Below, piece by piece: positions 1-64,000 of a stretch of DNA of 64,000 bases; position 1 is the stretch's first letter; the number at the start of each line of letters is the position of its first letter. The DNA comes from Marinomonas foliarum (GTDB lineage Bacteria > Pseudomonadota > Gammaproteobacteria > Pseudomonadales > Marinomonadaceae): assembly GCF_003337275.1 (NCBI RefSeq), contig NZ_QPJQ01000016.1, positions 1-64,000 on the forward strand, written 5' to 3'. The notes under the pieces were generated by a model that saw only the letters and a program-made list of their open reading frames with translations, did not search any database and had not been told where the DNA came from. Made by a program: the position numbers and the translations under genes.

Positions 1-28
1 CGGTATCGGCGAAGGAAAGCTGATTCAT
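1..28 (-). CDS. Start of a probable IS5-family transposase (runs off the left edge)
   Basis: Reading leftward from position 28, an ATG opens a frame that begins Met-Asn-Gln-Leu-Ser-Phe-Ala-Asp-Thr and is still open at the window edge. This closely resembles the start of IS5-group DDE transposases, which commonly begin with a (N/H)QL(S/T)FAD motif. Only nine residues are visible, so neither catalytic residues nor a terminal inverted repeat can be checked. The call rests on that short motif and on the neighbouring membrane gene ending 24 bp upstream, which fits an insertion. A chance short frame is the main alternative. Confidence 0.42.
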
Positions 29-51
29 GTCATTCGGTCTTGAGGTAATGG

Positions 52-408
52 TCAGATCGGCATTGTCTCATATTGGGGACTTAATCGCAGTTTCCTTAGT
101 TGAATTAGTGAGTTTTGAACTTGTAAGGATGTTTCGTAAAATTTATTGAGGCTTTCTCTTTTGTCTGATTCATGAAGTTGTTCACGCCAGCTCCTAGCTG
201 TTTTGATTGCTACAAATAAAAGCCCAACAGTGCCAGTCCCCGCCAACATTCCACCAATATCAGCAAAGGTTACATCGCCTTCCTTCCAAAACTTAACGTA
301 GGCCAAGGTGAAAATTGACCCTACAAACACGCCTGTCAAAATGGCTCCAACAAACTCGACTTGGTCTTTGGCGGCTTTCTTTATTGTGTTCTTGGCTGTA
401 TTGAACAT
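52..408 (-). CDS. Hypothetical small membrane protein, possibly truncated
   Basis: I do not recognise this family. The protein has about 118 residues. A lysine-rich N-terminus is followed by a hydrophobic segment (roughly residues 18-40), a short polar loop and a second hydrophobic segment (about 48-66). A charged helical tail then looks like the start of a coiled coil. The start at 408 has a GGAAG ribosome site five bases upstream; an in-frame ATG at 420 is possible but has no clear site. The coiled-coil-like tail stops abruptly just before the putative transposase start, so the gene may have been cut by the insertion sequence. Function unknown. Confidence 0.55.
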   Translation of the reverse strand: MFNTAKNTIKKAAKDQVEFVGAILTGVFVGSIFTLAYVKFWKEGDVTFADIGGMLAGTGTVGLLFVAIKTARSWREQLHESDKRESLNKFYETSLQVQNSLIQLRKLRLSPQYETMPI

Positions 409-521
409 GGCGTCTTCCATGGATAAATAGTGATCTCGCTACTTTACCCTAACGTTCGCTATTCCTGAAATCCCGCCTCATTTCTGGTCAAAAAATCGGA
501 AATCGTCACTTTGGAATGCTG

Positions 522-570
522 TAAGTGAAATAACTGAATTTTGTTTTGCTATTTTCAGTTATTTCACTTA
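522..570. repeat. 17-bp inverted repeat, third copy at 2346
   Basis: A perfect 17-bp stem (522-538 with 554-570) encloses a 15-base loop. The same 17-mer occurs again in direct orientation at 2346-2362, so it is found three times in under 2 kb. A second small hairpin (580-586 with 593-599) follows. No T-run follows the main stem, so it is not an obvious terminator. It lies in the 400-base gap between the membrane gene and the antitoxin; nothing else is evident in that gap. The copies bracket the toxin-antitoxin pair and may mark the ends of an inserted cassette. Confidence 0.7.
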
Positions 571-819
571 TTATTGACCTTACTGGGTAAAGCCAGTAAC
601 ACAATTTGCAGCATCGTTGGATGCCTCTAGAACCAAGATGATTGGTAATTAAAGCTCTAGCTAAGAGCAAAACTTAACCTGCTAAAAACTATGTGGGTGT
701 AAAATAGTGAATCTTTGTTATTAGTTATCAAAGGTTTAGTAAAAATTATAACCCTCTAAGACATTTGAGAATTCCCAGCTTCGGTTTGCTTCGATAATGC
801 TAAGAGGAAGGAGTTATGA

Positions 820-1287
820 ATGATTAAGACACGTTTAAATGTTGAACCGGATGTTAGCGCAATAATGAGAGCGCAACAGTATCTAACACAGCACCAAGCG
901 GATCTAGACAAGTTAAAAATTGATGTGCTTCTAAAAAATGGCCAAAAAGCCGAATTTGAAGTGCCAACACTAACCCTTGATGTACTTGTTCAGGCGTTAA
1001 GTCAATTGGCTAAAAATGGGAACAGTGAAAACTTTGAAGTGCAACAGATTGATCCAAATCAAATGGTTAGTCCGGCTATTGCAGCGAAATACCTTGGAAT
1101 GTCACGACCAAAAGTAACAGGTTATATTTTGGCTGGGCAAATTCCATCTATGAAGGTAGGCACTCATCACCGTGTAAAAATGGCGGATGTGATGTTATTC
1201 AGAGAAAAGCTTTCTAACGCAAAGATGTCGCGTGATGAAACCCTTAGTTTAATTGCTAACTTTGAACAGGAGTCAGATTTTATGTAA
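820..1287 (+). CDS. Xis-like helix-turn-helix antitoxin, partner of a PIN toxin
   Basis: This 155-residue protein has two parts. Residues 1-80 are predicted helical with no recognised family. Residues 85-140 form an excisionase/MerR-like helix-turn-helix, visible as SPAIAAKYLGMSRPKV followed by a G-x-(I/L)-P-x-x-K-V-G-x-H-x-R wing pattern. A strong AGGAAGGAG ribosome site lies eight bases before the ATG. The PIN-domain gene starts nine bases after the stop, the usual antitoxin-first order of type II modules. The expected role is to bind and neutralise the toxin and to repress its own promoter through the HTH. This role is inferred from family and context. Confidence 0.75.
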   Translation: MIKTRLNVEPDVSAIMRAQQYLTQHQADLDKLKIDVLLKNGQKAEFEVPTLTLDVLVQALSQLAKNGNSENFEVQQIDPNQMVSPAIAAKYLGMSRPKVTGYILAGQIPSMKVGTHHRVKMADVMLFREKLSNAKMSRDETLSLIANFEQESDFM

Positions 1288-1296
1288 GGAAATACC

Positions 1297-1851
1297 ATGA
1301 GTGATAAAGTTCTATTGGATGCAAATGTCTTGTATTCACAGCCATTGAGAATGATGCTTCTCAATTTGGCTAATTTAGATGAGTGTTCAGTTCAATTTTT
1401 TTGGACAGATAAGATAGATGCGGAATGGACTGGTGCTTTTATTCGTAAGCATCCTGAAAGTAAGGAAATAATAGTCAAGCAAGTTGAGGCAATTAAGAAG
1501 TCCTTTTTTGAATGTTATGTCTTAGATTACGAACCATTAATAGATCAGCTTAAACTTACTGATCCTGATGATCGTCATGTTCTGGCCGCCGCAATAAAGA
1601 CGGGTTGTAATATTATTGCGACAGATAACACCAAACATTTTCCAGCAGAATTATTGGCTGAGTATGGCATTAGAACGATGACAAGAGACGAGTTGATGTG
1701 TTTCTTGTTCACTAATGAAAAAGATAGTGTCATGAAAGCTTTAGATAATTTTGCACGTGTACATAAAGACCCGGAGCTTACAGTCGAAGACTTGCTAATA
1801 AAGCTTGATCGTTCAGTGCCAAGTTTTACACAATTAGTAAGAGAGTCATGA
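1297..1851 (+). CDS. PIN-domain ribonuclease toxin
   Basis: This 184-residue PIN-domain protein is a probable metal-dependent RNase. The acidic residues expected of a PIN active site are visible: Asp8 in LLDANVL, Glu43 in the DAEW segment, Asp89/91/92 in LTDPDDRHVLAAA, and Asp110 in IIATDN. The PIN fold spans about residues 4-125. A C-terminal extension of about 55 residues, mostly helical, goes beyond a minimal VapC (about 130 residues) and may bind the antitoxin. Translation probably couples to the antitoxin nine bases upstream. A hairpin terminator follows within 30 bases, giving a self-contained two-gene unit. RNA target unknown. Confidence 0.78.
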   Translation: MSDKVLLDANVLYSQPLRMMLLNLANLDECSVQFFWTDKIDAEWTGAFIRKHPESKEIIVKQVEAIKKSFFECYVLDYEPLIDQLKLTDPDDRHVLAAAIKTGCNIIATDNTKHFPAELLAEYGIRTMTRDELMCFLFTNEKDSVMKALDNFARVHKDPELTVEDLLIKLDRSVPSFTQLVRES

Positions 1852-1854
1852 CTT

Positions 1855-1902
1855 AAAAATCCTGTATAGCTTTAAAAATACCACCTTCGGGTGGTTTTTT
1901 TT
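1855..1902 (+). terminator. Terminator after the toxin gene, first copy of a 44-bp repeat
   Basis: A six-bp stem (1880-1885 with 1890-1895) closes a TTCG tetraloop and is followed by eight T residues, a typical intrinsic terminator. The stretch 1855-1898 is repeated imperfectly, with about five differences, at 2361-2403. Confidence 0.8.
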
Positions 1903-2360
1903 CGTCTAAACAAAACGTTTTTATCAAAAAAGAACTGTGATTTGCCGCCAACATGCCGCCATTGAGTTGTTAATGCGCTTTGCTGTAGCCCAACAAACAC
2001 AAGGCTTTAACTATAAAATGTCGCTTTCATAAGAAGAGAACGACATTTTGTTTTTGCGCGCGCAAGGCTTGCGAGGCAGGGAATTAGGCGTTAAAGTTTC
2101 TCCACGCTGTTTAAATTTGGGGTCAGATGAAAAATTGATTGTGAACGATGCAGCCAAGCCCTTTTTCATAGCAGAAAGCTTCGCCGTCATACCCGCCACC
2201 GACATCACGGTCATGATCCAAACCATCTTAACTACCAACAACTTGCCAGAATCCCAACCAACCTCGCATGGTTCGACCAAATCATTGGGCGAGTCAAAGG
2301 TGTTATGGTCGCCTTTATTGCCTTTTTCGGATGTACAAAAACACTTAAGTGAAATAACTG
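1903..2360. other. Non-coding or degraded stretch between toxin and umuD
   Basis: No convincing gene lies here. Two overlapping open frames (plus from 2048, minus to 2011) show no family resemblance or domain pattern. A small hairpin (2015-2023 with 2041-2049) is present. In one plus frame, roughly 2225-2350 encodes a hydrophobic, protein-like segment ending at a stop next to the third 17-mer, which could be the worn tail of a lost gene. I cannot name it. The stretch lies between the two copies of the 44-bp repeat and may be leftover from recombination or insertion. Confidence 0.5.
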
Positions 2361-2403
2361 AAAAATCTTATATACCTTTTAAATACCACCTTCGGGTGGT
2401 TTT
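2361..2403 (+). repeat. Second copy of the 44-bp hairpin repeat, before umuDC
   Basis: This is an imperfect copy of 1855-1898. It has the same TTCG-capped six-bp stem (2385-2390 with 2395-2400) and a shorter T-run interrupted by C. The 17-mer seen at 522 and 554 ends at 2362, immediately before it. Here it does not follow an intact gene, although it could still stop transcription from upstream into umuDC. Confidence 0.75.
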
Positions 2404-2488
2404 CTTGTACCTGTCGAATAGGCAGCTGCTTTGCGTTGAATGCTCTTCTTACAAAATTTCACTTGGTGATTCGTGCTGCTTGAAACTA

Positions 2489-2508
2489 TACTGTACAAAT
2501 ATACAGTA
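2489..2508 (+). promoter_or_regulatory. LexA (SOS) box upstream of umuDC
   Basis: CTGT (2491-2494), eight AT-rich bases and ACAG (2503-2506), flanked by TA on both sides, match the gammaproteobacterial LexA consensus CTGT-N8-ACAG exactly. The box is 14 bases before the umuD start codon, so bound LexA would block the promoter. It predicts SOS induction of umuDC. Confidence 0.93.
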
Positions 2509-2522
2509 TATGGTGTTTTATC

Positions 2523-2969
2523 ATGCGTGTTACTTATCTTGGTGTGTCTGAGTCGGCGGCGTTTATCGCGGCCAATAGTGTGCGAATCCCATTGTATGTG
2601 GATTCGGTGTCGGCGGGGTTTCCTTCGCCGGCTCAGGATTTTGTTGAAAAATCTTTGGATTTGAATGAGTTCTGTGTGGCTCATCCGAACGCGACGTTTT
2701 ATGTGCGTGCTCAGGGTGATTCGATGATTGAGGCGGGGGTTCATTCTGGCGATGTGTTGGTGGTGGATCGTTCGTTGACGGCGCGCCATGGCGATATTGT
2801 GATTGCTTCTATTCATGGCGAGTTGACGGTGAAAACGCTAGAGCTTCAACCGACTGTGCTGCTGCGTCCGAAGAATAAGGCTTATAAGGCGATTCCTATT
2901 ACCGAGGAATCTGAACTGGAGGTTTTTGGTGTGGTAACCAGTGTGGTTCGTAAGTACGAGCGTCATTAA
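2523..2969 (+). CDS. umuD: UmuD, self-cleaving subunit of DNA polymerase V
   Basis: This 148-residue protein belongs to peptidase family S24 (LexA/UmuD). RecA filaments trigger self-cleavage, and the shortened UmuD' dimer joins UmuC to form the translesion polymerase Pol V. The cleavage site is Ala31-Gly32. The catalytic pair is Ser67 (in QGDSM) and Lys104 (in LTVKTL), with spacing like E. coli UmuD (Ser60, Lys97). Length is close to the family norm (about 140). The ribosome site is weak, which is common for SOS genes. The stop codon overlaps the umuC start by one base (TAATG), so the two are translationally coupled. The LexA box lies just upstream. Confidence 0.95.
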   Translation: MRVTYLGVSESAAFIAANSVRIPLYVDSVSAGFPSPAQDFVEKSLDLNEFCVAHPNATFYVRAQGDSMIEAGVHSGDVLVVDRSLTARHGDIVIASIHGELTVKTLELQPTVLLRPKNKAYKAIPITEESELEVFGVVTSVVRKYERH

Positions 2970-4240
2970 TGCAAACCGCTTTTGCTTTGGTAGATTGCAA
3001 TAACTTCTATGCGAGTTGCGAGAAGTTGTTCCGGCCAGATTTAAAATATGCGCCTGTTGCGGTGTTGTCGAATAACGATGGTTGCATTGTTGCTCGCTCC
3101 AAAGAGGTAAAGGCTTTAGGCATAAAAATGGGCGTGCCGATGTTCCAAGTACAAGATGAGATAAGAAAGCATGGCATTGTGTGTTTTTCGTCGAATTATG
3201 CTTTGTATGCGGATATGTCGAATCGGGTGATGACCATCTTGGAAGAGGAGGCTCCGCGATTGGAGGTGTATTCCATTGACGAAGCTTTTATGGATCTGAC
3301 TGGCATTGATCATGTGACGGATTTGTTGGCGTTTGGCAAACAAGTAAAAGCCAAGGTAGATAAATGGACAGGCATTACGGTTGGTGTGGGCATCGCGCCT
3401 ACTAAGACGCTGGCGAAGTTGGCCAACCATGCGGCGAAGAAGTACCCAGCAACCGGTTCGGTGGTAGATTTGATGGACCCAGACAGACAAAAGCGTTTAT
3501 TGGCAATTGTTGATGTAAGTGATGTATGGGGCGTTGGCCGTCGTACTACGGCAAACCTAAAGGCGAGAGGAATCCAAACGGCGTTGGATCTTGCTAATGC
3601 TGACCCTAAATCGATTCGAAGTGAGTTTTCTGTGGTGTTGGAGCGAACCATTCGAGAGTTGAATGGGGTGTCCTGTTTGGATTTAGAATTAGTCAGGCCA
3701 ACAAAGCAGCAGATTATTTGCAGTCGATCCTTTGGTCATAAGGTGACAGACAAGCGTGAGCTACGGGAGGCCATCGCCAAGTATACAACCAGAGCCGCTG
3801 AGAAGCTACGAGGGGAAAAGCGTCTTTGTCGTGTGGTGAGTGTGTTCATTCGTACCAGCCCGTTTATTTCAAATGAACCACAGTATTCTAAAACTCTTTC
3901 AGCTGAACTGCCTAATCCAACTGATGACACGCGGGATTTATTGGAAGTCGCTGATGTGCTGTTTACTCGAATCTGGCGTGATGGTTTTCGTTATATGAAA
4001 GCAGGTGTCATGCTTGCCGACTTTTACGAGCATGATGCTTTTCAGCAAGACTTATTCCGAGCGGACAGTACAAAACCTAATGCAAACGCTTTAATGAGTG
4101 TGGTAGACAAGATCAACCACAGCGGCCTTGGCAACGTCTTCTTTGCCTCGCAAGGTGTATCGCCTCAGTGGGCGATGAAAAGAGAACACCTGTCGCCAAG
4201 ATATACGACTAAATGGGATGAACTGCCCAAGGTTTGGTGA
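2969..4240 (+). CDS. umuC: UmuC, catalytic subunit of DNA polymerase V
   Basis: This 423-residue Y-family DNA polymerase matches the usual UmuC length (422 in E. coli). The N-terminus DCNNFYASCE carries the first metal-binding Asp. The second catalytic cluster is seen in YSIDEAFMDLTG. The fingers and thumb include VGVGIAPTKTLAKLAN and a helix-hairpin-helix near DVWGVGRRT. The little-finger region and the UmuC-specific C-terminal part follow (to SPQWAMKREHLSPRYTT). It carries out error-prone bypass of DNA lesions during the SOS response. It overlaps umuD by one base and is followed by a strong terminator. Confidence 0.96.
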   Translation: MQTAFALVDCNNFYASCEKLFRPDLKYAPVAVLSNNDGCIVARSKEVKALGIKMGVPMFQVQDEIRKHGIVCFSSNYALYADMSNRVMTILEEEAPRLEVYSIDEAFMDLTGIDHVTDLLAFGKQVKAKVDKWTGITVGVGIAPTKTLAKLANHAAKKYPATGSVVDLMDPDRQKRLLAIVDVSDVWGVGRRTTANLKARGIQTALDLANADPKSIRSEFSVVLERTIRELNGVSCLDLELVRPTKQQIICSRSFGHKVTDKRELREAIAKYTTRAAEKLRGEKRLCRVVSVFIRTSPFISNEPQYSKTLSAELPNPTDDTRDLLEVADVLFTRIWRDGFRYMKAGVMLADFYEHDAFQQDLFRADSTKPNANALMSVVDKINHSGLGNVFFASQGVSPQWAMKREHLSPRYTTKWDELPKVW

Positions 4241-4281
4241 GGCTTTTTGTTCACTGTTTTACAACTAAACCAGACTTAGAG

Positions 4282-4318
4282 ACAAGAAAACCGCCAATTA
4301 GGCGGTTTTCTTGTTTAT
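4282..4318 (+). terminator. Terminator between umuC and msrB
   Basis: A perfect 14-bp stem (4282-4295 with 4301-4314) with a five-base loop lies between the convergent umuC and msrB. The stem includes A-runs and T-runs, so it can work in both directions. Confidence 0.88.
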
Positions 4319-4335
4319 GCGCTTGGGCTAAGTAA

Positions 4336-4704
4336 TCAGTCTTTGCCGATAAACTTCATGGAGATGGAGTTTACGCAGTGACGAATGTTATTTTCAGTGA
4401 GTCTTTCGCCTTCAAACACATGACCTAGGTGTCCATCACAGTTGGCGCAGACTATTTCGATACGGCGGCCGTCGGCATCGGGGACACGTTTGACAGCATT
4501 TGGAACTTCATCGTCAAAGCTAGGCCAGCCGCAGTGAGATAGAAATTTATGTTCTGAAGTGTATAGGGGCGCATCACATTGGCGGCAGACATATAGTCCG
4601 CCGGCCATTGTGTCGGTATATTCTCCAGTAAATGGGCGTTCTGTACCTTTGTCTAGAATGACGCTGGCTTCCATTGGGGTAAGTTTGTTATAGGTATTAC
4701 TCAT
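4336..4704 (-). CDS. msrB: Peptide methionine-(R)-sulfoxide reductase MsrB
   Basis: This protein of about 122 residues reduces methionine-R-sulfoxide in oxidised proteins, with electrons normally from thioredoxin. The family motif [16 protein letters not shown] is followed by two CxxC zinc-binding pairs (CRQC and CANC), the HCGWPSFD motif and the catalytic cysteine in RHCVNS near the C-terminus. The ATG at 4704 has an AAGAGAG site eight bases upstream and is preferred over an in-frame GTG at 4713. Single-domain form, with no MsrA fusion. It stands alone, convergent with umuC. Confidence 0.95.
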
Positions 4705-4820
4705 ATAAAACACTCTCTTGCCACGATAATGGGATTGGATTTGGATAAATTATGGCACGCATAGTGACAGGAAACTAAGACAATAAATTGTACATCAAGT
4801 TCGTGTATGTAAATGGGGTG

Positions 4821-5690
4821 TCATTTTATGTGCCATAGCTTGCGGAATTGAAGTGGTGACATATGCTTAAATTTTTTAAATTGTCTATTGAAATTAGACT
4901 GGTTTAAAAAGCCGCTCTTTTCCGCAATGAGAGACACAGGTAGTTCGCTACTAATTAGAAGAGAGCAGGCATGTCCGATACGAACTTCGTTCAGATATTG
5001 ATTAAAGCTTTGCTGCATGTTGGCTTTGAAAAAGCGCACAAAGTGACTGGTACTCATGGTGCCTATATTGGCGGCATCGTCTAGCGTAATTTGTGTTGCG
5101 AAATATTTGTGTATCCAACTTAGTATTTGGCTAAGCTTTTTTTGCTGGTTAAGGGTGGTTTGCTGAGTATTAAACTTTGAACTGGCTAATTTCTTGTAAG
5201 GCTGATTCTGCAAGCAGACTAATATATCAAGCAAAAGAGTGAGCTTTCTTGCTTCATCAGCCTGGATCATTTCCAAAAAGCGTGGACGAAGTTGGTGGGC
5301 GAGGCTTTCTGAAAATTGAATACCTTGATGTGATTGATTCAATGTGTCTTTCAATGACGCGAGTTCTGGAAATACACCAGTAACACTTTCGATCCAATGA
5401 TGATTAAACCACAAAACGATGACGCTAATAGGTTCTTCGGGTTCTAGTGCGTTTTGAGAATGCCAAGTATGAGGCAGATTCGGCCCAATTAGTGTTAAGT
5501 CATTGTCTGTGTATTCTTCAATATTGTCTCCTACATAACGCTTTCCTGTGCTGTTGATGGAAAACGTTAACTCGTATGCGGGGTGAAAATGCCATTCGAA
5601 AGGGATCTCTTTTAATTCTCTGAGTAAAAATTGCCAAGAAGTTTGGGCTTTAGTCAGGCGTTCTAAATGAGCTTTCATTATTTTTGGCAC
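4821..5690 (-). CDS. AraC-family transcriptional regulator with cupin sensor domain
   Basis: This 289-residue protein has an N-terminal cupin-like domain (about 25-110; FEWHFHPAYELTF with metal/ligand-type His residues and GPNLPHTWHS). A linker and the AraC double helix-turn-helix (about 185-287) follow, ending in SLIAEKSGFLNQSNFNRQFKKFKHMSP-type sequence (split here by a standard AraC signature). It is divergent from the PhyH-like dioxygenase gene, with 131 bp between the starts, so it probably controls that gene in response to its substrate. Ligand unknown. AraC proteins of this layout often activate sugar or small-molecule catabolism genes. Confidence 0.88.
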   Translation of the reverse strand: MPKIMKAHLERLTKAQTSWQFLLRELKEIPFEWHFHPAYELTFSINSTGKRYVGDNIEEYTDNDLTLIGPNLPHTWHSQNALEPEEPISVIVLWFNHHWIESVTGVFPELASLKDTLNQSHQGIQFSESLAHQLRPRFLEMIQADEARKLTLLLDILVCLQNQPYKKLASSKFNTQQTTLNQQKKLSQILSWIHKYFATQITLDDAANIGTMSTSHFVRFFKANMQQSFNQYLNEVRIGHACSLLISSELPVSLIAEKSGFLNQSNFNRQFKKFKHMSPLQFRKLWHIK

Positions 5691-5821
5691 TTATTGATCT
5701 AAATTTTTTTGAATTTAGATTAGATAGTACTGGAATTGCGGCATATATGACAAAAAATAATGCCTTAGCTCATTACACTGGTTTGGAAACATAATAAATA
5801 TAAACAAACGAGGTAAGTGCT

Positions 5822-6754
5822 GTGACGGAAAATTTAAATACACCAGGAAACCGATCCGCTGGTCGTCATGTTGGTGTGGCATTGTGTGATATTAAGAAGC
5901 AATTACCATTACGAGTTTTAACGCAAGAGCAGTTTCTCCATTGGCAAAGGCGCGGTTTTGTTGTTATTCCTGCCGCCATAAACTCATCACAAGTTCGAGA
6001 AACGGTTGATTTTTTATGGGAATTTCAAGATATGTCTGCAAAAGATTCAGATACTTGGTATGCCCCCCAGCGTTTAGATCATGCAATGACAGAACTGAAT
6101 AACTCAGGAATGGTAGAGGCGTACCACCATCAAACGTTGTGGAATAACCGTCAATCGCCAAGTGTATACAATAGCTTTGTGGATATTTGGGATAAGGAAG
6201 CATTATGGAGCACGATTGATCGTGCTAATTTGAATCCACCGAATCGTGGAGGCCGTGAATTTACAGGTTTTATTCATTGGGATAGTGATACATCACAAAC
6301 ACCATTGCCAATTAGTGTGCAGGGTGTTTTGGCGCTGTCTGACACAGATGAAGAAACGGGTGGATTTCAATGTGTGCCTGATCTATATCGCGATTTGGCT
6401 GTATGGCGTGAAAGCCAGCGTCCAGACCGAAACCCCTTTGTGCCAGATTTAACTGGATATGAAACAGCGTTTGTGGCGATGAAAGCTGGAGATTTATTGA
6501 TCTTTAATGGCTTGCTTCCCCATGGTATTCGTCCCAATAATTCAGATCGTGTGCGTATTGCTCAGTATATATCTATGAGCCCTGCATTAGATGATAACGA
6601 GATACGGGATTGGCGAGTTGATTGCTTTGAGCAAAAAAGCACACCAATGGGTTATGCGTTTCCGGGTGATCCAAGGCGGTGGGAAAAAGAAAAATACCCA
6701 GCCGCTAAGTTAACGCCCTTGGGAGAAAAATTACTGGGTAAGAGGCTTTGGTAA
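5822..6754 (+). CDS. Phytanoyl-CoA dioxygenase (PhyH)-family Fe(II)/2-oxoglutarate oxygenase
   Basis: This 310-residue member of the PhyH-type non-haem iron oxygenases has the iron triad visible as His-x-Asp in GFIHWDSDT and the distal His in GLLPHGIRPNNS. The Arg that would bind 2-oxoglutarate follows in SDRVRIAQY. GTG is used as start, with GAGG nine bases before it. Family members hydroxylate small molecules using oxygen and 2-oxoglutarate; the substrate cannot be read from sequence. The gene is divergent from the AraC regulator and is followed 111 bp later by a dienelactone-hydrolase-like gene on the same strand, suggesting a small catabolic or detoxifying set. Confidence 0.82.
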   Translation: MTENLNTPGNRSAGRHVGVALCDIKKQLPLRVLTQEQFLHWQRRGFVVIPAAINSSQVRETVDFLWEFQDMSAKDSDTWYAPQRLDHAMTELNNSGMVEAYHHQTLWNNRQSPSVYNSFVDIWDKEALWSTIDRANLNPPNRGGREFTGFIHWDSDTSQTPLPISVQGVLALSDTDEETGGFQCVPDLYRDLAVWRESQRPDRNPFVPDLTGYETAFVAMKAGDLLIFNGLLPHGIRPNNSDRVRIAQYISMSPALDDNEIRDWRVDCFEQKSTPMGYAFPGDPRRWEKEKYPAAKLTPLGEKLLGKRLW

Positions 6755-6865
6755 ATAGTCTGGGTGGCTGTTGCGATAGAGATATCGAGTAATTGCATTG
6801 ATTTCATTAGGTTTAGCTGGTTACACTGAATAAATATTATTAATGAATTTTCAAAGGGGTTGCTT

Positions 6866-7576
6866 GTGGGTCAGACATTCGAGTCGATATTTAAAGACAG
6901 TGTTAAGCGTATGCATTACCAAGTCGATGGGCTGAGTTCTGATAAAAGTCACATTCAGGTGATTATTTGGCCAACATTTTCTGGATTGACTGACTTTGAA
7001 AAAGGCATTGCAGACCGTATTGCGTCACTGGGATTTTCTGCAACTGCGTTGGATTTGTATGGCATGGATCAGAACCCAGTCGAAATGGATGCGAAACTGG
7101 CGAAGATGGGTGCTTTGCTTGCTGAAGCGGGTCCTTTACATGGTTTGCAAAAGGAGCTGACTGAATCCGCTTGTGATGCAATTCACGGCAAAACCATTGT
7201 GCATGTTGGTTTTTGTTTAGGGGGTCGTTTGGCGTTGGAGGCCGGTTTGCATCTGGCGGACAGTGCTGGCGCGGCGAGTTTTCATGGCTTGATGAGTTTT
7301 TTCCGTGCCCAATCGGAAGAAAAGGCCAACACCAAAACTAAAATAATGGTGCTGAATGGTTATGAAGATCCTCTAGTTAATGAATCTGAAGCTCAAGAAG
7401 CGAAACGTTACTGGGCAGGTTTGGGGATGGATTTTCAGTACATAGATTTTGCTAGCACCATGCATTCGTTCATGTTGCCAAGTGCGGACAATCCAGAACA
7501 TGGCAGCCAGTATAATCCATTGACCGCGCAGCGCGGTTATCAATATTTGGAACACTTTTTAGAAGAATTTGTTTAA
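6866..7576 (+). CDS. Dienelactone hydrolase family protein
   Basis: This alpha/beta hydrolase of about 236 residues has a cysteine nucleophile in HVGFCLGGRLAL, the acid Asp in NGYEDPLVN and the His in TMHSFMLPS, which together form the Cys-Asp-His triad of dienelactone hydrolases. Known relatives open lactone rings or cleave small esters; the substrate here is unknown. The GTG at 6866 is preferred because AGGGG ends six bases upstream, whereas the in-frame TTG at 6860 would touch the ribosome site. It may act after the PhyH-like oxygenase upstream. Confidence 0.82.
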   Translation: MGQTFESIFKDSVKRMHYQVDGLSSDKSHIQVIIWPTFSGLTDFEKGIADRIASLGFSATALDLYGMDQNPVEMDAKLAKMGALLAEAGPLHGLQKELTESACDAIHGKTIVHVGFCLGGRLALEAGLHLADSAGAASFHGLMSFFRAQSEEKANTKTKIMVLNGYEDPLVNESEAQEAKRYWAGLGMDFQYIDFASTMHSFMLPSADNPEHGSQYNPLTAQRGYQYLEHFLEEFV

Positions 7577-7945
7577 GTAATACCGATTCAAGCAGGCGGA
7601 TAGGGATCGATTTTCGTCCGCTTGAATCGTCTCCTATCGTTTGTTGTCCCTCTCGATCATACCTTTCTTATCTTATTCGGGTTCTGGCAGTCAGAACGGA
7701 TAATAAATAGTTATAAAACATTCTTAGAAAGCGACGTGTTTTTTGCTTTTGCAACTGGTTTTCTATCTCAAAATGTCGATCTTTTCATAAGTTCTAAGTA
7801 AAAAATAAGGAAAAAAGGCCTTGGCTGTTTCGTCTTAAATATAGGATGATAGATCCCATTTTTTGATATTGTCCTCCCAGTTTTATCGCCTTATTCTTGC
7901 CTGATTAAAATCCCCCTTCAGATTATTTTAGAGTATAAAAGAGCG
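7577..7945. other. Intergenic region with an imperfect hairpin; promoter region of the efflux genes
   Basis: A long imperfect hairpin (arms 7584-7592 and 7621-7629, with a possible inner GCGGA/TCCGC pairing) follows the hydrolase gene. It lacks a clear T-run, so it is either a weak terminator or a REP-like element. The rest (about 7640-7945) is AT-rich, contains no gene, and presumably holds the promoter of the HlyD/MFS operon. I found no operator there that I could name. Confidence 0.5.
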
Positions 7946-9088
7946 ATGGAAGAAATAGATAAGCATTCAATTAAAAAGAAAAACACCATTGTTATGTTGG
8001 CGATTGGCGTCGTTGTGGTATGCGTTGTTGTCTATATTTGGTGGTCAAAAATAGGACGATTCCACGAGGCAACAGAAGACGCTTATGTGTCAGGCAATAT
8101 TGTGAGTGTTATGTCGCAAATGTCTGGAACGGTTACGGATATCATGGTTGATAATACCAGCTTGGTGAGTGAGTCCGATCAATTAGTGAAAATCAATCCG
8201 GTGGATGCTCAGTTGGCTTTGCAACAGGCAGAGGCGAGCCTTGCGAGTACTATACGTTCTGTGCGCAATAGTTTTGCTTCTTTGGAAGAGCAGGAGGCTA
8301 ATGTGGGGTTGGCTAAAATCTCTTTGGATAAGGCGCAAAAAGATTATCAACGTCGAGTGAATTTAAAGAAGAATAACTTAATTTCTAATGAAGATTTAAG
8401 CCACTATGAAAGTACTTTAACGAGTGCTCAAGCTTCTTATAACCTTGCTCTGAAGTCATACGATACAAATAAAACTAAGGTCGACAATACGACGGTGCTG
8501 ACGCATCCCGATGTGTTAAAAGCGGAATCTGTTTTAAAAGCGGCTTGGTTAACGCTGAATCGTACTTCTATTCTTTCTCCTGCCAGTGGGTATATTGCGC
8601 AACGTAGTGTTCAAGTGGGCCAGCATGTGGCGGCAGGAACGACTTTGATGTCTGTTATTCCATTAAAAAATGTTTGGGTAACTGCGAATTTTAAAGAAAC
8701 ACAGCTTGGTAATATTCGTGCTGGACAGTCTGCCACTTTAACGTCTGATGTCTATGGTTCTAGTGTGATTTACCATGGCAAGGTAAAGGGAATAGAACCA
8801 GGAACGGGTAGTGCGTTTTCTTTGCTTCCCGCGTCTAACGCGACAGGAAACTGGATTAAGACGGTACAAAGGGTGCCGGTACGTATAGTGTTGGACCCTG
8901 CTGAATTAGAGGCGCACCCGCTGCGTCCTGGTTTGTCTATGAGTGTTACGGTCGATACCAATAATGCTGGCGCACCAGCATTAACACCTCTTGCAGATGT
9001 TCAGGCGCCTTGGCGTACTCATGTATTTGATCACAATGATGATGACGTCAATGTGATTATTCAAAAGATCATTAAAGAAAGTTTGTAA
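7946..9088 (+). CDS. HlyD/EmrA-type membrane fusion protein of a multidrug pump
   Basis: This 380-residue periplasmic adaptor has a cytoplasmic lysine-rich start, one membrane anchor (about 14-34) and a biotinyl-lipoyl half (VSGNIVSVMSQMSGTV). A long alpha-hairpin rich in Ala/Gln/Leu (about 90-190), the second lipoyl half (ILSPASGYIAQRSVQVGQ) and a beta-barrel (NVWVTANFKETQL) follow. This order is typical of EmrA. It should link the inner-membrane MFS pump encoded next to an outer-membrane TolC-type channel encoded elsewhere. The MFS gene begins directly after its stop codon. Confidence 0.9.
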   Translation: MEEIDKHSIKKKNTIVMLAIGVVVVCVVVYIWWSKIGRFHEATEDAYVSGNIVSVMSQMSGTVTDIMVDNTSLVSESDQLVKINPVDAQLALQQAEASLASTIRSVRNSFASLEEQEANVGLAKISLDKAQKDYQRRVNLKKNNLISNEDLSHYESTLTSAQASYNLALKSYDTNKTKVDNTTVLTHPDVLKAESVLKAAWLTLNRTSILSPASGYIAQRSVQVGQHVAAGTTLMSVIPLKNVWVTANFKETQLGNIRAGQSATLTSDVYGSSVIYHGKVKGIEPGTGSAFSLLPASNATGNWIKTVQRVPVRIVLDPAELEAHPLRPGLSMSVTVDTNNAGAPALTPLADVQAPWRTHVFDHNDDDVNVIIQKIIKESL

Positions 9089-9091
9089 GTG

Positions 9092-10657
9092 ATGATAAGT
9101 CGAATTAGTCGTCACAAATATGTGCCAGCGCCATCCCATGAATGGTTAATGCTGGCGACCATATTTCTACTTATGCTGCTGAACTTTTTACAGACCGGCA
9201 TGATTGTGTTTGCCGCTGCGCCATTGATGGGCGAACTTGGTGTTTCTCCACAAGAGTATAGTTTGGCAACCGCGTCGTATGCTTGTGTCGCTGTGGTTAC
9301 GATTTCAAAGCAGCGTTGGTTAGTTGAGCGAATGGGTTGGAAGCTCTACATATTGGGCTCCTTGTTCATCTTCTTTATAGGCTGTGTGGTAGGGTTTTAC
9401 TGTCGGAGCTTTGATGGCTTTTTGATTGGCTATGTCATCATGGGATTTGGCGGAGCTGCTTTCATGACGGGGGCTAGGGTTATTATTAATTTATTTCCCC
9501 CTAGCCTGATCCGCTTAACGGGTATTAAAGCATATGCTTATGGGTTGACCATAGGTTCGGCTCTTGCACCATTTTTAGCCGCGCATTTATTTATGACCGC
9601 TTCTTGGCACTATCTGTTTGTTATCTTGATGGTGGTGAGTTTATTGAGTGCAATTACGGCTGCTTTTTGTTTGCCGGGCATACCTGCAAAAGAAGAGATG
9701 CGTAGTCAAAGTCATCCTTATATTTTGATGGCCTTAGCTGCAGGTTCTTTTTTGGTTTTGTACGGCTTTCAGCACGGTAATTATGCTTTTTTTAGCAACA
9801 CTGTGTTGGTATGTGTGTTTTTATTGCTGGGCTTGAGCAGCCTGTATTATTTTTTACGCAGCATGGTGCGTCACCATGAAAATCGACCGTTATTGTCGAT
9901 GAAGTCGCTGTTTAGTAGCAAGTTGTACCGAAATGGCGTGACTGTGTTTTTTGTCTGTTATTTGATCATGGGGTCAAACAGTTATTTGATACCACAGATT
10001 ATGCAAAAAGGCCTTGGTTACGGCTGGAGCACGATTGGCAACTGGTACGCTCTTGGGCAAGTCGCGGGTGTTGTTGGGTTGTTCGTTAACATGCTTATTA
10101 TGCCTAAAAAGCCTCATGGAAAAAAATTCTATGTGGCAGGTTTTGTTTGCTTGATGGCGTACGGTTTTTTGATGATGAAGTTAACACCAACGACAAACTT
10201 ACAGACTTATGTGGTGCCAGCGCTATTCCTTTTTGTGTTTTTTACGGTGTGCGTACAAGGTACGGTGGCGGCGAAGGCGTTTGCCGAACTACAGCATGAT
10301 GAAACGGTCTTTTCTCACGCTCAGCAAGTGAAAAATATGGTGTCACAAATAAGTGTGGCGTTAGGAATATCCTTGGCAAGCATTGGGCTGCAGTGGCGTA
10401 CGACGGTGCATTATGGTGTGCTAAATCAGCATGTCGCAACGAACGACTCTATATTTGTAAGGACACTGAGTCAGATCAGTAATGTGTATAGCGCTCACAT
10501 GAGTAGCGATATGGCCACTAAGGCAGGTTTTGCATGGATTGCGGATCAAGTTCATCGTAATGCCGTGATATTGGCGGGGATTGATTATTTCTCTTTGCTA
10601 TTTGTTGCGGGGATTATCGGGGTGATTGTTATGGGGTGCCAAAAACGCCTAAACTAG
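9092..10657 (+). CDS. EmrB-type MFS transporter (DHA2 family)
   Basis: This protein of about 521 residues has many hydrophobic segments, consistent with the 14-helix DHA2 drug:H+ antiporters that pair with EmrA-type adaptors. The first helix follows a short N-terminal tail (HEWLMLATIFLLMLLNFLQT). Unlike textbook EmrB, the first loop motif is weakly conserved. The start may be GTG 9089 or the adjacent ATG 9092; the gene touches the stop of the adaptor, so the two are coupled. Substrates cannot be predicted from sequence. A LysR gene on the same strand follows closely. Confidence 0.85.
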   Translation: MISRISRHKYVPAPSHEWLMLATIFLLMLLNFLQTGMIVFAAAPLMGELGVSPQEYSLATASYACVAVVTISKQRWLVERMGWKLYILGSLFIFFIGCVVGFYCRSFDGFLIGYVIMGFGGAAFMTGARVIINLFPPSLIRLTGIKAYAYGLTIGSALAPFLAAHLFMTASWHYLFVILMVVSLLSAITAAFCLPGIPAKEEMRSQSHPYILMALAAGSFLVLYGFQHGNYAFFSNTVLVCVFLLLGLSSLYYFLRSMVRHHENRPLLSMKSLFSSKLYRNGVTVFFVCYLIMGSNSYLIPQIMQKGLGYGWSTIGNWYALGQVAGVVGLFVNMLIMPKKPHGKKFYVAGFVCLMAYGFLMMKLTPTTNLQTYVVPALFLFVFFTVCVQGTVAAKAFAELQHDETVFSHAQQVKNMVSQISVALGISLASIGLQWRTTVHYGVLNQHVATNDSIFVRTLSQISNVYSAHMSSDMATKAGFAWIADQVHRNAVILAGIDYFSLLFVAGIIGVIVMGCQKRLN

Positions 10658-10710
10658 CGTTTTTCCAATGTCATTTTTTGGTCTTTTTTTGTAGGGTAAT
10701 AAAGCGGTTT

Positions 10711-11631
10711 ATGGATTTTAACGATATTTATTATTTTTACCTGACTGCTGAACATGGTGGCTATACTGCTGCTGAGCGAGTATCGGGCATTACTAAATCG
10801 CTTTTAAGTCGTCGAGTCGCGCAGCTAGAAGATAAGCTGGGTATCCAATTGATTCAGCGCAACAGCCGCCAGTTTTCCCTAACTGATGCTGGCCTACAAT
10901 TGTATGAAGGCGCCATTAATATGGTGGCGGAAGGTCAATCTGCTTACGAGTCTGTGGCGTTATTGCAGTCTGTGCCTTCGGGTGTGGTTCGGGTAAGTTG
11001 TCCTGTTTTATTGGCTCAGCACCACTTTTCTGTCTTTTTGCCTGAGTTTATGAAGAAGTATCCCAAGATTTCCGTGTTTTTGGATGCGACAGATAGAGAT
11101 GTTCAGGTACTGGAAGAACGCATTGACATCGCGCTACGAACACGAGGCGCCATAGTTAATGGAGCCGGTATGGTGGCGAAGAAGCTGGGCACAAGCAAAA
11201 TGATTTTGGTAGCGAGTCCGCAGTTTATCAAAGAATTTGGAATGCCAACTCATCCAGATCAGCTTTCTAAACTGCCCACATTGACCGAAACTTTTGGTAA
11301 GCAGGAATCTGTTCATCAGTGGGAATTACTTGGACCGAACAGCAGTATTTGCTTGGTTCAGCACCATCCTCGGTTGGTGTGTTTGAACCGTTGGTTGCTT
11401 TTAAGTTCGGCATTGCAAGGTGTCGGGGTGGGGTTGGTGCCAGAAATTGTCGCTACGGAAGAGCTAGAAAGAGGGAATCTGGTGCGTGTTCTTCCTGAAT
11501 GGACAACTAAGATAAGCATTGTTCAGGCGGTATATTCAAATAGGAAAACCATGACACCAGCATTAAGAGTATTTTTGGAAAGTCTTTTGCAATATTTTGC
11601 TGAAGTGGTAAGTCCTAATCGTTTTGATTGA
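10711..11631 (+). CDS. LysR-family transcriptional regulator
   Basis: This LysR protein of about 306 residues has an N-terminal winged helix-turn-helix at 5-65 (DFNDIYYFYLTAEHGGYTAA, then SLLSRRVAQLEDKLGIQL). A periplasmic-binding-like effector domain starts around 90. The ATG at 10711 places the HTH at the very N-terminus as usual; the frame is open further upstream, to 10636, but that part would overlap the MFS gene and is not typical. It lies 53 bp after the MFS gene on the same strand, rather than divergent as LysR genes usually are. It may therefore be co-transcribed with, and control, the efflux genes. Ligand unknown. Confidence 0.87.
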   Translation: MDFNDIYYFYLTAEHGGYTAAERVSGITKSLLSRRVAQLEDKLGIQLIQRNSRQFSLTDAGLQLYEGAINMVAEGQSAYESVALLQSVPSGVVRVSCPVLLAQHHFSVFLPEFMKKYPKISVFLDATDRDVQVLEERIDIALRTRGAIVNGAGMVAKKLGTSKMILVASPQFIKEFGMPTHPDQLSKLPTLTETFGKQESVHQWELLGPNSSICLVQHHPRLVCLNRWLLLSSALQGVGVGLVPEIVATEELERGNLVRVLPEWTTKISIVQAVYSNRKTMTPALRVFLESLLQYFAEVVSPNRFD

Positions 11632-11664
11632 TCTGTTCAGTGCATTACTTTCGCTATCATGGGC

Positions 11665-12453
11665 TTATGGATTATTGGGCGTTGTGGCTCCCATTCGAGC
11701 GGATACTTTCCTACAGGCTTCTTTCACCAGTATTTGAAAGTGTTTAAAACGTGCGTCGTCTATTCGGAACTTTGGAACAGTAATACTTAGTGCGGCGACG
11801 GGTTCATTTCTGTGATTTAAAATAACGGAGGCGGCGCATTGAATGCCTTCCTCGTGCTCTTCCAAGTCTAAGGATACTTTGCTTTCACGGATTTTAAGAA
11901 GGTCGTCTCGTAGCATTTTTTCGTTAATAAATGTGGTGTCTGTGTGTTTGATAAAGCTCTGCTCATTAATAGCGGCCACCAATTGCTCTTCATTAAGAAA
12001 AGCCAGCATGGCTTTTCCAACACCTGTACAGTAAGCAGGGCCTTTTTTTCCAACCGCAGAAAATAGGCGCAAGCTTTTTTGACTCTCTAGTTTGTCGATA
12101 TAAATCACATCTCCTCGATCAAGTACCGCAAGGTGAATGGTTTCGCCTGTTTCATCCCATAAATGTTTTATTTGGTCTGCGGCAATATCACGTACATCGA
12201 TTTTTGCCCAAGCTTGGTGAGCAAGCTCTAATAGTCCGTAGCCCGGATGATAAAGCTGTGTGACTTCGTCAAAACGAACCAAGCCCTTTTCTGATAGAGA
12301 CATTAAAATCCGGTGAGCGGTAGCTTTCGGTAGGTCTGTTTTATCTACCAAATCCGCAAAGCGTAATGGCACTTTTGCTGCACACACTTCCTGTAAGAGA
12401 TTAAGTGTTTTGTCTAATGACGAGCCTCCACTTTTTGTTTCTTGTTCTGACAT
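11665..12453 (-). CDS. IclR-family regulator of the galactonate genes
   Basis: This 262-residue protein has an N-terminal winged HTH (about 14-75; LNLLQEVCAAKVPLRFADLV and LPKATAHRILMSLSEKGLV). An IclR effector domain (about 90-255) includes TGVGKAMLAFL and GIQCAASVILN. It is divergent from dgoK, with a 13+13 bp palindrome in the gap. It most likely represses the dgo operon until galactonate or a KDGal-type intermediate binds. Enterobacterial dgo operons use a GntR protein (DgoR), so an IclR regulator is a different wiring. The regulator's target is inferred from position. Confidence 0.88.
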   Translation of the reverse strand: MSEQETKSGGSSLDKTLNLLQEVCAAKVPLRFADLVDKTDLPKATAHRILMSLSEKGLVRFDEVTQLYHPGYGLLELAHQAWAKIDVRDIAADQIKHLWDETGETIHLAVLDRGDVIYIDKLESQKSLRLFSAVGKKGPAYCTGVGKAMLAFLNEEQLVAAINEQSFIKHTDTTFINEKMLRDDLLKIRESKVSLDLEEHEEGIQCAASVILNHRNEPVAALSITVPKFRIDDARFKHFQILVKEACRKVSARMGATTPNNP

Positions 12454-12554
12454 GATGGGATCCTTACTCTTTTCGAAGTATTTGTATGGTGAGGCAGCTC
12501 TTAAATATTTTAGTAAAAATAACCAGTCTTGAAAATGCCATAGATTGAGTATTG

Positions 12555-12583
12555 CAAATAGTGGAACTATGTTCCACTATTTG
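12555..12583. promoter_or_regulatory. Palindromic operator, probable IclR-family binding site
   Basis: Two perfect 13-base arms (12555-12567 and 12571-12583) are separated by TAT. The core TGGAAC/GTTCCA is the kind of site bound by IclR-type regulators. It is the only long palindrome I found in the 306-base gap between the divergent IclR gene and dgoK, about 100 bases before the IclR start and 176 before dgoK. It could control both. Confidence 0.72.
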
Positions 12584-12759
12584 TTGGCCTGTTTGTTTGA
12601 TATAGACTTCAGTTTAATCAGTAAGGTTTATAGATTTATAAAAATAAGAAGGTGTGCGCTATGCAGGCGGCATAAAGGTATTGGTGTTGTTCTAGCAGCA
12701 TTTCTTCACCGAACACACTAAAAATTAACGTAGAACTTATGATATCGAGGTCTCTTGTA

Positions 12760-13761
12760 ATGACCCAAATTAATCCTGTTCCGCAATCAGCTGATGGTAG
12801 CGCAAGCTTCATTGCTGTCGATTGGGGAACGACCAATTTACGTGCCTTTTTGATGACTCAGGATGGTCAAATTCAAGCTCAGCGAGACAGTGATCGAGGC
12901 ATGCTAAAGCTTGGCCCGGCTGAATTTGAAAGCGTTCTATCTGATTTGCTGGGAGATTGGCTAACGCCTGATTTGCCGATTTATATGGCGGGCATGGTGG
13001 GCAGTCGCGGTGGTTGGCAAGAAGTACCTTACCAGAATTGTCCTATCAAGTTAGACGACTTATCTGAACATCTTTTTTGGTTGACGACATCTTTGCCAAA
13101 CAAGGTAGCGATTGTGCCTGGGTTACGTGGTGAAGGTGTCTCTGGACTTACTGATGTCATGCGCGGCGAAGAAACGCAATTATTGGGTGCGATTGATTGG
13201 TTAGAGGAGCAAGGTCGAGCCGATGAGTCTCCCGTATTTTGTTTGCCGGGAACCCACTGTAAATGGGCGCAAATTACAGAAGGTCAGGTCACGCAGTTTT
13301 CTACCTCTATCACTGGTGAATTATTTGCGCGTTTGAACGATGAATCCAGTTTGGTAAAAGGTTTGCCTCAATCTGATCAGCTGAATAAAGCTGCCTTCAA
13401 AAAAGGCGTTTTGGCGAGCCAGCAAGCGGGCGGTATTTTGCATCATTTATTCAGTGCTCGAAGTCGTTTTGTGTGTGGCGAGTTAGCCGCAGATGAAGTT
13501 CGAGATTACTTATCTGGTGTTGTAATTGGTCATGATGTGAATGATGTTTTGCTGGCATTAGAGGCAGAATCATTAGAAACGCAAAGTGGCCGAGTAGTGA
13601 TTATTGGTAGTCAGGCATTGAGCGCGCGATATGCCTTAGCCTTGTCTTCGCGCGATCTTACTGCTGAATTTCTGGCAGCTAACGAAGCGAGTATTCGTGG
13701 TTTAAAGCGTTTGGCGAATCGTCAGGCTAAGTCGGAAACTAATCCGACAAAAGGAGCGTAA
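12760..13761 (+). CDS. dgoK: 2-dehydro-3-deoxygalactonokinase
   Basis: This sugar kinase of about 333 residues belongs to the DgoK family and phosphorylates 2-dehydro-3-deoxy-D-galactonate at C6. The N-terminal phosphate-binding segment FIAVDWGTTNLRAFLM is the ASKHA hallmark; MAGMVGSRGGWQE and the GTHCKWAQI motif are typical of DgoK. The ATG at 12760 has GAGG nine bases upstream and is preferred over an in-frame ATG at 12739. It is the first gene of a three-gene operon with dgoA and a lactonase, divergent from the IclR gene. Confidence 0.9.
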   Translation: MTQINPVPQSADGSASFIAVDWGTTNLRAFLMTQDGQIQAQRDSDRGMLKLGPAEFESVLSDLLGDWLTPDLPIYMAGMVGSRGGWQEVPYQNCPIKLDDLSEHLFWLTTSLPNKVAIVPGLRGEGVSGLTDVMRGEETQLLGAIDWLEEQGRADESPVFCLPGTHCKWAQITEGQVTQFSTSITGELFARLNDESSLVKGLPQSDQLNKAAFKKGVLASQQAGGILHHLFSARSRFVCGELAADEVRDYLSGVVIGHDVNDVLLALEAESLETQSGRVVIIGSQALSARYALALSSRDLTAEFLAANEASIRGLKRLANRQAKSETNPTKGA

Positions 13762-13765
13762 TGAT

Positions 13766-14401
13766 ATGAAACATTCTTTTGATGCGTTGATGCAAGAATT
13801 TCCAATGGTTGCCATTCTTCGTGGTGTTAAGCCTGACGAGGTCGTTGAGCATGCTCAAGTTTTAATTGATGCTGGTTTTCGTCTAATTGAAGTGCCACTT
13901 AATTCGCCTGATGCCTTTACCAGCATTCGCTCTCTTCAGGAAAAGTTCGGTGACCAAGTATTGATTGGCGCTGGTACTGTTTTGACCATGGCGCAGTTAA
14001 CCGAGCTGGTCTACACGGGGGCAAAATTAATGGTTTGTCCGCATACCGATGTTGAATTGATTAAAGCCGCGAAAGTGGCAGGTTTGTATGCAATGCCGGG
14101 ATTTTTTACCGCGAGTGAGGCTTTTTCGGCACTGCATGCCGGCGCTGATGCGGTAAAACTGTTTCCTGCCGAAGCCTTACCAACAATTAACGTAGTAAAA
14201 GCATTAGGCGCAGTTATTCCTACCGAGACTTGGTTGTGTCCTGTTGGTGGTGTTACGCCAGATAACGTGGCGGACTATTTAAATGTTGGCGCTCGTGGTT
14301 TTGGTTTAGGTTCGGCTTTGTATAAAAAGGGTCAATCGGCCGAAGTCACTAAAACGAATGCAGAAGCCTTTATGGCGGCATGGAAGGCTTTTCAAAAATA
14401 G
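13766..14401 (+). CDS. dgoA: 2-dehydro-3-deoxy-6-phosphogalactonate aldolase
   Basis: This 211-residue class I aldolase of the KDPG/KDPGal family splits 2-dehydro-3-deoxy-6-phosphogalactonate into pyruvate and glyceraldehyde 3-phosphate. The Schiff-base lysine is Lys131 in DAVKLFPAEAL, and the N-terminal MVAILRGVKPDE motif carries the family Glu/Arg region. AAGGAG lies nine bases before the ATG, inside the end of dgoK. The choice of KDPGal over KDPG as substrate rests on the adjacent dgoK. Confidence 0.9.
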   Translation: MKHSFDALMQEFPMVAILRGVKPDEVVEHAQVLIDAGFRLIEVPLNSPDAFTSIRSLQEKFGDQVLIGAGTVLTMAQLTELVYTGAKLMVCPHTDVELIKAAKVAGLYAMPGFFTASEAFSALHAGADAVKLFPAEALPTINVVKALGAVIPTETWLCPVGGVTPDNVADYLNVGARGFGLGSALYKKGQSAEVTKTNAEAFMAAWKAFQK

Positions 14402-14441
14402 CTCTCTTTAAGTAAAAAGCAGAGATAGGAGAATAAAAACA

Positions 14442-15320
14442 ATGAAGCAAATTAGTACTCAACGACATCAATTAGCCGAAGGGCCATTTTGGAGTCAGTC
14501 AGAACAAGCTCTGTATTGGGTTGATATTCCTGCCTGCCAAGTGTGGCGCTGGCATCAAGAGTCTAATGAATACCAACATTGGACTTTGCCGAAAAAAGTG
14601 TCTGCGGTATTCACTACTCAAAGTGATCGATTGTTGGTGGCTTTGGCGGATTCTGTTGCGTATTTAGATAAAGCGACAGGTGAATTAGAACACTTATGTG
14701 ACTTAGATACCGATATTCCTGGTAACCGCAGTAACGATGCCAAATGTGACCCAAATGGTGTGTTATGGCTTGGTACCATGGACGATGCTGAAGAAAGTGC
14801 ATCGGGCCGCTTGTGGAAAATCACTCCTGAAGGCAAAAAGACACTCATGTTGGAGGGGGTTGGTATTTCCAATACACTGGCATGGGACGAGTCTCGAGGA
14901 CGTTTTTATTTTGGCGATTCAATGACTCGTAAAGTGCACGTTTTTCCGTATCCAGAGTTTTGTGATGTGCGCAGCCAAAACCCATTTTTTGAAGTGAAAG
15001 AAGGTATTGGGGCTGATGGCTCTTGTATTGATGCCGAAGCCTGTATATGGAACGCAAATTGGGATGGTTCACGCATTGTACGCTACAGCCCAGAAGGTGA
15101 AGTGTTGCAGACGATTGAGTTGCCGTTCTCTAAGCCGACAAGTTGTGTGTTTGGTGGTGCGGACGGCAATACACTGTTCATCACGTCGGCGAGTGTTGCC
15201 ACAAGTGAAAGCGAATTAGCAGAAAAGCCGTTGTCCGGTCATGTTGTGGCTATCGATTTAAAGGTCGCGCTGGGTCTTGATGTCACCGGTGAACCAAGTC
15301 AGCCATTTGCTGGATTTTAG
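14442..15320 (+). CDS. SMP-30/gluconolactonase-family lactonase
   Basis: This 292-residue six-bladed beta-propeller belongs to the SMP-30/LRE family. Metal-binding residues expected in this fold include the early Glu in LAEGPFW, Asn/Asp in GNRSNDAKCDPNG and Asp in DGSCIDAEACIW. Given the neighbours, it probably hydrolyses galactono-lactone to galactonate, the step before dehydration to KDGal. A GGAG ribosome site precedes it and a strong terminator follows, closing the operon. No galactonate dehydratase, galactose dehydrogenase or transporter is in the window. Confidence 0.83.
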   Translation: MKQISTQRHQLAEGPFWSQSEQALYWVDIPACQVWRWHQESNEYQHWTLPKKVSAVFTTQSDRLLVALADSVAYLDKATGELEHLCDLDTDIPGNRSNDAKCDPNGVLWLGTMDDAEESASGRLWKITPEGKKTLMLEGVGISNTLAWDESRGRFYFGDSMTRKVHVFPYPEFCDVRSQNPFFEVKEGIGADGSCIDAEACIWNANWDGSRIVRYSPEGEVLQTIELPFSKPTSCVFGGADGNTLFITSASVATSESELAEKPLSGHVVAIDLKVALGLDVTGEPSQPFAGF

Positions 15321-15352
15321 CTGTCTAGCGTATATAACTAATTTTTATAAAG

Positions 15353-15388
15353 AAAGCCCGCTCAAAGAGATTTGAGTGGGCTTTTTTA
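15353..15388 (+). terminator. Terminator of the dgo operon
   Basis: A 14-bp stem (15353-15366 with 15371-15384, one G-T pair) with a GAGA loop runs into a T-run. It separates the dgo operon from the Zur-boxed transporter genes. Confidence 0.88.
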
Positions 15389-15402
15389 TTGTGCAAAAAA
15401 AG

Positions 15403-15425
15403 GTAATGTTATATTATTACATTTT
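15403..15425. promoter_or_regulatory. Probable Zur (zinc uptake regulator) box
   Basis: The core 15405-15423 is a near-perfect inverted repeat centred on 15414, with one mismatched pair. It matches the gammaproteobacterial Zur consensus GAAATGTTATANTATAACATTTC at about 20 of 23 positions. It lies 23 bases before the preferred start codon of the substrate-binding gene, where a repressor would block transcription. This predicts induction of the importer when zinc is scarce. Confidence 0.78.
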
Positions 15426-15448
15426 TGTGTTTCATGGATAATACGGAT

Positions 15449-17005
15449 ATGAAAGTAATGCCTTTTTATAAACGAATACTATTTTGTAGTTCTATATTGT
15501 TTGGGCTGCTGGCGGTGACGGCCTGTTCGGGACCTACATCCTCTAACACTGTGTCGATTAGTGCGGCTTTTGAGTTTACCAGTCTAGATCCTTCAAAGAA
15601 CGGTTATATATTTAGTCGTATGCAAGTGGTGGAAACTTTGTTGGATGTTAATGAAAAGGGCTTGCTTATTCCGGCTTTGGCAAAGGATTGGCAGGTGAGT
15701 GAAGACGCAAGAACCTGGACGTTTGATTTGCGTGACGATGTTTACTTTCACGATGGTACTTTGATGAATGCTGAGGCTGTTGTTAATAGTCTTTTGATTG
15801 CTCAAACGAAGCATGGAGCATTGAGAAATGCGCCAATCAACAGTATTTCTGCTGCGGGAGATTCTTCTGTTGTTATTTCACTGTCTCGACCTTATACCTT
15901 GTTGGGGGCGGTGTTAGCGAATTATGCAAACGGCATTTTATCTCCTGCAGCGTATGGAAATGATGAGGAAGTCTTAGCGCTATCTGGCACAGGTCCATAT
16001 AAAGTTTTTCAGTTTGCTCCGCCGCATAAGCTTGTCGTTGAAAAGTTTGATGATTATTGGGGCAAAAAAGCCAGTATTCCTTTTGCTAGTTATTTAACCG
16101 GTCATCGTGCTGAAAGCCGTGTCTTACAGGCGAAAAGTGGTCAAGCGGACATTGTTTTTGGGTTAGATCCTGCCAGTCTACCCTCATTACAGCGCATGGA
16201 TATTTTAACTGTCTCATCGAACTCAATTCCTAGAACCATTGTATTGAAGTTAAACAGCGGACATCGCTTTTTGAATGATGTCCGTGCCCGTCAAGCGCTG
16301 AGCTTAGCTATTGATCGTAAAGGGATAGCAAAAGGTGTTCTGCGTATTCCTGGCTCTGAGGCCGAGCAGATATTGCCTGCCTCTATGTCTAATTGGCATT
16401 TGGATAATGTAACTAGTGAGACTGAATCGGAAGTTGGCACACCTGAGTCATTGTTGTCCTCTTTGGGTTGGAATAAGAATGCAAATGGTATGCTTGAGAG
16501 AGAGGGTGAATTATTTGAACTAACACTGATTACCTATGCTGATAGACCTGAATTAACAGCGGTAGCAACGGCGATCCAAGCCCAGTGGCAAGCTATTGGC
16601 GTGACAACTAAGGTAGAAATTACTAATTCAAGTGCGATAGCAATGGGCCATCAGGATGGTTCTTTAGAGGTGGCGCTTATCGCGCGGAATTATGGTTTTA
16701 TTGCTGACCCTTTGGGTGTGATGCTGTCTGATTTTGGATCGAATGGCGGTGGTGATTGGGGAGCGATGAATTGGAATAATAGCGCGTTAAGTGCCGATTT
16801 AATGACGTTAGAACAAACCTCCGATCCTGTATCATATAAAGAAATTGCCCAGCGCAGTGCTCAAATATTGTTTAACCAGCGACCGATGATTCCTGTTTCT
16901 TCCTACGTGCAGCAAACCTCTGTTAATAATCGCATTAAAGGATTTCGATACGACCCTTTTGAGCGCAGCTTTTATTTGAATGAAATGGAGTTTGTAAAAC
17001 CATGA
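15449..17005 (+). CDS. Substrate-binding lipoprotein of a peptide/nickel-type ABC importer
   Basis: This protein of about 518 residues belongs to solute-binding family 5 (DppA/OppA/NikA). It has a lipoprotein signal with a lipobox ending LAVTAC (Cys near residue 26), then the family segments LAKDWQVSEDARTWTFDLRD and GTGPYKVFQF. The overall layout resembles NikA more than OppA. The ATG at 15449 gives a clean signal peptide; open codons before it overlap the Zur box. The permease gene overlaps its 3' end by four bases. The Zur box suggests the cargo is a zinc or other metal chelate rather than a plain peptide, but this is an inference. Confidence 0.85.
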   Translation: MKVMPFYKRILFCSSILFGLLAVTACSGPTSSNTVSISAAFEFTSLDPSKNGYIFSRMQVVETLLDVNEKGLLIPALAKDWQVSEDARTWTFDLRDDVYFHDGTLMNAEAVVNSLLIAQTKHGALRNAPINSISAAGDSSVVISLSRPYTLLGAVLANYANGILSPAAYGNDEEVLALSGTGPYKVFQFAPPHKLVVEKFDDYWGKKASIPFASYLTGHRAESRVLQAKSGQADIVFGLDPASLPSLQRMDILTVSSNSIPRTIVLKLNSGHRFLNDVRARQALSLAIDRKGIAKGVLRIPGSEAEQILPASMSNWHLDNVTSETESEVGTPESLLSSLGWNKNANGMLEREGELFELTLITYADRPELTAVATAIQAQWQAIGVTTKVEITNSSAIAMGHQDGSLEVALIARNYGFIADPLGVMLSDFGSNGGGDWGAMNWNNSALSADLMTLEQTSDPVSYKEIAQRSAQILFNQRPMIPVSSYVQQTSVNNRIKGFRYDPFERSFYLNEMEFVKP

Positions 17006-17934
17006 AGGCCATGCTGTTAGAAAGGCTTCTGCAGCTGATTACTGTGGTGTGGGGGGTTGGAACTTTGACCTTTATTTTGATGCGTTCATTACCTGGTGAT
17101 ATGGCTTATCGAATAGCTGCCAGCCGATATGGACAAGACAATGTAAATTCTGAAGCTGCGGCATTGGTGCGCGAAGAATTACAGTTAGATCAAAGCCCAT
17201 GGGTGGCATATTGGCACTGGTTGACGGATCTTCTTCAATTCAAGCTAGGTGACTCGTTAGTGAGTGGCTTGCCAGTGATGGATTCTGTCCAGCATATGCT
17301 GGGGCATTCATTGTTGTTGGCTCTTTCTGGGCTGATGTTATCTGTTTTAATTGCGGTGCCACTGGGGTTACTTAGTGCATGGCGAGGTAATCCGCTGGAC
17401 TCTGTCTTAATGGGATTATCGAGTGCGATTCGTGCTATGCCTGTTTTTGTTGTTGGTGTATTGCTGCTTTTATTCTTTGCTTTGCATTGGGGGCTATTCC
17501 CGGTCGCCGGTTTTGGAACTCCTGCCCACCTTGTTTTGCCTGCTCTTACTTTGGCTATTAGCTTGGCTGCAGTGTCGAATCGCGTGGTAAGAGACTCTGC
17601 TAAGCATACTTTTCAGGCTGCTTTTTATCGTTTTTCTCGGGTAAAGGGCTTGTCTGAATGGCAAACCTTTCGACAGCACGGTGTGCGTAATATTGCTGTG
17701 CCTGTGGTGGCATTTTTTGGCATTCAATTGGTGAGTATGATCGAAGGGATTGTAATGATTGAATCATTGTTCTCTTGGCCAGGAATAGGTCATGGTTTGG
17801 CCCATGCTATTTTTGCTCGCGATATTCCAGTAATTCAAGGATCCGCTTTAGTTATGGGGGTATTGTTCGTTTTGCTTAACACCTTGGTTGATATTATTTG
17901 TTTATGGATTGACCCAAGGGGAGCGAAAGCATGA
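17002..17934 (+). CDS. ABC importer permease, NikB/DppB type
   Basis: This 310-residue inner-membrane permease has the first helix at the N-terminus (LLQLITVVWGVGTLTFILMR), several further helices and the EAA loop typical of the family (RVVRDSAKHTFQAAFYRFSRVKGLSEWQTFRQH). The SLFSWPGIGHGLAHAIFARD motif near the C-terminus is characteristic of DppB/NikB. It overlaps the binding-protein gene and the next permease gene by four bases each, so translation is coupled. It should form the channel with the second permease. Confidence 0.92.
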   Translation: MKAMLLERLLQLITVVWGVGTLTFILMRSLPGDMAYRIAASRYGQDNVNSEAAALVREELQLDQSPWVAYWHWLTDLLQFKLGDSLVSGLPVMDSVQHMLGHSLLLALSGLMLSVLIAVPLGLLSAWRGNPLDSVLMGLSSAIRAMPVFVVGVLLLLFFALHWGLFPVAGFGTPAHLVLPALTLAISLAAVSNRVVRDSAKHTFQAAFYRFSRVKGLSEWQTFRQHGVRNIAVPVVAFFGIQLVSMIEGIVMIESLFSWPGIGHGLAHAIFARDIPVIQGSALVMGVLFVLLNTLVDIICLWIDPRGAKA

Positions 17935-18716
17935 TGAAGATGAAAAAATCCCAATGGGTTGGTTTGGCTATCTTATTAGCGTTGTTGGCGTTTTCACTGG
18001 GGGGGATGGCTTTTTCTCCTTATAGTATTTCTCAGCAAGATTTGAATGCCATTATGGAATCGCCTTCTGCAATCCATTGGCTTGGTACTGATCATTTTGG
18101 TCGCAGTATGTTTACACGTATGGCGCATGCTGTTGGTCTGTCTTTCGGGTTAAGTCTGTTGTGTATGTTCACTTCTTCACTGGTTGGAACGGCATTTGGT
18201 GTCTGGTCTGTTTGGGGAGGCAAGAAGGTTGATGTTGCCATGGGAATTGTGGTGAATATACTCCTTGCTTTACCGGGTTTGGTGGTTGTATTGCTGTTTG
18301 CTGCGATCGCTCCGGGTTCATTCTTGGTGTTGTATTTGGCGATTTCTTTGGTGCAGTGGGTGGAGTATTTCCGAGTAGTGCGTGCTGTCACACAAGGCGT
18401 AATACAAAGCCCTGCAAGACAATCGTCACGGATGATGGGCTTTGGCCGTTGGTATCAGTTTAAGCGTCATATTTGGCCAGCTATTTCTCCATCAGTATTT
18501 ACCTTGGCAGCCTTTGGTGGCGCGAATGCGATTTTAACCATGGCATCATTGGGCTTTGTGTATGTTGGTATTCAACCTCCGCTGGCTGAGCTTGGCTTAA
18601 TGACGGTTGAATTGTTTCCGTATTACAGCGAAGCGCCTTGGTTACTCGCTCAGCCCTTGGTAGTGATTGCTTTGATGGTGTTTGCATTTCATTTATTGGC
18701 AGGGAAACGAGCATGA
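17931..18716 (+). CDS. ABC importer permease, NikC/DppC type
   Basis: This 261-residue permease has the DppC/NikC signature HWLGTDHFGRSMFTRM after the first helix and an EAA loop (QSSRMMGFGRWYQFKRHIWP). PPLAELGLM lies near the end. It is shorter than typical NikC/DppC (270-300). It overlaps the upstream permease by four bases and the ATPase gene by four (ATGA), so the whole set is one transcription unit. Confidence 0.92.
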   Translation: MMKMKKSQWVGLAILLALLAFSLGGMAFSPYSISQQDLNAIMESPSAIHWLGTDHFGRSMFTRMAHAVGLSFGLSLLCMFTSSLVGTAFGVWSVWGGKKVDVAMGIVVNILLALPGLVVVLLFAAIAPGSFLVLYLAISLVQWVEYFRVVRAVTQGVIQSPARQSSRMMGFGRWYQFKRHIWPAISPSVFTLAAFGGANAILTMASLGFVYVGIQPPLAELGLMTVELFPYYSEAPWLLAQPLVVIALMVFAFHLLAGKRA

Positions 18717-20101
18717 GCGTATTACTGAAATTAACCAATGTGGCTGTTTATGTGGGCGACACTTGTTTGTTGGAGCCAATGTCGTTGGAGCTAAAGCAAG
18801 GCGAACCACTTACTATTCTGGGCCAAACTGGGTCCGGTAAGAGTTTACTGGCACAAGCCATTATGGGTCTATTACCTGATGGTTTAACGGTGTCTGGTGA
18901 AATAGAAACTTTTGGTAAAGTGATGACGATTGAAGAGCGTCAAGCTTTGTGGGGACGTGAAATGGTCATGTTGCCGCAAGAGCCTTGGCATTCGCTGGAC
19001 CCTTTGATGAAAGGGGTTGATCAAGTTAAAGAGGTTTATCGGTTTGTACGTGGCAATAGTGCAGAAATGTCGCTTGCTATGGCGGAAGACGATCTAGGAC
19101 AGGTCGGTTTGGTAGGTAACGGCCATAAACGTCCTGATGAACTGTCGGGAGGTATGGCACAACGTCTCGCGATTACTGCGGCCACTGCTGGTGGGGCGCA
19201 TGTGATTTTGGCTGATGAGCCAACCAAAGGGCTTGATGTGTCTCGTCGTGATGGCATTGTGCAGCTGCTCCAGGCCCGTTCGAATCTAGGCAGTTTGCTG
19301 ACGATTACTCACGATGTGTCGGTAGCCCGTCAGTTAGGCGGTTTGCTATTAGTAATGAAAGAGGGGTGCTTGGTGGAGAAAGGTGAGGCGGCAAATCTTC
19401 TGGATAGTCCTCAAGACCCTTATACCCGAGAACTTATTGCAGCAGAGCCGAGTGCGTGGTCAGATATTGCTCCGCCTATTAGGCGTGCAAGCTCGCACGA
19501 CCTTCTTGTTGCAGATAAGTTAACTTTAGAACGTGGAGGGCGCGTCTTATTTGAAGGTTTGTCATTTACCATCAAGCAAGGAGAAGTGGTTGGCATTGTC
19601 GGTGACAGTGGCTGCGGTAAATCATCGCTTGGCGATGCATTGCTTAATTTGTTGCCTGTTTCGGCTGGCAAGCTTACTCGTTTTCATAAAAACGCTAAGC
19701 CATATCAATGGCTGAAATTGTATCAAGATCCACCATCGGCGTTTTCATCTAGTGTGTCTCTGGGGCAATTATTGGATGATTTAGTACTTTTGCATGATAT
19801 TGATAAAGCGCGTATTGCTCCTTTGATGACTAAATTGAAACTACCAGCAGGGATTTTAGAACGTAATTGTTTGTCGGTATCCGGTGGTGAATTACAACGC
19901 TTTGCCATATTACGCGCCTTGTTGCTTGATCCTGTTTTTCTGTTCGCAGATGAGCCGACATCACGTCTAGACCCGATTACGGCTAAGGAGGTAACGCAGT
20001 TATTGGTAGAGTTGGCCACTGAGGCGAATTGCGCGGTGTTGTTAGTGAGTCATGACCCTGACCTTATTCAGCGAACTTGTCATCAAGTTATTGCTTTATA
20101 A
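18713..20101 (+). CDS. Fused two-domain ABC ATPase (NikD-NikE / DppD-DppF type)
   Basis: This protein of about 462 residues carries two complete nucleotide-binding domains. The first has Walker A GQTGSGKS, signature LSGGMAQRLAI and Walker B VILADEPTKGLD. The second has Walker A GDSGCGKSS, signature VSGGELQRFAI and Walker B VFLFADEPTSRLD. In NikDE and DppDF these are separate proteins; here they form one chain. Both halves look catalytically intact. The ATG at 18713 overlaps the permease stop. A weak hairpin (about 20130-20149) lies after the gene. Confidence 0.92.
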   Translation: MSVLLKLTNVAVYVGDTCLLEPMSLELKQGEPLTILGQTGSGKSLLAQAIMGLLPDGLTVSGEIETFGKVMTIEERQALWGREMVMLPQEPWHSLDPLMKGVDQVKEVYRFVRGNSAEMSLAMAEDDLGQVGLVGNGHKRPDELSGGMAQRLAITAATAGGAHVILADEPTKGLDVSRRDGIVQLLQARSNLGSLLTITHDVSVARQLGGLLLVMKEGCLVEKGEAANLLDSPQDPYTRELIAAEPSAWSDIAPPIRRASSHDLLVADKLTLERGGRVLFEGLSFTIKQGEVVGIVGDSGCGKSSLGDALLNLLPVSAGKLTRFHKNAKPYQWLKLYQDPPSAFSSSVSLGQLLDDLVLLHDIDKARIAPLMTKLKLPAGILERNCLSVSGGELQRFAILRALLLDPVFLFADEPTSRLDPITAKEVTQLLVELATEANCAVLLVSHDPDLIQRTCHQVIAL

Positions 20102-20285
20102 GTTAGGTTAAGGATCTGTGGTATTAGGTAAGTGCGTTCAAATGCACTTGCTTAATATCTGCAGGTTACTTCTATTTAGTATTGAAACTGTTAAATACAC
20201 TGGCTTAAGGGGGAGTTTAGGTTTCACTTTTGTGTTGTCTATGATCTAATTTTTCTAATTAAATGGCTTTATTTAGGAAAATTTT

Positions 20286-20537
20286 ATGTCGTTCAAAAAA
20301 ACTTTCTCTGTTGCTTTAGTTAGTGCTGCTGCAGTTGTTGCATCGACTGGCGCTTTTGCGTTTGAAGACTATTGCACGCCCAAACTGGACATTTATTTGA
20401 GCAATGTTCAGAAGACGGTGGATTCTGAGCATGTGTCAGATCGCCAAAAAGACGTAGCTCAGAAAATCTTAGATAAAGTTAAAGCAAGCCGTAATGACAC
20501 TAAGGATTGTGTTCTTATCGATAAGTTACTGCCTTAA
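20286..20537 (+). CDS. Small secreted protein of unknown function
   Basis: This 83-residue protein has a clear signal peptide (positively charged MSFKK, a hydrophobic stretch rich in Ala/Val, cleavage expected after AFA near residue 26). The mature part of about 57 residues is charged and helical and has two cysteines, one near its start (DYCTPK) and one near its end (KDCVLI), which could form a disulfide in the periplasm. I do not recognise the family. It has its own upstream gap and precedes the hybrid kinase gene by 110 bp on the same strand. Confidence 0.68.
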   Translation: MSFKKTFSVALVSAAAVVASTGAFAFEDYCTPKLDIYLSNVQKTVDSEHVSDRQKDVAQKILDKVKASRNDTKDCVLIDKLLP

Positions 20538-20647
20538 CTTAAGAATCTGATGCAGCAAAACTTTTATTTTCTGTTATGTTTTATAGTTAGCCTAGTAGGA
20601 TGAGGAAATCTATAAAGGCTTTTAGCTAAGCCGTTAAGGGGAAATAA

Positions 20648-23600
20648 ATGGATCCATTACAAGCTGCTTTGAAAGTTGCTAGGACTCTTCTAGGGATGTC
20701 TTGTTCTGGCTTGCTTTTTGAAAACGGCCGTATTGTTATTTCAGGTGAAACACATGGCGTTGATTTTTCTGATACCTCATTCCGTAGCCAAGTGTTACAT
20801 TCTTCTCGAGAATTTAATTTAAAGCAAACCGATACGGCTTTCCCATTTTTTTCTGATTATCCTCAAGTTTCCAGTTACCTTTCTGAGTTTTTCCCTCTTT
20901 ATGGGGTACGTTTGTTTTTTATAGACGTGGCTCCCTGTTCAATTGATGAGTTGGGTTTTGATGCACATATCCATGATTTGGCCGATGTTTTTGCTGGATT
21001 GTTAGCGCCAGCCCTCAGCCAAACTTCAAGTGAATGCGTGGAGTTCGTGAAATATGAAGAGCTTTTAAGTTTAAGCAATAATATGCCTGTCTATATGGCC
21101 TTGCTTGACCGTAATTTACGCTATCAATTTGTGAATAAAGCCTATGAACAGCGCTTCAGGCCATCAGATGACGGCTACATAGGGAAATCTGTAAAAGACC
21201 TTGTGCCAGCGGATATGTTTACGAAGGTTGAACCTAAATTAAAAGAGGCGCTTCAAGGTTCAACGGTGAAATTTCATTATGAGGTTGACTATACAGGTGA
21301 TGATGGTGAAGTTAGATTTAATAAATCGTCATATATTCCTCGAATAGAGCAAGGGGAAGTGACGGGGGTTTATGTTTGTGTGCAAGATGTTACCCGTCAA
21401 AGACGAGCACTTGAGACGTTGCGGCTCTTACATGAGGTGACAGCTGATTCAGAATTGTTATTGGATGAAAAGTTACAAAAAATCCTCGAAATTGGCGTTG
21501 AGCAATTCGCACTTCCAATTGGGCTTATTAGTTCGATTACTGGTGATGTCTATGAAGTTCAATATAGTCAAACTCCAAATGGCGAGGTGCTCCCTGGAGC
21601 ACAGTTTGATTTAGGTAACACTTACTGTGTACATACGTTAGGCAGTAATACTCCAACCTCTTATTTTCATACGGCAATTAGCGACATTAAAGAGCACCCT
21701 TGTTATGCGAATTTTGGCTTAGAAGCTTATATTGGGATGGTCCTGTATGTTGGGGGCAAGCGTTGGGGGACATTAAATTTTTCGAGTCCGAACCCCAAAA
21801 AACACCCATTCAGTGAAGACGATAATGAAGTTATGAAGTTGTTGGCGCAATGGATTGGTAATGAAATGACGTTGGAGCGGGATAGAGCGATACAGGCTGA
21901 GTATGAAAAAGAGTTGCGAGAGCAAAAAATATTCTTCGAATCGCTTTTTGTGAATGCCCCTGAAGCAATTGTCATGGTAGGGGCTGACCGTGAAATAAAA
22001 ATGATTAACCCTGCTTTCACTAAGCTGTTTGGTTATGAGCTTGCGGAAGTAAAAGGTAAAAGTACCAAGGTTCTTTACGCCGAAGAACGTGATTTTATTA
22101 AGCAAGGCAAGGCGTATTACAATGATGTTGAAGATGTATTAAATCGTTACCGTGTCAGCTATAGGCATAAATTAGGAAAAGTTTTTCATACCGAAACAAT
22201 TGGCAATATGTTTAAAAGTGCCGATGGTCGACTGGGTGGATATATTGCCCATGTACATGACGTGACTGAACGATTAGACGTTGAAAGGAAGATGATCGAC
22301 ACCAACCTTCGCCTGTCTGTTGCGGCTGATGCGGCTGGTATTGGTGTTTGGGAGCTTGACTTACAAAGCGATAATTTGCGCTGGGATGAATGGATGTATC
22401 GGTTATACGGCACATCCAAATCGGCTAATGTGTCTCCGCTGGTTGTTTGGGATGATTGTGTTTTTCCTGAAGATAAACTTATGCTCAGTGAAGTATTTAG
22501 CAATTTAGACCGAAATGCCTATTTTACCGCGCAAGAAGCATCTTATATCTCAGAAAATTTAGATTTCGATTTCAAAATTACACGCAAAGATGGGCAAACC
22601 CGTTACCTCAAGTCCAATGCGATTCTAGTATTGGACAAGTTAGGTCATGCGTCACACCTTATTGGTGTCAATATGGACATCACATCGCGTAAAGAAACGG
22701 AAGTGTTGTTACGCGAAGCAAGTAAGCAAGCACTCGCCGCGAGCAAAACCAAAAGTGATTTTCTTGCCACAATGAGCCATGAAATCCGAACGCCACTAAA
22801 TGGTGTGTTGGGTATGGCCGAATTACTTTCTGGGACTTCTCTTAATCCTGAGCAAACAGAGCAATTAAAGGTGTTGCAAGAATCAGGAGAGGGGCTTTTA
22901 AATCTTATTAATGATTTGTTGGATTTCTCTAAGATTGAAGCAGGTCATTTGTCAATTGAGCGAGTAGATTTCAATTTAGAGAAAAGCATTTACGATGTTG
23001 TTCGGATGCTGGTTATAAAAGCCGAAGAGAAGGGTATAGATTTATTGGTTCAATATCATGAAAGCTGCCCTAGGTTTTTGGTTGGGGATGTATTTCGTAT
23101 TAAGCAAATTCTTACTAATTTGATCAGTAATGCAATTAAATTTACCAGTGTTGGGCATGTGCTGGTGACTATACACGGCACTGTAGATAAGAAAGGAATA
23201 GCGTCACTGACAATGAGTGTATCAGATACGGGTGTCGGCATTGATAAAAGCGTTCAGCCGTTATTATTTAATGCCTTTGTACAAGCAGATAGCTCGACAA
23301 CTCGTAAGTTTGGTGGCACGGGCCTTGGCTTGGCTATCACAAGGCAGCTTATTGATTTAATGAATGGTGATATCGCTTTGGTAAGTGAACCTGATGTTGG
23401 CTCTACTTTTACTGTCACTTTATCTTTACCCGAAAGTCATGCTATCTCTCATATCGATGCTGTTATCAATGAAAATTTGTTGATTGGTAAGAAAACATTG
23501 ATTGTTGATGACAATGAAACCAATTTAACTATTTTGAAAAATCAGCTCCGCTCATGTGACATATATGCGGATGCTGAGATCAATTCGGAGAATGCTTTGC

Positions 23601-24748
23601 ACAGGGTGAGTCAGGCAATCGATGATGGGGTGCCATATCAAATAGTGGTAACGGATTATATGATGCCTGAATTGGATGGTTTGATGCTTACTCGACTTAT
23701 TCGTGAAGCAAGTGGCTCTAATCGCCAGCCGATTATTTTAATGACAACATCAGCAGGTATATTGTCCAGCGAGGAGCTGTCTGACGCGGGGGTTAATATT
23801 AATGTCGCAAAACCAATGACGGGATTTATGCTTAAAAAAGGCCTTATTTCTGCTTTGTCTACTCACTTTATTGGACGTCAATATTCTTATTTAGATGAAA
23901 AAGACCACTCTGCTGAGGTTGATTCGACGATAAAAGGTCTGGGTGAGGATCAAAAGCGGGGATTAATCTTGGTTGTGGAGGATATGAGGGCGAACATGGC
24001 TGTTGCGAAAGGCATATTGGAGCGTATGGGGTTTGATGTTGTTGGTGCTGAAAATGGTGCTGTTGGTATTGAAATGTGGGAAGCTCATCAACCCGACCTA
24101 ATCTTTATGGATCTGCATATGCCTGTTATGGATGGACTTTCTTCTATGCGTCATATTAGACAAGCTGAAAAAAGTGCAGGTCGTAAGCGTGTCCCTATTC
24201 TGGCGTTAACGGCGGATATTATGCCTGAGACATTGCCCGAAGTTTTTCGATCTGGTGGCGATGGTTTAGTCCCTAAACCATTTAAACAAAAGGAGTTTAT
24301 TAGTATGTTAGACAAATGGTTACCAGCCAGCCAAACACCAGATATGGGTGAAGATCAATCTATGTTATCAGCCAGTTCAGCTTTTGATGTGCAATCAGAT
24401 GTTATTATCGATGAGACTGCCCTAAATGAATTAAAAGTGATATTGGGGGATGATTTTGTATTATTAGTCGAGGCCTTTTTTGCAGATGCAGACAGTATCC
24501 TTGCTTCGTTTGATAAAATACTGATGGAAGATGATGGCGTAGATTGTGGGCTCATTTCTCGGCTTGCTCATAGTTTGAAATCTATTAGCCAAAATGTAGG
24601 GGCCATGACAATGTCTTCAATGGCTGCACAGCTTGAGAGAGAAGGTCGTGAAGGCGATGTTCCTGAGTTACATTTGAAGTTAAGAGAAGTATTAGCAATG
24701 TACCGCGAAGTGAAAAATAAACTACAGGATATGCTGTCATGCCAATGA
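20648..24748 (+). CDS. Hybrid sensor histidine kinase (PAS/GAF input, two receivers, Hpt)
   Basis: This 1366-residue cytoplasmic sensor has no clear membrane segment. Order: an unassigned N-terminal region (1-130), PAS (about 140-255), a GAF-like domain (about 262-405), PAS (about 425-535) and PAS (about 550-680). HisKA follows with phospho-His711 (in MSHEIRTP), then HATPase (N box near 825, DTGVGI near 860, GGTGLGLAI near 889). Receiver 1 has Asp1003, receiver 2 has Asp1155, and an Hpt domain has His1308 (LAHSLKS). This is a full internal phosphorelay. The gene overlaps the next one, a REC-GGDEF protein, by 10 bases, so that protein is the likely output. Signal unknown; GAF/PAS domains suggest a soluble ligand, light or redox cue. 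Confidence 0.93.
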   Translation: MDPLQAALKVARTLLGMSCSGLLFENGRIVISGETHGVDFSDTSFRSQVLHSSREFNLKQTDTAFPFFSDYPQVSSYLSEFFPLYGVRLFFIDVAPCSIDELGFDAHIHDLADVFAGLLAPALSQTSSECVEFVKYEELLSLSNNMPVYMALLDRNLRYQFVNKAYEQRFRPSDDGYIGKSVKDLVPADMFTKVEPKLKEALQGSTVKFHYEVDYTGDDGEVRFNKSSYIPRIEQGEVTGVYVCVQDVTRQRRALETLRLLHEVTADSELLLDEKLQKILEIGVEQFALPIGLISSITGDVYEVQYSQTPNGEVLPGAQFDLGNTYCVHTLGSNTPTSYFHTAISDIKEHPCYANFGLEAYIGMVLYVGGKRWGTLNFSSPNPKKHPFSEDDNEVMKLLAQWIGNEMTLERDRAIQAEYEKELREQKIFFESLFVNAPEAIVMVGADREIKMINPAFTKLFGYELAEVKGKSTKVLYAEERDFIKQGKAYYNDVEDVLNRYRVSYRHKLGKVFHTETIGNMFKSADGRLGGYIAHVHDVTERLDVERKMIDTNLRLSVAADAAGIGVWELDLQSDNLRWDEWMYRLYGTSKSANVSPLVVWDDCVFPEDKLMLSEVFSNLDRNAYFTAQEASYISENLDFDFKITRKDGQTRYLKSNAILVLDKLGHASHLIGVNMDITSRKETEVLLREASKQALAASKTKSDFLATMSHEIRTPLNGVLGMAELLSGTSLNPEQTEQLKVLQESGEGLLNLINDLLDFSKIEAGHLSIERVDFNLEKSIYDVVRMLVIKAEEKGIDLLVQYHESCPRFLVGDVFRIKQILTNLISNAIKFTSVGHVLVTIHGTVDKKGIASLTMSVSDTGVGIDKSVQPLLFNAFVQADSSTTRKFGGTGLGLAITRQLIDLMNGDIALVSEPDVGSTFTVTLSLPESHAISHIDAVINENLLIGKKTLIVDDNETNLTILKNQLRSCDIYADAEINSENALHRVSQAIDDGVPYQIVVTDYMMPELDGLMLTRLIREASGSNRQPIILMTTSAGILSSEELSDAGVNINVAKPMTGFMLKKGLISALSTHFIGRQYSYLDEKDHSAEVDSTIKGLGEDQKRGLILVVEDMRANMAVAKGILERMGFDVVGAENGAVGIEMWEAHQPDLIFMDLHMPVMDGLSSMRHIRQAEKSAGRKRVPILALTADIMPETLPEVFRSGGDGLVPKPFKQKEFISMLDKWLPASQTPDMGEDQSMLSASSAFDVQSDVIIDETALNELKVILGDDFVLLVEAFFADADSILASFDKILMEDDGVDCGLISRLAHSLKSISQNVGAMTMSSMAAQLEREGREGDVPELHLKLREVLAMYREVKNKLQDMLSCQ

Positions 24749-25665
24749 AAGTATTAATAGTTGATGACACTAATACAGATCGTTTGCTGCTTAAGTTGCA
24801 TCTATCGAAGTTGGGTTACCGAACGATAGAGGCTAGTAATGGTAAAGAGGCCATAGAGCAATTTATAGCGAATTCAGATGATTTGGATCTGATCTTAATG
24901 GACGTGCAAATGCCTTATTTGAATGGTTTTGATGCGGTCCGGTCTATCCGTGATATACAAGAACAACAAAAACAGGAATGGCTTCCTGTGATTTTTTTAA
25001 GTGCGAGTGCGGAAGACGATGATGTTGAAGATGGCATTTTAGCGGGTGGTGATGATTACCTTATTAAGCCTATTAGCCAGAAAATTTTGTCAGCTAAAAT
25101 GTTAGCTATGCAACGTATTGCAGATATGAGACGACGGTTAGTTGAGTCTAATTTAGTGCTTGAAGAATTGGCTTCAACTGATCACTTAACGGGGGTTGCA
25201 AACCGTCGTGCTTTTGAGGTTATGTTAGAGCGAGAAATGTCATTTACGCGCCGCTATGGTGTACCTATGGCGTGTGCGATATTTGATCTTGATAAGTTTA
25301 AAATGGTCAACGATACCTACGGTCATGACGCGGGAGATGCCGTGCTTGTGGAAGTAGTACGTCGCATCACGAAAAACCTAAGAGATGGTGATGCTATTGG
25401 CCGTTTAGGAGGGGAAGAGTTTGGCATGATTTTGCCAAAAATGCCTGTGGATGAGGTACTTGCGGCGTTTGAAAGATATCGCGCAATTGTCGCAGAGCAC
25501 CCTGTAATACATGAGGGTGTTGAGATTCCTATAACGGCCAGTATTGGTGTGGCAGAATATACAGGAAAGAAAGAAGATAAACTTGCTCTACTAAAGCGTG
25601 CCGATGAATGCTTGTATGAAGCAAAAGAGACGGGTCGCAATAAAGTCGTATATTACGCAGGATAA
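24739..25665 (+). CDS. Response regulator with diguanylate cyclase output (REC-GGDEF)
   Basis: This 308-residue protein has an N-terminal receiver (about 3-122; DD acidic pair in LIVDDTNTD, phospho-Asp in LILMDVQMP, Lys in DDYLIKPIS). A GGDEF domain (about 140-305) has the active-site motif GGEEF (RLGGEEFGMILP), an active variant. It should make cyclic di-GMP when phosphorylated by the upstream hybrid kinase, with which it overlaps by 10 bases. There is no obvious RxxD inhibitory site immediately before GGEEF (the sequence there is DAIGRLGGEEF). A strong terminator follows. Confidence 0.93.
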   Translation: MPMKVLIVDDTNTDRLLLKLHLSKLGYRTIEASNGKEAIEQFIANSDDLDLILMDVQMPYLNGFDAVRSIRDIQEQQKQEWLPVIFLSASAEDDDVEDGILAGGDDYLIKPISQKILSAKMLAMQRIADMRRRLVESNLVLEELASTDHLTGVANRRAFEVMLEREMSFTRRYGVPMACAIFDLDKFKMVNDTYGHDAGDAVLVEVVRRITKNLRDGDAIGRLGGEEFGMILPKMPVDEVLAAFERYRAIVAEHPVIHEGVEIPITASIGVAEYTGKKEDKLALLKRADECLYEAKETGRNKVVYYAG

Positions 25666-25694
25666 GCCGATTTATTCTGCGTAATCATCATTTA

Positions 25695-25739
25695 AGCATA
25701 AAAGGCCGACAATCTTATCGACTGTCGGCCTTTTATGCT
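25695..25739. terminator. Bidirectional terminator between the REC-GGDEF gene and leuA
   Basis: A perfect 17-bp stem (25695-25711 with 25723-25739) with an 11-base loop lies between convergent genes. A-rich and T-rich ends allow it to work from both sides. Confidence 0.9.
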
Positions 25740-25758
25740 TTCTATTTAGCTAAAGTGT

Positions 25759-27432
25759 TTAGGCTACAGCAGAATCTGTATTTTCAATAATCTTCTGATT
25801 TACTGTGGCTAATAGTGCTTGGATAGAAGCAGATACAATGTCGTTGTCGATGGCAACGCCATTGTAACGATCACCGTTGATGTTGGCTTGAACATAAGCG
25901 ATCGCTTGTGAATCACTGCCGACAGTCAATGCGTGCTCTTGGTACTGGATAATATCCACTCTCATATTGAAGTGCTTACCTAGTGCTTCGCTAAAGGCGG
26001 ACAATGCGCCGTTACCGTCACCAGTAATTTTGACTGAGGTATTATTTCCGACCAAATCTGCATGAACGGTATCTACGTCATCTTTTGCAAGGTCGTATTT
26101 GCCCAATTTATATGGCGTTGTTCCCGTCATGAAGCTGCTTTCGAACAAGTCTTTCATGGATTCTGCGTTGACAACACCACCGTCTTTTTCCGCAAACTGC
26201 TGAACAATAGGGCTAAACTCTACCTGCAACCAGCGTGGTAATGCCAAGCCGTATTCTTGCTCAAGAGTATACGCAACACCGCCTTTGCCAGACTGGCTGT
26301 TCACGCGAATGACTTCTTGGTAGCTACGACCGACATCGCGTGGATCGATTGGCAAGTAAGCCACGTCCCAAGGTTTGTCGTCTGTTTGGTTGGCTAAGCA
26401 TTTCTTAATCGCATCTTGATGAGAGCCAGAGAAAGCGGTGAACACCAATTCACCTGCGTATGGGTGACGCGGATGAACTTGTAGCAAGGTGCATGCTTGA
26501 ACCACACTTATGATGCGGTCCATATCACCCAACGCCAACTCTGGATCAATACCTTGGCTGTATATGTTCATCGCCATAGTAACTATGTCCATGTTGCCTG
26601 TGCGCTCGCCGTTACCTAGCAATGTGCCTTCAATACGGTCTGCACCAGCCATTACGCCTAATTCGGCTGCCGCTACGCCACAACCTCGGTCATTGTGTGT
26701 ATGCAAGCTTACAATTATGCTGTCACGTTGTTTAACGTTACGGCAGAAATACTCAATTTGGTCTGCGTAGCGGTTAGGAGTAGATACTTCTACCGTAGCT
26801 GGCAAATTGATAATAATTTTGTTGTCTGGCGTTGGTTGCCAAACATCTGCTACTGCATCGCATACTTCAATGGCGTAGTCGATTTCTGTGCCAGTAAAGC
26901 TTTCAGGTGAGTATTGGAATACCCACTCTGTTTCTGGGTGCTTAGCAGCATGTTCTTTTACGCATTTAGCGCCATTTACTGCGATCTTTTTAATGCCTTC
27001 CATGTCCATACGGAACACTTGTTCACGCTGTGTTGTAGATGTCGAATTGTAAACGTGGACAATGGCTTTTTTGGCGCCTTTTAATGATTCATAGGTGCGC
27101 TCAATCAATTCTGGGCGCGCTTGAGTCAATACTTGGATGTAAACATCATCTGGCACTTGATCTTCTTCGATCAACCAGCGGACAAAGTCAAAATCCAATT
27201 GAGAAGCGGCAGGGAAACCCACTTCAATTTCTTTAAAGCCAACATCTACTAGTAGGGCAAAAAATTGTTTCTTTTGTTCCACAGTCATTGGCTCAACCAA
27301 AGCTTGGTTGCCATCACGTAGGTCGACACTAGACCAAATTGGGGCTTTAGTGATTTCTTTGTCAGGCCAAGTACGGTTTGCAATAGCGACTGGCTTGAAT
27401 GACGTGTACTTTGTATGGTCAAAAGACGACAT
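25759..27432 (-). CDS. leuA: 2-isopropylmalate synthase
   Basis: This protein of about 557 residues catalyses the first committed step to leucine, condensing acetyl-CoA with 2-oxoisovalerate. It belongs to the long LeuA type seen in Pseudomonas. Motifs are WSSVDLRDGNQAL (metal Asp), the GFKEIEVGFPAAS segment, SLHTHNDRGCGVAAAELG (metal-binding HxH) and LLGNGERTGN. The C-terminal regulatory domain (about 430-557) senses leucine. The start at 27432 has AAGGA close upstream; 27 further open codons do not look like LeuA. It is divergent from an Lrp/AsnC gene. I see no T-box or leucine-rich leader. Confidence 0.95.
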   Translation of the reverse strand: MSSFDHTKYTSFKPVAIANRTWPDKEITKAPIWSSVDLRDGNQALVEPMTVEQKKQFFALLVDVGFKEIEVGFPAASQLDFDFVRWLIEEDQVPDDVYIQVLTQARPELIERTYESLKGAKKAIVHVYNSTSTTQREQVFRMDMEGIKKIAVNGAKCVKEHAAKHPETEWVFQYSPESFTGTEIDYAIEVCDAVADVWQPTPDNKIIINLPATVEVSTPNRYADQIEYFCRNVKQRDSIIVSLHTHNDRGCGVAAAELGVMAGADRIEGTLLGNGERTGNMDIVTMAMNIYSQGIDPELALGDMDRIISVVQACTLLQVHPRHPYAGELVFTAFSGSHQDAIKKCLANQTDDKPWDVAYLPIDPRDVGRSYQEVIRVNSQSGKGGVAYTLEQEYGLALPRWLQVEFSPIVQQFAEKDGGVVNAESMKDLFESSFMTGTTPYKLGKYDLAKDDVDTVHADLVGNNTSVKITGDGNGALSAFSEALGKHFNMRVDIIQYQEHALTVGSDSQAIAYVQANINGDRYNGVAIDNDIVSASIQALLATVNQKIIENTDSAVA

Positions 27433-27645
27433 GATCTTGTCCTTATTAATAGGAGGTCGGTAAACCCCGTTGTTATTTGCGCGTCTTGAGTAGACGCTTT
27501 CTTTTGTTAGCATTTTTTATTTCTTCATTTTGTATAGTGTAAACAAAAAAGATGAGTAAAAGATTGCGTTTTTTATGGAATTTTCAATTCAAATAGAATT
27601 ATATTGCGTAACTAAGAATAAAATTAGCGATTTGGAGTTGCGATA

Positions 27646-28119
27646 ATGGGTTTTGATAAAATTGACTTGAGTATATTGCGAGAGTTGCAGCAAGATTCTA
27701 GCTTAACTAATCAGGACTTGGCTGACCGGGTTGGTTTGTCCGCCTCACCTTGTCTGCGGCGAGTGAAGGCGCTTGAAGACATTGGAGTGATAGACCGTAA
27801 GGTGACTATTTTAAAAAAGTCTAGCCTGGGTCTTAAGTTGACCGCGTTTTTGCAGATTAGTATGGACCGACACACACCAGATCGATTTAGTGTGTTTGAA
27901 GAAGAGGTGGACGCTTTTCCAGAAGTGAGAAATTGTAATTTGGTGACTGGACAAAACTGCGATTACCTATTGGAAGTCGTGGTCGAGGATATGGAAAAGT
28001 ACCATGATTTTTTGTTAGGAAAGCTGACACGTATACCAGGTGTCACGGGTGTGCAGTCGAGCTTTTTGTTGCGTAGTGTGAAAGAGAGTACTGCTTTGCC
28101 TTTGGATCATCTGATTTAG
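27646..28119 (+). CDS. Lrp/AsnC-family transcriptional regulator
   Basis: This 157-residue protein has an N-terminal HTH (about 4-60; [21 protein letters not shown] and [15 protein letters not shown]). A RAM/AsnC ligand domain (about 68-150) follows. Length and layout fit the small single-gene Lrp types that respond to one amino acid. It is divergent from leuA with 213 bp between the starts, which suggests, without proving, control of leuA and of itself by leucine or a related amino acid. The global Lrp is usually longer (about 164) and very highly conserved. Confidence 0.87.
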
Positions 28120-28217
28120 AAGGTTTTTCCTTATTTAGCATTGATATTTTTGCTTTCGACCAAATTAATGGATGTTATACTATTACAGTGAAAAAAGTCC
28201 CTAGTAGAGAAGATGTG

Positions 28218-28826
28218 ATGAGCGATTTGACAATTAAGCGTCGAGTGATGATTCCCGTGAGGGCTGGCGACGTGATGGCGGAGTTTATTTCCTTTGATGG
28301 CGATGACTCAGGCAAAGAACATATTGGGATATTTTTTGAAGGAACACAGACAAAAGACGTCAATAGCATTCCGTTGGTTCGTCTGCATTCAGAGTGTTTG
28401 ACCGGTGATGTCTTTGGTTCTGGACGCTGCGACTGTGGTGAGCAATTAGACGAGGCCATAGACCTTATTAATGAGCAGGGCGGGTACATTCTTTATTTAC
28501 GCCAAGAAGGCCGTGGTATTGGCTTATACGCAAAACTGGAAGCGTATGCTTTGCAAGATAAAGGCTATGATACGTATCAGGCCAACGAGATGCTGCATTT
28601 GCCAGATGATGGTCGTGATTTTGGTGTGGCAGCAGAAATGTTGAAAGCACTAGGTGTTAATAAAGTGCGTTTGTTGACCAATAACCCAGATAAAGCGCAA
28701 CAACTTATCGAGCACGGAATTTCCGTTGCTGAATTAGTACCAACAAAAGTACATGTTAATCAGCATAATCGTTTGTATTTAGAAACTAAAGCGAAGCGTA
28801 AACTCCATACATTGAAGTTTGATTGA
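28218..28826 (+). CDS. ribA: GTP cyclohydrolase II
   Basis: This protein of about 202 residues opens GTP to the first pyrimidine intermediate of riboflavin synthesis. It has the zinc-binding cysteines of [18 protein letters not shown], the catalytic segment [11 protein letters not shown] and [14 protein letters not shown], all typical of RibA. An ATG at 28218 with a GAGAAG site is preferred over an upstream in-frame GTG at 28188. It stands alone, with no ribB, ribE or ribH here and no FMN riboswitch upstream. It is not fused to RibB. A terminator follows. Confidence 0.93.
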
Positions 28827-28851
28827 CTTTCGTAATGTGCAAAGTGAAAAA

Positions 28852-28884
28852 CAAGAAAGGCGCTTTAAGCGCCTTTCTTGTTTT
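28852..28884. terminator. Terminator between ribA and srmB
   Basis: A perfect 13-bp stem (CAAGAAAGGCGCT pairing with AGCGCCTTTCTTG, within 28852-28880) with a short loop and a T-run separates the convergent genes. Confidence 0.9.
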
Positions 28885-28905
28885 TGTTGCTAATTTATTT
28901 AGCCT

Positions 28906-30111
28906 TTATTTTTTGCTTGGCGCTGGTTTTTTCTTTTTCTTCTTGCTACTTGGCGAACGAGCTTTTGTTTTTGCTTCTAGCCCTTCTATACGACCAAATT
29001 TAATATTGGCTTGCATGAAGCGCTGAATCTTCTCGATCATTGGTAAATCGTTAATATCGATTAATGAGATGCAATCACCAGGCTCGCCTTCACGTGAAGC
29101 TCGACCTGCGCGGTGAATATAGGAATCCGCTTTGCGTGGTAGACGCAAGTTAATTACTGTGTTGATTTCAGGAAGATCGATACCGCGAGATGCCACATCG
29201 GTTGCGACCAATACTTGCAAGCGGCCACGTTTCATTTGTTTCATGTGCTCGCTGCGGTCGCCTTGTTTCATTTCACCGTGCAAGCCATCACACATTAAGC
29301 CCATTTTGCGAATACGTTGAACCCATACATCTACGTGCTCCCGATTAGAAACAAAGAGTACGGCTTGTTGAACGCGTTCTTGTGTTAATAAATGCTTTAG
29401 TATGGCTTCTTTGTGTTCTTCACTATCGACGCGGTAGGCCAATTGACGAATTTGGCTCGGTACCGTGCGTGCAGATTCACCAAGGCGAATCTGTTGAGTT
29501 TCGCTGTTTAATAGCGCGCTAGCAAAGCGGCCCATTTTTTCGCCCTCTAATGTGGCGGAAAACATTAGCGTTTGGTGTTCTGTTGGTAACTCTTTGGCGA
29601 TGTGGTTAATGGCATTAACGAACCCCATATCTAACATACGGTCAGCTTCGTCGATAACAAAGTAAGATACGTCTGTTAGGTCTAGCCATTGTTTATCGTC
29701 TAGTTCGACAAGTCGGCCAGGGGTGGCGACCAAAATATCACATGGTTCGCTTAGTTGTTGCTGCTGCATTCCATAGGGTGTGCCACCGATAATTAGGTGA
29801 GACTGAATGCGTGTGTGTTGCGTTAGCTGTTCTACGACATTGAAAATTTGACGTGCTAGCTCACGACTTGGCGCTAAAATTAGTACTTTTGGCGCCGTAG
29901 TAGATTGCTCATCACGGTCAAGAATATGTTGAATGGCTGGTGCACAAAATGCGATGGTTTTGCCTGTGCCAGTTGGTGCGGTTGCAAGGAGATCAGAGCC
30001 ATCTAAGGCAATTGGTATTGCTTGTTCTTGGATTTCCGTTGGGGTTTCAAAACCAAGATCACTAATGGCTTGTTCTATGGTGAAATCCAGATCTAATTCA
30101 GCAAATGACAT
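28906..30111 (-). CDS. srmB: DEAD-box ATP-dependent RNA helicase, SrmB-like
   Basis: This protein of about 401 residues has the Q motif (GFETPTEIQEQAIP), motif I ATAPTGTGKT, Ia PSRELARQ, Ib TPGRL, II DEAD (FVIDEADRMLDMGF), III SAT (MFSATLEGE), IV-V (ATDVASRGID) and VI HRAGRASR. A basic tail rich in Lys and Ser follows. The SATLEGE segment and the N-terminus (FAELDLDFTIEQAI) resemble E. coli SrmB, which helps assemble the 50S ribosomal subunit; RhlE-type is an alternative. It is shorter than E. coli SrmB (444). Start chosen at MSFAEL. Confidence 0.9.
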   Translation of the reverse strand: MSFAELDLDFTIEQAISDLGFETPTEIQEQAIPIALDGSDLLATAPTGTGKTIAFCAPAIQHILDRDEQSTTAPKVLILAPSRELARQIFNVVEQLTQHTRIQSHLIIGGTPYGMQQQQLSEPCDILVATPGRLVELDDKQWLDLTDVSYFVIDEADRMLDMGFVNAINHIAKELPTEHQTLMFSATLEGEKMGRFASALLNSETQQIRLGESARTVPSQIRQLAYRVDSEEHKEAILKHLLTQERVQQAVLFVSNREHVDVWVQRIRKMGLMCDGLHGEMKQGDRSEHMKQMKRGRLQVLVATDVASRGIDLPEINTVINLRLPRKADSYIHRAGRASREGEPGDCISLIDINDLPMIEKIQRFMQANIKFGRIEGLEAKTKARSPSSKKKKKKPAPSKK

Positions 30112-30342
30112 GTAAACTCTCTGTAGCGGGATAAGTAGCACGACCAACTATGGATATCATCAATTAACTATGAATCGCATAATGAATTTGGGCGTAGGAC
30201 CACTATAATGGACTGTAATGTCAATCATGATACCTTGTTTTCTGAGGATTCGAAATCTAAACCTCTGAAGTTGGCTTGATAAGTTAGACCCTTTGTATGC
30301 TTTGCTCTAAAATACATTCAAATATTGATAAGAAGACGATTT

Positions 30343-30903
30343 ATGTTGCTCTCGGATGAATTGGTCACAACCCAGACAATGACATGGGTAAAAGAGTTTA
30401 TTGTGGCATTAAATGTCTGTCCTTTCGCAAAGCGCGAAGTGGAGAGAGAAAGTGTGCGTTGTGTAGTGTTGCGATCAAAGAAGATGGATGTGGCATTAGA
30501 AGAATTAATGTCAGAGATTCAGTGGCTGGATGAGCACCCTGAGACGGAAACAACATTGCTGATATTCCCGACGCTATTTAAAGATTTTCATCGTTATTTG
30601 GATTTTGTCGAAACGGCTGAAGATCTTATGTTTGATCAGGAGTGTGAGGGGGTTTATCAATTAGCCACATTCCACCCTGATTATTGCTTCTCTGGTACGG
30701 AACCTGATGATGTTTCTAATTATACCAATCGTTCACCTTACCCAATGCTGCATTTATTGAGAGAAGCGAGTGTGGATAAGGCGATTGAGTTTTATGGCGA
30801 TACAACAGAGATACCAAATCAAAATATTGAAAAAATGGAAGAACTTGGGAAATCTGAATTAGACGTTATATTTGCTGGTTGTATGAAAGCTGATAATGAC
30901 TAA
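30343..30903 (+). CDS. DUF1415 family protein
   Basis: This protein of about 186 residues has features of DUF1415: an N-terminal TMTWVKEFIVALNVCPFAKRE segment (broken here into helix plus CPFA motif) and the later ATFHPDYCFSGTEPDD and TNRSPYPMLHLLREAS motifs. The conserved Cys, His and Asp residues hint at an enzyme or metal site, but no function is known to me. A downstream ATG with an AGAAGA site is preferred over the upstream TTG at 30325. It is followed by cvfB 81 bp later on the same strand. Confidence 0.88.
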   Translation: MLLSDELVTTQTMTWVKEFIVALNVCPFAKREVERESVRCVVLRSKKMDVALEELMSEIQWLDEHPETETTLLIFPTLFKDFHRYLDFVETAEDLMFDQECEGVYQLATFHPDYCFSGTEPDDVSNYTNRSPYPMLHLLREASVDKAIEFYGDTTEIPNQNIEKMEELGKSELDVIFAGCMKADND

Positions 30904-30983
30904 CTTATGATTTCGAAATGAACTATATTGTGCTTATTAATGAAGTGCGTATAGTGCGAAAAAAAATGCTTGCCGGAGAATTC

Positions 30984-31817
30984 ATGGCTACACAAATTGG
31001 GCGCTTAAATACATTAAGAGTCGTTAAAGAAAAAGATTTTGGTGTGTATTTGGACGCCGATCAACTAGGCGAAATTTTATTGCCTAAACGTTATGTGCCT
31101 AAAGGCGTTACGGTAGATGACGAGGTAGAGGTATTCGTCTATTTGGATTCAGATGATAAATTGATTTCAACCACTGAATTTCCCAAGGCTCAAGTTGGAG
31201 AGTTTGCTGCGTTAACGTCAATCGCAGTAAACCAAGTCGGGGCGTTTTTTGATTGGGGTTTACCTAAAGATTTATTGGTGCCTTTTAGTCAGCAGAAAAA
31301 CCGAGTTGAGGAAGGTGAAACGCATTTACTTTTCATCTACCTAGATCAAACCACAAATCGCATTGTGGCGACAACTAAAGTGGATGCCTTGCTGAACCGT
31401 GAAGAAGCGCCTTATCGTGTGGGTGATAAAGTGTCTATCATTATTGGTGATAAGACAAATATTGGTTTTAAGTGTGTTATTGATAACCGTTTTTGGGGTG
31501 TTTTGTTTTTTGAAGATGCATTTAGGCAGCTTCGAAAAGGTGAAAAGACAGTGGGCTTTATTAAGCAAATGCGCGAAGACGGGAAAATTGACTTAAGCTT
31601 GCAAGAAGTTGGCTACAAGAAAGTACGTAATATACTGGATGATATTCTGGACTATTTAGATGCTCATGGTGGTGAGTCACCATTGACAGATAAAGCGTCC
31701 CCAGAAGCCATTTATGCAGTGTTTAAAGTAAGTAAAGCTACCTATAAAAAAGCTTTGGGTGCGCTTTATAAAGAAAAGAAAATTTTGCTAACGAAAGAGA
31801 AAATCTCCAAAATCTAG
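30984..31817 (+). CDS. cvfB: CvfB/YitL-family S1-like RNA-binding protein
   Basis: This protein of about 277 residues has tandem S1-like OB folds (about 1-65, 66-130 and 135-205) and a C-terminal winged helix (about 215-277). This order fits CvfB of Gram-positive bacteria, an RNA-binding regulator. Motifs include FGVYLDADQLGEILLP and GAFFDWGLPKDLLVP. The ATG at 30984 has GGAG at six bases and replaces an upstream in-frame ATG at 30918. The role in this species is inferred from the family. It ends just before a terminator shared with panE. Confidence 0.88.
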   Translation: MATQIGRLNTLRVVKEKDFGVYLDADQLGEILLPKRYVPKGVTVDDEVEVFVYLDSDDKLISTTEFPKAQVGEFAALTSIAVNQVGAFFDWGLPKDLLVPFSQQKNRVEEGETHLLFIYLDQTTNRIVATTKVDALLNREEAPYRVGDKVSIIIGDKTNIGFKCVIDNRFWGVLFFEDAFRQLRKGEKTVGFIKQMREDGKIDLSLQEVGYKKVRNILDDILDYLDAHGGESPLTDKASPEAIYAVFKVSKATYKKALGALYKEKKILLTKEKISKI

Positions 31818-31833
31818 TGTTATATGATTTGAT

Positions 31834-31870
31834 AAAAAAGCTGCTAAGGAAGACTTAGCAGCTTTTTTTT
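31834..31870. terminator. Shared terminator of cvfB and panE
   Basis: A 15-bp stem (31834-31848 with 31854-31868) has A-runs and T-runs on both sides and a five-base loop. The panE stop codon lies inside the stem. Confidence 0.9.
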
Positions 31871-32791
31871 GACCTCTTCACGCTGTTCTGCATGAGCGAT
31901 ACCATCAAAAAACAAGCGTTGCACAGGCAGTTCAATAGGGCTGTTATCAAGTAAAAAACCAGAAATGAAACTGTTTTCAGTTTGGCGTTGCAATCGGATG
32001 TCTTCATGCATTGATGATCGATTTAGGCGGGTTAGTTGAGCAATGGTGTGAACTCTGTTCTTGAGGTTGTCTTGAGTTAGGTGTTGGCTTTCTTGTATGT
32101 AACTAAATTCTGGGTGGGTAAAGATACTAGATAATTCGAAGAGGGTGGCGTCGATAAGTGGTTTGTATTCGTCATTTAAAATGTCGCCATTATGGATGTT
32201 GAAGATGGCAGTAATAGGGTTAATTACGGCATTTACCGCCAGTTTTTCAAGCATTCGTTGGTGAATGTTAATAACCGTCATGCCTTCGATTGGAAATTCT
32301 TTGGCTGGGGTTGTGGGGCGCCATTGACCAAAGTAGGTGTCACCTAAGCCTGTGTGCTTAATGTGGTTGGCTTCAATTTTGAGTACGCCTTCGCTGGTGG
32401 TGCCAGCCCAAAGGGTTTGTGTTTCTAGTAGTTTGTTTTGAAGTTCTTCTTGCGCCCCTATGCCATTACAAAGGCAAGCAATATCTGCATCGTTTGTAAT
32501 GTGTGCTTCTACTTGGGTGAAAGCATTTGTGAGGTCAAAAGACTTAGTGCAGATTAGCACTTTATCGTATTGGTCGGCTAGCTCTTCAGCAGTAAAGCTT
32601 TTGATTCTATGTTTGGTCGTGCAAACCTGCTGTTGACCTTCTTCGTCAGTAAGCGATTCCAAGGTGATTTTCTTCCCAGGGCTCTCTGATCGATACACTA
32701 GATGGACTTTATTGCCGAGTTTTTCTAGCTTACAAGCCCAAAAAAGGCCGATAGCGCCAGCGCCGATGACTAGCCAAGGCGTATTCTTCAT
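31844..32791 (-). CDS. panE: 2-dehydropantoate 2-reductase (ketopantoate reductase)
   Basis: This 315-residue NADPH-dependent reductase makes pantoate for pantothenate and CoA synthesis. The N-terminal Rossmann motif is VIGAGAIGLFWACKL. The catalytic Lys is probably in the MLEKLAVNAVINPITAI segment, followed by the characteristic Asn and Glu region. The PanE group contains paralogues of unknown substrate, and the ApbA/PanE family is broad, so a side role is possible. It is convergent with cvfB and divergent from yajQ. Confidence 0.88.
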   Translation of the reverse strand: MKNTPWLVIGAGAIGLFWACKLEKLGNKVHLVYRSESPGKKITLESLTDEEGQQQVCTTKHRIKSFTAEELADQYDKVLICTKSFDLTNAFTQVEAHITNDADIACLCNGIGAQEELQNKLLETQTLWAGTTSEGVLKIEANHIKHTGLGDTYFGQWRPTTPAKEFPIEGMTVINIHQRMLEKLAVNAVINPITAIFNIHNGDILNDEYKPLIDATLFELSSIFTHPEFSYIQESQHLTQDNLKNRVHTIAQLTRLNRSSMHEDIRLQRQTENSFISGFLLDNSPIELPVQRLFFDGIAHAEQREEVKKKLLSLP

Positions 32792-32874
32792 AATAGGTTT
32801 CCATTAGGTGTTTTATTTCAATCCCTGTTATTATCGCTCCAAATTACCTTATTGAAAATGCAAAGGAGCAGAAA

Positions 32875-33360
32875 ATGCCATCATTTGACGTAGTATCTGA
32901 GTTGGATTGGCACGAAGTCAGCAACGCAGTCGATCAGGCTAACAGAGAAATTACAACGCGTTATGACTTTAAAGGCGTGAAAGCGCACTACGAAATTAAA
33001 GACAAGAAAAACGTTGTCATGGAAGCAGAGGCTGAACCTCAACTTCGCCAGATGTCTGATATTCTAAATCAAAAATTGGTTGGCCGTGGTATTGATTTGA
33101 AAAGTTTGGAAAAAGAAGATGTTGTGAAAGGAAATATGCGCGCATCTCAAGCGGTGAAAATGAAAGAAGGGCTTGAAACGGATGAGGCGAAAAAGATCGT
33201 GAAAATGATTAAAGACAGCAAAGCTAAAGTCCAAGCACAGATTCAAGGTGATCAATTGCGCGTCACAGGTAAGAAACGTGATGACCTGCAGCAAGTAATG
33301 GCGCTTTTACGCGGAGCTGATTTGGCGCAGCCGGTTCAATTTACTAATTTTAGAGACTAA
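32875..33360 (+). CDS. yajQ: YajQ-family nucleotide-binding protein
   Basis: This 161-residue protein of the YajQ/DUF520 family starts MPSFDVVSELDWHEVSNAVD, as family members do. It has two ferredoxin-like domains, with LVGRGIDLKSLEKED in the middle and DLQQVMALLRGADL near the end. Some members bind cyclic di-GMP and act with transcription factors; this would connect to the cyclase at 24.7 kb but is only an inference. Monocistronic, followed by a hairpin. Confidence 0.95.
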   Translation: MPSFDVVSELDWHEVSNAVDQANREITTRYDFKGVKAHYEIKDKKNVVMEAEAEPQLRQMSDILNQKLVGRGIDLKSLEKEDVVKGNMRASQAVKMKEGLETDEAKKIVKMIKDSKAKVQAQIQGDQLRVTGKKRDDLQQVMALLRGADLAQPVQFTNFRD

Positions 33361-33378
33361 AACTATTTTTTACGGAAG

Positions 33379-33408
33379 CGCTGCTAAATATTTAGTGGCG
33401 TTTTTTTA
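33379..33408 (+). terminator. Terminator after yajQ
   Basis: An 11-bp stem with two G-T pairs (GCGCTGCTAAA pairing with TTTAGTGGCGT) precedes seven T residues. It lies between yajQ and the convergent alkyltransferase-like gene. Confidence 0.75.
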
Positions 33409-33738
33409 TTTCAGTGTCGTGTGTTCATTCAGGGTGAGTTTGTTGCCAATAATGATCCAACCTTCTTTTTCCAACTTTTCTTTCTGTCTCAAATATCCAT
33501 CTGTATTCTCTGCGAAACTGATTCGTCGTTGAGCATTAACTACACGGTGCCAAGGTAACTTGGTGTCTTTAGGAAGTTTCTTCATTAGTTGTCCTACTTG
33601 TCTCCCATAACCTGGAAAGCCAGATTGCTTGGCTAATTCTCCATAAGCTATGCAGCTTCCATATGGTATTTCACTTAAAATGAGGAGTACTTGCGATTTA
33701 AAGTGCGTCATTGCTTGATTAATCAAAGGTATGCCCAT
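33406..33738 (-). CDS. Alkyltransferase-like (ATL) DNA-binding protein
   Basis: This 110-residue protein has the O6-alkylguanine transferase C-terminal fold. The HTH/arginine-finger region is seen in IPYGSCIAYGELAKQSGFPG and YGRQVGQLMKK. The active-site motif PCHRV of true transferases reads PWHRVV here, with Trp in place of the acceptor Cys. This defines the ATL class (as in E. coli YbaZ), which bind alkylated guanine and pass it to nucleotide excision repair rather than repairing it directly. Length fits. It is convergent with yajQ and divergent from fxsA. Confidence 0.92.
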   Translation of the reverse strand: MGIPLINQAMTHFKSQVLLILSEIPYGSCIAYGELAKQSGFPGYGRQVGQLMKKLPKDTKLPWHRVVNAQRRISFAENTDGYLRQKEKLEKEGWIIIGNKLTLNEHTTLK

Positions 33739-33786
33739 AGATAGAGATCAGTAAACGAGTTTGAGTATGACATAAAGAAGGTGAAT

Positions 33787-34257
33787 ATGAGATTTGCGCT
33801 ATTACTTTTTATTCTAGTGCCCATTGTTGAAATGACCGTACTGATTCAGGTCGGTAGTGAAATTGGCGCATTGGCAACAGTAGGTTTAGTGTTCCTTACG
33901 GCAATTATAGGTGTCACTTTAATTCGTAAGCAAGGTTTAGAAACGTCATTAAAGGCACAAGAAAAAATGCGCCGTGGTGAACTTCCTGCTGCAGAAGTGG
34001 CAGAAGGTGTGATGTTGGTGTTTGCAGGCCTGTGTTTGCTGATTCCTGGTTTCGTGACGGATGCGATTGGTGCCTTATTATTGGTTCCACCGTTAAGAAA
34101 GTTATTTGCAGCAGGTTTGATTGTTAAATTTGTGAGCTCAATGATGGCCCGTGGCACTCAGTGGCGTGGCGGCCAACGGTATGGCTCAAAAGATGAGGGC
34201 GATATCATTGAAGGTGAATATGCTAATGAAGATAACGACTTAATAGATAAAAAATAA
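33787..34257 (+). CDS. fxsA: FxsA-family membrane protein
   Basis: This protein of about 156 residues begins MRFALLLFILVPIVEMTVLI, typical of FxsA, which in E. coli relieves exclusion of phage T7 by the F-plasmid PifA protein when overproduced. It has about three or four membrane segments, a QKGLETSLKAQEKMRRGELP-like loop (here RKQGLETSLKAQEKM) and a cytoplasmic acidic tail. The start at 33787 has AAGAAGG upstream. It sits 129 bp before groES on the same strand, a pairing common in gammaproteobacteria. Confidence 0.92.
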   Translation: MRFALLLFILVPIVEMTVLIQVGSEIGALATVGLVFLTAIIGVTLIRKQGLETSLKAQEKMRRGELPAAEVAEGVMLVFAGLCLLIPGFVTDAIGALLLVPPLRKLFAAGLIVKFVSSMMARGTQWRGGQRYGSKDEGDIIEGEYANEDNDLIDKK

Positions 34258-34269
34258 TTTTTTGTTTGG

Positions 34270-34299
34270 GTTGAAATACGGATTACTAGCCGTATATAA
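34270..34299 (+). promoter_or_regulatory. Possible heat-shock (sigma-32-type) promoter for groESL
   Basis: GTTGAAA (34270-34276) resembles the -35 element CTTGAAA. About 13 bases later, GCCGTATATAA (34289-34299) partly resembles the -10 element CCCCATNTA. It lies about 90 bases before groES. The overlapping ATACGG/CCGTAT inverted repeat is small. No CIRCE element (HrcA site) is seen. Confidence 0.4.
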
Positions 34300-34385
34300 A
34301 ACTTCGATAGAGATTCTTGCTTTTATAAGTAAGAGCAGTCCTGCCAGGGGAGTCCTGGTATTGTTTTAATTGGAGAAAATGATTG

Positions 34386-34676
34386 ATGAATATTCGTCCT
34401 TTGCACGATCGTGTCGTTGTTCGCCGTAAAGAAGAAGAGACAACAACCGCATCTGGTATCGTTCTGCCTGGATCTGCTACAGAAAAGCCTACACAAGGCG
34501 AGGTTTTGGCTGTTGGCACTGGCCGTATTCAATCTAATGGCGACGTGCAAGCGTTAGCTGTTAGCGTTGGTGACACTGTGTTGTTTGGTCAGTACTCAGG
34601 TCAAACAGTGAAAATCAATGGTGAAGAGCTACTTATCATGAAAGAAGATGAAATTTACGGCGTTGTTGAAGCCTAA
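34386..34676 (+). CDS. groES: Co-chaperonin GroES
   Basis: This 96-residue heptameric lid of the GroEL chamber begins [18 protein letters not shown] and has the mobile loop [20 protein letters not shown], which contacts GroEL. The roof and core follow ([27 protein letters not shown]). ATG 34386 is used; the TTG three bases upstream is not needed. Partner groEL starts 60 bp downstream, so the two form the usual operon. Confidence 0.97.
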
Positions 34677-34724
34677 ATCATCTTTGTAGTTCATATTCGA
34701 TTTGTAACACTTAAAACAGTTTAA

Positions 34725-36383
<1,659 letters not shown>

Positions 36384-36410
36384 TTCCACTCTCATCCATT
36401 GAGATAAAAG

Positions 36411-36438
36411 AAACCTCGCTATTTAGCGGGGTTTTTTT
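36411..36438 (+). terminator. Terminator of the groESL operon
   Basis: A 9- to 10-bp stem (AAACCTCGCT with AGCGGGGTTT, one G-T pair) is capped by ATTT and followed by a run of T residues. Confidence 0.9.
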
Positions 36439-36704
36439 ATGCTTGACTGTGATTAGGCTGAGAACTTTTGGCGATGTGCTATAGTTGCTATTACCATATT
36501 TTGGTAGGGTGTTGTTTTTTTGACTATGAAAACTGTATGTTTTTAAAGTGAGAATTAGTCATTCAAAAACGTTACTTTTGGATTTTTTGTACCTCTCTTA
36601 CATTTAGTGCAAACCATTGATTCTAAAGCTATTGATAAATAGTCACCTGTGTAAGATACTTGTTCAGATATTTATGTCCATTATTTGTAAATAAAGGGAA
36701 GCTT

Positions 36705-38936
36705 ATGCTCAGAAAAACCCTCGTTAGTATTGCTGTATCAGGCGCGTTGTATGTGTCCAGCAGTTACGCATTGGAACTGGGTGAGTTAACCTCTCAATCA
36801 AATTTGGGCGAGCCTTATCGCGGACGAATAGAGCTTTCCGATGTAGGCGCATTAACTGACAATGATATTTTAATTCGTCTAGGCAGTGAGAGTGAATTCC
36901 GTCAAGCGGGTTTTGCACCAACTAGAGTATTATCCCAGCTAAAATTTGATGTGATCCGAGAGAATGGTCGACTGGCTGTTTCTGTCTCGTCTGACCAAGC
37001 CTTAAGGGTTGATGAGCTTCATTTTGTTTTAGCGGCTCGTTGGCCAAGTGGGCAACTTGTTCGAGAATATCAAACGCCCCTGAATCAATCTGCATTGGTG
37101 AAAAAAACGCAAGAAGATGTCGTTCAATCGACTGCAGTGTCTACACAGCAAGCAGCTTCTGCTTCCAATTCAGTTTTTCGTCAAGCAACCTTGTCTGCTG
37201 AGAGAATGTCTCCTAAAGGCCAGTTAAATGTGGTCAAGGGTAATACTCTTTGGTCTATTGCTGGGCAAAACCGCCCAACCAATCAGCTGACTATTTATCA
37301 GACGATGATGGCAATACAGGCTCTCAATAAAGACGCATTTTATTCTGATAATATAAACCTTCTTAAAGAAGGTGCAATTTTACGCTTGCCAACACAAGAG
37401 CAGATTGCTCTTTTCAATAAGTCGATTTCACAAGAAGAGTTTCAGCGACAGCATAATGCTTGGATGGCTCTAAAAAGCTCTCAATCTGGTGCTTCTGTTG
37501 AACAGGCTCAATTGAATACTCAAGCAAAAGCGAAAGCCGCTGCTGGTACAGCTGGTGCTGGCGGCGATAAATTAACGCTAGCGTCTGGTCAAAGCTTATT
37601 GCCTGAGAATATGGCTAGCTCAAATGCTGGACAAAGTTCTAGTGCCTCAATGAGTGCTATGCAGAATGAGCTATCTGCATCAAAAGAGATGCTCGACAAA
37701 GAACAAAGAGAAAAAGCAGAGTTATCAAATCAACTTGGTGATCTGAATAAGCAGTTAGAGACGCTAGAGAAGCTTATTAGCTTGAAAGACAAGCAAATGG
37801 CAGATTTACAGCAACAGTTTGCTAGTGCTCAACAAGCTCTTCAAGAGCAAAAGAATACCGTTGATCAGTTATTAGAAGCAGATCAGATACGCAGAGAGAA
37901 AGAACAGGCGGAAGCGGATTCATTTGTAAATAAAGTTTTCGGTAACCCTATTGTTGTCTCTATAGGTGCGGTTGTTTTATTGCTGATTGGACTTTTAATC
38001 GGCTTGGTTATGCGTCGCTCAGGAAAGAAACAGGAGGAACAAGATTCATCAAAAAAGGATGAATTTGACCTTTCCCCTGCTGCTGCAGTGGCACCAGTTG
38101 CTGCTGTCGTGGCAACTGAATCCGCTGTGGCGGAAGAGCCAGATGTGGCGGAAGAGCCTCAGGAGGAAGATCCGTTCGCATTTGATTTTGACACTCCAGA
38201 TGAAGATGACGACTTAGCGGACTTTGACTTTGGTTCATTTGGAGAAGACGTAGCTTCAACAGAGCCATCTTATGACGCGCTCGAAGATGAAGATGACTCA
38301 GCAGTTGAGGATGAGTTTGAAAGTGCTCTTGAAGAGGATTCCGAAGAAAGCGTTGAGGATATTTTTGATTCCTTTGGTGGGGATGATGGGCTAACTGATA
38401 CTTTGCCGGATTTAGAGGATACGGATGATTTTGATGAGTTAGAAGCGTTTGATGAAGAAGATGACATTCCAACAGTAACGCCTGAACCCATTGAGGTTGA
38501 TGAAGATCCTATTGCTGATGAAGCTGAGAGTGAAGAAGAGTCCTTTGTATCAAGTTTATTAAACGACGTTGATGAAGAAGAGCAAGATGATGTCGATGAA
38601 TCAGCTGTTTTTAGTGGTTCTCCAAGCGATACATTGGCTAACTCTATTGAAGAGTCTTTAGCGGAAGCGCAGCAAGAAGAGGAGATGGAGGTTCCATCTT
38701 TTGGGGAAGCTGAAGCGGCACAAGATGAAGAAGTTAGCGATGAAGAAGAGGGGTTTGACTTCTTTGATGCCAGTGGTGATGAAGCTGCAACCAAATTAGA
38801 TCTAGCAAGAGCCTATATGGATATGGGTGACGAAGAGGGCGCGCGAGTGATCCTTGAAGATGTTATTGACTCCGGCAATGAAAAACAAATCGCAGAAGCG
38901 CAGAATATGATGGAGCGAATGTTCCCAAGTGACTAA
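36705..38936 (+). CDS. fimV: FimV/HubP-type pole-organising and motility protein
   Basis: This protein of about 743 residues has a signal peptide (first 24 residues), an N-terminal periplasmic domain (LELGELTSQSNLGEPYRGRIE) and a LysM domain near 180-235 (LNVVKGNTLWSIAGQN). A coiled-coil stretch (about 320-405), one membrane helix (about 420-440) and a very acidic cytoplasmic region (about 450-690) follow. A TPR-type FimV C-terminal domain (KLDLARAYMDMGDEEGARVIL) closes it. Roles in relatives: pole marking, type IV pili and flagellar placement. It is shorter than Pseudomonas FimV (about 920). It overlaps truA by eight bases. Confidence 0.93.
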   Translation: MLRKTLVSIAVSGALYVSSSYALELGELTSQSNLGEPYRGRIELSDVGALTDNDILIRLGSESEFRQAGFAPTRVLSQLKFDVIRENGRLAVSVSSDQALRVDELHFVLAARWPSGQLVREYQTPLNQSALVKKTQEDVVQSTAVSTQQAASASNSVFRQATLSAERMSPKGQLNVVKGNTLWSIAGQNRPTNQLTIYQTMMAIQALNKDAFYSDNINLLKEGAILRLPTQEQIALFNKSISQEEFQRQHNAWMALKSSQSGASVEQAQLNTQAKAKAAAGTAGAGGDKLTLASGQSLLPENMASSNAGQSSSASMSAMQNELSASKEMLDKEQREKAELSNQLGDLNKQLETLEKLISLKDKQMADLQQQFASAQQALQEQKNTVDQLLEADQIRREKEQAEADSFVNKVFGNPIVVSIGAVVLLLIGLLIGLVMRRSGKKQEEQDSSKKDEFDLSPAAAVAPVAAVVATESAVAEEPDVAEEPQEEDPFAFDFDTPDEDDDLADFDFGSFGEDVASTEPSYDALEDEDDSAVEDEFESALEEDSEESVEDIFDSFGGDDGLTDTLPDLEDTDDFDELEAFDEEDDIPTVTPEPIEVDEDPIADEAESEEESFVSSLLNDVDEEEQDDVDESAVFSGSPSDTLANSIEESLAEAQQEEEMEVPSFGEAEAAQDEEVSDEEEGFDFFDASGDEAATKLDLARAYMDMGDEEGARVILEDVIDSGNEKQIAEAQNMMERMFPSD

Positions 38937-39753
38937 AAAAGTAGTACTGGTTGTTGAATATAATGGCTCTGAATATAAGGGCTGGCAAGCACAAAAATCT
39001 GGTGTTCCAAGTGTTCAGGAGAATTTAGAAAAAGCGTTAGCGGTTATTGCAAATCACCCTGTTAAGGTGGTTTGCGCAGGGAGAACCGACTCTGGTGTTC
39101 ATGCAAGTGCGCAAGTTGTTCATTTTGAGACGGATGTTGAGCGTAATGAGCGAGCATGGACGATAGGCGTTAATACCTATCTCCCCTCTGATATTACCGT
39201 TGTCGCGGCGAGCTATGTTTCAGAAGACTTTCATGCCCGTTTTAGCGCATTAAGCCGTCGTTATCGTTATGTTATTTATTCTTCTCCTTTTTGCCCTGCA
39301 ATATTGGCAAAGGGGGTAACTTGGACATATAAAACACTTGATGCTGATGCAATGAAAGAGGCTGCGGAAGTGTTTCTTGGTACTCATGATTTCTCTTCTT
39401 TCCGTGCTATTGGCTGTCAAGCCAATACCCCCATCCGTACCATTCTTAACTTTGACGTACAAAAACTCGGTCAGTATATTGTTCTAGATGTCAGGGCGAA
39501 CGCCTTTTTGCATCATATGATTCGAAATTTTGCTGGCGTGTTAATGTCTATAGGGGCGGGAGAAAAACCCGTATCTTGGGCAAAACAGACTTTAGATGCG
39601 AAAGACCGTACTAAAGGTGGTATTACGGCGCCACCGACAGGCCTGTATTTTGTCGATGCTCAATACCCTGATGTTTTCAATGTGCCTAAACTGCATTTAG
39701 GTCCTCATTTTTTACCCTATGTAGACGAGCCTAGCTATGAATTGCCGAGTTAA
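38929..39753 (+). CDS. truA: tRNA pseudouridine(38-40) synthase TruA
   Basis: This 274-residue enzyme makes pseudouridine in the anticodon arm of tRNA (positions 38-40). The motif CAGRTDSGVHASAQVVHF holds the catalytic Asp (RTD). The second half includes FHARFSALSRRYRYVIY and RANAFLHHMIRNFAGVL. It starts with GTG overlapping the end of fimV by eight bases and ends 17 bases inside trpF. The fimV-truA-trpF order is conserved in many gammaproteobacteria. Confidence 0.96.
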   Translation: MTKKVVLVVEYNGSEYKGWQAQKSGVPSVQENLEKALAVIANHPVKVVCAGRTDSGVHASAQVVHFETDVERNERAWTIGVNTYLPSDITVVAASYVSEDFHARFSALSRRYRYVIYSSPFCPAILAKGVTWTYKTLDADAMKEAAEVFLGTHDFSSFRAIGCQANTPIRTILNFDVQKLGQYIVLDVRANAFLHHMIRNFAGVLMSIGAGEKPVSWAKQTLDAKDRTKGGITAPPTGLYFVDAQYPDVFNVPKLHLGPHFLPYVDEPSYELPS

Positions 39754-40354
39754 AATCTGTGGAATAACAAACCTTGAAGATGCAATGATGGCTTGTAAGC
39801 ATGGCGCGGATGCTATTGGTTTTGTTTTTTATGAAAAAAGCCCAAGGTATGTTTCGCCAGAAACGGCCAATTCTATTGTCGAGCAATTGCCTCCTTTTGT
39901 TACGCCCGTTGCTTTATTTGTTGATGCAAGTGCATCGCTAATTGAGTCTGTGGTTAGTGCAAATGCACGTTGGATGATTCAATTTCATGGTGTGGAATCC
40001 GAGTCCGAGTGCTGTCGATATAAGCGCCCTTATATGAAGGCTTTGCGGGTCAAGCAAGGGGACAATGTTTCAGCTTTGGTTGATCAATACCCAAGTGCTC
40101 TGGCTATCTTGTTAGATGCTTATAAAGCGGGCGTGCCAGGTGGAACTGGCGAGGTGTTTGATTGGTGTTTAATTCCTGAAGGCTTATCGAAGCCGATAGT
40201 GCTAGCAGGTGGTTTAACAGGACAGAATATTAAACAAGCGATAGAACGGGTTTCCCCTTACGCTGTAGATGTAAGTGGTGGCGTTGAGTTGTCAAAAGGC
40301 ATTAAGAGCGAGCCTAAGGTTCAAGAATTTATTCGTGGAGCAAAGTGTGGATAG
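39737..40354 (+). CDS. trpF: Phosphoribosylanthranilate isomerase
   Basis: This 205-residue (beta/alpha)8 enzyme of tryptophan synthesis has the N-terminal catalytic Cys in [11 protein letters not shown], the [13 protein letters not shown] loop, the catalytic Asp in VALFVDAS and [14 protein letters not shown] at the C-terminal phosphate site. It overlaps truA by 17 bases and trpB by eight. In this genome it is a stand-alone gene, not fused to trpC. Confidence 0.96.
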
Positions 40355-41558
40355 CAACGATATTAATCTAGATTTACCAGATTCTCATGGCCGTTTTGGC
40401 TCTTACGGTGGAATCTTTGTCTCTGAGACATTGATGTCCGCTTTGGAAGATCTATCCGAAATGTACGAACGCTTGTCTAAAGACAGTAATTTTCAAGCCG
40501 CGTTTGATTATGACTTAGCCCATTATGTTGGCCGACCATCTCCGCTTTATTTTGCTGAGCGTCTGACTAAAAAAGCCGGTGGGGCTAAGATTTACTTAAA
40601 ACGCGAAGATTTAAATCATACTGGCGCTCATAAGATAAATAATACTATTGGTCAGGCTTTGCTCGCCAAGCACATGGGGAAGCCAAATATTATTGCAGAA
40701 ACGGGGGCTGGTCAGCACGGTGTAGCCTCTGCAACAGTGGCTGCTCGTTTGGGGTTGAAGTGTAAGGTGTTTATGGGAGCGGAAGATATTCGCCGTCAAT
40801 CACTAAACGTTTATCGCATGAAGCTGCTAGGGGCGGAGGTTATTTCTGTTGAATCTGGTACTAAAACGTTGAAAGATGCTCTGAATGAAGCCATGCGTTA
40901 TTGGGTTGGTAATGTAGATGATACTTTTTACATTATAGGTACTGCTGCCGGTCCTCACCCATACCCGAAATTGGTACGAGATTTTCAGGCTGTAATTGGT
41001 CGTGAAACCAAAATGCAATGCCTAGAGCACGAAGGCCGCTTGCCTGATGCTGTTGTGGCTTGTGTTGGTGGTGGTTCAAATGCTATTGGTATGTTTCACC
41101 CATTCATCAAAGATGAAAGTGTTGCCATGTATGGCGTTGAAGCGGGCGGTGATGGCATTGAAACTGGCCGTCATGCCGCTCCATTGAGTGCTGGTCGTCC
41201 TGGTGTTCTTCATGGAAATCGTACTTATGTGATGGCGGATGATGACGGCCAAATTATTGGCACGCACTCTATTTCTGCGGGTTTAGATTATCCGGGCGTG
41301 GGCCCTGAACATGCTTGGTTGAAAGATATTGGTCGTGCTAACTACGTAGCAATTAATGATGATGAAGCGATGCAAGGGTTCAGAGATCTTACTCGTCTAG
41401 AGGGGATTATGCCTGCGCTTGAATCAAGTCATGCTGTTGCTTATGGCATGAAGCTCGCTGCGACGATGGAGAAAGATGAAATAGTTGTAATTAATCTTTC
41501 CGGGCGTGGTGATAAAGATATTCTTACCGTTGCAGAATTGGATGGGATTGAAGTATGA
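40347..41558 (+). CDS. trpB: Tryptophan synthase beta subunit
   Basis: This subunit of about 403 residues joins indole with serine, using PLP bound to the Lys of [11 protein letters not shown]. Other motifs are [28 protein letters not shown] and the phosphate-binding loop [10 protein letters not shown]. The Ser/Gly-rich C-terminal NLSGRGDKD is also present. GTG 40347 is preferred, with GGAG a few bases before it; an ATG 72 bases upstream lies deep inside trpF and adds sequence unlike TrpB. It overlaps trpF by eight bases and trpA by four. Confidence 0.96.
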
Positions 41559-42361
41559 GCCGCATTAAACAATGTTTTGAAAATTTAGAAAAATCTGGTA
41601 AAAAGGCGCTCATTCCGTATATTACCGCTGGTGATCCTAGTCCTGATTATACAGTAACACTGATGGATGCCTTGGTTGATGCGGGTGCTGATGTGATTGA
41701 AATAGGCATGCCATTTTCTGATCCTATGGCGGACGGTCCAGTTATTCAGTTGGCTTGTGAGCGAAGCTTAGCTGCTGGCACAAGTGTTAAAAAAGTATTG
41801 CAAATTATTGCGGACTTCAGAAAAAAGAATACTCACACTCCGGTTGTTTTGATGGGCTATTTGAACCCAATTGAGTTTTATGGGTATCAAGCTTTTTCAA
41901 ATGCCGCAAAAGAAGCGGGTGTTGATGGCGTTTTATTAGTAGATCTGACTCCAGAAGAGGCGACAGATGTAGTAGAATGCTTCCGAGAGAATGAAATTGA
42001 TCTTATTTATCTGCTTTCACCGACTACGACACCAGCGCGTGCTAAGAAAATTTGTGATTTGGCGACAGGTTACGTTTATTACGTTTCCGTTAAGGGTGTG
42101 ACTGGGTCTGCTGAGTTAGATGTAGATAGTGTTAAAAAACATGTTGATTCATTGCGTGCAATTACTAGCTTACCGATTGGTGTTGGCTTCGGTATTCGTG
42201 ATGCGAAAACAGCAGCGTTAGTCAGTCAATGTGCTGATGGGGTCATTGTAGGTAGTGTGTTGGTTAATGCCATTGCCGAAAATAAAGATCATCAAAAAGA
42301 ATATATAGCTGGCGCTTTAAAAGATATTTTATTACCAATGCGTAATGAAATGGACGCTTAA
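41555..42361 (+). CDS. trpA: Tryptophan synthase alpha subunit
   Basis: This 268-residue TIM barrel cleaves indole-glycerol phosphate. Catalytic Glu49-region and Asp60-region motifs are seen in [20 protein letters not shown] (split as DVIEIGMPF and SDPMADGP). [12 protein letters not shown] and the phosphate site [10 protein letters not shown] also match. It works with TrpB, which passes indole through a tunnel. It overlaps trpB by four bases (ATGA). accD follows 31 bp later, so transcription may continue into fatty-acid and folate genes. Confidence 0.96.
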
Positions 42362-42392
42362 GCGGCAGCCAACGAGAGATATGGAGAATTAA

Positions 42393-43259
42393 ATGAGTAG
42401 CTGGTTAGATAAATTTGTCCCTTCCATTGTGCGCAGTGAATCAAAGCGCAGCACAGGTTCTGTGCCTGAAGGTCTTTGGAAGAAGTGTCCGAAATGTGAA
42501 AACGTTTTATATCGTCCCGAGCTAGAAAAGAATTTAGATGTTTGTCCTAAGTGCGAGCATCATCTTCGTGTAAGTGCACGTCGTCGTTTGGATATCTTTT
42601 TGGACAAAGAAGGTCGTCATGAAATCGGCGCACATCTTGAGCCTGAAGATAAATTGAAGTTTAAAGATTCAAAACGTTATAAAGACCGTATCGCGGATGC
42701 ACAAAAAGCAACTGGCGAGAAAGATGCTTTGGTTGCTATGCAGGGTGTCTTGAACGGTATGCCTGTTGTTGCTGTAGCATTTGAATTTAGCTTCTTGGGC
42801 GGCTCTATGGGTGCCATTGTAGGTGAGCGATTTATCCAAGCGGTAAATGTTTGTTTAGAAAAACGCATTCCTCTTATTTGCTTCTCGGCAAGTGGCGGAG
42901 CTCGTATGCAAGAAGCTTTGATTTCTTTGATGCAAATGGCTAAAACAAGTGCCGGCCTTGAGCGTTTGAAGCAAGAAGGTATTCCATACATCTCTGTGAT
43001 GACAGACCCTGTATTCGGTGGTGTATCTGCTTCTTTGGCTATGCTAGGTGATTTAAACGTTGCTGAGCCAAATGCATTGATCGGTTTTGCTGGTCCTCGT
43101 GTAATTGAGCAAACAGTACGTGAGAAACTACCAGAAGGCTTCCAGCGTAGTGAGTTCCTGCTTGATAAGGGCGCTCTTGATATGATTATTAAGCGTGATG
43201 AAATGCGCGGTCGTTTATTTAATATCTTATCTTTGCTTACCAATAATAAGGTTGCTTAA
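42393..43259 (+). CDS. accD: Acetyl-CoA carboxylase carboxyltransferase beta subunit
   Basis: This 288-residue subunit, together with AccA, transfers the carboxyl group from biotin to acetyl-CoA to make malonyl-CoA. The N-terminal zinc ribbon has four Cys (CPKC near 28-31 and CPKC near 47-50). The carboxyltransferase domain shows [25 protein letters not shown] and [21 protein letters not shown] (in part). The ribosome site is GGAG before the ATG. It lies between trpA and folC, a common gammaproteobacterial neighbourhood. Confidence 0.97.
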
Positions 43260-43263
43260 TTAG

Positions 43264-44520
43264 ATGACGCACACGTCATTAGCGAGTTGGCTTTCATACA
43301 TTGAAAGCCAACATCCCTCTGAAATAGAGCTAGGTCTAGAACGAGGGAATGCTGTATTAGCTCGATTGAATTTATCTAGACCTAAAGTCAATGTGATTAC
43401 TGTGGCTGGCACTAATGGCAAAGGTTCGACTTGTGCCATGCTGACACAGTATTTATGTAGTCAAAATTATTCTGTTGGTACTTATACCTCTCCTCATTTT
43501 CTTCGATTCAATGAGCGTGTTGCTCTTAATAACTCTTCTTGTGATGACGATCTTTTGTGTCGCGCATTTGAAGCTGTAGAAGCGGCACGTGAAGGCATAA
43601 CTCTTACCTATTTTGAATTTAGTACTCTGGTGGCTTTGTGGATTTTTGATCAAAGCGAATTGGATTATTGGGTTCTAGAAGTTGGTTTGGGTGGGCGATT
43701 GGATTCTGTCAATATGATCGATACTGACGTTGCTGTTGTGACTTCTATCGCGTTGGATCACGTCGATTGGCTTGGTGATAATTTGGATGTTATTGCCCGA
43801 GAGAAAACAGGTATAGCTAGAAAAAACAAATTATTGATCAGTGGTGTGGTGAATCCTCCTGAGACCATTGCTAGCACCGCGTTAGAAATTGGCGCTAGGC
43901 TACATCAAAAGGGAGTGGATTATACCTTTGACAGTAACGAGCATGAATGGTCATGGGTCGGAGGTGGTGTTCAGTATGAGCATTTACCGATTCCTACATT
44001 GCCTTTGCAGAATGCTGCTACTGTTCTCGCTGTCTTAGTGTATATGGGGTTTGCCCCATCTCAGGAAGATCTTGAGACACTATTTAGTACAGCAGAGCTA
44101 ACTGGGCGTTTTCAGAAAGTAGCTTCTTCACCTGATGTTTATATTGATGTCGCACATAATCCGGAAGCGGCTTTGGAGCTGGCGCAGCGCATAAAACATT
44201 TGCCTGTCAAGCCAATTGCTGTTTGTGGCATGTTAAAAGACAAAGACATTAATAGTGTGATGACTTATCTTGCTGATAGTTTTTCTAGCTGGTTTTGTTG
44301 TGATTTACCTGGTCCAAGGGGTGCGAAAGCCAATGAACTTAATAAGTATATTGTGCAGCATTCCCATAGCCCGTCTTTTGATATTAATGCTTTCAGCTCT
44401 GTTCAAGGTGCCTTTGAGGCAGCTTTAACGCAAGCAAAGCAAGTTGGGTGCCCTGTGATTGTTTTTGGCTCCTTTGTAACCGTCTCAGAATATTTGGCGC
44501 TCGGTCAATTGGAAGAGTGA
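43264..44520 (+). CDS. folC: Bifunctional dihydrofolate synthase / folylpolyglutamate synthase
   Basis: This 418-residue Mur-ligase-family enzyme adds glutamate to dihydropteroate and then to folates. The ATP-binding P-loop is VAGTNGKGSTCAML. YFEFSTLVALWIF, the LEVGLGGRLDSVN motif and TSIALDHVDWLG are typical. The C-terminal domain has DVAHNPEAALEL and GMLKDKD. Start ATG is four bases after the accD stop; a SPOR-domain gene begins four bases after its end. Confidence 0.96.
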   Translation: MTHTSLASWLSYIESQHPSEIELGLERGNAVLARLNLSRPKVNVITVAGTNGKGSTCAMLTQYLCSQNYSVGTYTSPHFLRFNERVALNNSSCDDDLLCRAFEAVEAAREGITLTYFEFSTLVALWIFDQSELDYWVLEVGLGGRLDSVNMIDTDVAVVTSIALDHVDWLGDNLDVIAREKTGIARKNKLLISGVVNPPETIASTALEIGARLHQKGVDYTFDSNEHEWSWVGGGVQYEHLPIPTLPLQNAATVLAVLVYMGFAPSQEDLETLFSTAELTGRFQKVASSPDVYIDVAHNPEAALELAQRIKHLPVKPIAVCGMLKDKDINSVMTYLADSFSSWFCCDLPGPRGAKANELNKYIVQHSHSPSFDINAFSSVQGAFEAALTQAKQVGCPVIVFGSFVTVSEYLALGQLEE

Positions 44521-44523
44521 TTT

Positions 44524-45102
44524 ATGATAGATAGAACCATTATGTATAGGCTTATTGGTGCAGGGATTATGGTGTTATCCGCCTCGATTATTCTACCATT
44601 AATCCTAGACGGAGAACGTCCGGAAGAACTGGATATGCAGGTTCAAGTAACGTCGCCCCCGGCGTTTCCTACTATTGAAATTGCCCCTGTTCAACCTGTT
44701 GACAGCTTACCTGTTGCGTCTATGCAAGACTCAGGCAGTGACACTGGGAATATTGAATTAATACCTGTGCCAAAAGCGGCAAAAGATGTTTCTCAGATTA
44801 GTGCAGCTCAACCAGAAGTATCGACACCGCAAGTAAAAGCGCCTGTTGAGAAACGCACACCTACGGTAGTGGCTGATCGCTGGACATTGCAAATTGCCAC
44901 GTTCAAAAGCAAAGACAATGCTACCCGATTGGTAGAAAAACTTAAGGCTGCTAAGTACGATGCATACAGCCTTACGACCAACTCGCTTTATAAAGTGTAT
45001 GTTGGTCCAGAATTGAAGCGTGAAGTCTCCGATAAACTGCGAGATGAAATTAAAAAAGAGTTTAGTTTGAGCGGCATTGTTGTGAAATATTCAGTTAATT
45101 AA
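44524..45102 (+). CDS. SPOR-domain cell-division-type protein (DedD-like)
   Basis: This 192-residue protein has one N-terminal membrane helix (about 9-27), a Pro/Val-rich periplasmic linker and a C-terminal SPOR domain (about 118-190; WTLQIATFKSKDNATRLVEKL). SPOR domains bind peptidoglycan strands lacking stem peptides and direct proteins to the division site. Position between folC and cvpA is that of dedD in many gammaproteobacteria, although the linker is not conserved. Confidence 0.9.
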   Translation: MIDRTIMYRLIGAGIMVLSASIILPLILDGERPEELDMQVQVTSPPAFPTIEIAPVQPVDSLPVASMQDSGSDTGNIELIPVPKAAKDVSQISAAQPEVSTPQVKAPVEKRTPTVVADRWTLQIATFKSKDNATRLVEKLKAAKYDAYSLTTNSLYKVYVGPELKREVSDKLRDEIKKEFSLSGIVVKYSVN

Positions 45103-45178
45103 GCTGAATATTTATTTTGCAGTGTTTGGAAAAAGTTAGGCGTCTGTTAAACTCCGCAGCGATTTTTTAGAGGTTTTC

Positions 45179-45712
45179 ATGGAGCAGGTAAGTTCGCTAT
45201 CGACTGTTGATTGGTTGATTATTGCAGTAGTAGTTCTTTCTACTCTTTTGAGTTTAAAAAGAGGGTTTGTGAAAGAGGTTTTATCCCTGCTAACTTGGGT
45301 TGTGGCCTTTGTGGTGTCGGTAAAATTTTCTGATCAAATGCAGTCTCTATTAATTGATCAAGTTCAAAATGATCAAATTCGATATATTGTTTCTTTTGTT
45401 TCGCTTTTTATCGCTTCGTTAATTGTAGGGGCGTTAGTAAGCTTTTTGCTAGGCTCCTTAATTCAAGTGACGGGCTTGTCGAGTACCGACAGGGTGTTAG
45501 GAATGTTGTTTGGCTTTGCTCGTGGTGGCTTAGTCGTTGTGGCTTTTGTTGCGTTGTTGAGTTTAAGCCCAGCAATAGAAAAAACGGAGTTTTGGAAAAC
45601 ATCTCAATTGATTCCTCAATTGGGGCAGTTGAATAACTGGACGCGTGATATGTTAGGCAAGAGCTCGGATCTTATGGATTCGTCTCTCATTGATCGTGCT
45701 CTTGGCAATTAG
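45179..45712 (+). CDS. cvpA: CvpA family membrane protein
   Basis: This 177-residue inner-membrane protein has four membrane helices (VDWLIIAVVVLSTLLSLKRG and others). CvpA was first linked to colicin V production in E. coli, but its real role is unsettled; it is nearly always next to purF, as here (purF starts 76 bp later). The charged FVKEVLSLLTW segment and the STDRVLGMLFGFARG motif are characteristic. No signal peptide apart from the first helix. Confidence 0.94.
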   Translation: MEQVSSLSTVDWLIIAVVVLSTLLSLKRGFVKEVLSLLTWVVAFVVSVKFSDQMQSLLIDQVQNDQIRYIVSFVSLFIASLIVGALVSFLLGSLIQVTGLSSTDRVLGMLFGFARGGLVVVAFVALLSLSPAIEKTEFWKTSQLIPQLGQLNNWTRDMLGKSSDLMDSSLIDRALGN

Positions 45713-45787
45713 TTGTTCTCGGTAACAACAAAAATAGATAGAAACTTGCGGTGTTTGCCGCAATTCCCCAACACGAGGATTTAGAAC

Positions 45788-47296
45788 ATGTGTGGTATCG
45801 TTGGTGTCGTAGGCACATCCATGGTCAATCAAGCCATCTTTGATGCATTAACCCTTCTTCAACATCGCGGGCAAGATGCAGCAGGTATGGTAACAAGCCA
45901 TAATGGACGTTTGTGCTTACGCAAAGACAATGGTCCGGTGAGTGAAGTATTTCGCACTCGTCATATGAAAAAACTACACGGTAATATTGGCATTGGTCAT
46001 GCTCGTTACCCAACCGCTGGTACTTCTAGTTCAGCAGAAGCTCAGCCTTTTTACGTTAACTCTCCATATGGTATTTCACTTGCGCATAATGGTAATTTGA
46101 CGAATACCGAAAAGCTTAAGCAAGAAGTATTTGAGTCTGATTTACGCCATGTGAATACTACGTCTGACTCCGAAGTGTTATTGAATGTTCTTGCTCATGA
46201 GTTGCATTTGGAAAATAAGCTAATCCCAACGCCGGAAGATATTTTTAATGCGCTTGAGCGTGTTTATAATCGTATAGAAGGTGGTTACGCCGTTGTGGCC
46301 TTGATTACTGGTTATGGCATTTTGGCATTCCGTGATCCAGATGGTATTCGTCCGTTGATTTATGGTTCTCGCCAAACTGAGGCGGGGGTTGAATACATGG
46401 TTGCTTCTGAGAGTGTCGCTTTGGATGCAGCTGGCTTTAAAATTGAGCGCGATATTCAGCCTGGCGAAGCGATTTTCTTCGATGTGAATCACAATGTACA
46501 TGTACGTCAATGCACAGAGAAAAAAGTAGCCCGTCCTTGTTTGTTTGAATATGTATACTTTGCACGTCCAGACACAGTAATCGACAGTATTTCTGTTTAC
46601 AAAGCACGCATGAACATGGGTGACCGCTTGGCGGCTAAAATTGAGCGTGAATGGAAGGATCATGACATTGATGTTGTTATCCCAATTCCAGACACGAGTC
46701 GAACAGCGGCACTGCAGATAGCGCAAACGCTTAATATCCCATTTCGTGAAGGTTTAGTTAAAAACCGTTATATCGGTCGTACTTTTATCATGCCTGGTCA
46801 ATCGGTACGTAAGAAATCTGTACGCCAAAAACTTAACCCAGTACCTTTTGAGTTTAAAGACAAAACAGTATTGTTGGTTGATGACTCTATTGTTCGTGGT
46901 ACGACGAGTAAAGAGATTATTGAGATGGCACGTGAAGCTGGCGCGAAGAAAGTGTATATCGCTTCTGCAGCTCCGGAGGTTCGCTATCCTAACGTGTATG
47001 GTATTGACATGCCTGCAGTAACTGAGCTGATTGCTAATGGTCGCAATGTAGAAGAAATTTGCGAATTGATTGGTGCTGATAAGCTGATTTTCCAAGATTT
47101 GGCTGATTTGATTGAAGCATGTATTGATGACAAACACTCGGACGTTCGTGAATTTGACACTTCTGTGTTTGATGGTAAATACATCACTGGCAATATTGAT
47201 GGTGCTTATCTTGCTCGCCTTGAGAATGCACGTAATGACTCTCAGAAATCTTCAATTGAAGTCGCTTCTGGTAGTGACATGATGCACCCTATGTAG
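45788..47296 (+). CDS. purF: Amidophosphoribosyltransferase (first step of purine synthesis)
   Basis: This 502-residue enzyme makes phosphoribosylamine from PRPP and glutamine. Cys2, the nucleophile of the glutaminase half, follows the start Met (MCGIVGVVG; the Met is removed). The glutaminase domain runs to about 235. The PRPP transferase half has the pyrophosphate-binding site [17 protein letters not shown]. There is no long propeptide, as in E. coli. A GAGG site precedes it. A small hairpin (45746-45751 with 45758-45763) lies in the leader. A terminator follows before metZ. Confidence 0.97.
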
Positions 47297-47323
47297 CAAA
47301 ATCATTTGATAGTGACTTACGAA

Positions 47324-47356
47324 ACAAAGCCAGGTCACGCCTGGCTTTGTTGTTTT
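47324..47356 (+). terminator. Terminator between purF and metZ
   Basis: A perfect 10-bp stem (47324-47333 with 47341-47350) has a seven-base loop and a T-rich tail. It ends the folC-cvpA-purF run, so metZ probably has its own promoter or is reached by read-through. Confidence 0.85.
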
Positions 47357-47384
47357 CAGCTAAGGCAATTTTGGAGAGACACGA

Positions 47385-48557
47385 ATGTCGGAATATAATG
47401 ATGCGACGAAAGCCATTCATGCAGGCGCTCGTCAAACGCAGGAACAAGAAAACAGCGAAGCTATTTTCATGACATCAAGCTTCGCCTATTCCAGCGCAGA
47501 AGAAGCGGCTGGTAAATTCTCTGGCGAAGATGATGGTAATGTTTATTCTCGTTTTACCAATCCAACAGTAGAGCTTTTTGAAAAGCGTCTTGCTGCATTG
47601 GAGAAGGGGGAAGCGGCCATAGCGACCAGCTCAGGCATGGCAGCCCTAATGACTCTGGCATATAGCTTGTTAAGTGCGGGCGATCGTGTTGTCTGTTCAC
47701 GAAATATTTTTGGCTCTACGGTTAAGTTTTTTAATACTTATACCGTGAAATTTGGCGTTGAAGTCGTGTATGTAGATGCGACAGATTATACCGCATGGGA
47801 AGAGGCGATCAACGACAAGACCCGTTTATGTTATTTCGAAACGCCTTCTAACCCATTGTACGAAGTGGTTGATGTAGCTCGAGTGGCTGAATTGGCTCAT
47901 GTCAAAGGTGCCTTATTGTGTGTTGATACTGTGTTAGCAACGCCGGCATTGCAAAATCCGCTGACGCAAGGTGCTGATATCGTCATGCAATCTGCTACGA
48001 AGTTTATTGATGGCCAAGGTCGCTGTCTTGGTGGTGCCTTGATTTCTAGTAAAGACATTGTTGATGTTTTCACAGCATTTATGCGTAGTGCAGGGCCATG
48101 CATGAGCCCGTTTAATGCATGGGTGCTACTGAATGGTCTTGAGACCTTGTCATTGCGTATGACGGCGCATTCCTCTAATGCATTGAAATTGGCCGAGTTC
48201 TTAGAAACTCATCCTAAAGTGTTGAAGGTGAACTATGGCGGCTTGCCAAGTCATAAGTACCACGAACTCGCTAAGCAGCAACAAAAAGACTTTGGTGGTT
48301 TATTGTCATTCGAAGTTGAAGGTGGTCGTAAGGCTGCTTGGACTTTCATTAATGCCACTAAGTTGATGTCTATTACTGGGAATTTAGGCGACACAAAAAC
48401 GTTAGTTACGCACCCAGCAACCACGACACATGGTCGATTAACGGATGATGAGAAGTTCAAGGCAGGTATTGCTGAAGGCTTGGTTCGAGTATCTGTAGGC
48501 TTAGAAGGTATCGGCGATATTATTGCTGATGTTGATCAGGCATTGGCACAACTATAA
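47385..48557 (+). CDS. metZ: O-succinylhomoserine sulfhydrylase
   Basis: This 390-residue PLP enzyme of the Cys/Met metabolism family makes homocysteine directly from O-succinylhomoserine and sulfide. The PLP Lys is in MQSATKFIDGQGRCLGG, and the cofactor region is AIATSSGMAALMTL. It is of the MetZ type found next to purF in Pseudomonas and relatives. It ends before a strong terminator shared with the RND pump gene. MetB/MetY relatives share the fold, but context favours MetZ. Confidence 0.94.
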   Translation: MSEYNDATKAIHAGARQTQEQENSEAIFMTSSFAYSSAEEAAGKFSGEDDGNVYSRFTNPTVELFEKRLAALEKGEAAIATSSGMAALMTLAYSLLSAGDRVVCSRNIFGSTVKFFNTYTVKFGVEVVYVDATDYTAWEEAINDKTRLCYFETPSNPLYEVVDVARVAELAHVKGALLCVDTVLATPALQNPLTQGADIVMQSATKFIDGQGRCLGGALISSKDIVDVFTAFMRSAGPCMSPFNAWVLLNGLETLSLRMTAHSSNALKLAEFLETHPKVLKVNYGGLPSHKYHELAKQQQKDFGGLLSFEVEGGRKAAWTFINATKLMSITGNLGDTKTLVTHPATTTHGRLTDDEKFKAGIAEGLVRVSVGLEGIGDIIADVDQALAQL

Positions 48558-48603
48558 CAAAGCATTTATGTACTTTGTTTTACAGTGAGTAGTGTGAAGA
48601 TTC

Positions 48604-48645
48604 AAAAAAGCGGGCTTAGAAAATATCTAAGTCCGCTTTTTTATT
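48604..48645. terminator. Bidirectional terminator between metZ and the RND pump
   Basis: A 17-bp stem (48604-48620 with 48626-48642, one G-T pair) with a five-base loop carries A-runs and T-runs at both ends, fitting the convergent genes. Confidence 0.9.
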
Positions 48646-48681
48646 TTCTTAGAATGTAGTCAATTTGATAAGGGGCCGTCT

Positions 48682-51600
48682 TTAGGATTCTTCATCCTTA
48701 TTGACTGTCGTTTGGTCGGCTTTTTCTATAGTTTGTTCTTGTAGTGCTTCTAGTTGCTTTCGCTCTTTGCGCCTATAGCCCAGCACTAATAAACACGGGG
48801 TTAATATAAGTGTCAAAGGGGTTGCGAATGTTAAGCCTCCCGCGATAGCTGTCGAAAGTTGCGTCCACCATTGTGCTGAGGGGGCGCCAACACTAAAAGA
48901 TTGATGGATAAGATCAATATTAAATTGAAACACCATAGGTACTAAGCCAAGGATAGTGGTGATGGTCGTCAGCATTACTGGTCTGAGGCGTTGAACACCT
49001 GTACGGATTGCTGCTTCACGCACCATCATGCCTTGCTTGCGTAGACCGTTGAATGTATCAATAAGAACAATGTTGTTATTGACCACAATGCCAGCCAAGG
49101 CAATAACACCGACACCACTCATGACAATGCCAAAGGGCTGACCTTTAGCCAGTAAGCCGATCAAAACGCCCATAGTTGAGAAAATCACCGCGCTTAAAAT
49201 CAATAAGCATTGGAAGAAATTATTAAACTGGGTGACCAAAATAATCGCCATGATAAAGAAGGCAACCCCAAATGCTTTCAATAAGAATATCATCGATTTT
49301 TGCTGCTCTTCCGTATTGCCACGGAAGTCGTAACGGACCGACTGATCAATATTCGCAGCATCGAGTTTCACTTTAATTGCTTTAATAACTTCATCAACAA
49401 CTAAACCATCTTTCACATCAGCATCAATTTTGATTGTTTTCTTACCATCAGTGCGGTTAATGACGCCTTGCTTAGGTGCAGCGTAGCGATAGATAAAGTT
49501 ACTAGCTGGGATGCTACCTTGATTAGTTGGGATCTGTAGCTGATCCAACTGGTCCAGATTTCGTTGATTTACTGGATAGCGCAGCACGATATCAATTTTG
49601 TCATCTGCGCCTTCAGGTAGAAAATCACTTAGGGTAATGCCGGTCGTCACTAGCTTTATTACATTACCTAGACTAGTAACATCAACACCGTAGCGGCTTG
49701 CTTCGGCACGGTTAATATCAATACGCCATTCAATTCCGGCTAGAGATCGATCGTCACTAACTGTCAGAATCTCATCTCTTAGCAGTAGTTGTTTACTTAT
49801 TTCGTCGGCTGCAATATTCAGTGCTTCTGAGTAATTAGAGCTTAATTGTAACTGGATATCGGCGCCAGATTGAGGTCCTCCTTGCTCTTTTTCAGCGGTA
49901 ACTTCTATACCAGGGATTTGTTTGGTTTTCTCTCTAATTCTATCGAGAATGACATTAGCTGAATCTCGTTTGTACCACTCGATAAACTCCATAGTAATGG
50001 TGCCAATACTATCTGGTGCCACATTATTACCTGGTGTTGCATAGGTTGTAGCAACGACACTTTTCAATTCACGAGTGCCGATAACTTGTCGTTCTACTAA
50101 TTGAACGAGTGTGTCTTTTTCCTTAAGAGAGAGGTCACCACGAGCACGAATGTCTAGGTTGGCTGATTCGGGCTCAATATTAGGAAAAAATTCGACGCCT
50201 TTACCGAATTTTCCATAACTCATGAAAATACTAATTAGCAAAACGATAGTAAACATTAAAACCCAAATAGGCTTTTCGACTAGGCGTGTCAGCACTCGAC
50301 CGTATAGCCCTGTTGGGCCAGTGAGCTCTCTAAGGTCGCCCGTCTCTGTAATGCGTAGAGCGTGCATTGTTTTATCACTATAGGCGCCTTTTTTACCAAT
50401 AATCGATCCTATCGTGGGGATCACAATAAGCGCCATGACAAGAGAAGAGGCCAGTGTTGCAATGATAGTGATCGGCATAAAGCGCATGAATTCGCCAACT
50501 ATGTCAGGCCAAAACAATAGTGGCATAAATACAGCCAATGTTGTGGCTGTAGAGGCGGTAATTGGCCATGCCATGCGTTTAGCTGCTTCGCTATAGGCTT
50601 GTCGTTTAGATGCTCCTTCAGCCAGTTTTCTATCAGCGTACTCGGTGACTACAATAGCGCCATCTACAAGCATGCCTACGCTGAGGATTAAGGCAAAGAG
50701 CACCACCATATTAATGGTGAAGCCTTGTAGGTTTAAAATCAGAATGCCTGCTAGGAATGCCCCAGGGATTGCTAAGCCGACTAATATAGCGCTTCTTATT
50801 CCGAGGGCCCAAACAATTACGATCATTACCAATAGAGTGGCTGCTAGAACATTGTTGAAGAGATCGTTGAGTGAGGTTTCTATGTCGGTTGATTTGTCAC
50901 CTGTGAGGTTATATTCAACGCCACTTGGCCATTGCTGACTTTCGTTTTCAACGACGTTTTTGACTGCCGCAATAGTATTTATAATATTGGCGCCAACGCG
51001 TTTAGAGACTCCTAAAGTGATGCTGCGCTTGCCTTCAACTCGCGCATAGCTGCTGGGATCCTCGAAAGTTAGCTCACCTGTGGCAATGTCGCCTAATAAA
51101 ACAACCTGATCACCATCTGCTTTAATTGGTAAGTTAAGAATGTCTTCTTTGGTTTTTAATAGACCTGGGACTTTTAGAGAAAAGCGTCCTGCGCCCGTAT
51201 CTAAATTACCAGCGGCCACCAAGCGGTTATTATTAGAAACAAAGTTAGCAACATCACTCAGGGATAAGTTGTAAGATTCAAGCTGCTCTGGGCGAATGAT
51301 GATTTGAGCTTCCTGCTCTCTATCGCCACTAATGTTTGCTTCTAATACACCATCAACCGCTTCAATAGCGTCCTGTAAGTTTTTGGCTGTGCGGCTGAGG
51401 GTACCGAAATCTACATTACCGGATAAATTAACTCGTAAAACTGGAAAAGTAGACAGATTGATTTCGGATACAGTTGGCTCATCAGCATCGCTTGGTAGCT
51501 CACTTTTGGCCCTGTCAACTTTATCTTTGGTGTCGCTGATAGCTTGGTCAATGTCTACGCCAGATAGAAACTCCAAGATAATTGAGGCATGGCCTTCTGA

Positions 51601-51855
51601 AGCGGTTGATTTCAGCTCTTTGAGGCCGTCCAAGCCCTTTAATTCTTTTTCTAAAGGGTGGACTAATAAACTGTCAGCGTCCTCAGGGGAAATACCTTCT
51701 AGTGATACGGACACATAAGCCATGGGGATTGTAATGTCAGGATCGTTTTCCTTAGCAATTTCGATATAAGACACCGTCCCCATAATTAATATAAGTACGA
51801 AGAACATCATGACGGTACGAGAACGTGCTAAAGCGGCCTCAATTAATGCTTGCAT
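48682..51855 (-). CDS. RND efflux pump inner-membrane subunit
   Basis: This 1057-residue transporter belongs to the RND superfamily (AcrB-like fold). It has a first helix at the N-terminus (VMMFFVLILIMGTVSYIE), a large periplasmic domain and a membrane bundle with the proton-relay Asp in ILSVGMLVDGAIVV. A second half repeats this plan (GVGVIALAGIVVNNNIVLIDTFN). The adaptor gene lies 15 bp upstream. Substrates are not evident; broad drug or metabolite export is the usual role of such pumps. No outer-membrane channel and no regulator gene is next to it, so it probably uses a TolC encoded elsewhere. Confidence 0.92.
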   Translation of the reverse strand: MQALIEAALARSRTVMMFFVLILIMGTVSYIEIAKENDPDITIPMAYVSVSLEGISPEDADSLLVHPLEKELKGLDGLKELKSTASEGHASIILEFLSGVDIDQAISDTKDKVDRAKSELPSDADEPTVSEINLSTFPVLRVNLSGNVDFGTLSRTAKNLQDAIEAVDGVLEANISGDREQEAQIIIRPEQLESYNLSLSDVANFVSNNNRLVAAGNLDTGAGRFSLKVPGLLKTKEDILNLPIKADGDQVVLLGDIATGELTFEDPSSYARVEGKRSITLGVSKRVGANIINTIAAVKNVVENESQQWPSGVEYNLTGDKSTDIETSLNDLFNNVLAATLLVMIVIVWALGIRSAILVGLAIPGAFLAGILILNLQGFTINMVVLFALILSVGMLVDGAIVVTEYADRKLAEGASKRQAYSEAAKRMAWPITASTATTLAVFMPLLFWPDIVGEFMRFMPITIIATLASSLVMALIVIPTIGSIIGKKGAYSDKTMHALRITETGDLRELTGPTGLYGRVLTRLVEKPIWVLMFTIVLLISIFMSYGKFGKGVEFFPNIEPESANLDIRARGDLSLKEKDTLVQLVERQVIGTRELKSVVATTYATPGNNVAPDSIGTITMEFIEWYKRDSANVILDRIREKTKQIPGIEVTAEKEQGGPQSGADIQLQLSSNYSEALNIAADEISKQLLLRDEILTVSDDRSLAGIEWRIDINRAEASRYGVDVTSLGNVIKLVTTGITLSDFLPEGADDKIDIVLRYPVNQRNLDQLDQLQIPTNQGSIPASNFIYRYAAPKQGVINRTDGKKTIKIDADVKDGLVVDEVIKAIKVKLDAANIDQSVRYDFRGNTEEQQKSMIFLLKAFGVAFFIMAIILVTQFNNFFQCLLILSAVIFSTMGVLIGLLAKGQPFGIVMSGVGVIALAGIVVNNNIVLIDTFNGLRKQGMMVREAAIRTGVQRLRPVMLTTITTILGLVPMVFQFNIDLIHQSFSVGAPSAQWWTQLSTAIAGGLTFATPLTLILTPCLLVLGYRRKERKQLEALQEQTIEKADQTTVNKDEES

Positions 51856-51869
51856 ATTGGTAGGCCTCT

Positions 51870-52964
51870 CTAGTTTTGGTAGTGTGCGTCAACAAGATCG
51901 CCTGCAGATACAAAACCTTGTCCTACAGTGATGACGTTGACATTATCAGGTAGGCCAATAACCCAGACGTGATCGCGTTCAGATTTAACAATGTCGACTG
52001 GCGTGATAGTCACAGTATTGTCGATGCTGATGGTTTTGATGGCGGTGCGACCTGTATCGTCTAGGGTCAATAGAGCAGGGGACAATGCATGTGCTTTTTG
52101 TTCATCAATAATGAAATCAACCGCTGCGGTTAATCCTGCTGGGATAGTGTTGTTTGGGTTGTCTATTTGCATTTCAACACTAATGGTGCGGCTAGATTCA
52201 TTTGCTGTCGCGCTAATGTAAGAGACAAAACCATCTGCTTCATAACCAGATTCAAGTCGAATGTTACCTGGAGTGCCAATTTCCACTTGGTGGATTTTGT
52301 TTTGCGGTATGTCCACTTTCACTTTAATTGGATTGATCGAAACTAATGAACCTATAGATTCTCCAGATGAAAGAACCTGTCCTACCTGCACATCAAGAGT
52401 GTTTAGGATGCCTGAGAAAGGTGCGCTAAGACTGGCGTTTTCTAAATCGATTAGCAACGAACTCTGATTAGCTTTTGCAGAAGCAAGATCTGTTTCAGCT
52501 TGCGCGACATTAACTTTTGACGTGAGATTAGTAGAGTTAAGCTTTTTAATTCCATCTAGTTCAAGCTGACGTTGTTTAACCTGTAAGCCAGCTTGTTCAA
52601 TTTGTATCTTTAGTGTTCGTGTGTCGATTTGCATCATCGACTGGCCTTTTTTAACAAACTGGCCTTTTTCGATTGGCAGTTTAGTGACTCTTCCTTGATA
52701 GCTATTAACTAGGTTTAAAGTCTCTCCGGCTAGTGTTTTACCACTCAGAGGTAGGTGCATTTCAATGCGTTTAGGCGTTAACGTTTTGGCTTGGACTGAA
52801 TAGGCTTGTTTAATCTCAGCTGATTGAGAGGATACAGTGTTTTCATCGGGCTGACCTTGAGGATTACTAACAGTAATGCCATTGCCTCCAGCGAGCATCC
52901 ATCCCACTGTTGCTGTTGCCACGACCACTGCTGTTATTGGTCCTAACTTGTTTTTTAACGCCAT
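51870..52964 (-). CDS. RND efflux periplasmic adaptor (membrane fusion protein)
   Basis: This 364-residue adaptor has an N-terminal membrane or signal segment (about 6-26; ITAVVVATATVGWMLAGG) with no lipobox Cys. The lipoyl half (VNSYQGRVTKLPIEKGQFVKKGQ), an alpha hairpin (about 125-165), the second lipoyl half (SLSAPFSGILNTLDVQVGQV) and a beta barrel with a membrane-proximal domain follow. It is the first gene of a two-gene operon with the pump. The start region has a Fur-box-like sequence (52982-52994), too weak to call with confidence. Confidence 0.92.
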   Translation of the reverse strand: MALKNKLGPITAVVVATATVGWMLAGGNGITVSNPQGQPDENTVSSQSAEIKQAYSVQAKTLTPKRIEMHLPLSGKTLAGETLNLVNSYQGRVTKLPIEKGQFVKKGQSMMQIDTRTLKIQIEQAGLQVKQRQLELDGIKKLNSTNLTSKVNVAQAETDLASAKANQSSLLIDLENASLSAPFSGILNTLDVQVGQVLSSGESIGSLVSINPIKVKVDIPQNKIHQVEIGTPGNIRLESGYEADGFVSYISATANESSRTISVEMQIDNPNNTIPAGLTAAVDFIIDEQKAHALSPALLTLDDTGRTAIKTISIDNTVTITPVDIVKSERDHVWVIGLPDNVNVITVGQGFVSAGDLVDAHYQN

Positions 52965-53220
52965 TCAATACTCCGTTGATTGAAAATCATTATTATGCCA
53001 AACCTAGTATATGCTCAAAAGATAATGAATAAAGAGGTTTTATAAAATTACTGTACTAATGGTTATATTGTTAATTCGTTGCAGGGAAAAAAACACTATA
53101 AATGCTCCGTTAAACTAAGAATTCTTTTCTTTTTATACTTTGAAAGCTTGTATTTGCTGAACCTTCTCTTAGAAGAATGATACTATACCGCCACAAAATT
53201 TTTACTTTATATGGATAGAT

Positions 53221-55149
53221 ATGAGTCTATTGTCGTTAGAACAGATTAGTGTAGCTTTTGGGCATAATCCACTGCTGTCAAAAATTAGTTTTGCAGCTGA
53301 GGCTGGAGAGCGTGTCGCAATAATTGGTCGTAATGGTGCAGGTAAATCTACACTGTTAAAAGTTATCTCCGGCGAGCAAGTTGCTGATGAAGGTATGGTG
53401 CGCATTGAAGGTGGCATGAAGGTCGCTCAGTTACCCCAAGAGCTGCCGGATGCGAATGAAAAAACCGTACGTGAAGTGGTCAGTGAGGGTGCCGGTGAAG
53501 CGCACTCGTTAATGACTCGTTACTTCAAATTATTAGAAGATTTCGAGAATGATCACGCCAATGAATTAAGTGATATTCAGACTGAATTAGATCGAATTCA
53601 GGGCTGGGATTTAGAGCAACGAGTGAATCACATGATTCAGCGTTTGGCTTTGCCTGCTGATAAGCTGATGTCTGAACTGTCTGGTGGTTGGCGTCGTCGC
53701 GTTATTTTGGCGCAGGCGTTGATTTCTAACCCAGATGTTTTGCTATTAGACGAGCCAACCAACCATTTGGATGTGCCAACAATCGAATGGATGGAGCAAC
53801 AGCTTCAGCAATTTCGCGGTTTGATCTTATTTATTACCCATGATCGTCGTTTCCTAGAGAAGCTGGCTAACCGCATCATAGAGCTTGATCGCGGTAATCT
53901 TATTTCCTTCAGCGGTAACATCACCGCTTTCCTTGCTTTTAAAGAGAAGATGCTCGAAGAAGAAGAGCGCGCAAACGCCTTGTTCGATAAGCGTCTTGCA
54001 GAAGAAGAAGTCTGGATTCGCCAAGGTATTAAAGCGCGTCGTACTCGTAATGAAGGCCGAGTTCGAGCTTTGAAAGCCTTACGTGAAGAACGTTCTGAAC
54101 GCATTAACCGCCAAGGCAACGCAAAAATGGCGATTGAGACCAAAGACAAGTCAGGTAAGTTGGTAGCAGAATTCACCCAAGTGGGTCACTCTTTCGAAGA
54201 TAAAGTGATTCTTCAACCAATGGACTTTGTTGTAAATCGCGGTGATCGAATTGGTCTGATTGGTCCAAATGGTTGCGGTAAAAGTACTTTTCTGAAAATC
54301 CTGCTGGGAGATCTTGAGCCCACAGCAGGTGTTGTTCGTCAAGGAACAAAACTAAACGTAGCGTATTTCGATCAGCTGCGAGAGCAACTAGATCCAGAAC
54401 AAACGGTTGCGGAAAATGTTGGTGAAGGCAAAGACGTTATCGAAATTAATGGTCAGAACAAACATGTTATTGGCTATCTTGGTGATTTCCTTTTCCCACC
54501 TGAACGTGCTCGTACTCCGGTAAAAGCCTTGTCCGGTGGTGAGCGAAATCGTGTATTGCTAGCGAAGTTATTCACTCGCCCAGCCAATCTATTGATCATG
54601 GATGAGCCAACCAACGACCTTGATGTGGAAACCTTAGAGCTGCTTGAAGAGCTTCTAATGAGCTACGATGGCACCTTGTTATTGGTCAGCCATGACCGTG
54701 CTTTTCTAGATAACGTGGTCACCAGCGTGATTGCTTTTGAAGGCGAAGGCAGAGTGAAAGAATACGTTGGTGGATATCAAGACTGGATTCGTCAAGGTGG
54801 TAAATTCCCAACAGAATCCACATCGCAAACTGATGACATACCAAGTAAAAAAGAAAAAGCCAGAGCAGATGCAAAAAAAGTCGAAGAGGATAAAAAAAAC
54901 TCTGTGCAGGCGAAACCAAAAGCGAAGCTAAGCTATAAAATGCAGCGCGAATTTGACAATATGCCTGCAACCATTGCGAAGTTGGAAGAAGAGATCGCCG
55001 CGTTGCATGTCACCACTAGCGCGCCAGAATTTTATACCGATGATGCGGATAAGGTTCAGAAAACCTTGGCGAAATTAGCGCATAAAGAAGAAGAGCTTGA
55101 AACAACCATGGAGCGTTGGTTAGAGCTTGAAGAAATGCAAAACGGTTAA
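53221..55149 (+). CDS. uup: ABC-F ATPase Uup
   Basis: This 642-residue cytoplasmic ABC-F protein has two ATPase domains (Walker A GRNGAGKST near 40 and GPNGCGKST near 350; signatures LSGGWRRR and LSGGERNR; Walker B LLLDEPTNHLD and LIMDEPTNDLD). A linker joins them. The C-terminal coiled-coil and DNA/ribosome-binding domain (about 545-642) marks Uup rather than the EttA type. ABC-F proteins act on ribosomes; Uup also affects DNA transposon excision. It is followed, 21 bp later, by the DUF2760 and Hsp70 genes. Confidence 0.94.
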   Translation: MSLLSLEQISVAFGHNPLLSKISFAAEAGERVAIIGRNGAGKSTLLKVISGEQVADEGMVRIEGGMKVAQLPQELPDANEKTVREVVSEGAGEAHSLMTRYFKLLEDFENDHANELSDIQTELDRIQGWDLEQRVNHMIQRLALPADKLMSELSGGWRRRVILAQALISNPDVLLLDEPTNHLDVPTIEWMEQQLQQFRGLILFITHDRRFLEKLANRIIELDRGNLISFSGNITAFLAFKEKMLEEEERANALFDKRLAEEEVWIRQGIKARRTRNEGRVRALKALREERSERINRQGNAKMAIETKDKSGKLVAEFTQVGHSFEDKVILQPMDFVVNRGDRIGLIGPNGCGKSTFLKILLGDLEPTAGVVRQGTKLNVAYFDQLREQLDPEQTVAENVGEGKDVIEINGQNKHVIGYLGDFLFPPERARTPVKALSGGERNRVLLAKLFTRPANLLIMDEPTNDLDVETLELLEELLMSYDGTLLLVSHDRAFLDNVVTSVIAFEGEGRVKEYVGGYQDWIRQGGKFPTESTSQTDDIPSKKEKARADAKKVEEDKKNSVQAKPKAKLSYKMQREFDNMPATIAKLEEEIAALHVTTSAPEFYTDDADKVQKTLAKLAHKEEELETTMERWLELEEMQNG

Positions 55150-55170
55150 ATTGCGCAAAACGGGTAGATT

Positions 55171-55779
55171 ATGACGAATAAAATTAAACCAGTTTCATTT
55201 ATGCCGCGCTTTTTTGGCGCTTTTGGTCAGTTCTTTAAATACATGGGGAGCGGCGACTATGCCGCTCGCTGTCAAACAGTTGATCAAGGCGAGCCATTTG
55301 CCTTCGAAGTCGAGCCTAAAGTCATAACAGAGGAAGTGGAAGTGATTCGTGAAATCGAAGTCGCTGCACCTGTTTTGGATACGGTCAACACTGACGGAGC
55401 ACATCAGTTACTACAACTGTTGCAACAAGAAGCGCGCTTTATCGATTTCATCCAAGAAAGCATTGATGATTACAGCGATGCGGACGTGGGGGCGGCGTCT
55501 CGCCAAATTCACGCTGGTTGTTCTAAAGTATTGAAGCAACATTTTACCATCGATGTTGTGTCTCTTGATGCTGTGAACAGTGCCGCGGAAAATAGCCGTG
55601 TAGAAGTGCCATCTGGTTACGATTCCAAGCAGATCAAGTTGGAAGGTCGAGTGGAGGGTGATGGGCCATACTCTGGCACGCTGATTCATCCTGGTTGGAA
55701 AGTGACGGAAACTCGTCTGCCAAAAGTAACCAATACAGAAAGCCTAAATATTCTAGCGCCAGCTGAAATCGAGGTATAA
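55171..55779 (+). CDS. DUF2760 family protein
   Basis: This 202-residue protein contains a DUF2760 domain (about 78-200). The region HQLLQLLQQEARFIDFIQES and the later IHAGCSKVL, VPSGYDSKQIKLEG and PGWKVTETRLP segments are characteristic as I remember the family. The N-terminal part (MPRFFGAFGQFFKYMGSGDYA) may lie on the membrane or bind a partner. Function unknown. It lies 21 bp after uup and three bases before the first Hsp70 gene, and in other gammaproteobacteria DUF2760 is often found beside these Hsp70s, so it is a likely partner. Confidence 0.85.
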   Translation: MTNKIKPVSFMPRFFGAFGQFFKYMGSGDYAARCQTVDQGEPFAFEVEPKVITEEVEVIREIEVAAPVLDTVNTDGAHQLLQLLQQEARFIDFIQESIDDYSDADVGAASRQIHAGCSKVLKQHFTIDVVSLDAVNSAAENSRVEVPSGYDSKQIKLEGRVEGDGPYSGTLIHPGWKVTETRLPKVTNTESLNILAPAEIEV

Positions 55780-55782
55780 CTC

Positions 55783-57561
55783 ATGAGTCAATATTTCATC
55801 GGTATCGACCTAGGTACCACGCATTCGGCTGTCTATTTTTCGCCATCTAGTCAAACGGCAACCGAATCAGATCAAGTAGGGTGTATCCAGCAATTGGTGA
55901 TTCCGCAATTTATCGCGGCAGGTCAAGTGGATGCTCGCCCTTTACTTCCTTCTTTTGTGTATTTTCCTCACCAAGGTGAATTCTTAGAGAGCGATTTACA
56001 GCTTCCTTGGGGCAAAGCGGATTTTGTCGTCGGACAGCTGGCGCGTGAGTTAGGTGCGAAATCTTCTGGTCGATTGGTACAGAGTGCTAAAAGCTGGTTG
56101 TGTCATTCTCGCGTGAGTGCTGATGAAGCGGTATTACCGGTAGATGCGCTTGAAGAAGTAGAAAAAGTGTCTCCAGCGCAGGTGACAGAAACCTTGTTAG
56201 CGCATTTGGTTAGTGCATGGGACCATCAATTTCCTGATACGCCAATTGCCGAGCAAACTCTTGTTATTACTGTGCCTGCGTCATTTGATCCTGCTGCTCG
56301 TGCTATTACTGAGCAAGCCGCGGAAAAAGTCGGTTTGCGTGCTCGTTTGATTGAGGAGCCGTTAGCGGCATTTTATGCCTGGTTAAGTGATCAGCAAAGC
56401 TGGGCTGAAAGCCTAGATGTTAATGAGCATATTTTAGTTGTTGACGTGGGTGGAGGAACGACAGATTTGTCGTTAATCCAAGCGGTAGAGCAAGATGGGG
56501 TGCTTGGCCTAGAGCGTGTCGCTGTGGGCCGTCATATTCTTCTTGGCGGCGACAATATGGATTTGACACTGACTTACCATTTGGCTGCTCAGCTAGCGCA
56601 AAACGGCACTAATCTTGAACCTTGGCAAATTAGCGGCTTGACTCAAGCTTGCCGAGAAGCAAAAGAGCGTTTGTTAACCAATGCGGATTTAGACGACGTG
56701 AGCGTTGTTGTGCCTAGTCGTGGTCGCAGTTTGTTTAATAACAGCATCAAAGCAACCTTGACGCAGAGCGATGTTCAACAGCTTTTAATTGATGGTTTTT
56801 TTCCTAAAGTTCAGTTGGGTGAGCAAGCTCAAAAAACGGCTCGTAGTGGTTTTAGTGCGATTAACTTGGACTACGAAGGTGACCCAGCGATCACTCGTCA
56901 CATCAGCGAATTCTTGGCTCAGCATGATGTCAAACCAAGCAAGGTGTTGTTAAACGGTGGTGTGTTTAATGCCAGTGTCATTCGCAATACCCTAGAAACT
57001 CGTTTGGCTTCTATGCTTGCAGAATCATTGGGTGGCCACGAATTAACTATGTTGACGCCATCACATTTGGATCATGCGGTTGCCAAAGGTGCGACTTATT
57101 ATGCCCAAGTGCAAGCCGAAGGCGGTGTCAAAGTAAAAAGTGGTCTAGCGGCAAACTACTACATTGGTGTTGCTAGTCCAATGCCTGCGATTCCTGGAAT
57201 GGCACCACCTGTGGATGCTATTTGTGTGGCACCATTTGGGTTGGAGGAAGGTTCAGAAGAGCAAATGCTGCCCAACGAGTTTTCTCTTGTAGTTGGCGAA
57301 AGTGTGACATTCCGTTTTTTCCAATCAAAACACAGCGATGTGGAATCGGTAGGTAAAGTCATTGCGTCATTTTCTGTGCCCCAGCTAAATGAATTGAACC
57401 CTTTGTCGGTACGATTAGACGCAGGTCATTACCAAGCTGGCGATATGGTGCGAGTCTATCTGACGGCCCGTGTTACTGAGTTGGGATTGTTGCTGTTACA
57501 AGCACACGATACCCAATCGGACCTAAGTTGGACTATTGAGTTTCAAGTTAGGGAGTCTTAA
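55783..57561 (+). CDS. Divergent Hsp70-family chaperone (first of two)
   Basis: This 592-residue Hsp70-like protein has an actin-type ATPase with phosphate-1 motif FIGIDLGTTHSAV (residues about 5-16), phosphate-2 motif VVDVGGGTTDLSL with Asp221, and the adenosine motif LNGGVFN near 390. The second half (about 460-592) is mainly beta, so it could be a substrate-binding domain, but the helical lid of DnaK seems absent. Long insertions in the N-terminal half and overall sequence set it apart from DnaK and HscA. No J-domain or GrpE gene is close. It starts three bases after the DUF2760 stop. Confidence 0.88.
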   Translation: MSQYFIGIDLGTTHSAVYFSPSSQTATESDQVGCIQQLVIPQFIAAGQVDARPLLPSFVYFPHQGEFLESDLQLPWGKADFVVGQLARELGAKSSGRLVQSAKSWLCHSRVSADEAVLPVDALEEVEKVSPAQVTETLLAHLVSAWDHQFPDTPIAEQTLVITVPASFDPAARAITEQAAEKVGLRARLIEEPLAAFYAWLSDQQSWAESLDVNEHILVVDVGGGTTDLSLIQAVEQDGVLGLERVAVGRHILLGGDNMDLTLTYHLAAQLAQNGTNLEPWQISGLTQACREAKERLLTNADLDDVSVVVPSRGRSLFNNSIKATLTQSDVQQLLIDGFFPKVQLGEQAQKTARSGFSAINLDYEGDPAITRHISEFLAQHDVKPSKVLLNGGVFNASVIRNTLETRLASMLAESLGGHELTMLTPSHLDHAVAKGATYYAQVQAEGGVKVKSGLAANYYIGVASPMPAIPGMAPPVDAICVAPFGLEEGSEEQMLPNEFSLVVGESVTFRFFQSKHSDVESVGKVIASFSVPQLNELNPLSVRLDAGHYQAGDMVRVYLTARVTELGLLLLQAHDTQSDLSWTIEFQVRES

Positions 57562-57564
57562 CGT

Positions 57565-60285
57565 ATGGTAAAGATGGCTTTTCCTTCTGCTTATCGCGTA
57601 GGTATCGATTTGGGGACAACCAATTGTGTTGTCTCGTATGTTCCAGTATCGGATGATTCGAACCAAGATGTACCTGCATTATTACCTATTCCGCAAGTTA
57701 TGGCGGATGGTTCTGTGCAAGAGCTTACGCATTTGCCGAGTGCTATTTATGTTTTGGCCGCTGATGAAATTGGCAAAATCGATCCGGTTTTGCCTTGGCG
57801 CCATCATGATAAAGAGCGCATCGTAGGTGTTGGTGCGTTAGCGTTAGGCCAGCGTCGAGCTGGGCAATTGATACAAAGCGCGAAAAGTTGGTTAAGCCAT
57901 CGTCAAGTCGATCGTCGCTCGGCGATTTTGCCTTGGGCGAGCGAATTCCCTAAAAAGCTCAGCCCACTTGAGGCGAGTAAGATTCTTTTATTACATATTA
58001 AGCAGAGCTGGAATTATCGATTTTCTGATGCGCCGCTAGAGTCACAATCCATCGCGTTAACTTTGCCGGCTTCTTTTGATGAAGAGGCGCGAGCGTTAAC
58101 TTTGGAAGCGGCCAAACTAGCAGGTCTAAACGATTTGTACCTTCTGGAAGAGCCGCAAGCGGCTTGTTATCACTATATCAGTGATAACGAAAAACTCTCT
58201 GCATTAGCTGATAAAAAAATGCTTTTGGTGGTCGACATCGGCGGTGGTACTAGCGATTTTAGCCTAGTGGCGATCAAGCCTACGTCTTCAAAAACCAACA
58301 GTGTATCGCTTAAGCGTGTTGCTGTAGGTGAACATTTATTACTGGGTGGCGATAACCTAGATCAAGCCTTGGCGTTTCAGTTAGATCCAAAACAAATTTC
58401 TGCTTTATCAGCCACGCGCTTAGCGGCTTTGGTTCAGCAAACTCGTCAAGCAAAAGAAACCTTGTTAGGCGAAGACGCACCGGAATCTTTAAGTATTACC
58501 GTACTGGGTGGTGGTAGTCGTTTAATCGGTGGTTCGCAAAAATTTGATGTATCGAGAGAAGCCTTACTGGAACAAATACGCAGCGGCTTTTTTCCTTTGG
58601 TGAATAGCGATGACAAGGTGAAAAAGAGCGATTACGCCATGCATACCTTGGGCTTACCTTACGAATCTGATCCTGCTTTTACACGTCATTTAGCGGCGTT
58701 TTTGCAACAGCATAAAACTGTCATTGAAGCGGCAACTGGCTCGTCTATGCCTGATGCCGTGTTGTTTAATGGTGGCCTGTTTAATAGTCCAGTTTTGAAA
58801 ACTCGTTTATTAGAGCAGCTTAATGCTTGGTCTGCTGAGCCTATTCTCGCTTGTACTGCTGATGAACCTAACGACGCGGTAGCCAAAGGCGCGACAATGT
58901 ATCTAAACGCTTTAGCGGGTGAAAGTGCGCGCATCGAAAGTGGCGTGGCGCACAGTTTGTATTTGAAGCTTGGCGAAGATCAATTTGTTGGCATCTTGCC
59001 AAAGGGTACTCTGAAAGGCGAGACCATCCGCTTGGAACAAGAGTTCTTTGTGACTCTGGGACAGCAAGTTCAGTTCCCTTTATATCGATCAGACGATCAT
59101 ATTGATTGTGTTGTCGGTAACGTTCGCGATCAAGATGGGCTGCACTACATTTCAACCTTGATGACAGAGCTAGATGGCTCCATCGACTCCCAAGAAACCG
59201 CGGTAACGCTATCTGTGCAAATGACCGAAGTGGGTGTGTTACAAGTGGTGTTAAATGCCAATAATCAGAAAGATCAGTGGCGTTTGGATTTCTCTACCCA
59301 TGTGGTTCCCTCACAAGGCTCTGAGCAAGCTGATGAAAGTGGTTTGCTGCACGCCAATATGGGCCAAGCGGAAGAGCATCTAGCTAAATGTTTTTCCAGT
59401 GCAGGTCAAAAACAAAATCCGGACTTAGTGAAATCTCTTAAACAGGATTTAGACCAGCTTCTGGGCAATAGAGATGATTGGAATCTTGCCACGTCACGAC
59501 GTTTGGTGGATAAACTGTTAAGTGTAAAATCAGGTCGAACAAAAAGTGCTCAGCACGAGCGACAATGGTTACAGCTCATGGGCTATTGTTTACGCCCAGG
59601 TTTTGGTGCCGCGGATGATATGGCACGGGTTCAACAAGTCGTTAATACTACCAAAGCAGGCGCTCAGTTTGATACGGCACCCGTTTGGGGGCAATATTGG
59701 ACCTTGTATCGCCGTGTTGCAGGTGGCTTATCGGTGGAACAACAAACGCATTTGTTTAAGCAGTTTAGCCAATACTATTCACCAACAGGGCAGCGTTCTC
59801 GTGACAAGATGAAAGCACTGACGACTAAATCCAGCGATGATTTAATTCGTTTGGTTGGCGCGTTAGAGAGTTTGTCGAATGAAGACAAAGTCACCACGAT
59901 TGATTGGTTGCTGAAGCGTTTACAAAAGACTTCTGAGCCAGACACAGCTTGGTGGACGATAGGGCGCATCGCTTCTCGTCATCTTTTATCTGGCAAGCAA
60001 GAGCAAAGAATTGCAGAGGATAAACTCTTTCCGATTCTAGAAACGGTTCTCAAGGAAGATTGGAAGAAACGCAAGCAAGCAGGATTGGCTGCTGTTTTGA
60101 TGAGTCAAGTCAGCCTTGGTGAATCTGACAAAATGAGCGTTATGCGTAAAAAAGTCGCTAGTAAACTCAAAAAAGACAAATGCCCAACGCAATGGTTGGA
60201 GCGTTTAGAGAGCCAAATCGAGATTAACAGCGATGAACTGAACGCCTTGGTAGGTGAGAGCTTGCCAATCGGCTTACGCCTATAG
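57565..60285 (+). CDS. Divergent Hsp70-family chaperone with long helical C-terminal domain (second of two)
   Basis: This 906-residue protein has an N-terminal Hsp70 ATPase (GIDLGTTNCVVSYVP; VVDIGGGTSDFSL with Asp224; LFNGGLFN near 403). A beta-type middle (about 460-590) is followed by a helical region of about 300 residues with no DnaK counterpart, possibly DUF3731. The last third is rich in Trp, Gln and Lys (DDWNLATSRRLVDKLL, GYCLRPGFGAADDMA). The gene follows the first Hsp70 by three bases. It is much longer than DnaK (about 640). Clients and partners are unknown. Confidence 0.88.
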   Translation: MVKMAFPSAYRVGIDLGTTNCVVSYVPVSDDSNQDVPALLPIPQVMADGSVQELTHLPSAIYVLAADEIGKIDPVLPWRHHDKERIVGVGALALGQRRAGQLIQSAKSWLSHRQVDRRSAILPWASEFPKKLSPLEASKILLLHIKQSWNYRFSDAPLESQSIALTLPASFDEEARALTLEAAKLAGLNDLYLLEEPQAACYHYISDNEKLSALADKKMLLVVDIGGGTSDFSLVAIKPTSSKTNSVSLKRVAVGEHLLLGGDNLDQALAFQLDPKQISALSATRLAALVQQTRQAKETLLGEDAPESLSITVLGGGSRLIGGSQKFDVSREALLEQIRSGFFPLVNSDDKVKKSDYAMHTLGLPYESDPAFTRHLAAFLQQHKTVIEAATGSSMPDAVLFNGGLFNSPVLKTRLLEQLNAWSAEPILACTADEPNDAVAKGATMYLNALAGESARIESGVAHSLYLKLGEDQFVGILPKGTLKGETIRLEQEFFVTLGQQVQFPLYRSDDHIDCVVGNVRDQDGLHYISTLMTELDGSIDSQETAVTLSVQMTEVGVLQVVLNANNQKDQWRLDFSTHVVPSQGSEQADESGLLHANMGQAEEHLAKCFSSAGQKQNPDLVKSLKQDLDQLLGNRDDWNLATSRRLVDKLLSVKSGRTKSAQHERQWLQLMGYCLRPGFGAADDMARVQQVVNTTKAGAQFDTAPVWGQYWTLYRRVAGGLSVEQQTHLFKQFSQYYSPTGQRSRDKMKALTTKSSDDLIRLVGALESLSNEDKVTTIDWLLKRLQKTSEPDTAWWTIGRIASRHLLSGKQEQRIAEDKLFPILETVLKEDWKKRKQAGLAAVLMSQVSLGESDKMSVMRKKVASKLKKDKCPTQWLERLESQIEINSDELNALVGESLPIGLRL

Positions 60286-60325
60286 AGCGCTAATCTTCTG
60301 ACTTGTCACCAAAGTGATTTAAATA

Positions 60326-61513
60326 TTACTCGTAGTTCTTTTTTGCTTTGGTGACTTTCTCTAGGTACATTTTAGATTCCGATCTAGGGTGATCGTACCT
60401 AAGTTTCTTATAAACGTTGCTGGTAGATGTCTGATTAATTTTGTTCATCGCTCTTGTACGATCATTTGGATCAAAGGTCTTCAACACGTTGCCTGTGCCG
60501 CCGTTGTAAGCAGATATCATTGAGTATTCTTGACTGAGTTTATTGGTGACTTTTACAAGATAGCGTGTTTGTAAAAGGTGTAGGTAAGCGCTGCCAATAT
60601 CAATATTATTCTGTGGAACAAACAACACTTCTTTGGTTGGTTCCCCCGACTTTTTCTTTACTAAATTATAAACGTCTCGTCCAGCTGTCGCAGGCACTAC
60701 TTGCATCAGACCATAAGCGTTTGCAGGACTAACCGCATAAGGGTTAAAAGAGCTTTCTGTCTCTATTATGCCGTAAATAAGTGCTGGAGAGAGATTATAG
60801 CGTTTGGCGGCAGCGATCACATATTGGCTGTATTTTTCTTGTCTTAGATGCTCATGTTGTGGGACAAGATTGAATTCTACTGCATAAACAGATTTGCCAT
60901 TTGTACTAGATTTTTTCAGCTTGTTTGACACTAAATAGTCAGAATATCGCTCTGCTCGCCAGCGGTATTGAACAAGTTTACCATCGTGATCCATGACTTG
61001 TGGATACAAAAAAGGGACGCCTTCCGTATCTGGTGCATCGCTTGAAAAAATATCGGTTTTGGTTGGGTCTGCAGTAGTGAGTAGGGTGGTTGTAACAGCC
61101 TGCTTTAAGGTGTCAAGCGGTTGTTCCGTGGTTAGTGTTTCGACTCGTACAGTGCCTTTTTCAAAGTCGACAATGGTTCTTGCTTGATAATCGTTGGTGT
61201 ATTTAACGTACTTTTTCTTTTCGGGTAGCTCACTATTGCCTTTGCCCCATCGCTTATTCACTCTTTGGTCAAGCTCTGCGTATAAAGCTTTTATCGCTTC
61301 AATATCTGCTCGAATGATTTTGCTGGTTGTTTTTACCTGCTTTGCAATGATTTTTACGTCTTTAATATCGTCAGCATTTTTGATTTGAGTTGTAAGCTTA
61401 TTTACCGAATCTACAGAGTCTATGGACCAAGACATGGATTCACAGCCACTTAATGTTAGTAATAAAGGGCCAATCAATACAAATCGGGACTGGCGGACGA
61501 TACTCTTTAACAT
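60326..61513 (-). CDS. mltC: Membrane-bound lytic murein transglycosylase C
   Basis: This 395-residue lipoprotein has a lipobox LSGC after a hydrophobic signal (Cys near residue 24). An MltC-type N-terminal domain (KKKYVKYTNDYQARTIVDF) and a C-terminal SLT domain (about 235-390) follow, with catalytic Glu near 253 (IIETESSFNPYA), then AYGLMQVVPATAGRDVY and AYNGGTGNVLKTF. It cleaves peptidoglycan glycan strands to leave anhydro ends. It is a little longer than E. coli MltC (359). Convergent with the Hsp70 operon and 25 bp after ycaO. Confidence 0.94.
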   Translation of the reverse strand: MLKSIVRQSRFVLIGPLLLTLSGCESMSWSIDSVDSVNKLTTQIKNADDIKDVKIIAKQVKTTSKIIRADIEAIKALYAELDQRVNKRWGKGNSELPEKKKYVKYTNDYQARTIVDFEKGTVRVETLTTEQPLDTLKQAVTTTLLTTADPTKTDIFSSDAPDTEGVPFLYPQVMDHDGKLVQYRWRAERYSDYLVSNKLKKSSTNGKSVYAVEFNLVPQHEHLRQEKYSQYVIAAAKRYNLSPALIYGIIETESSFNPYAVSPANAYGLMQVVPATAGRDVYNLVKKKSGEPTKEVLFVPQNNIDIGSAYLHLLQTRYLVKVTNKLSQEYSMISAYNGGTGNVLKTFDPNDRTRAMNKINQTSTSNVYKKLRYDHPRSESKMYLEKVTKAKKNYE

Positions 61514-61538
61514 TAAATGGCCTCTCTTTATGTTCGTA

Positions 61539-63725
61539 TTATTTCAATGTACTTGTTTTACGCGCTTGATGAAGTTTCTTATAACTTTCAATTAAGCGCA
61601 AATGCGGTTCAATGCCTTCGAGTTGCATGCTGGTTTTGGTCAAGCCATAAAAACGTACATCGCCTGTGACAGAACCTATAACGTTATCGATAACCTCTTT
61701 ACCAAACATGCGGCTAAAGCTATGAGTAAAATCTTCTAGTTCTAATTCTTCATCTAACGTCACTTCTAACACGCAGTGCATGGCTTGATAAAATAGGCCG
61801 CGTTTTGCAGAATTGTCGTTGAACTGTAGGAACTCGCCAACTAACTCTAGTGCATCTTCATGGGCTTCAAGGGCTAAGTAGACTAGTATCTTAAGTTCTA
61901 TGATGGTTAACTGACCCCAGACAGTATTTTCATCAAATACAATCCCAATTAAAGTCGGGATGTCTGTGTAGTTATCCAGTTGGCTTTCTTCAAGGCGATT
62001 AACTAAGTCTTCTAATTGTCCATCACTTAAGGAATGAAGATTTAGAATATCTTCACGATAATCCAGTGCTTTGTTTGTGTTATCCCAAACTAAATCTTCA
62101 ACAGGGTAAACTTCTGAATAATCTGGCACCAAAATACGACAAGCAGAAGCGCCTAAATCCGTTAACTCTGCCACGTATACTTCTTTTTCTAGGCCTTCTA
62201 AGATGCCAAATAAAGCATCGGCTTCTTCTTCACTGCTGCCAGAGAAATCCCACTCACAGAAGTCATAGTCGTGCTTATCACTAAAGAAGCGCCAAGAAAT
62301 CACGCCAGTTGAGTCAATAAAGTGTTCGACAAAATTTTCTGGTTCTGTGACAGCCATGCTGTTAAAGGTAGGTTTTGGTACATCGTTTAAACCTTCGAAG
62401 CTACGGCCTTGCATTAGCTCAGTCAAACTACGCTCTAAAGCCACTTCAAAACTTGGATGAGCGCCAAAAGACGCAAACACACCGCCGGTTTTTGGGTTCA
62501 TCAAAGTGACGTTCATTACAGGGAACTGACCACCAAGAGATGCATCTTTCACTAGGATAGGAAAGCCTTGTTCTTCTAGTTCTTGGATGCCAGCAAGGAT
62601 ACTTGGGTATTTCTCCAAAATTTCCATGGGAACATCAGGTAAGACAATTTCCTCTTCAATAATTTGGCGTTTCACCGTACGCTCGACGATTTCGGATAGG
62701 CATTGTACTTGTGCTTCTTGCTGGTTATTGCCCGCACTCATACCATTGCTTAAAAACAAGTTTTCGATGAGGTTTGATGGGAAGTAAACCGTTTCTCCAT
62801 CGGATTTACGTGTGTAAGGAATTGTGCAAATACCGCGCGCTTTATTGCCAGAGTTGGTATCAATTAAATGCGAACCACGTAATTCATCGTCTGGATTATA
62901 AATTTCTAAGCAGTACTCATCCAAGATGCCTTCCGGTAAGGAATCATCCTCAGTTAACGCAAACCACTTTTCATTTGGGTAATGTACAAAGTCGCTGTTG
63001 GCGATTTCAGTTCCAAAGAACTGGTCGTTGTAGAAAAAGTTGTTGTTCAAGCGCTCGATAAATTCACCAAGGGCTGAGCATAGAGCACTTTCTTTCGATG
63101 CACCTTTACCATTGGTGAAGCACATTGGTGATGCGGCATCTCGAATATGTAGCGACCAAACGTTTGGCACTATGTTGCGCCATGATGAAATTTCAATCTT
63201 CATTCCGAGATCCGCCAACATTGTTGTCATGTTCGCGATGGTTTTTTCAAGCGGCAGGTCTTTTCCGGCAATAAAAGTGTTGGATGAACCATCTGGCTTG
63301 CCCATTAACATCGCATTGGCATCGGCGTCTAGATTCTCAACCGTTTCAATTTTGAACTCTGGTCCAGTTTGTACGACCTTTTTAACGGTACAACGATCAA
63401 TAGAGCGCAGAATACCTTGGCGGTCTTTGTCAGAAATATCGTCAGGCAACTCAACTTGAATCTGGAAGATTTGATTGTAACGATCTTCTGGATCGACAAT
63501 GTTGTTCTGGGATAAGCGAATGTTGTCTGTCGAAATGTCACGTGATTTGCAATATACCTTAACGAAATAGGCGGCACACAGCGCGGATGAAGCGAGGAAA
63601 TAATCAAATGGACTTGGTGCTGATCCATCACCTTTGTAGCGAATAGGCTGATCAGCAGTGACAGTGAAATCATCAAACTTGGCTTCTAGTCTGAGATTGT
63701 CGAGAAAATTAACTTTGATTTCCAT
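61539..63725 (-). CDS. ycaO: OsmC-YcaO fusion protein
   Basis: This 728-residue protein joins an N-terminal OsmC-like domain (about 1-140; PIRYKGDGSAPSPFDYFLASSALCAAYFVKVYC) to a YcaO domain (about 150-560) and a helical C-terminal part. YcaO enzymes use ATP to activate backbone amides. ATP-site segments are seen in SALCSALGEFIERLNNNFF and QVQCLSEIVERTVKRQI. E. coli YcaO (586 aa, without OsmC) assists RimO in methylthiolating ribosomal protein S12. OsmC folds often hold reactive cysteines for peroxide or sulfur chemistry. No precursor peptide or cyclodehydratase partner is seen nearby, so a housekeeping role fits better than a RiPP cluster. Confidence 0.92.
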   Translation of the reverse strand: MEIKVNFLDNLRLEAKFDDFTVTADQPIRYKGDGSAPSPFDYFLASSALCAAYFVKVYCKSRDISTDNIRLSQNNIVDPEDRYNQIFQIQVELPDDISDKDRQGILRSIDRCTVKKVVQTGPEFKIETVENLDADANAMLMGKPDGSSNTFIAGKDLPLEKTIANMTTMLADLGMKIEISSWRNIVPNVWSLHIRDAASPMCFTNGKGASKESALCSALGEFIERLNNNFFYNDQFFGTEIANSDFVHYPNEKWFALTEDDSLPEGILDEYCLEIYNPDDELRGSHLIDTNSGNKARGICTIPYTRKSDGETVYFPSNLIENLFLSNGMSAGNNQQEAQVQCLSEIVERTVKRQIIEEEIVLPDVPMEILEKYPSILAGIQELEEQGFPILVKDASLGGQFPVMNVTLMNPKTGGVFASFGAHPSFEVALERSLTELMQGRSFEGLNDVPKPTFNSMAVTEPENFVEHFIDSTGVISWRFFSDKHDYDFCEWDFSGSSEEEADALFGILEGLEKEVYVAELTDLGASACRILVPDYSEVYPVEDLVWDNTNKALDYREDILNLHSLSDGQLEDLVNRLEESQLDNYTDIPTLIGIVFDENTVWGQLTIIELKILVYLALEAHEDALELVGEFLQFNDNSAKRGLFYQAMHCVLEVTLDEELELEDFTHSFSRMFGKEVIDNVIGSVTGDVRFYGLTKTSMQLEGIEPHLRLIESYKKLHQARKTSTLK

Positions 63726-63934
63726 TGAAACGTATTTCCACTAAATAGGGCGTATGTGCAGGGCAGTTATCGAGCTCTAGGGTCGATAAAAAATGATAGA
63801 GAGATTATCTTCGATAAGAGGGGGGTGAGTAAAATTAAATTGGCCATTTTAAAACAAATTGCCTTCTTTTCAGTTTTAGTTTGCCCAATTGCATTATAAA
63901 ACATCATAAGAAGGCTTTATTTTGTACTTTGCGA

Positions 63935-64000
63935 TTAGCTTCTCAAGCGTCTGATGTTGATTAGAATAGGGCTTCCTGTCATGGGGTCTGGCATAAGGTC
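63935..64000 (-). CDS. Possible C-terminal end of a gene running off the right edge
   Basis: On the minus strand, a frame enters from the right edge and runs 21 residues (DLMPDPMTGSPILINIRRLRS) to a TAA at 63935. It reads like a real protein end, but no family can be recognised from so little. Between it and ycaO (63726-63934), small inverted repeats around 63767-63816 and an AT-rich stretch are seen; the latter could be a short promoter region for ycaO. Confidence 0.3.
   Translation of the reverse strand, partial: DLMPDPMTGSPILINIRRLRS

Follow-up and report, generated by a model that had tools for sequence, protein, structure and literature searches.

A putative Zur-controlled family-5 ABC importer operon in Marinomonas foliarum, with a zinc chelate as its candidate cargo

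The 64,000-nucleotide stretch of Marinomonas foliarum DNA analysed here (contig NZ_QPJQ01000016.1; the window) contains a four-gene ABC importer operon preceded by a box that resembles a Zur site, which raises the questions of whether the transporter is under zinc control and what it carries. A sequence-only reading of the window had proposed Zur control and a zinc chelate as cargo, possibly an opine-metallophore complex. The features concerned are:

15353..15389, + strand: intrinsic-terminator-like hairpin and T-run, read directly from the sequence
15403..15425, no strand assigned: Zur box (putative operator), agreeing with the consensus at 20/23 and without a counterpart in 100 shuffles, kept before orthologues
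15449..17005, + strand: family-5 solute-binding protein (Pfam PF00496, 236 bits), alternative start at 15434
17002..17934, + strand: permease 1, NikB/DppB type (PF00528 and PF19300)
17931..18716, + strand: permease 2, NikC/DppC type (PF00528)
18713..20101, + strand: double ATPase fused into a single NikDE-like chain (ABC_tran, two stretches)

Coordinates and Pfam domains bore out the layout first described, with four genes behind the box and every junction among them a 4-base overlap. SBP_bac_5 was found in the binding protein, BPD_transp_1 in both permeases and two ABC_tran stretches in the single ATPase chain, which identifies the system as an ABC importer of the peptide/nickel type (cluster C, family 5), as had been suggested, and profile comparison showed the first half of the ATPase to be NikD-like and the second half NikE-like. 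The binding protein was read from the ATG at 15449, with 15434 as a possible alternative start, and has a signal peptide with a lipobox-like LAVTAC motif (by eye). Upstream, the hairpin seems to close the preceding transcription unit; it was not among the sites listed by a simple terminator scan.

We scored the box, GTAATGTTATATTATTACATTTT, against GAAATGTTATAnTATAACATTTC, which we take to be the gammaproteobacterial Zur consensus, and found 3 mismatches in the 22 fixed positions, which becomes 20/23 agreement when the N is counted and confirms the earlier estimate. This was the sole site in the window with three or fewer mismatches, and 100 dinucleotide-preserving shuffles of the window gave zero such sites. 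Likewise, a search of the 4.16-Mb genome with the 23-mer, leaving two central bases free and allowing up to three mismatches, returned 2 places, compared with 0 for a backward control pattern under identical settings. The description of the box as nearly perfectly palindromic was generous, as 8 of 11 arm positions are complementary by eye.

Checking the genome for a zur gene and further Zur boxes yielded both. A zur-like gene, clustered with znuC and znuB, encodes a 166-aa Fur-family protein whose best NCBIfam model is Zur (121 bits, below the cut-off of 167). ZnuA and ZigA scored 314 and 690 bits against NCBIfam cut-offs of 268 and 600, respectively, while an AztD-like protein scored 370 bits, below its cut-off of 400. 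Similar boxes precede znuA, the zur-znuCB cluster (to which a NicO gene belongs), zigA, the aztD-like gene and a Fec-type ABC operon. As a 17-mer genome search with two mismatches gave 13 and 16 sites compared with 19 and 15 for the backward control, and such sites are thus no more frequent than control, single sites were counted only beside a zinc gene. A TonB receptor sharing the box, also raised by the sequence-only reading, was not seen by eye in reading frames starting within 300 bases at 20 of the 21 box loci (L075 was left out), so these loci give no sign of a way for a bulky chelate to cross the outer membrane. Within the window, ribA has a box-like site at 28172-28188, and in V. cholerae this gene is listed among the targets of Zur (PMC8248653). 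The gene occurs in 48 genomes; of 30 loci retrieved, 28 were scored, the start not being located in the other 2. At least 12/15 was reached in 4 of these 28, the window's own included, so we set ribA aside as an unproven second Zur target.

The binding protein is present in 38 of 48 Marinomonas genomes, and 33 of these 38 loci have a core box of at least 13/15 no more than 250 bp from the aligned start, compared with 2 of 551 control windows. In three further loci the core box is ~580 bp upstream, and in the remaining two no permease or ATPase gene follows the binding protein. Outside the genus, 38 of 53 loci matched at 12 or more of the 15 core positions, as did 19 of 426 control windows; with the 23-base consensus of gammaproteobacteria as reference, many sites in alphaproteobacteria scored no higher than the best one from 60 shuffles. 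Relative operons are adjoined by znu genes in Paracoccus aestuarii, where one plasmid adds an annotated Fur-family gene, by znuA-, znuC- and Zur-like genes in Primorskyibacter, by a Zur-like gene in a Granulosicoccaceae MAG and by zigA in Pantoea, while the neighbours in Pseudosulfitobacter are a GTP-binding protein (ZigA-like by eye) and one small gene. Furthermore, some relatives encode a His-rich DUF2607-like protein between the box and the binding-protein gene.

The closest published counterpart is the cluster C ABC transporter pden1341-1344 of Paracoccus (PMC5387054), which lies in the seven-gene operon pden1338-1344. This operon is described there as ~8.6- to 16-fold up on zinc depletion, with Zur motifs and Zur binding in EMSA, and direct Zur control of such a transporter is termed 'somewhat unusual' (PMC5387054). 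The window operon has the same layout, with one ATPase gene following those for the binding protein and two permeases, and with a Zur motif upstream; however, in P. denitrificans a COG0523 gene and two small genes lead the same operon, whereas M. foliarum zigA is elsewhere with its own box. While pden1341 was likened by layout from the published description, the P. aestuarii homologue (~42% identical) stood in for sequence comparison, and this and the Pseudosulfitobacter homologue fall inside the clade of the window protein. A possible relative, compared by its published description, is a four-gene V. cholerae ABC transporter with a reporter-tested Zur box, vca1098-vca1101 (PMC8248653). The che-3 chemotaxis neighbourhood was considered as a link between vca1098-1101 and the window family and rejected, as no such cluster was found, by eye and annotation, beside the operon in five Vibrio loci.

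Because the genome has a zur-like gene, boxes at known zinc genes, a box conserved with the operon and a Zur-bound counterpart in Paracoccus, the proposed zinc/Zur control of the operon at 15449-20101 is, on comparative grounds, strongly supported. The box, its conservation, the surrounding regulon, the gene order and the separate binding-protein clade were observed; repression by Zur, the nature of the cargo and the inward direction of transport are inferred. We favour, with a probability of about 0.6, a Zur-repressed family-5 (cluster C) importer that would take up a zinc chelate during zinc starvation. When zinc is sufficient, Zn-Zur would block transcription by occupying the box, which lies between the upstream terminator and the start codon; as zinc falls, Zur would release the box, and the binding protein, two permeases and fused ATPase would be made together. 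The binding protein, probably lipid-anchored, would capture a small zinc chelate in the periplasm, and the fused ATPase would power its import alongside ZnuABC. Our best guess for the cargo is an environmental zinc chelate, most likely made by other organisms or assembled on ligands from the surroundings, and not an opine of the cell's own making. Weighing against this reading are the many alphaproteobacterial sites that score no higher than shuffles, the lack of a TonB receptor near the boxes inspected and, as described below, the loss of NikA metal-binding positions, a weak tree branch and the small spread of fold scores.

Comparison of the binding protein with NikA, CntA and DppA placed it with its relatives in a clade of its own (100/100 support), apart from NikA, CntA and the peptide carriers, although the branch that parts this clade and NikA/CntA from the peptide carriers is weak (83/60). 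That the importer serves an opine metallophore, made elsewhere in the genome or by neighbours, is very unlikely. S. aureus CntABCDF, an importer of the metallophore staphylopine whose ATPases CntD and CntF are separate and which is linked to genes for opine synthesis, shares its transporter superfamily and fold with the window operon; CntA with staphylopine-cobalt was the top fold match of the predicted binding-protein model, with NikA forms also among the top matches, and CntA and NikA pair in the tree at no great distance from the window clade. However, CntA itself lies outside that clade, and the window protein scored 119 bits against a CntA cut-off of 800. Opine clusters do accompany dipeptide-type importers in some bacteria (PMC7438024), but our search of 48 genus genomes with the opine dehydrogenase profile PF10100 (outside the genus, recurring neighbour clusters were listed) found it absent from M. 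foliarum and from every one of the 38 genomes that carry the binding protein. PF10100 occurs in one genome, G018, which is without the binding protein and in which the opine genes, PF10100 with CntL-like (117 bits, cut-off 350) and EamA-like (by eye) genes, adjoin a Fec-type importer. Opine synthesis was thus rejected as a partner of the operon and an opine-complex cargo is not supported by these searches, while a zinc chelate in general is still our best guess; the importer may still pirate foreign opines.

Alternatively, Zur could control import of a nutrient (peptides, amino acids or another organic solute) to compensate for failing zinc enzymes, with no metal carried. Genes that substitute for zinc-dependent steps are found in Zur regulons, family 5 holds many peptide carriers, and DppA-type profiles and structures match as well; the DppA model gave 77 bits against a cut-off of 1005, and the nonapeptide carrier AppA ranked 22 in the fold search, where metal-chelate and peptide carriers are barely separated by score. 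Against this, the zinc-handling neighbours (zur, znuA, zigA) of several relatives and the His-rich protein encoded behind the box in some make a nutrient unlikely. Import of nickel or cobalt, with Zur control through metal crosstalk, is very unlikely. Nickel models are the best NCBIfam matches of the binding protein and of the permeases, the zur-znuCB cluster includes NicO, and E. coli NikABCDE has the same order of binding protein, two permeases and ATPase, overlaps of up to 4 bases and the same fold, but it has two ATPase genes, followed by nikR. Moreover, all of these nickel-model scores fall well short of their cut-offs (for NikA, 214 bits against 600 with NF045468 and 170 against 393 with TIGR02294), and of the positions that we take to be metal-binding in NikA, the nickel ligand His416 aligns with a glycine, neither Arg97 nor Trp100 is kept and Ala stands in place of Arg137. 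Nickel is also reported to have had no effect on Zur-DNA binding in Paracoccus (PMC5387054).

By sequence comparison such operons, the majority of which have a Zur-like box, group in a single clade that spans many Proteobacteria, and in Marinomonas these family-5 Zur-box operons do not accompany opine genes, so that the cargo becomes a defined question for one binding-protein family. This family has its own invariant residues, His401 of the window protein among them, and is open to purification and binding assays with zinc complexes. Were zinc chelates confirmed as the cargo, marine and plant-associated bacteria would have an additional zinc import route beside ZnuABC. We tentatively suggest, at somewhat short of even odds, a distinct and widespread Zur-run family-5 class in gamma- and alphaproteobacteria that imports zinc on a non-self-made ligand, accompanied in one Marinomonas set by a candidate Zur-repressed small RNA.

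A candidate small RNA was not detected in the M. foliarum genome. Taken alone, its hairpin-linker core has no folding advantage over mononucleotide shuffles (z +1.2 to -1.6), and in a MAFFT alignment its stems were out of register. In six relatives the box heads this candidate, and for one Marinomonas set the chances that it is a Zur-repressed small RNA appear evenly balanced.

The sequence-only reading had placed a Zur box in front of four genes encoding a peptide/nickel-type ABC importer, and both the sequence and Pfam analysis bear this out. The site at 15403-15425 matches 20 of 23 positions, N counted, of what we take to be the gammaproteobacterial Zur consensus and is the sole place in the window with three or fewer mismatches, while 100 shuffles gave none. 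Its palindrome, described as near-perfect, is a good one, with 8 of 11 arm positions pairing by eye, but falls short of that description. Just ahead of the box, the upstream unit ends in a terminator-like hairpin, read from the sequence and absent from the output of the motif scan, which also gave no consensus sigma-70 promoter between 15250 and 15600. The ATG at 15449 is most likely the start of the binding protein, in which the sequence LAVTAC resembles a lipobox by eye.

Using a search threshold of E <= 1e-40, we detected the binding protein in 38 of 48 genus genomes. The core box ATGTTATAnnATAACAT, called where 13 or more of the 15 fixed positions matched no further than 250 bp upstream of the aligned start, was present in 33 of these 38 loci versus 2 of 551 control windows from the same loci, with the control windows including positions of boxes that belong to a candidate small RNA. 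In genomes G007, G012 and G025 the core box is ~580 bp upstream of the binding-protein gene, with a small His-rich reading frame standing between them, while in G008 and G014 the 750 bp upstream contain no box. Over the 4.5 kb fetched, neither G008 nor G014 shows a permease or ATPase frame behind the binding-protein gene, and these loci (L047 and L045, respectively) are operon remnants in which the binding-protein gene itself is still open. There is also an in-frame stop in the binding-protein gene of G031, and an apparent transposase gene (by eye) separates the binding-protein and permease genes in G003. The genomic surroundings of the operon vary between species, with the box travelling along with it, and respiratory-oxidase genes (by eye) adjoin it in several species.

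Zinc control, as read from the box, has its counterparts elsewhere in the window's genome, where a zur-like gene is present and further sites precede zinc genes. There are two Fur-family genes, one encoding a 166-aa protein whose top NCBIfam match is Zur (121 bits; cut-off 167). The gene for this protein shares a cluster with znuC, znuB and a NicO gene, and a box-like site is found 31 bases ahead of the NicO gene. Likewise, sites with at most two mismatches precede znuA (NCBIfam 314 bits; cut-off 268), the zinc GTPase gene zigA (690 bits; cut-off 600) and an aztD-like gene (370 bits; cut-off 400). In the two-mismatch genome search a backward control pattern matches equally often, and most of the other sites are therefore probably due to chance. 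On contig C33 of this genome, a Fec-type ABC operon formed of ATPase, binding protein and permease genes (L009:157-3120) carries, 26 bases ahead of its opening gene, a Zur box that is near-consensus (at most two mismatches), and is a candidate second importer of a zinc complex. Within the window, a box-like site with two mismatches to the 17-mer core (28172-28188) lies directly before ribA, although the score is at least 12 in only 4 of 28 genus loci, the window's own among them; ribA is a named Zur target in Vibrio cholerae in the excerpted text of PMC8248653.

Scanning named bacterial genomes gave 194 candidate loci, and of the best 80 that were kept, 54 were not named Marinomonas and 53 of these had sufficient upstream DNA. 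As the cut was not set in advance we report three thresholds: among these 53 loci, which are not independent (the boxes of the many Rhizobiaceae among them are near-identical) and which share a Maribrevibacterium locus with the 38 genus loci, 42, 38 and 20 had core scores of 11, 12 and 13 or more out of 15, versus 31, 19 and 15 of 426 control windows taken from the same loci, ahead of other reading frames. When scored with the 23-base gammaproteobacterial consensus, many alphaproteobacterial sites were no better than the best of 60 shuffles. Loci with no box within 250 bp include those of Ferrimonas, Shewanella, Desulfobulbus, Sagittula and Grimontia, and in Grimontia a box lies further upstream, ahead of a small gene. 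In an even sample of the phylum (398 genomes), 17 encode the binding protein (E <= 1e-85), the window's own group accounting for 3 of these, and 130 plasmid records carry it at 1e-60.

In Paracoccus denitrificans, zinc depletion raises expression of pden1338-1344 by 8.6- to 16-fold, Zur motifs are found at pden1338 and pden1341, and Zur binds pden1341 promoter DNA in EMSA, with no cargo assigned to the pden1341-1344 transporter in the excerpted text (PMC5387054). This kind of transporter is therefore already known, from one experiment, and what is new here is its breadth, the conserved box and the lack of opine genes in Marinomonas. The genes in front of the Pseudosulfitobacter operon, encoding a GTP-binding protein (ZigA-like by eye) and one small protein, are much like those of pden1338-1344. 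In Pantoea ananatis zigA is divergent from the operon, and on both plasmids of Paracoccus aestuarii, for which the gene table is incomplete, annotated znu genes follow it, with an annotated Fur-family regulator in between on one plasmid. BLAST against the window genome's proteins also identified znuA-, znuC- and Zur-like genes adjoining the operon in Primorskyibacter, and a Zur-like gene in a Granulosicoccaceae MAG, while at most of the remaining loci none of the zinc genes sought adjoins it.

In a tree of 28 proteins, with several long branches and only partial stretches for CntA and Bacillus halodurans, the window's binding protein and its relatives form their own clade (100/100), with the B. 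halodurans nickel-type protein next to it (99/98) and NikA and CntA beyond, but the separation from peptide carriers has weak support (83/60). In fold comparison, the best match of the AlphaFold model (mean pLDDT 77.5) is CntA with staphylopine and cobalt; NikA forms come second, but peptide carriers follow closely, at similar scores. The binding protein scores far below the NikA, CntA and DppA equivalog cut-offs. It keeps none of what we take to be the NikA ligand positions (His416, Arg97, Trp100 and Arg137), with Arg137 kept in Rhizobium, Paracoccus and Pantoea relatives. Among 20 family members 57 columns are invariant, and Arg220, Lys267, Arg299, Trp316, His401, Asp428 and Trp437 are invariant polar or aromatic residues absent from all eight references; as model confidence is <50 at 395-402, assigning a role to His401 is conjecture. 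An opine cargo made by the same genomes was not borne out, as the sole genus genome of 48 with an opine dehydrogenase (PF10100), G018, has no window-type binding protein at 1e-40. On this evidence we hold, with moderate confidence, that a zinc chelate is the likeliest cargo. G018 itself contains an opine-metallophore cluster (L076:8035-14156) accompanied by a Zur box and a Fec-type importer; besides the dehydrogenase gene, the cluster includes genes that are CntL-like (117 bits against a cut-off of 350) and EamA-like (by eye).

The small His-rich protein, probably secreted, resembles Pfam DUF2607 at or below cut-off (L043:3918-4217; L121 and L122, both ~7484-7792; L128, ~176-466). Of the frames compared with this family (cut-off 24), that of G007 passes at 24.3 bits, and similar ones from Grimontia (19.7 bits) and an Enterovibrio MAG (19.4 bits) fall short. 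The gene for the small protein separates box and binding-protein gene in Grimontia and some Marinomonas; in the Enterovibrio MAG it lies upstream of the gene for the binding protein.

We also observed a candidate Zur-controlled small RNA. It combines a strong Zur box with two short conserved stretches, a pair of long hairpins and a terminator, and in 6 of the 48 genus genomes it adjoins either the transporter or what remains of it:

L042:1272-1562, minus strand, candidate RNA
L050:1162-1442, minus strand, candidate RNA
L045:4202-4489, minus strand, candidate RNA
L047:4206-4492, minus strand, candidate RNA
L081:8261-8510, plus strand, candidate RNA
L082:3680-3971, minus strand, candidate RNA

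Rfam gave no match over the candidate RNA in the four loci searched. In L081 it is adjoined by a GGDEF protein gene (L081:8617-9495), whose product, scanned in this locus only, has a weak match to the zinc-binding CZB domain (19.5 bits; cut-off 29.4), and frames with a similar start (by eye) lie downstream of the candidate RNA in L042, L045 and L047.
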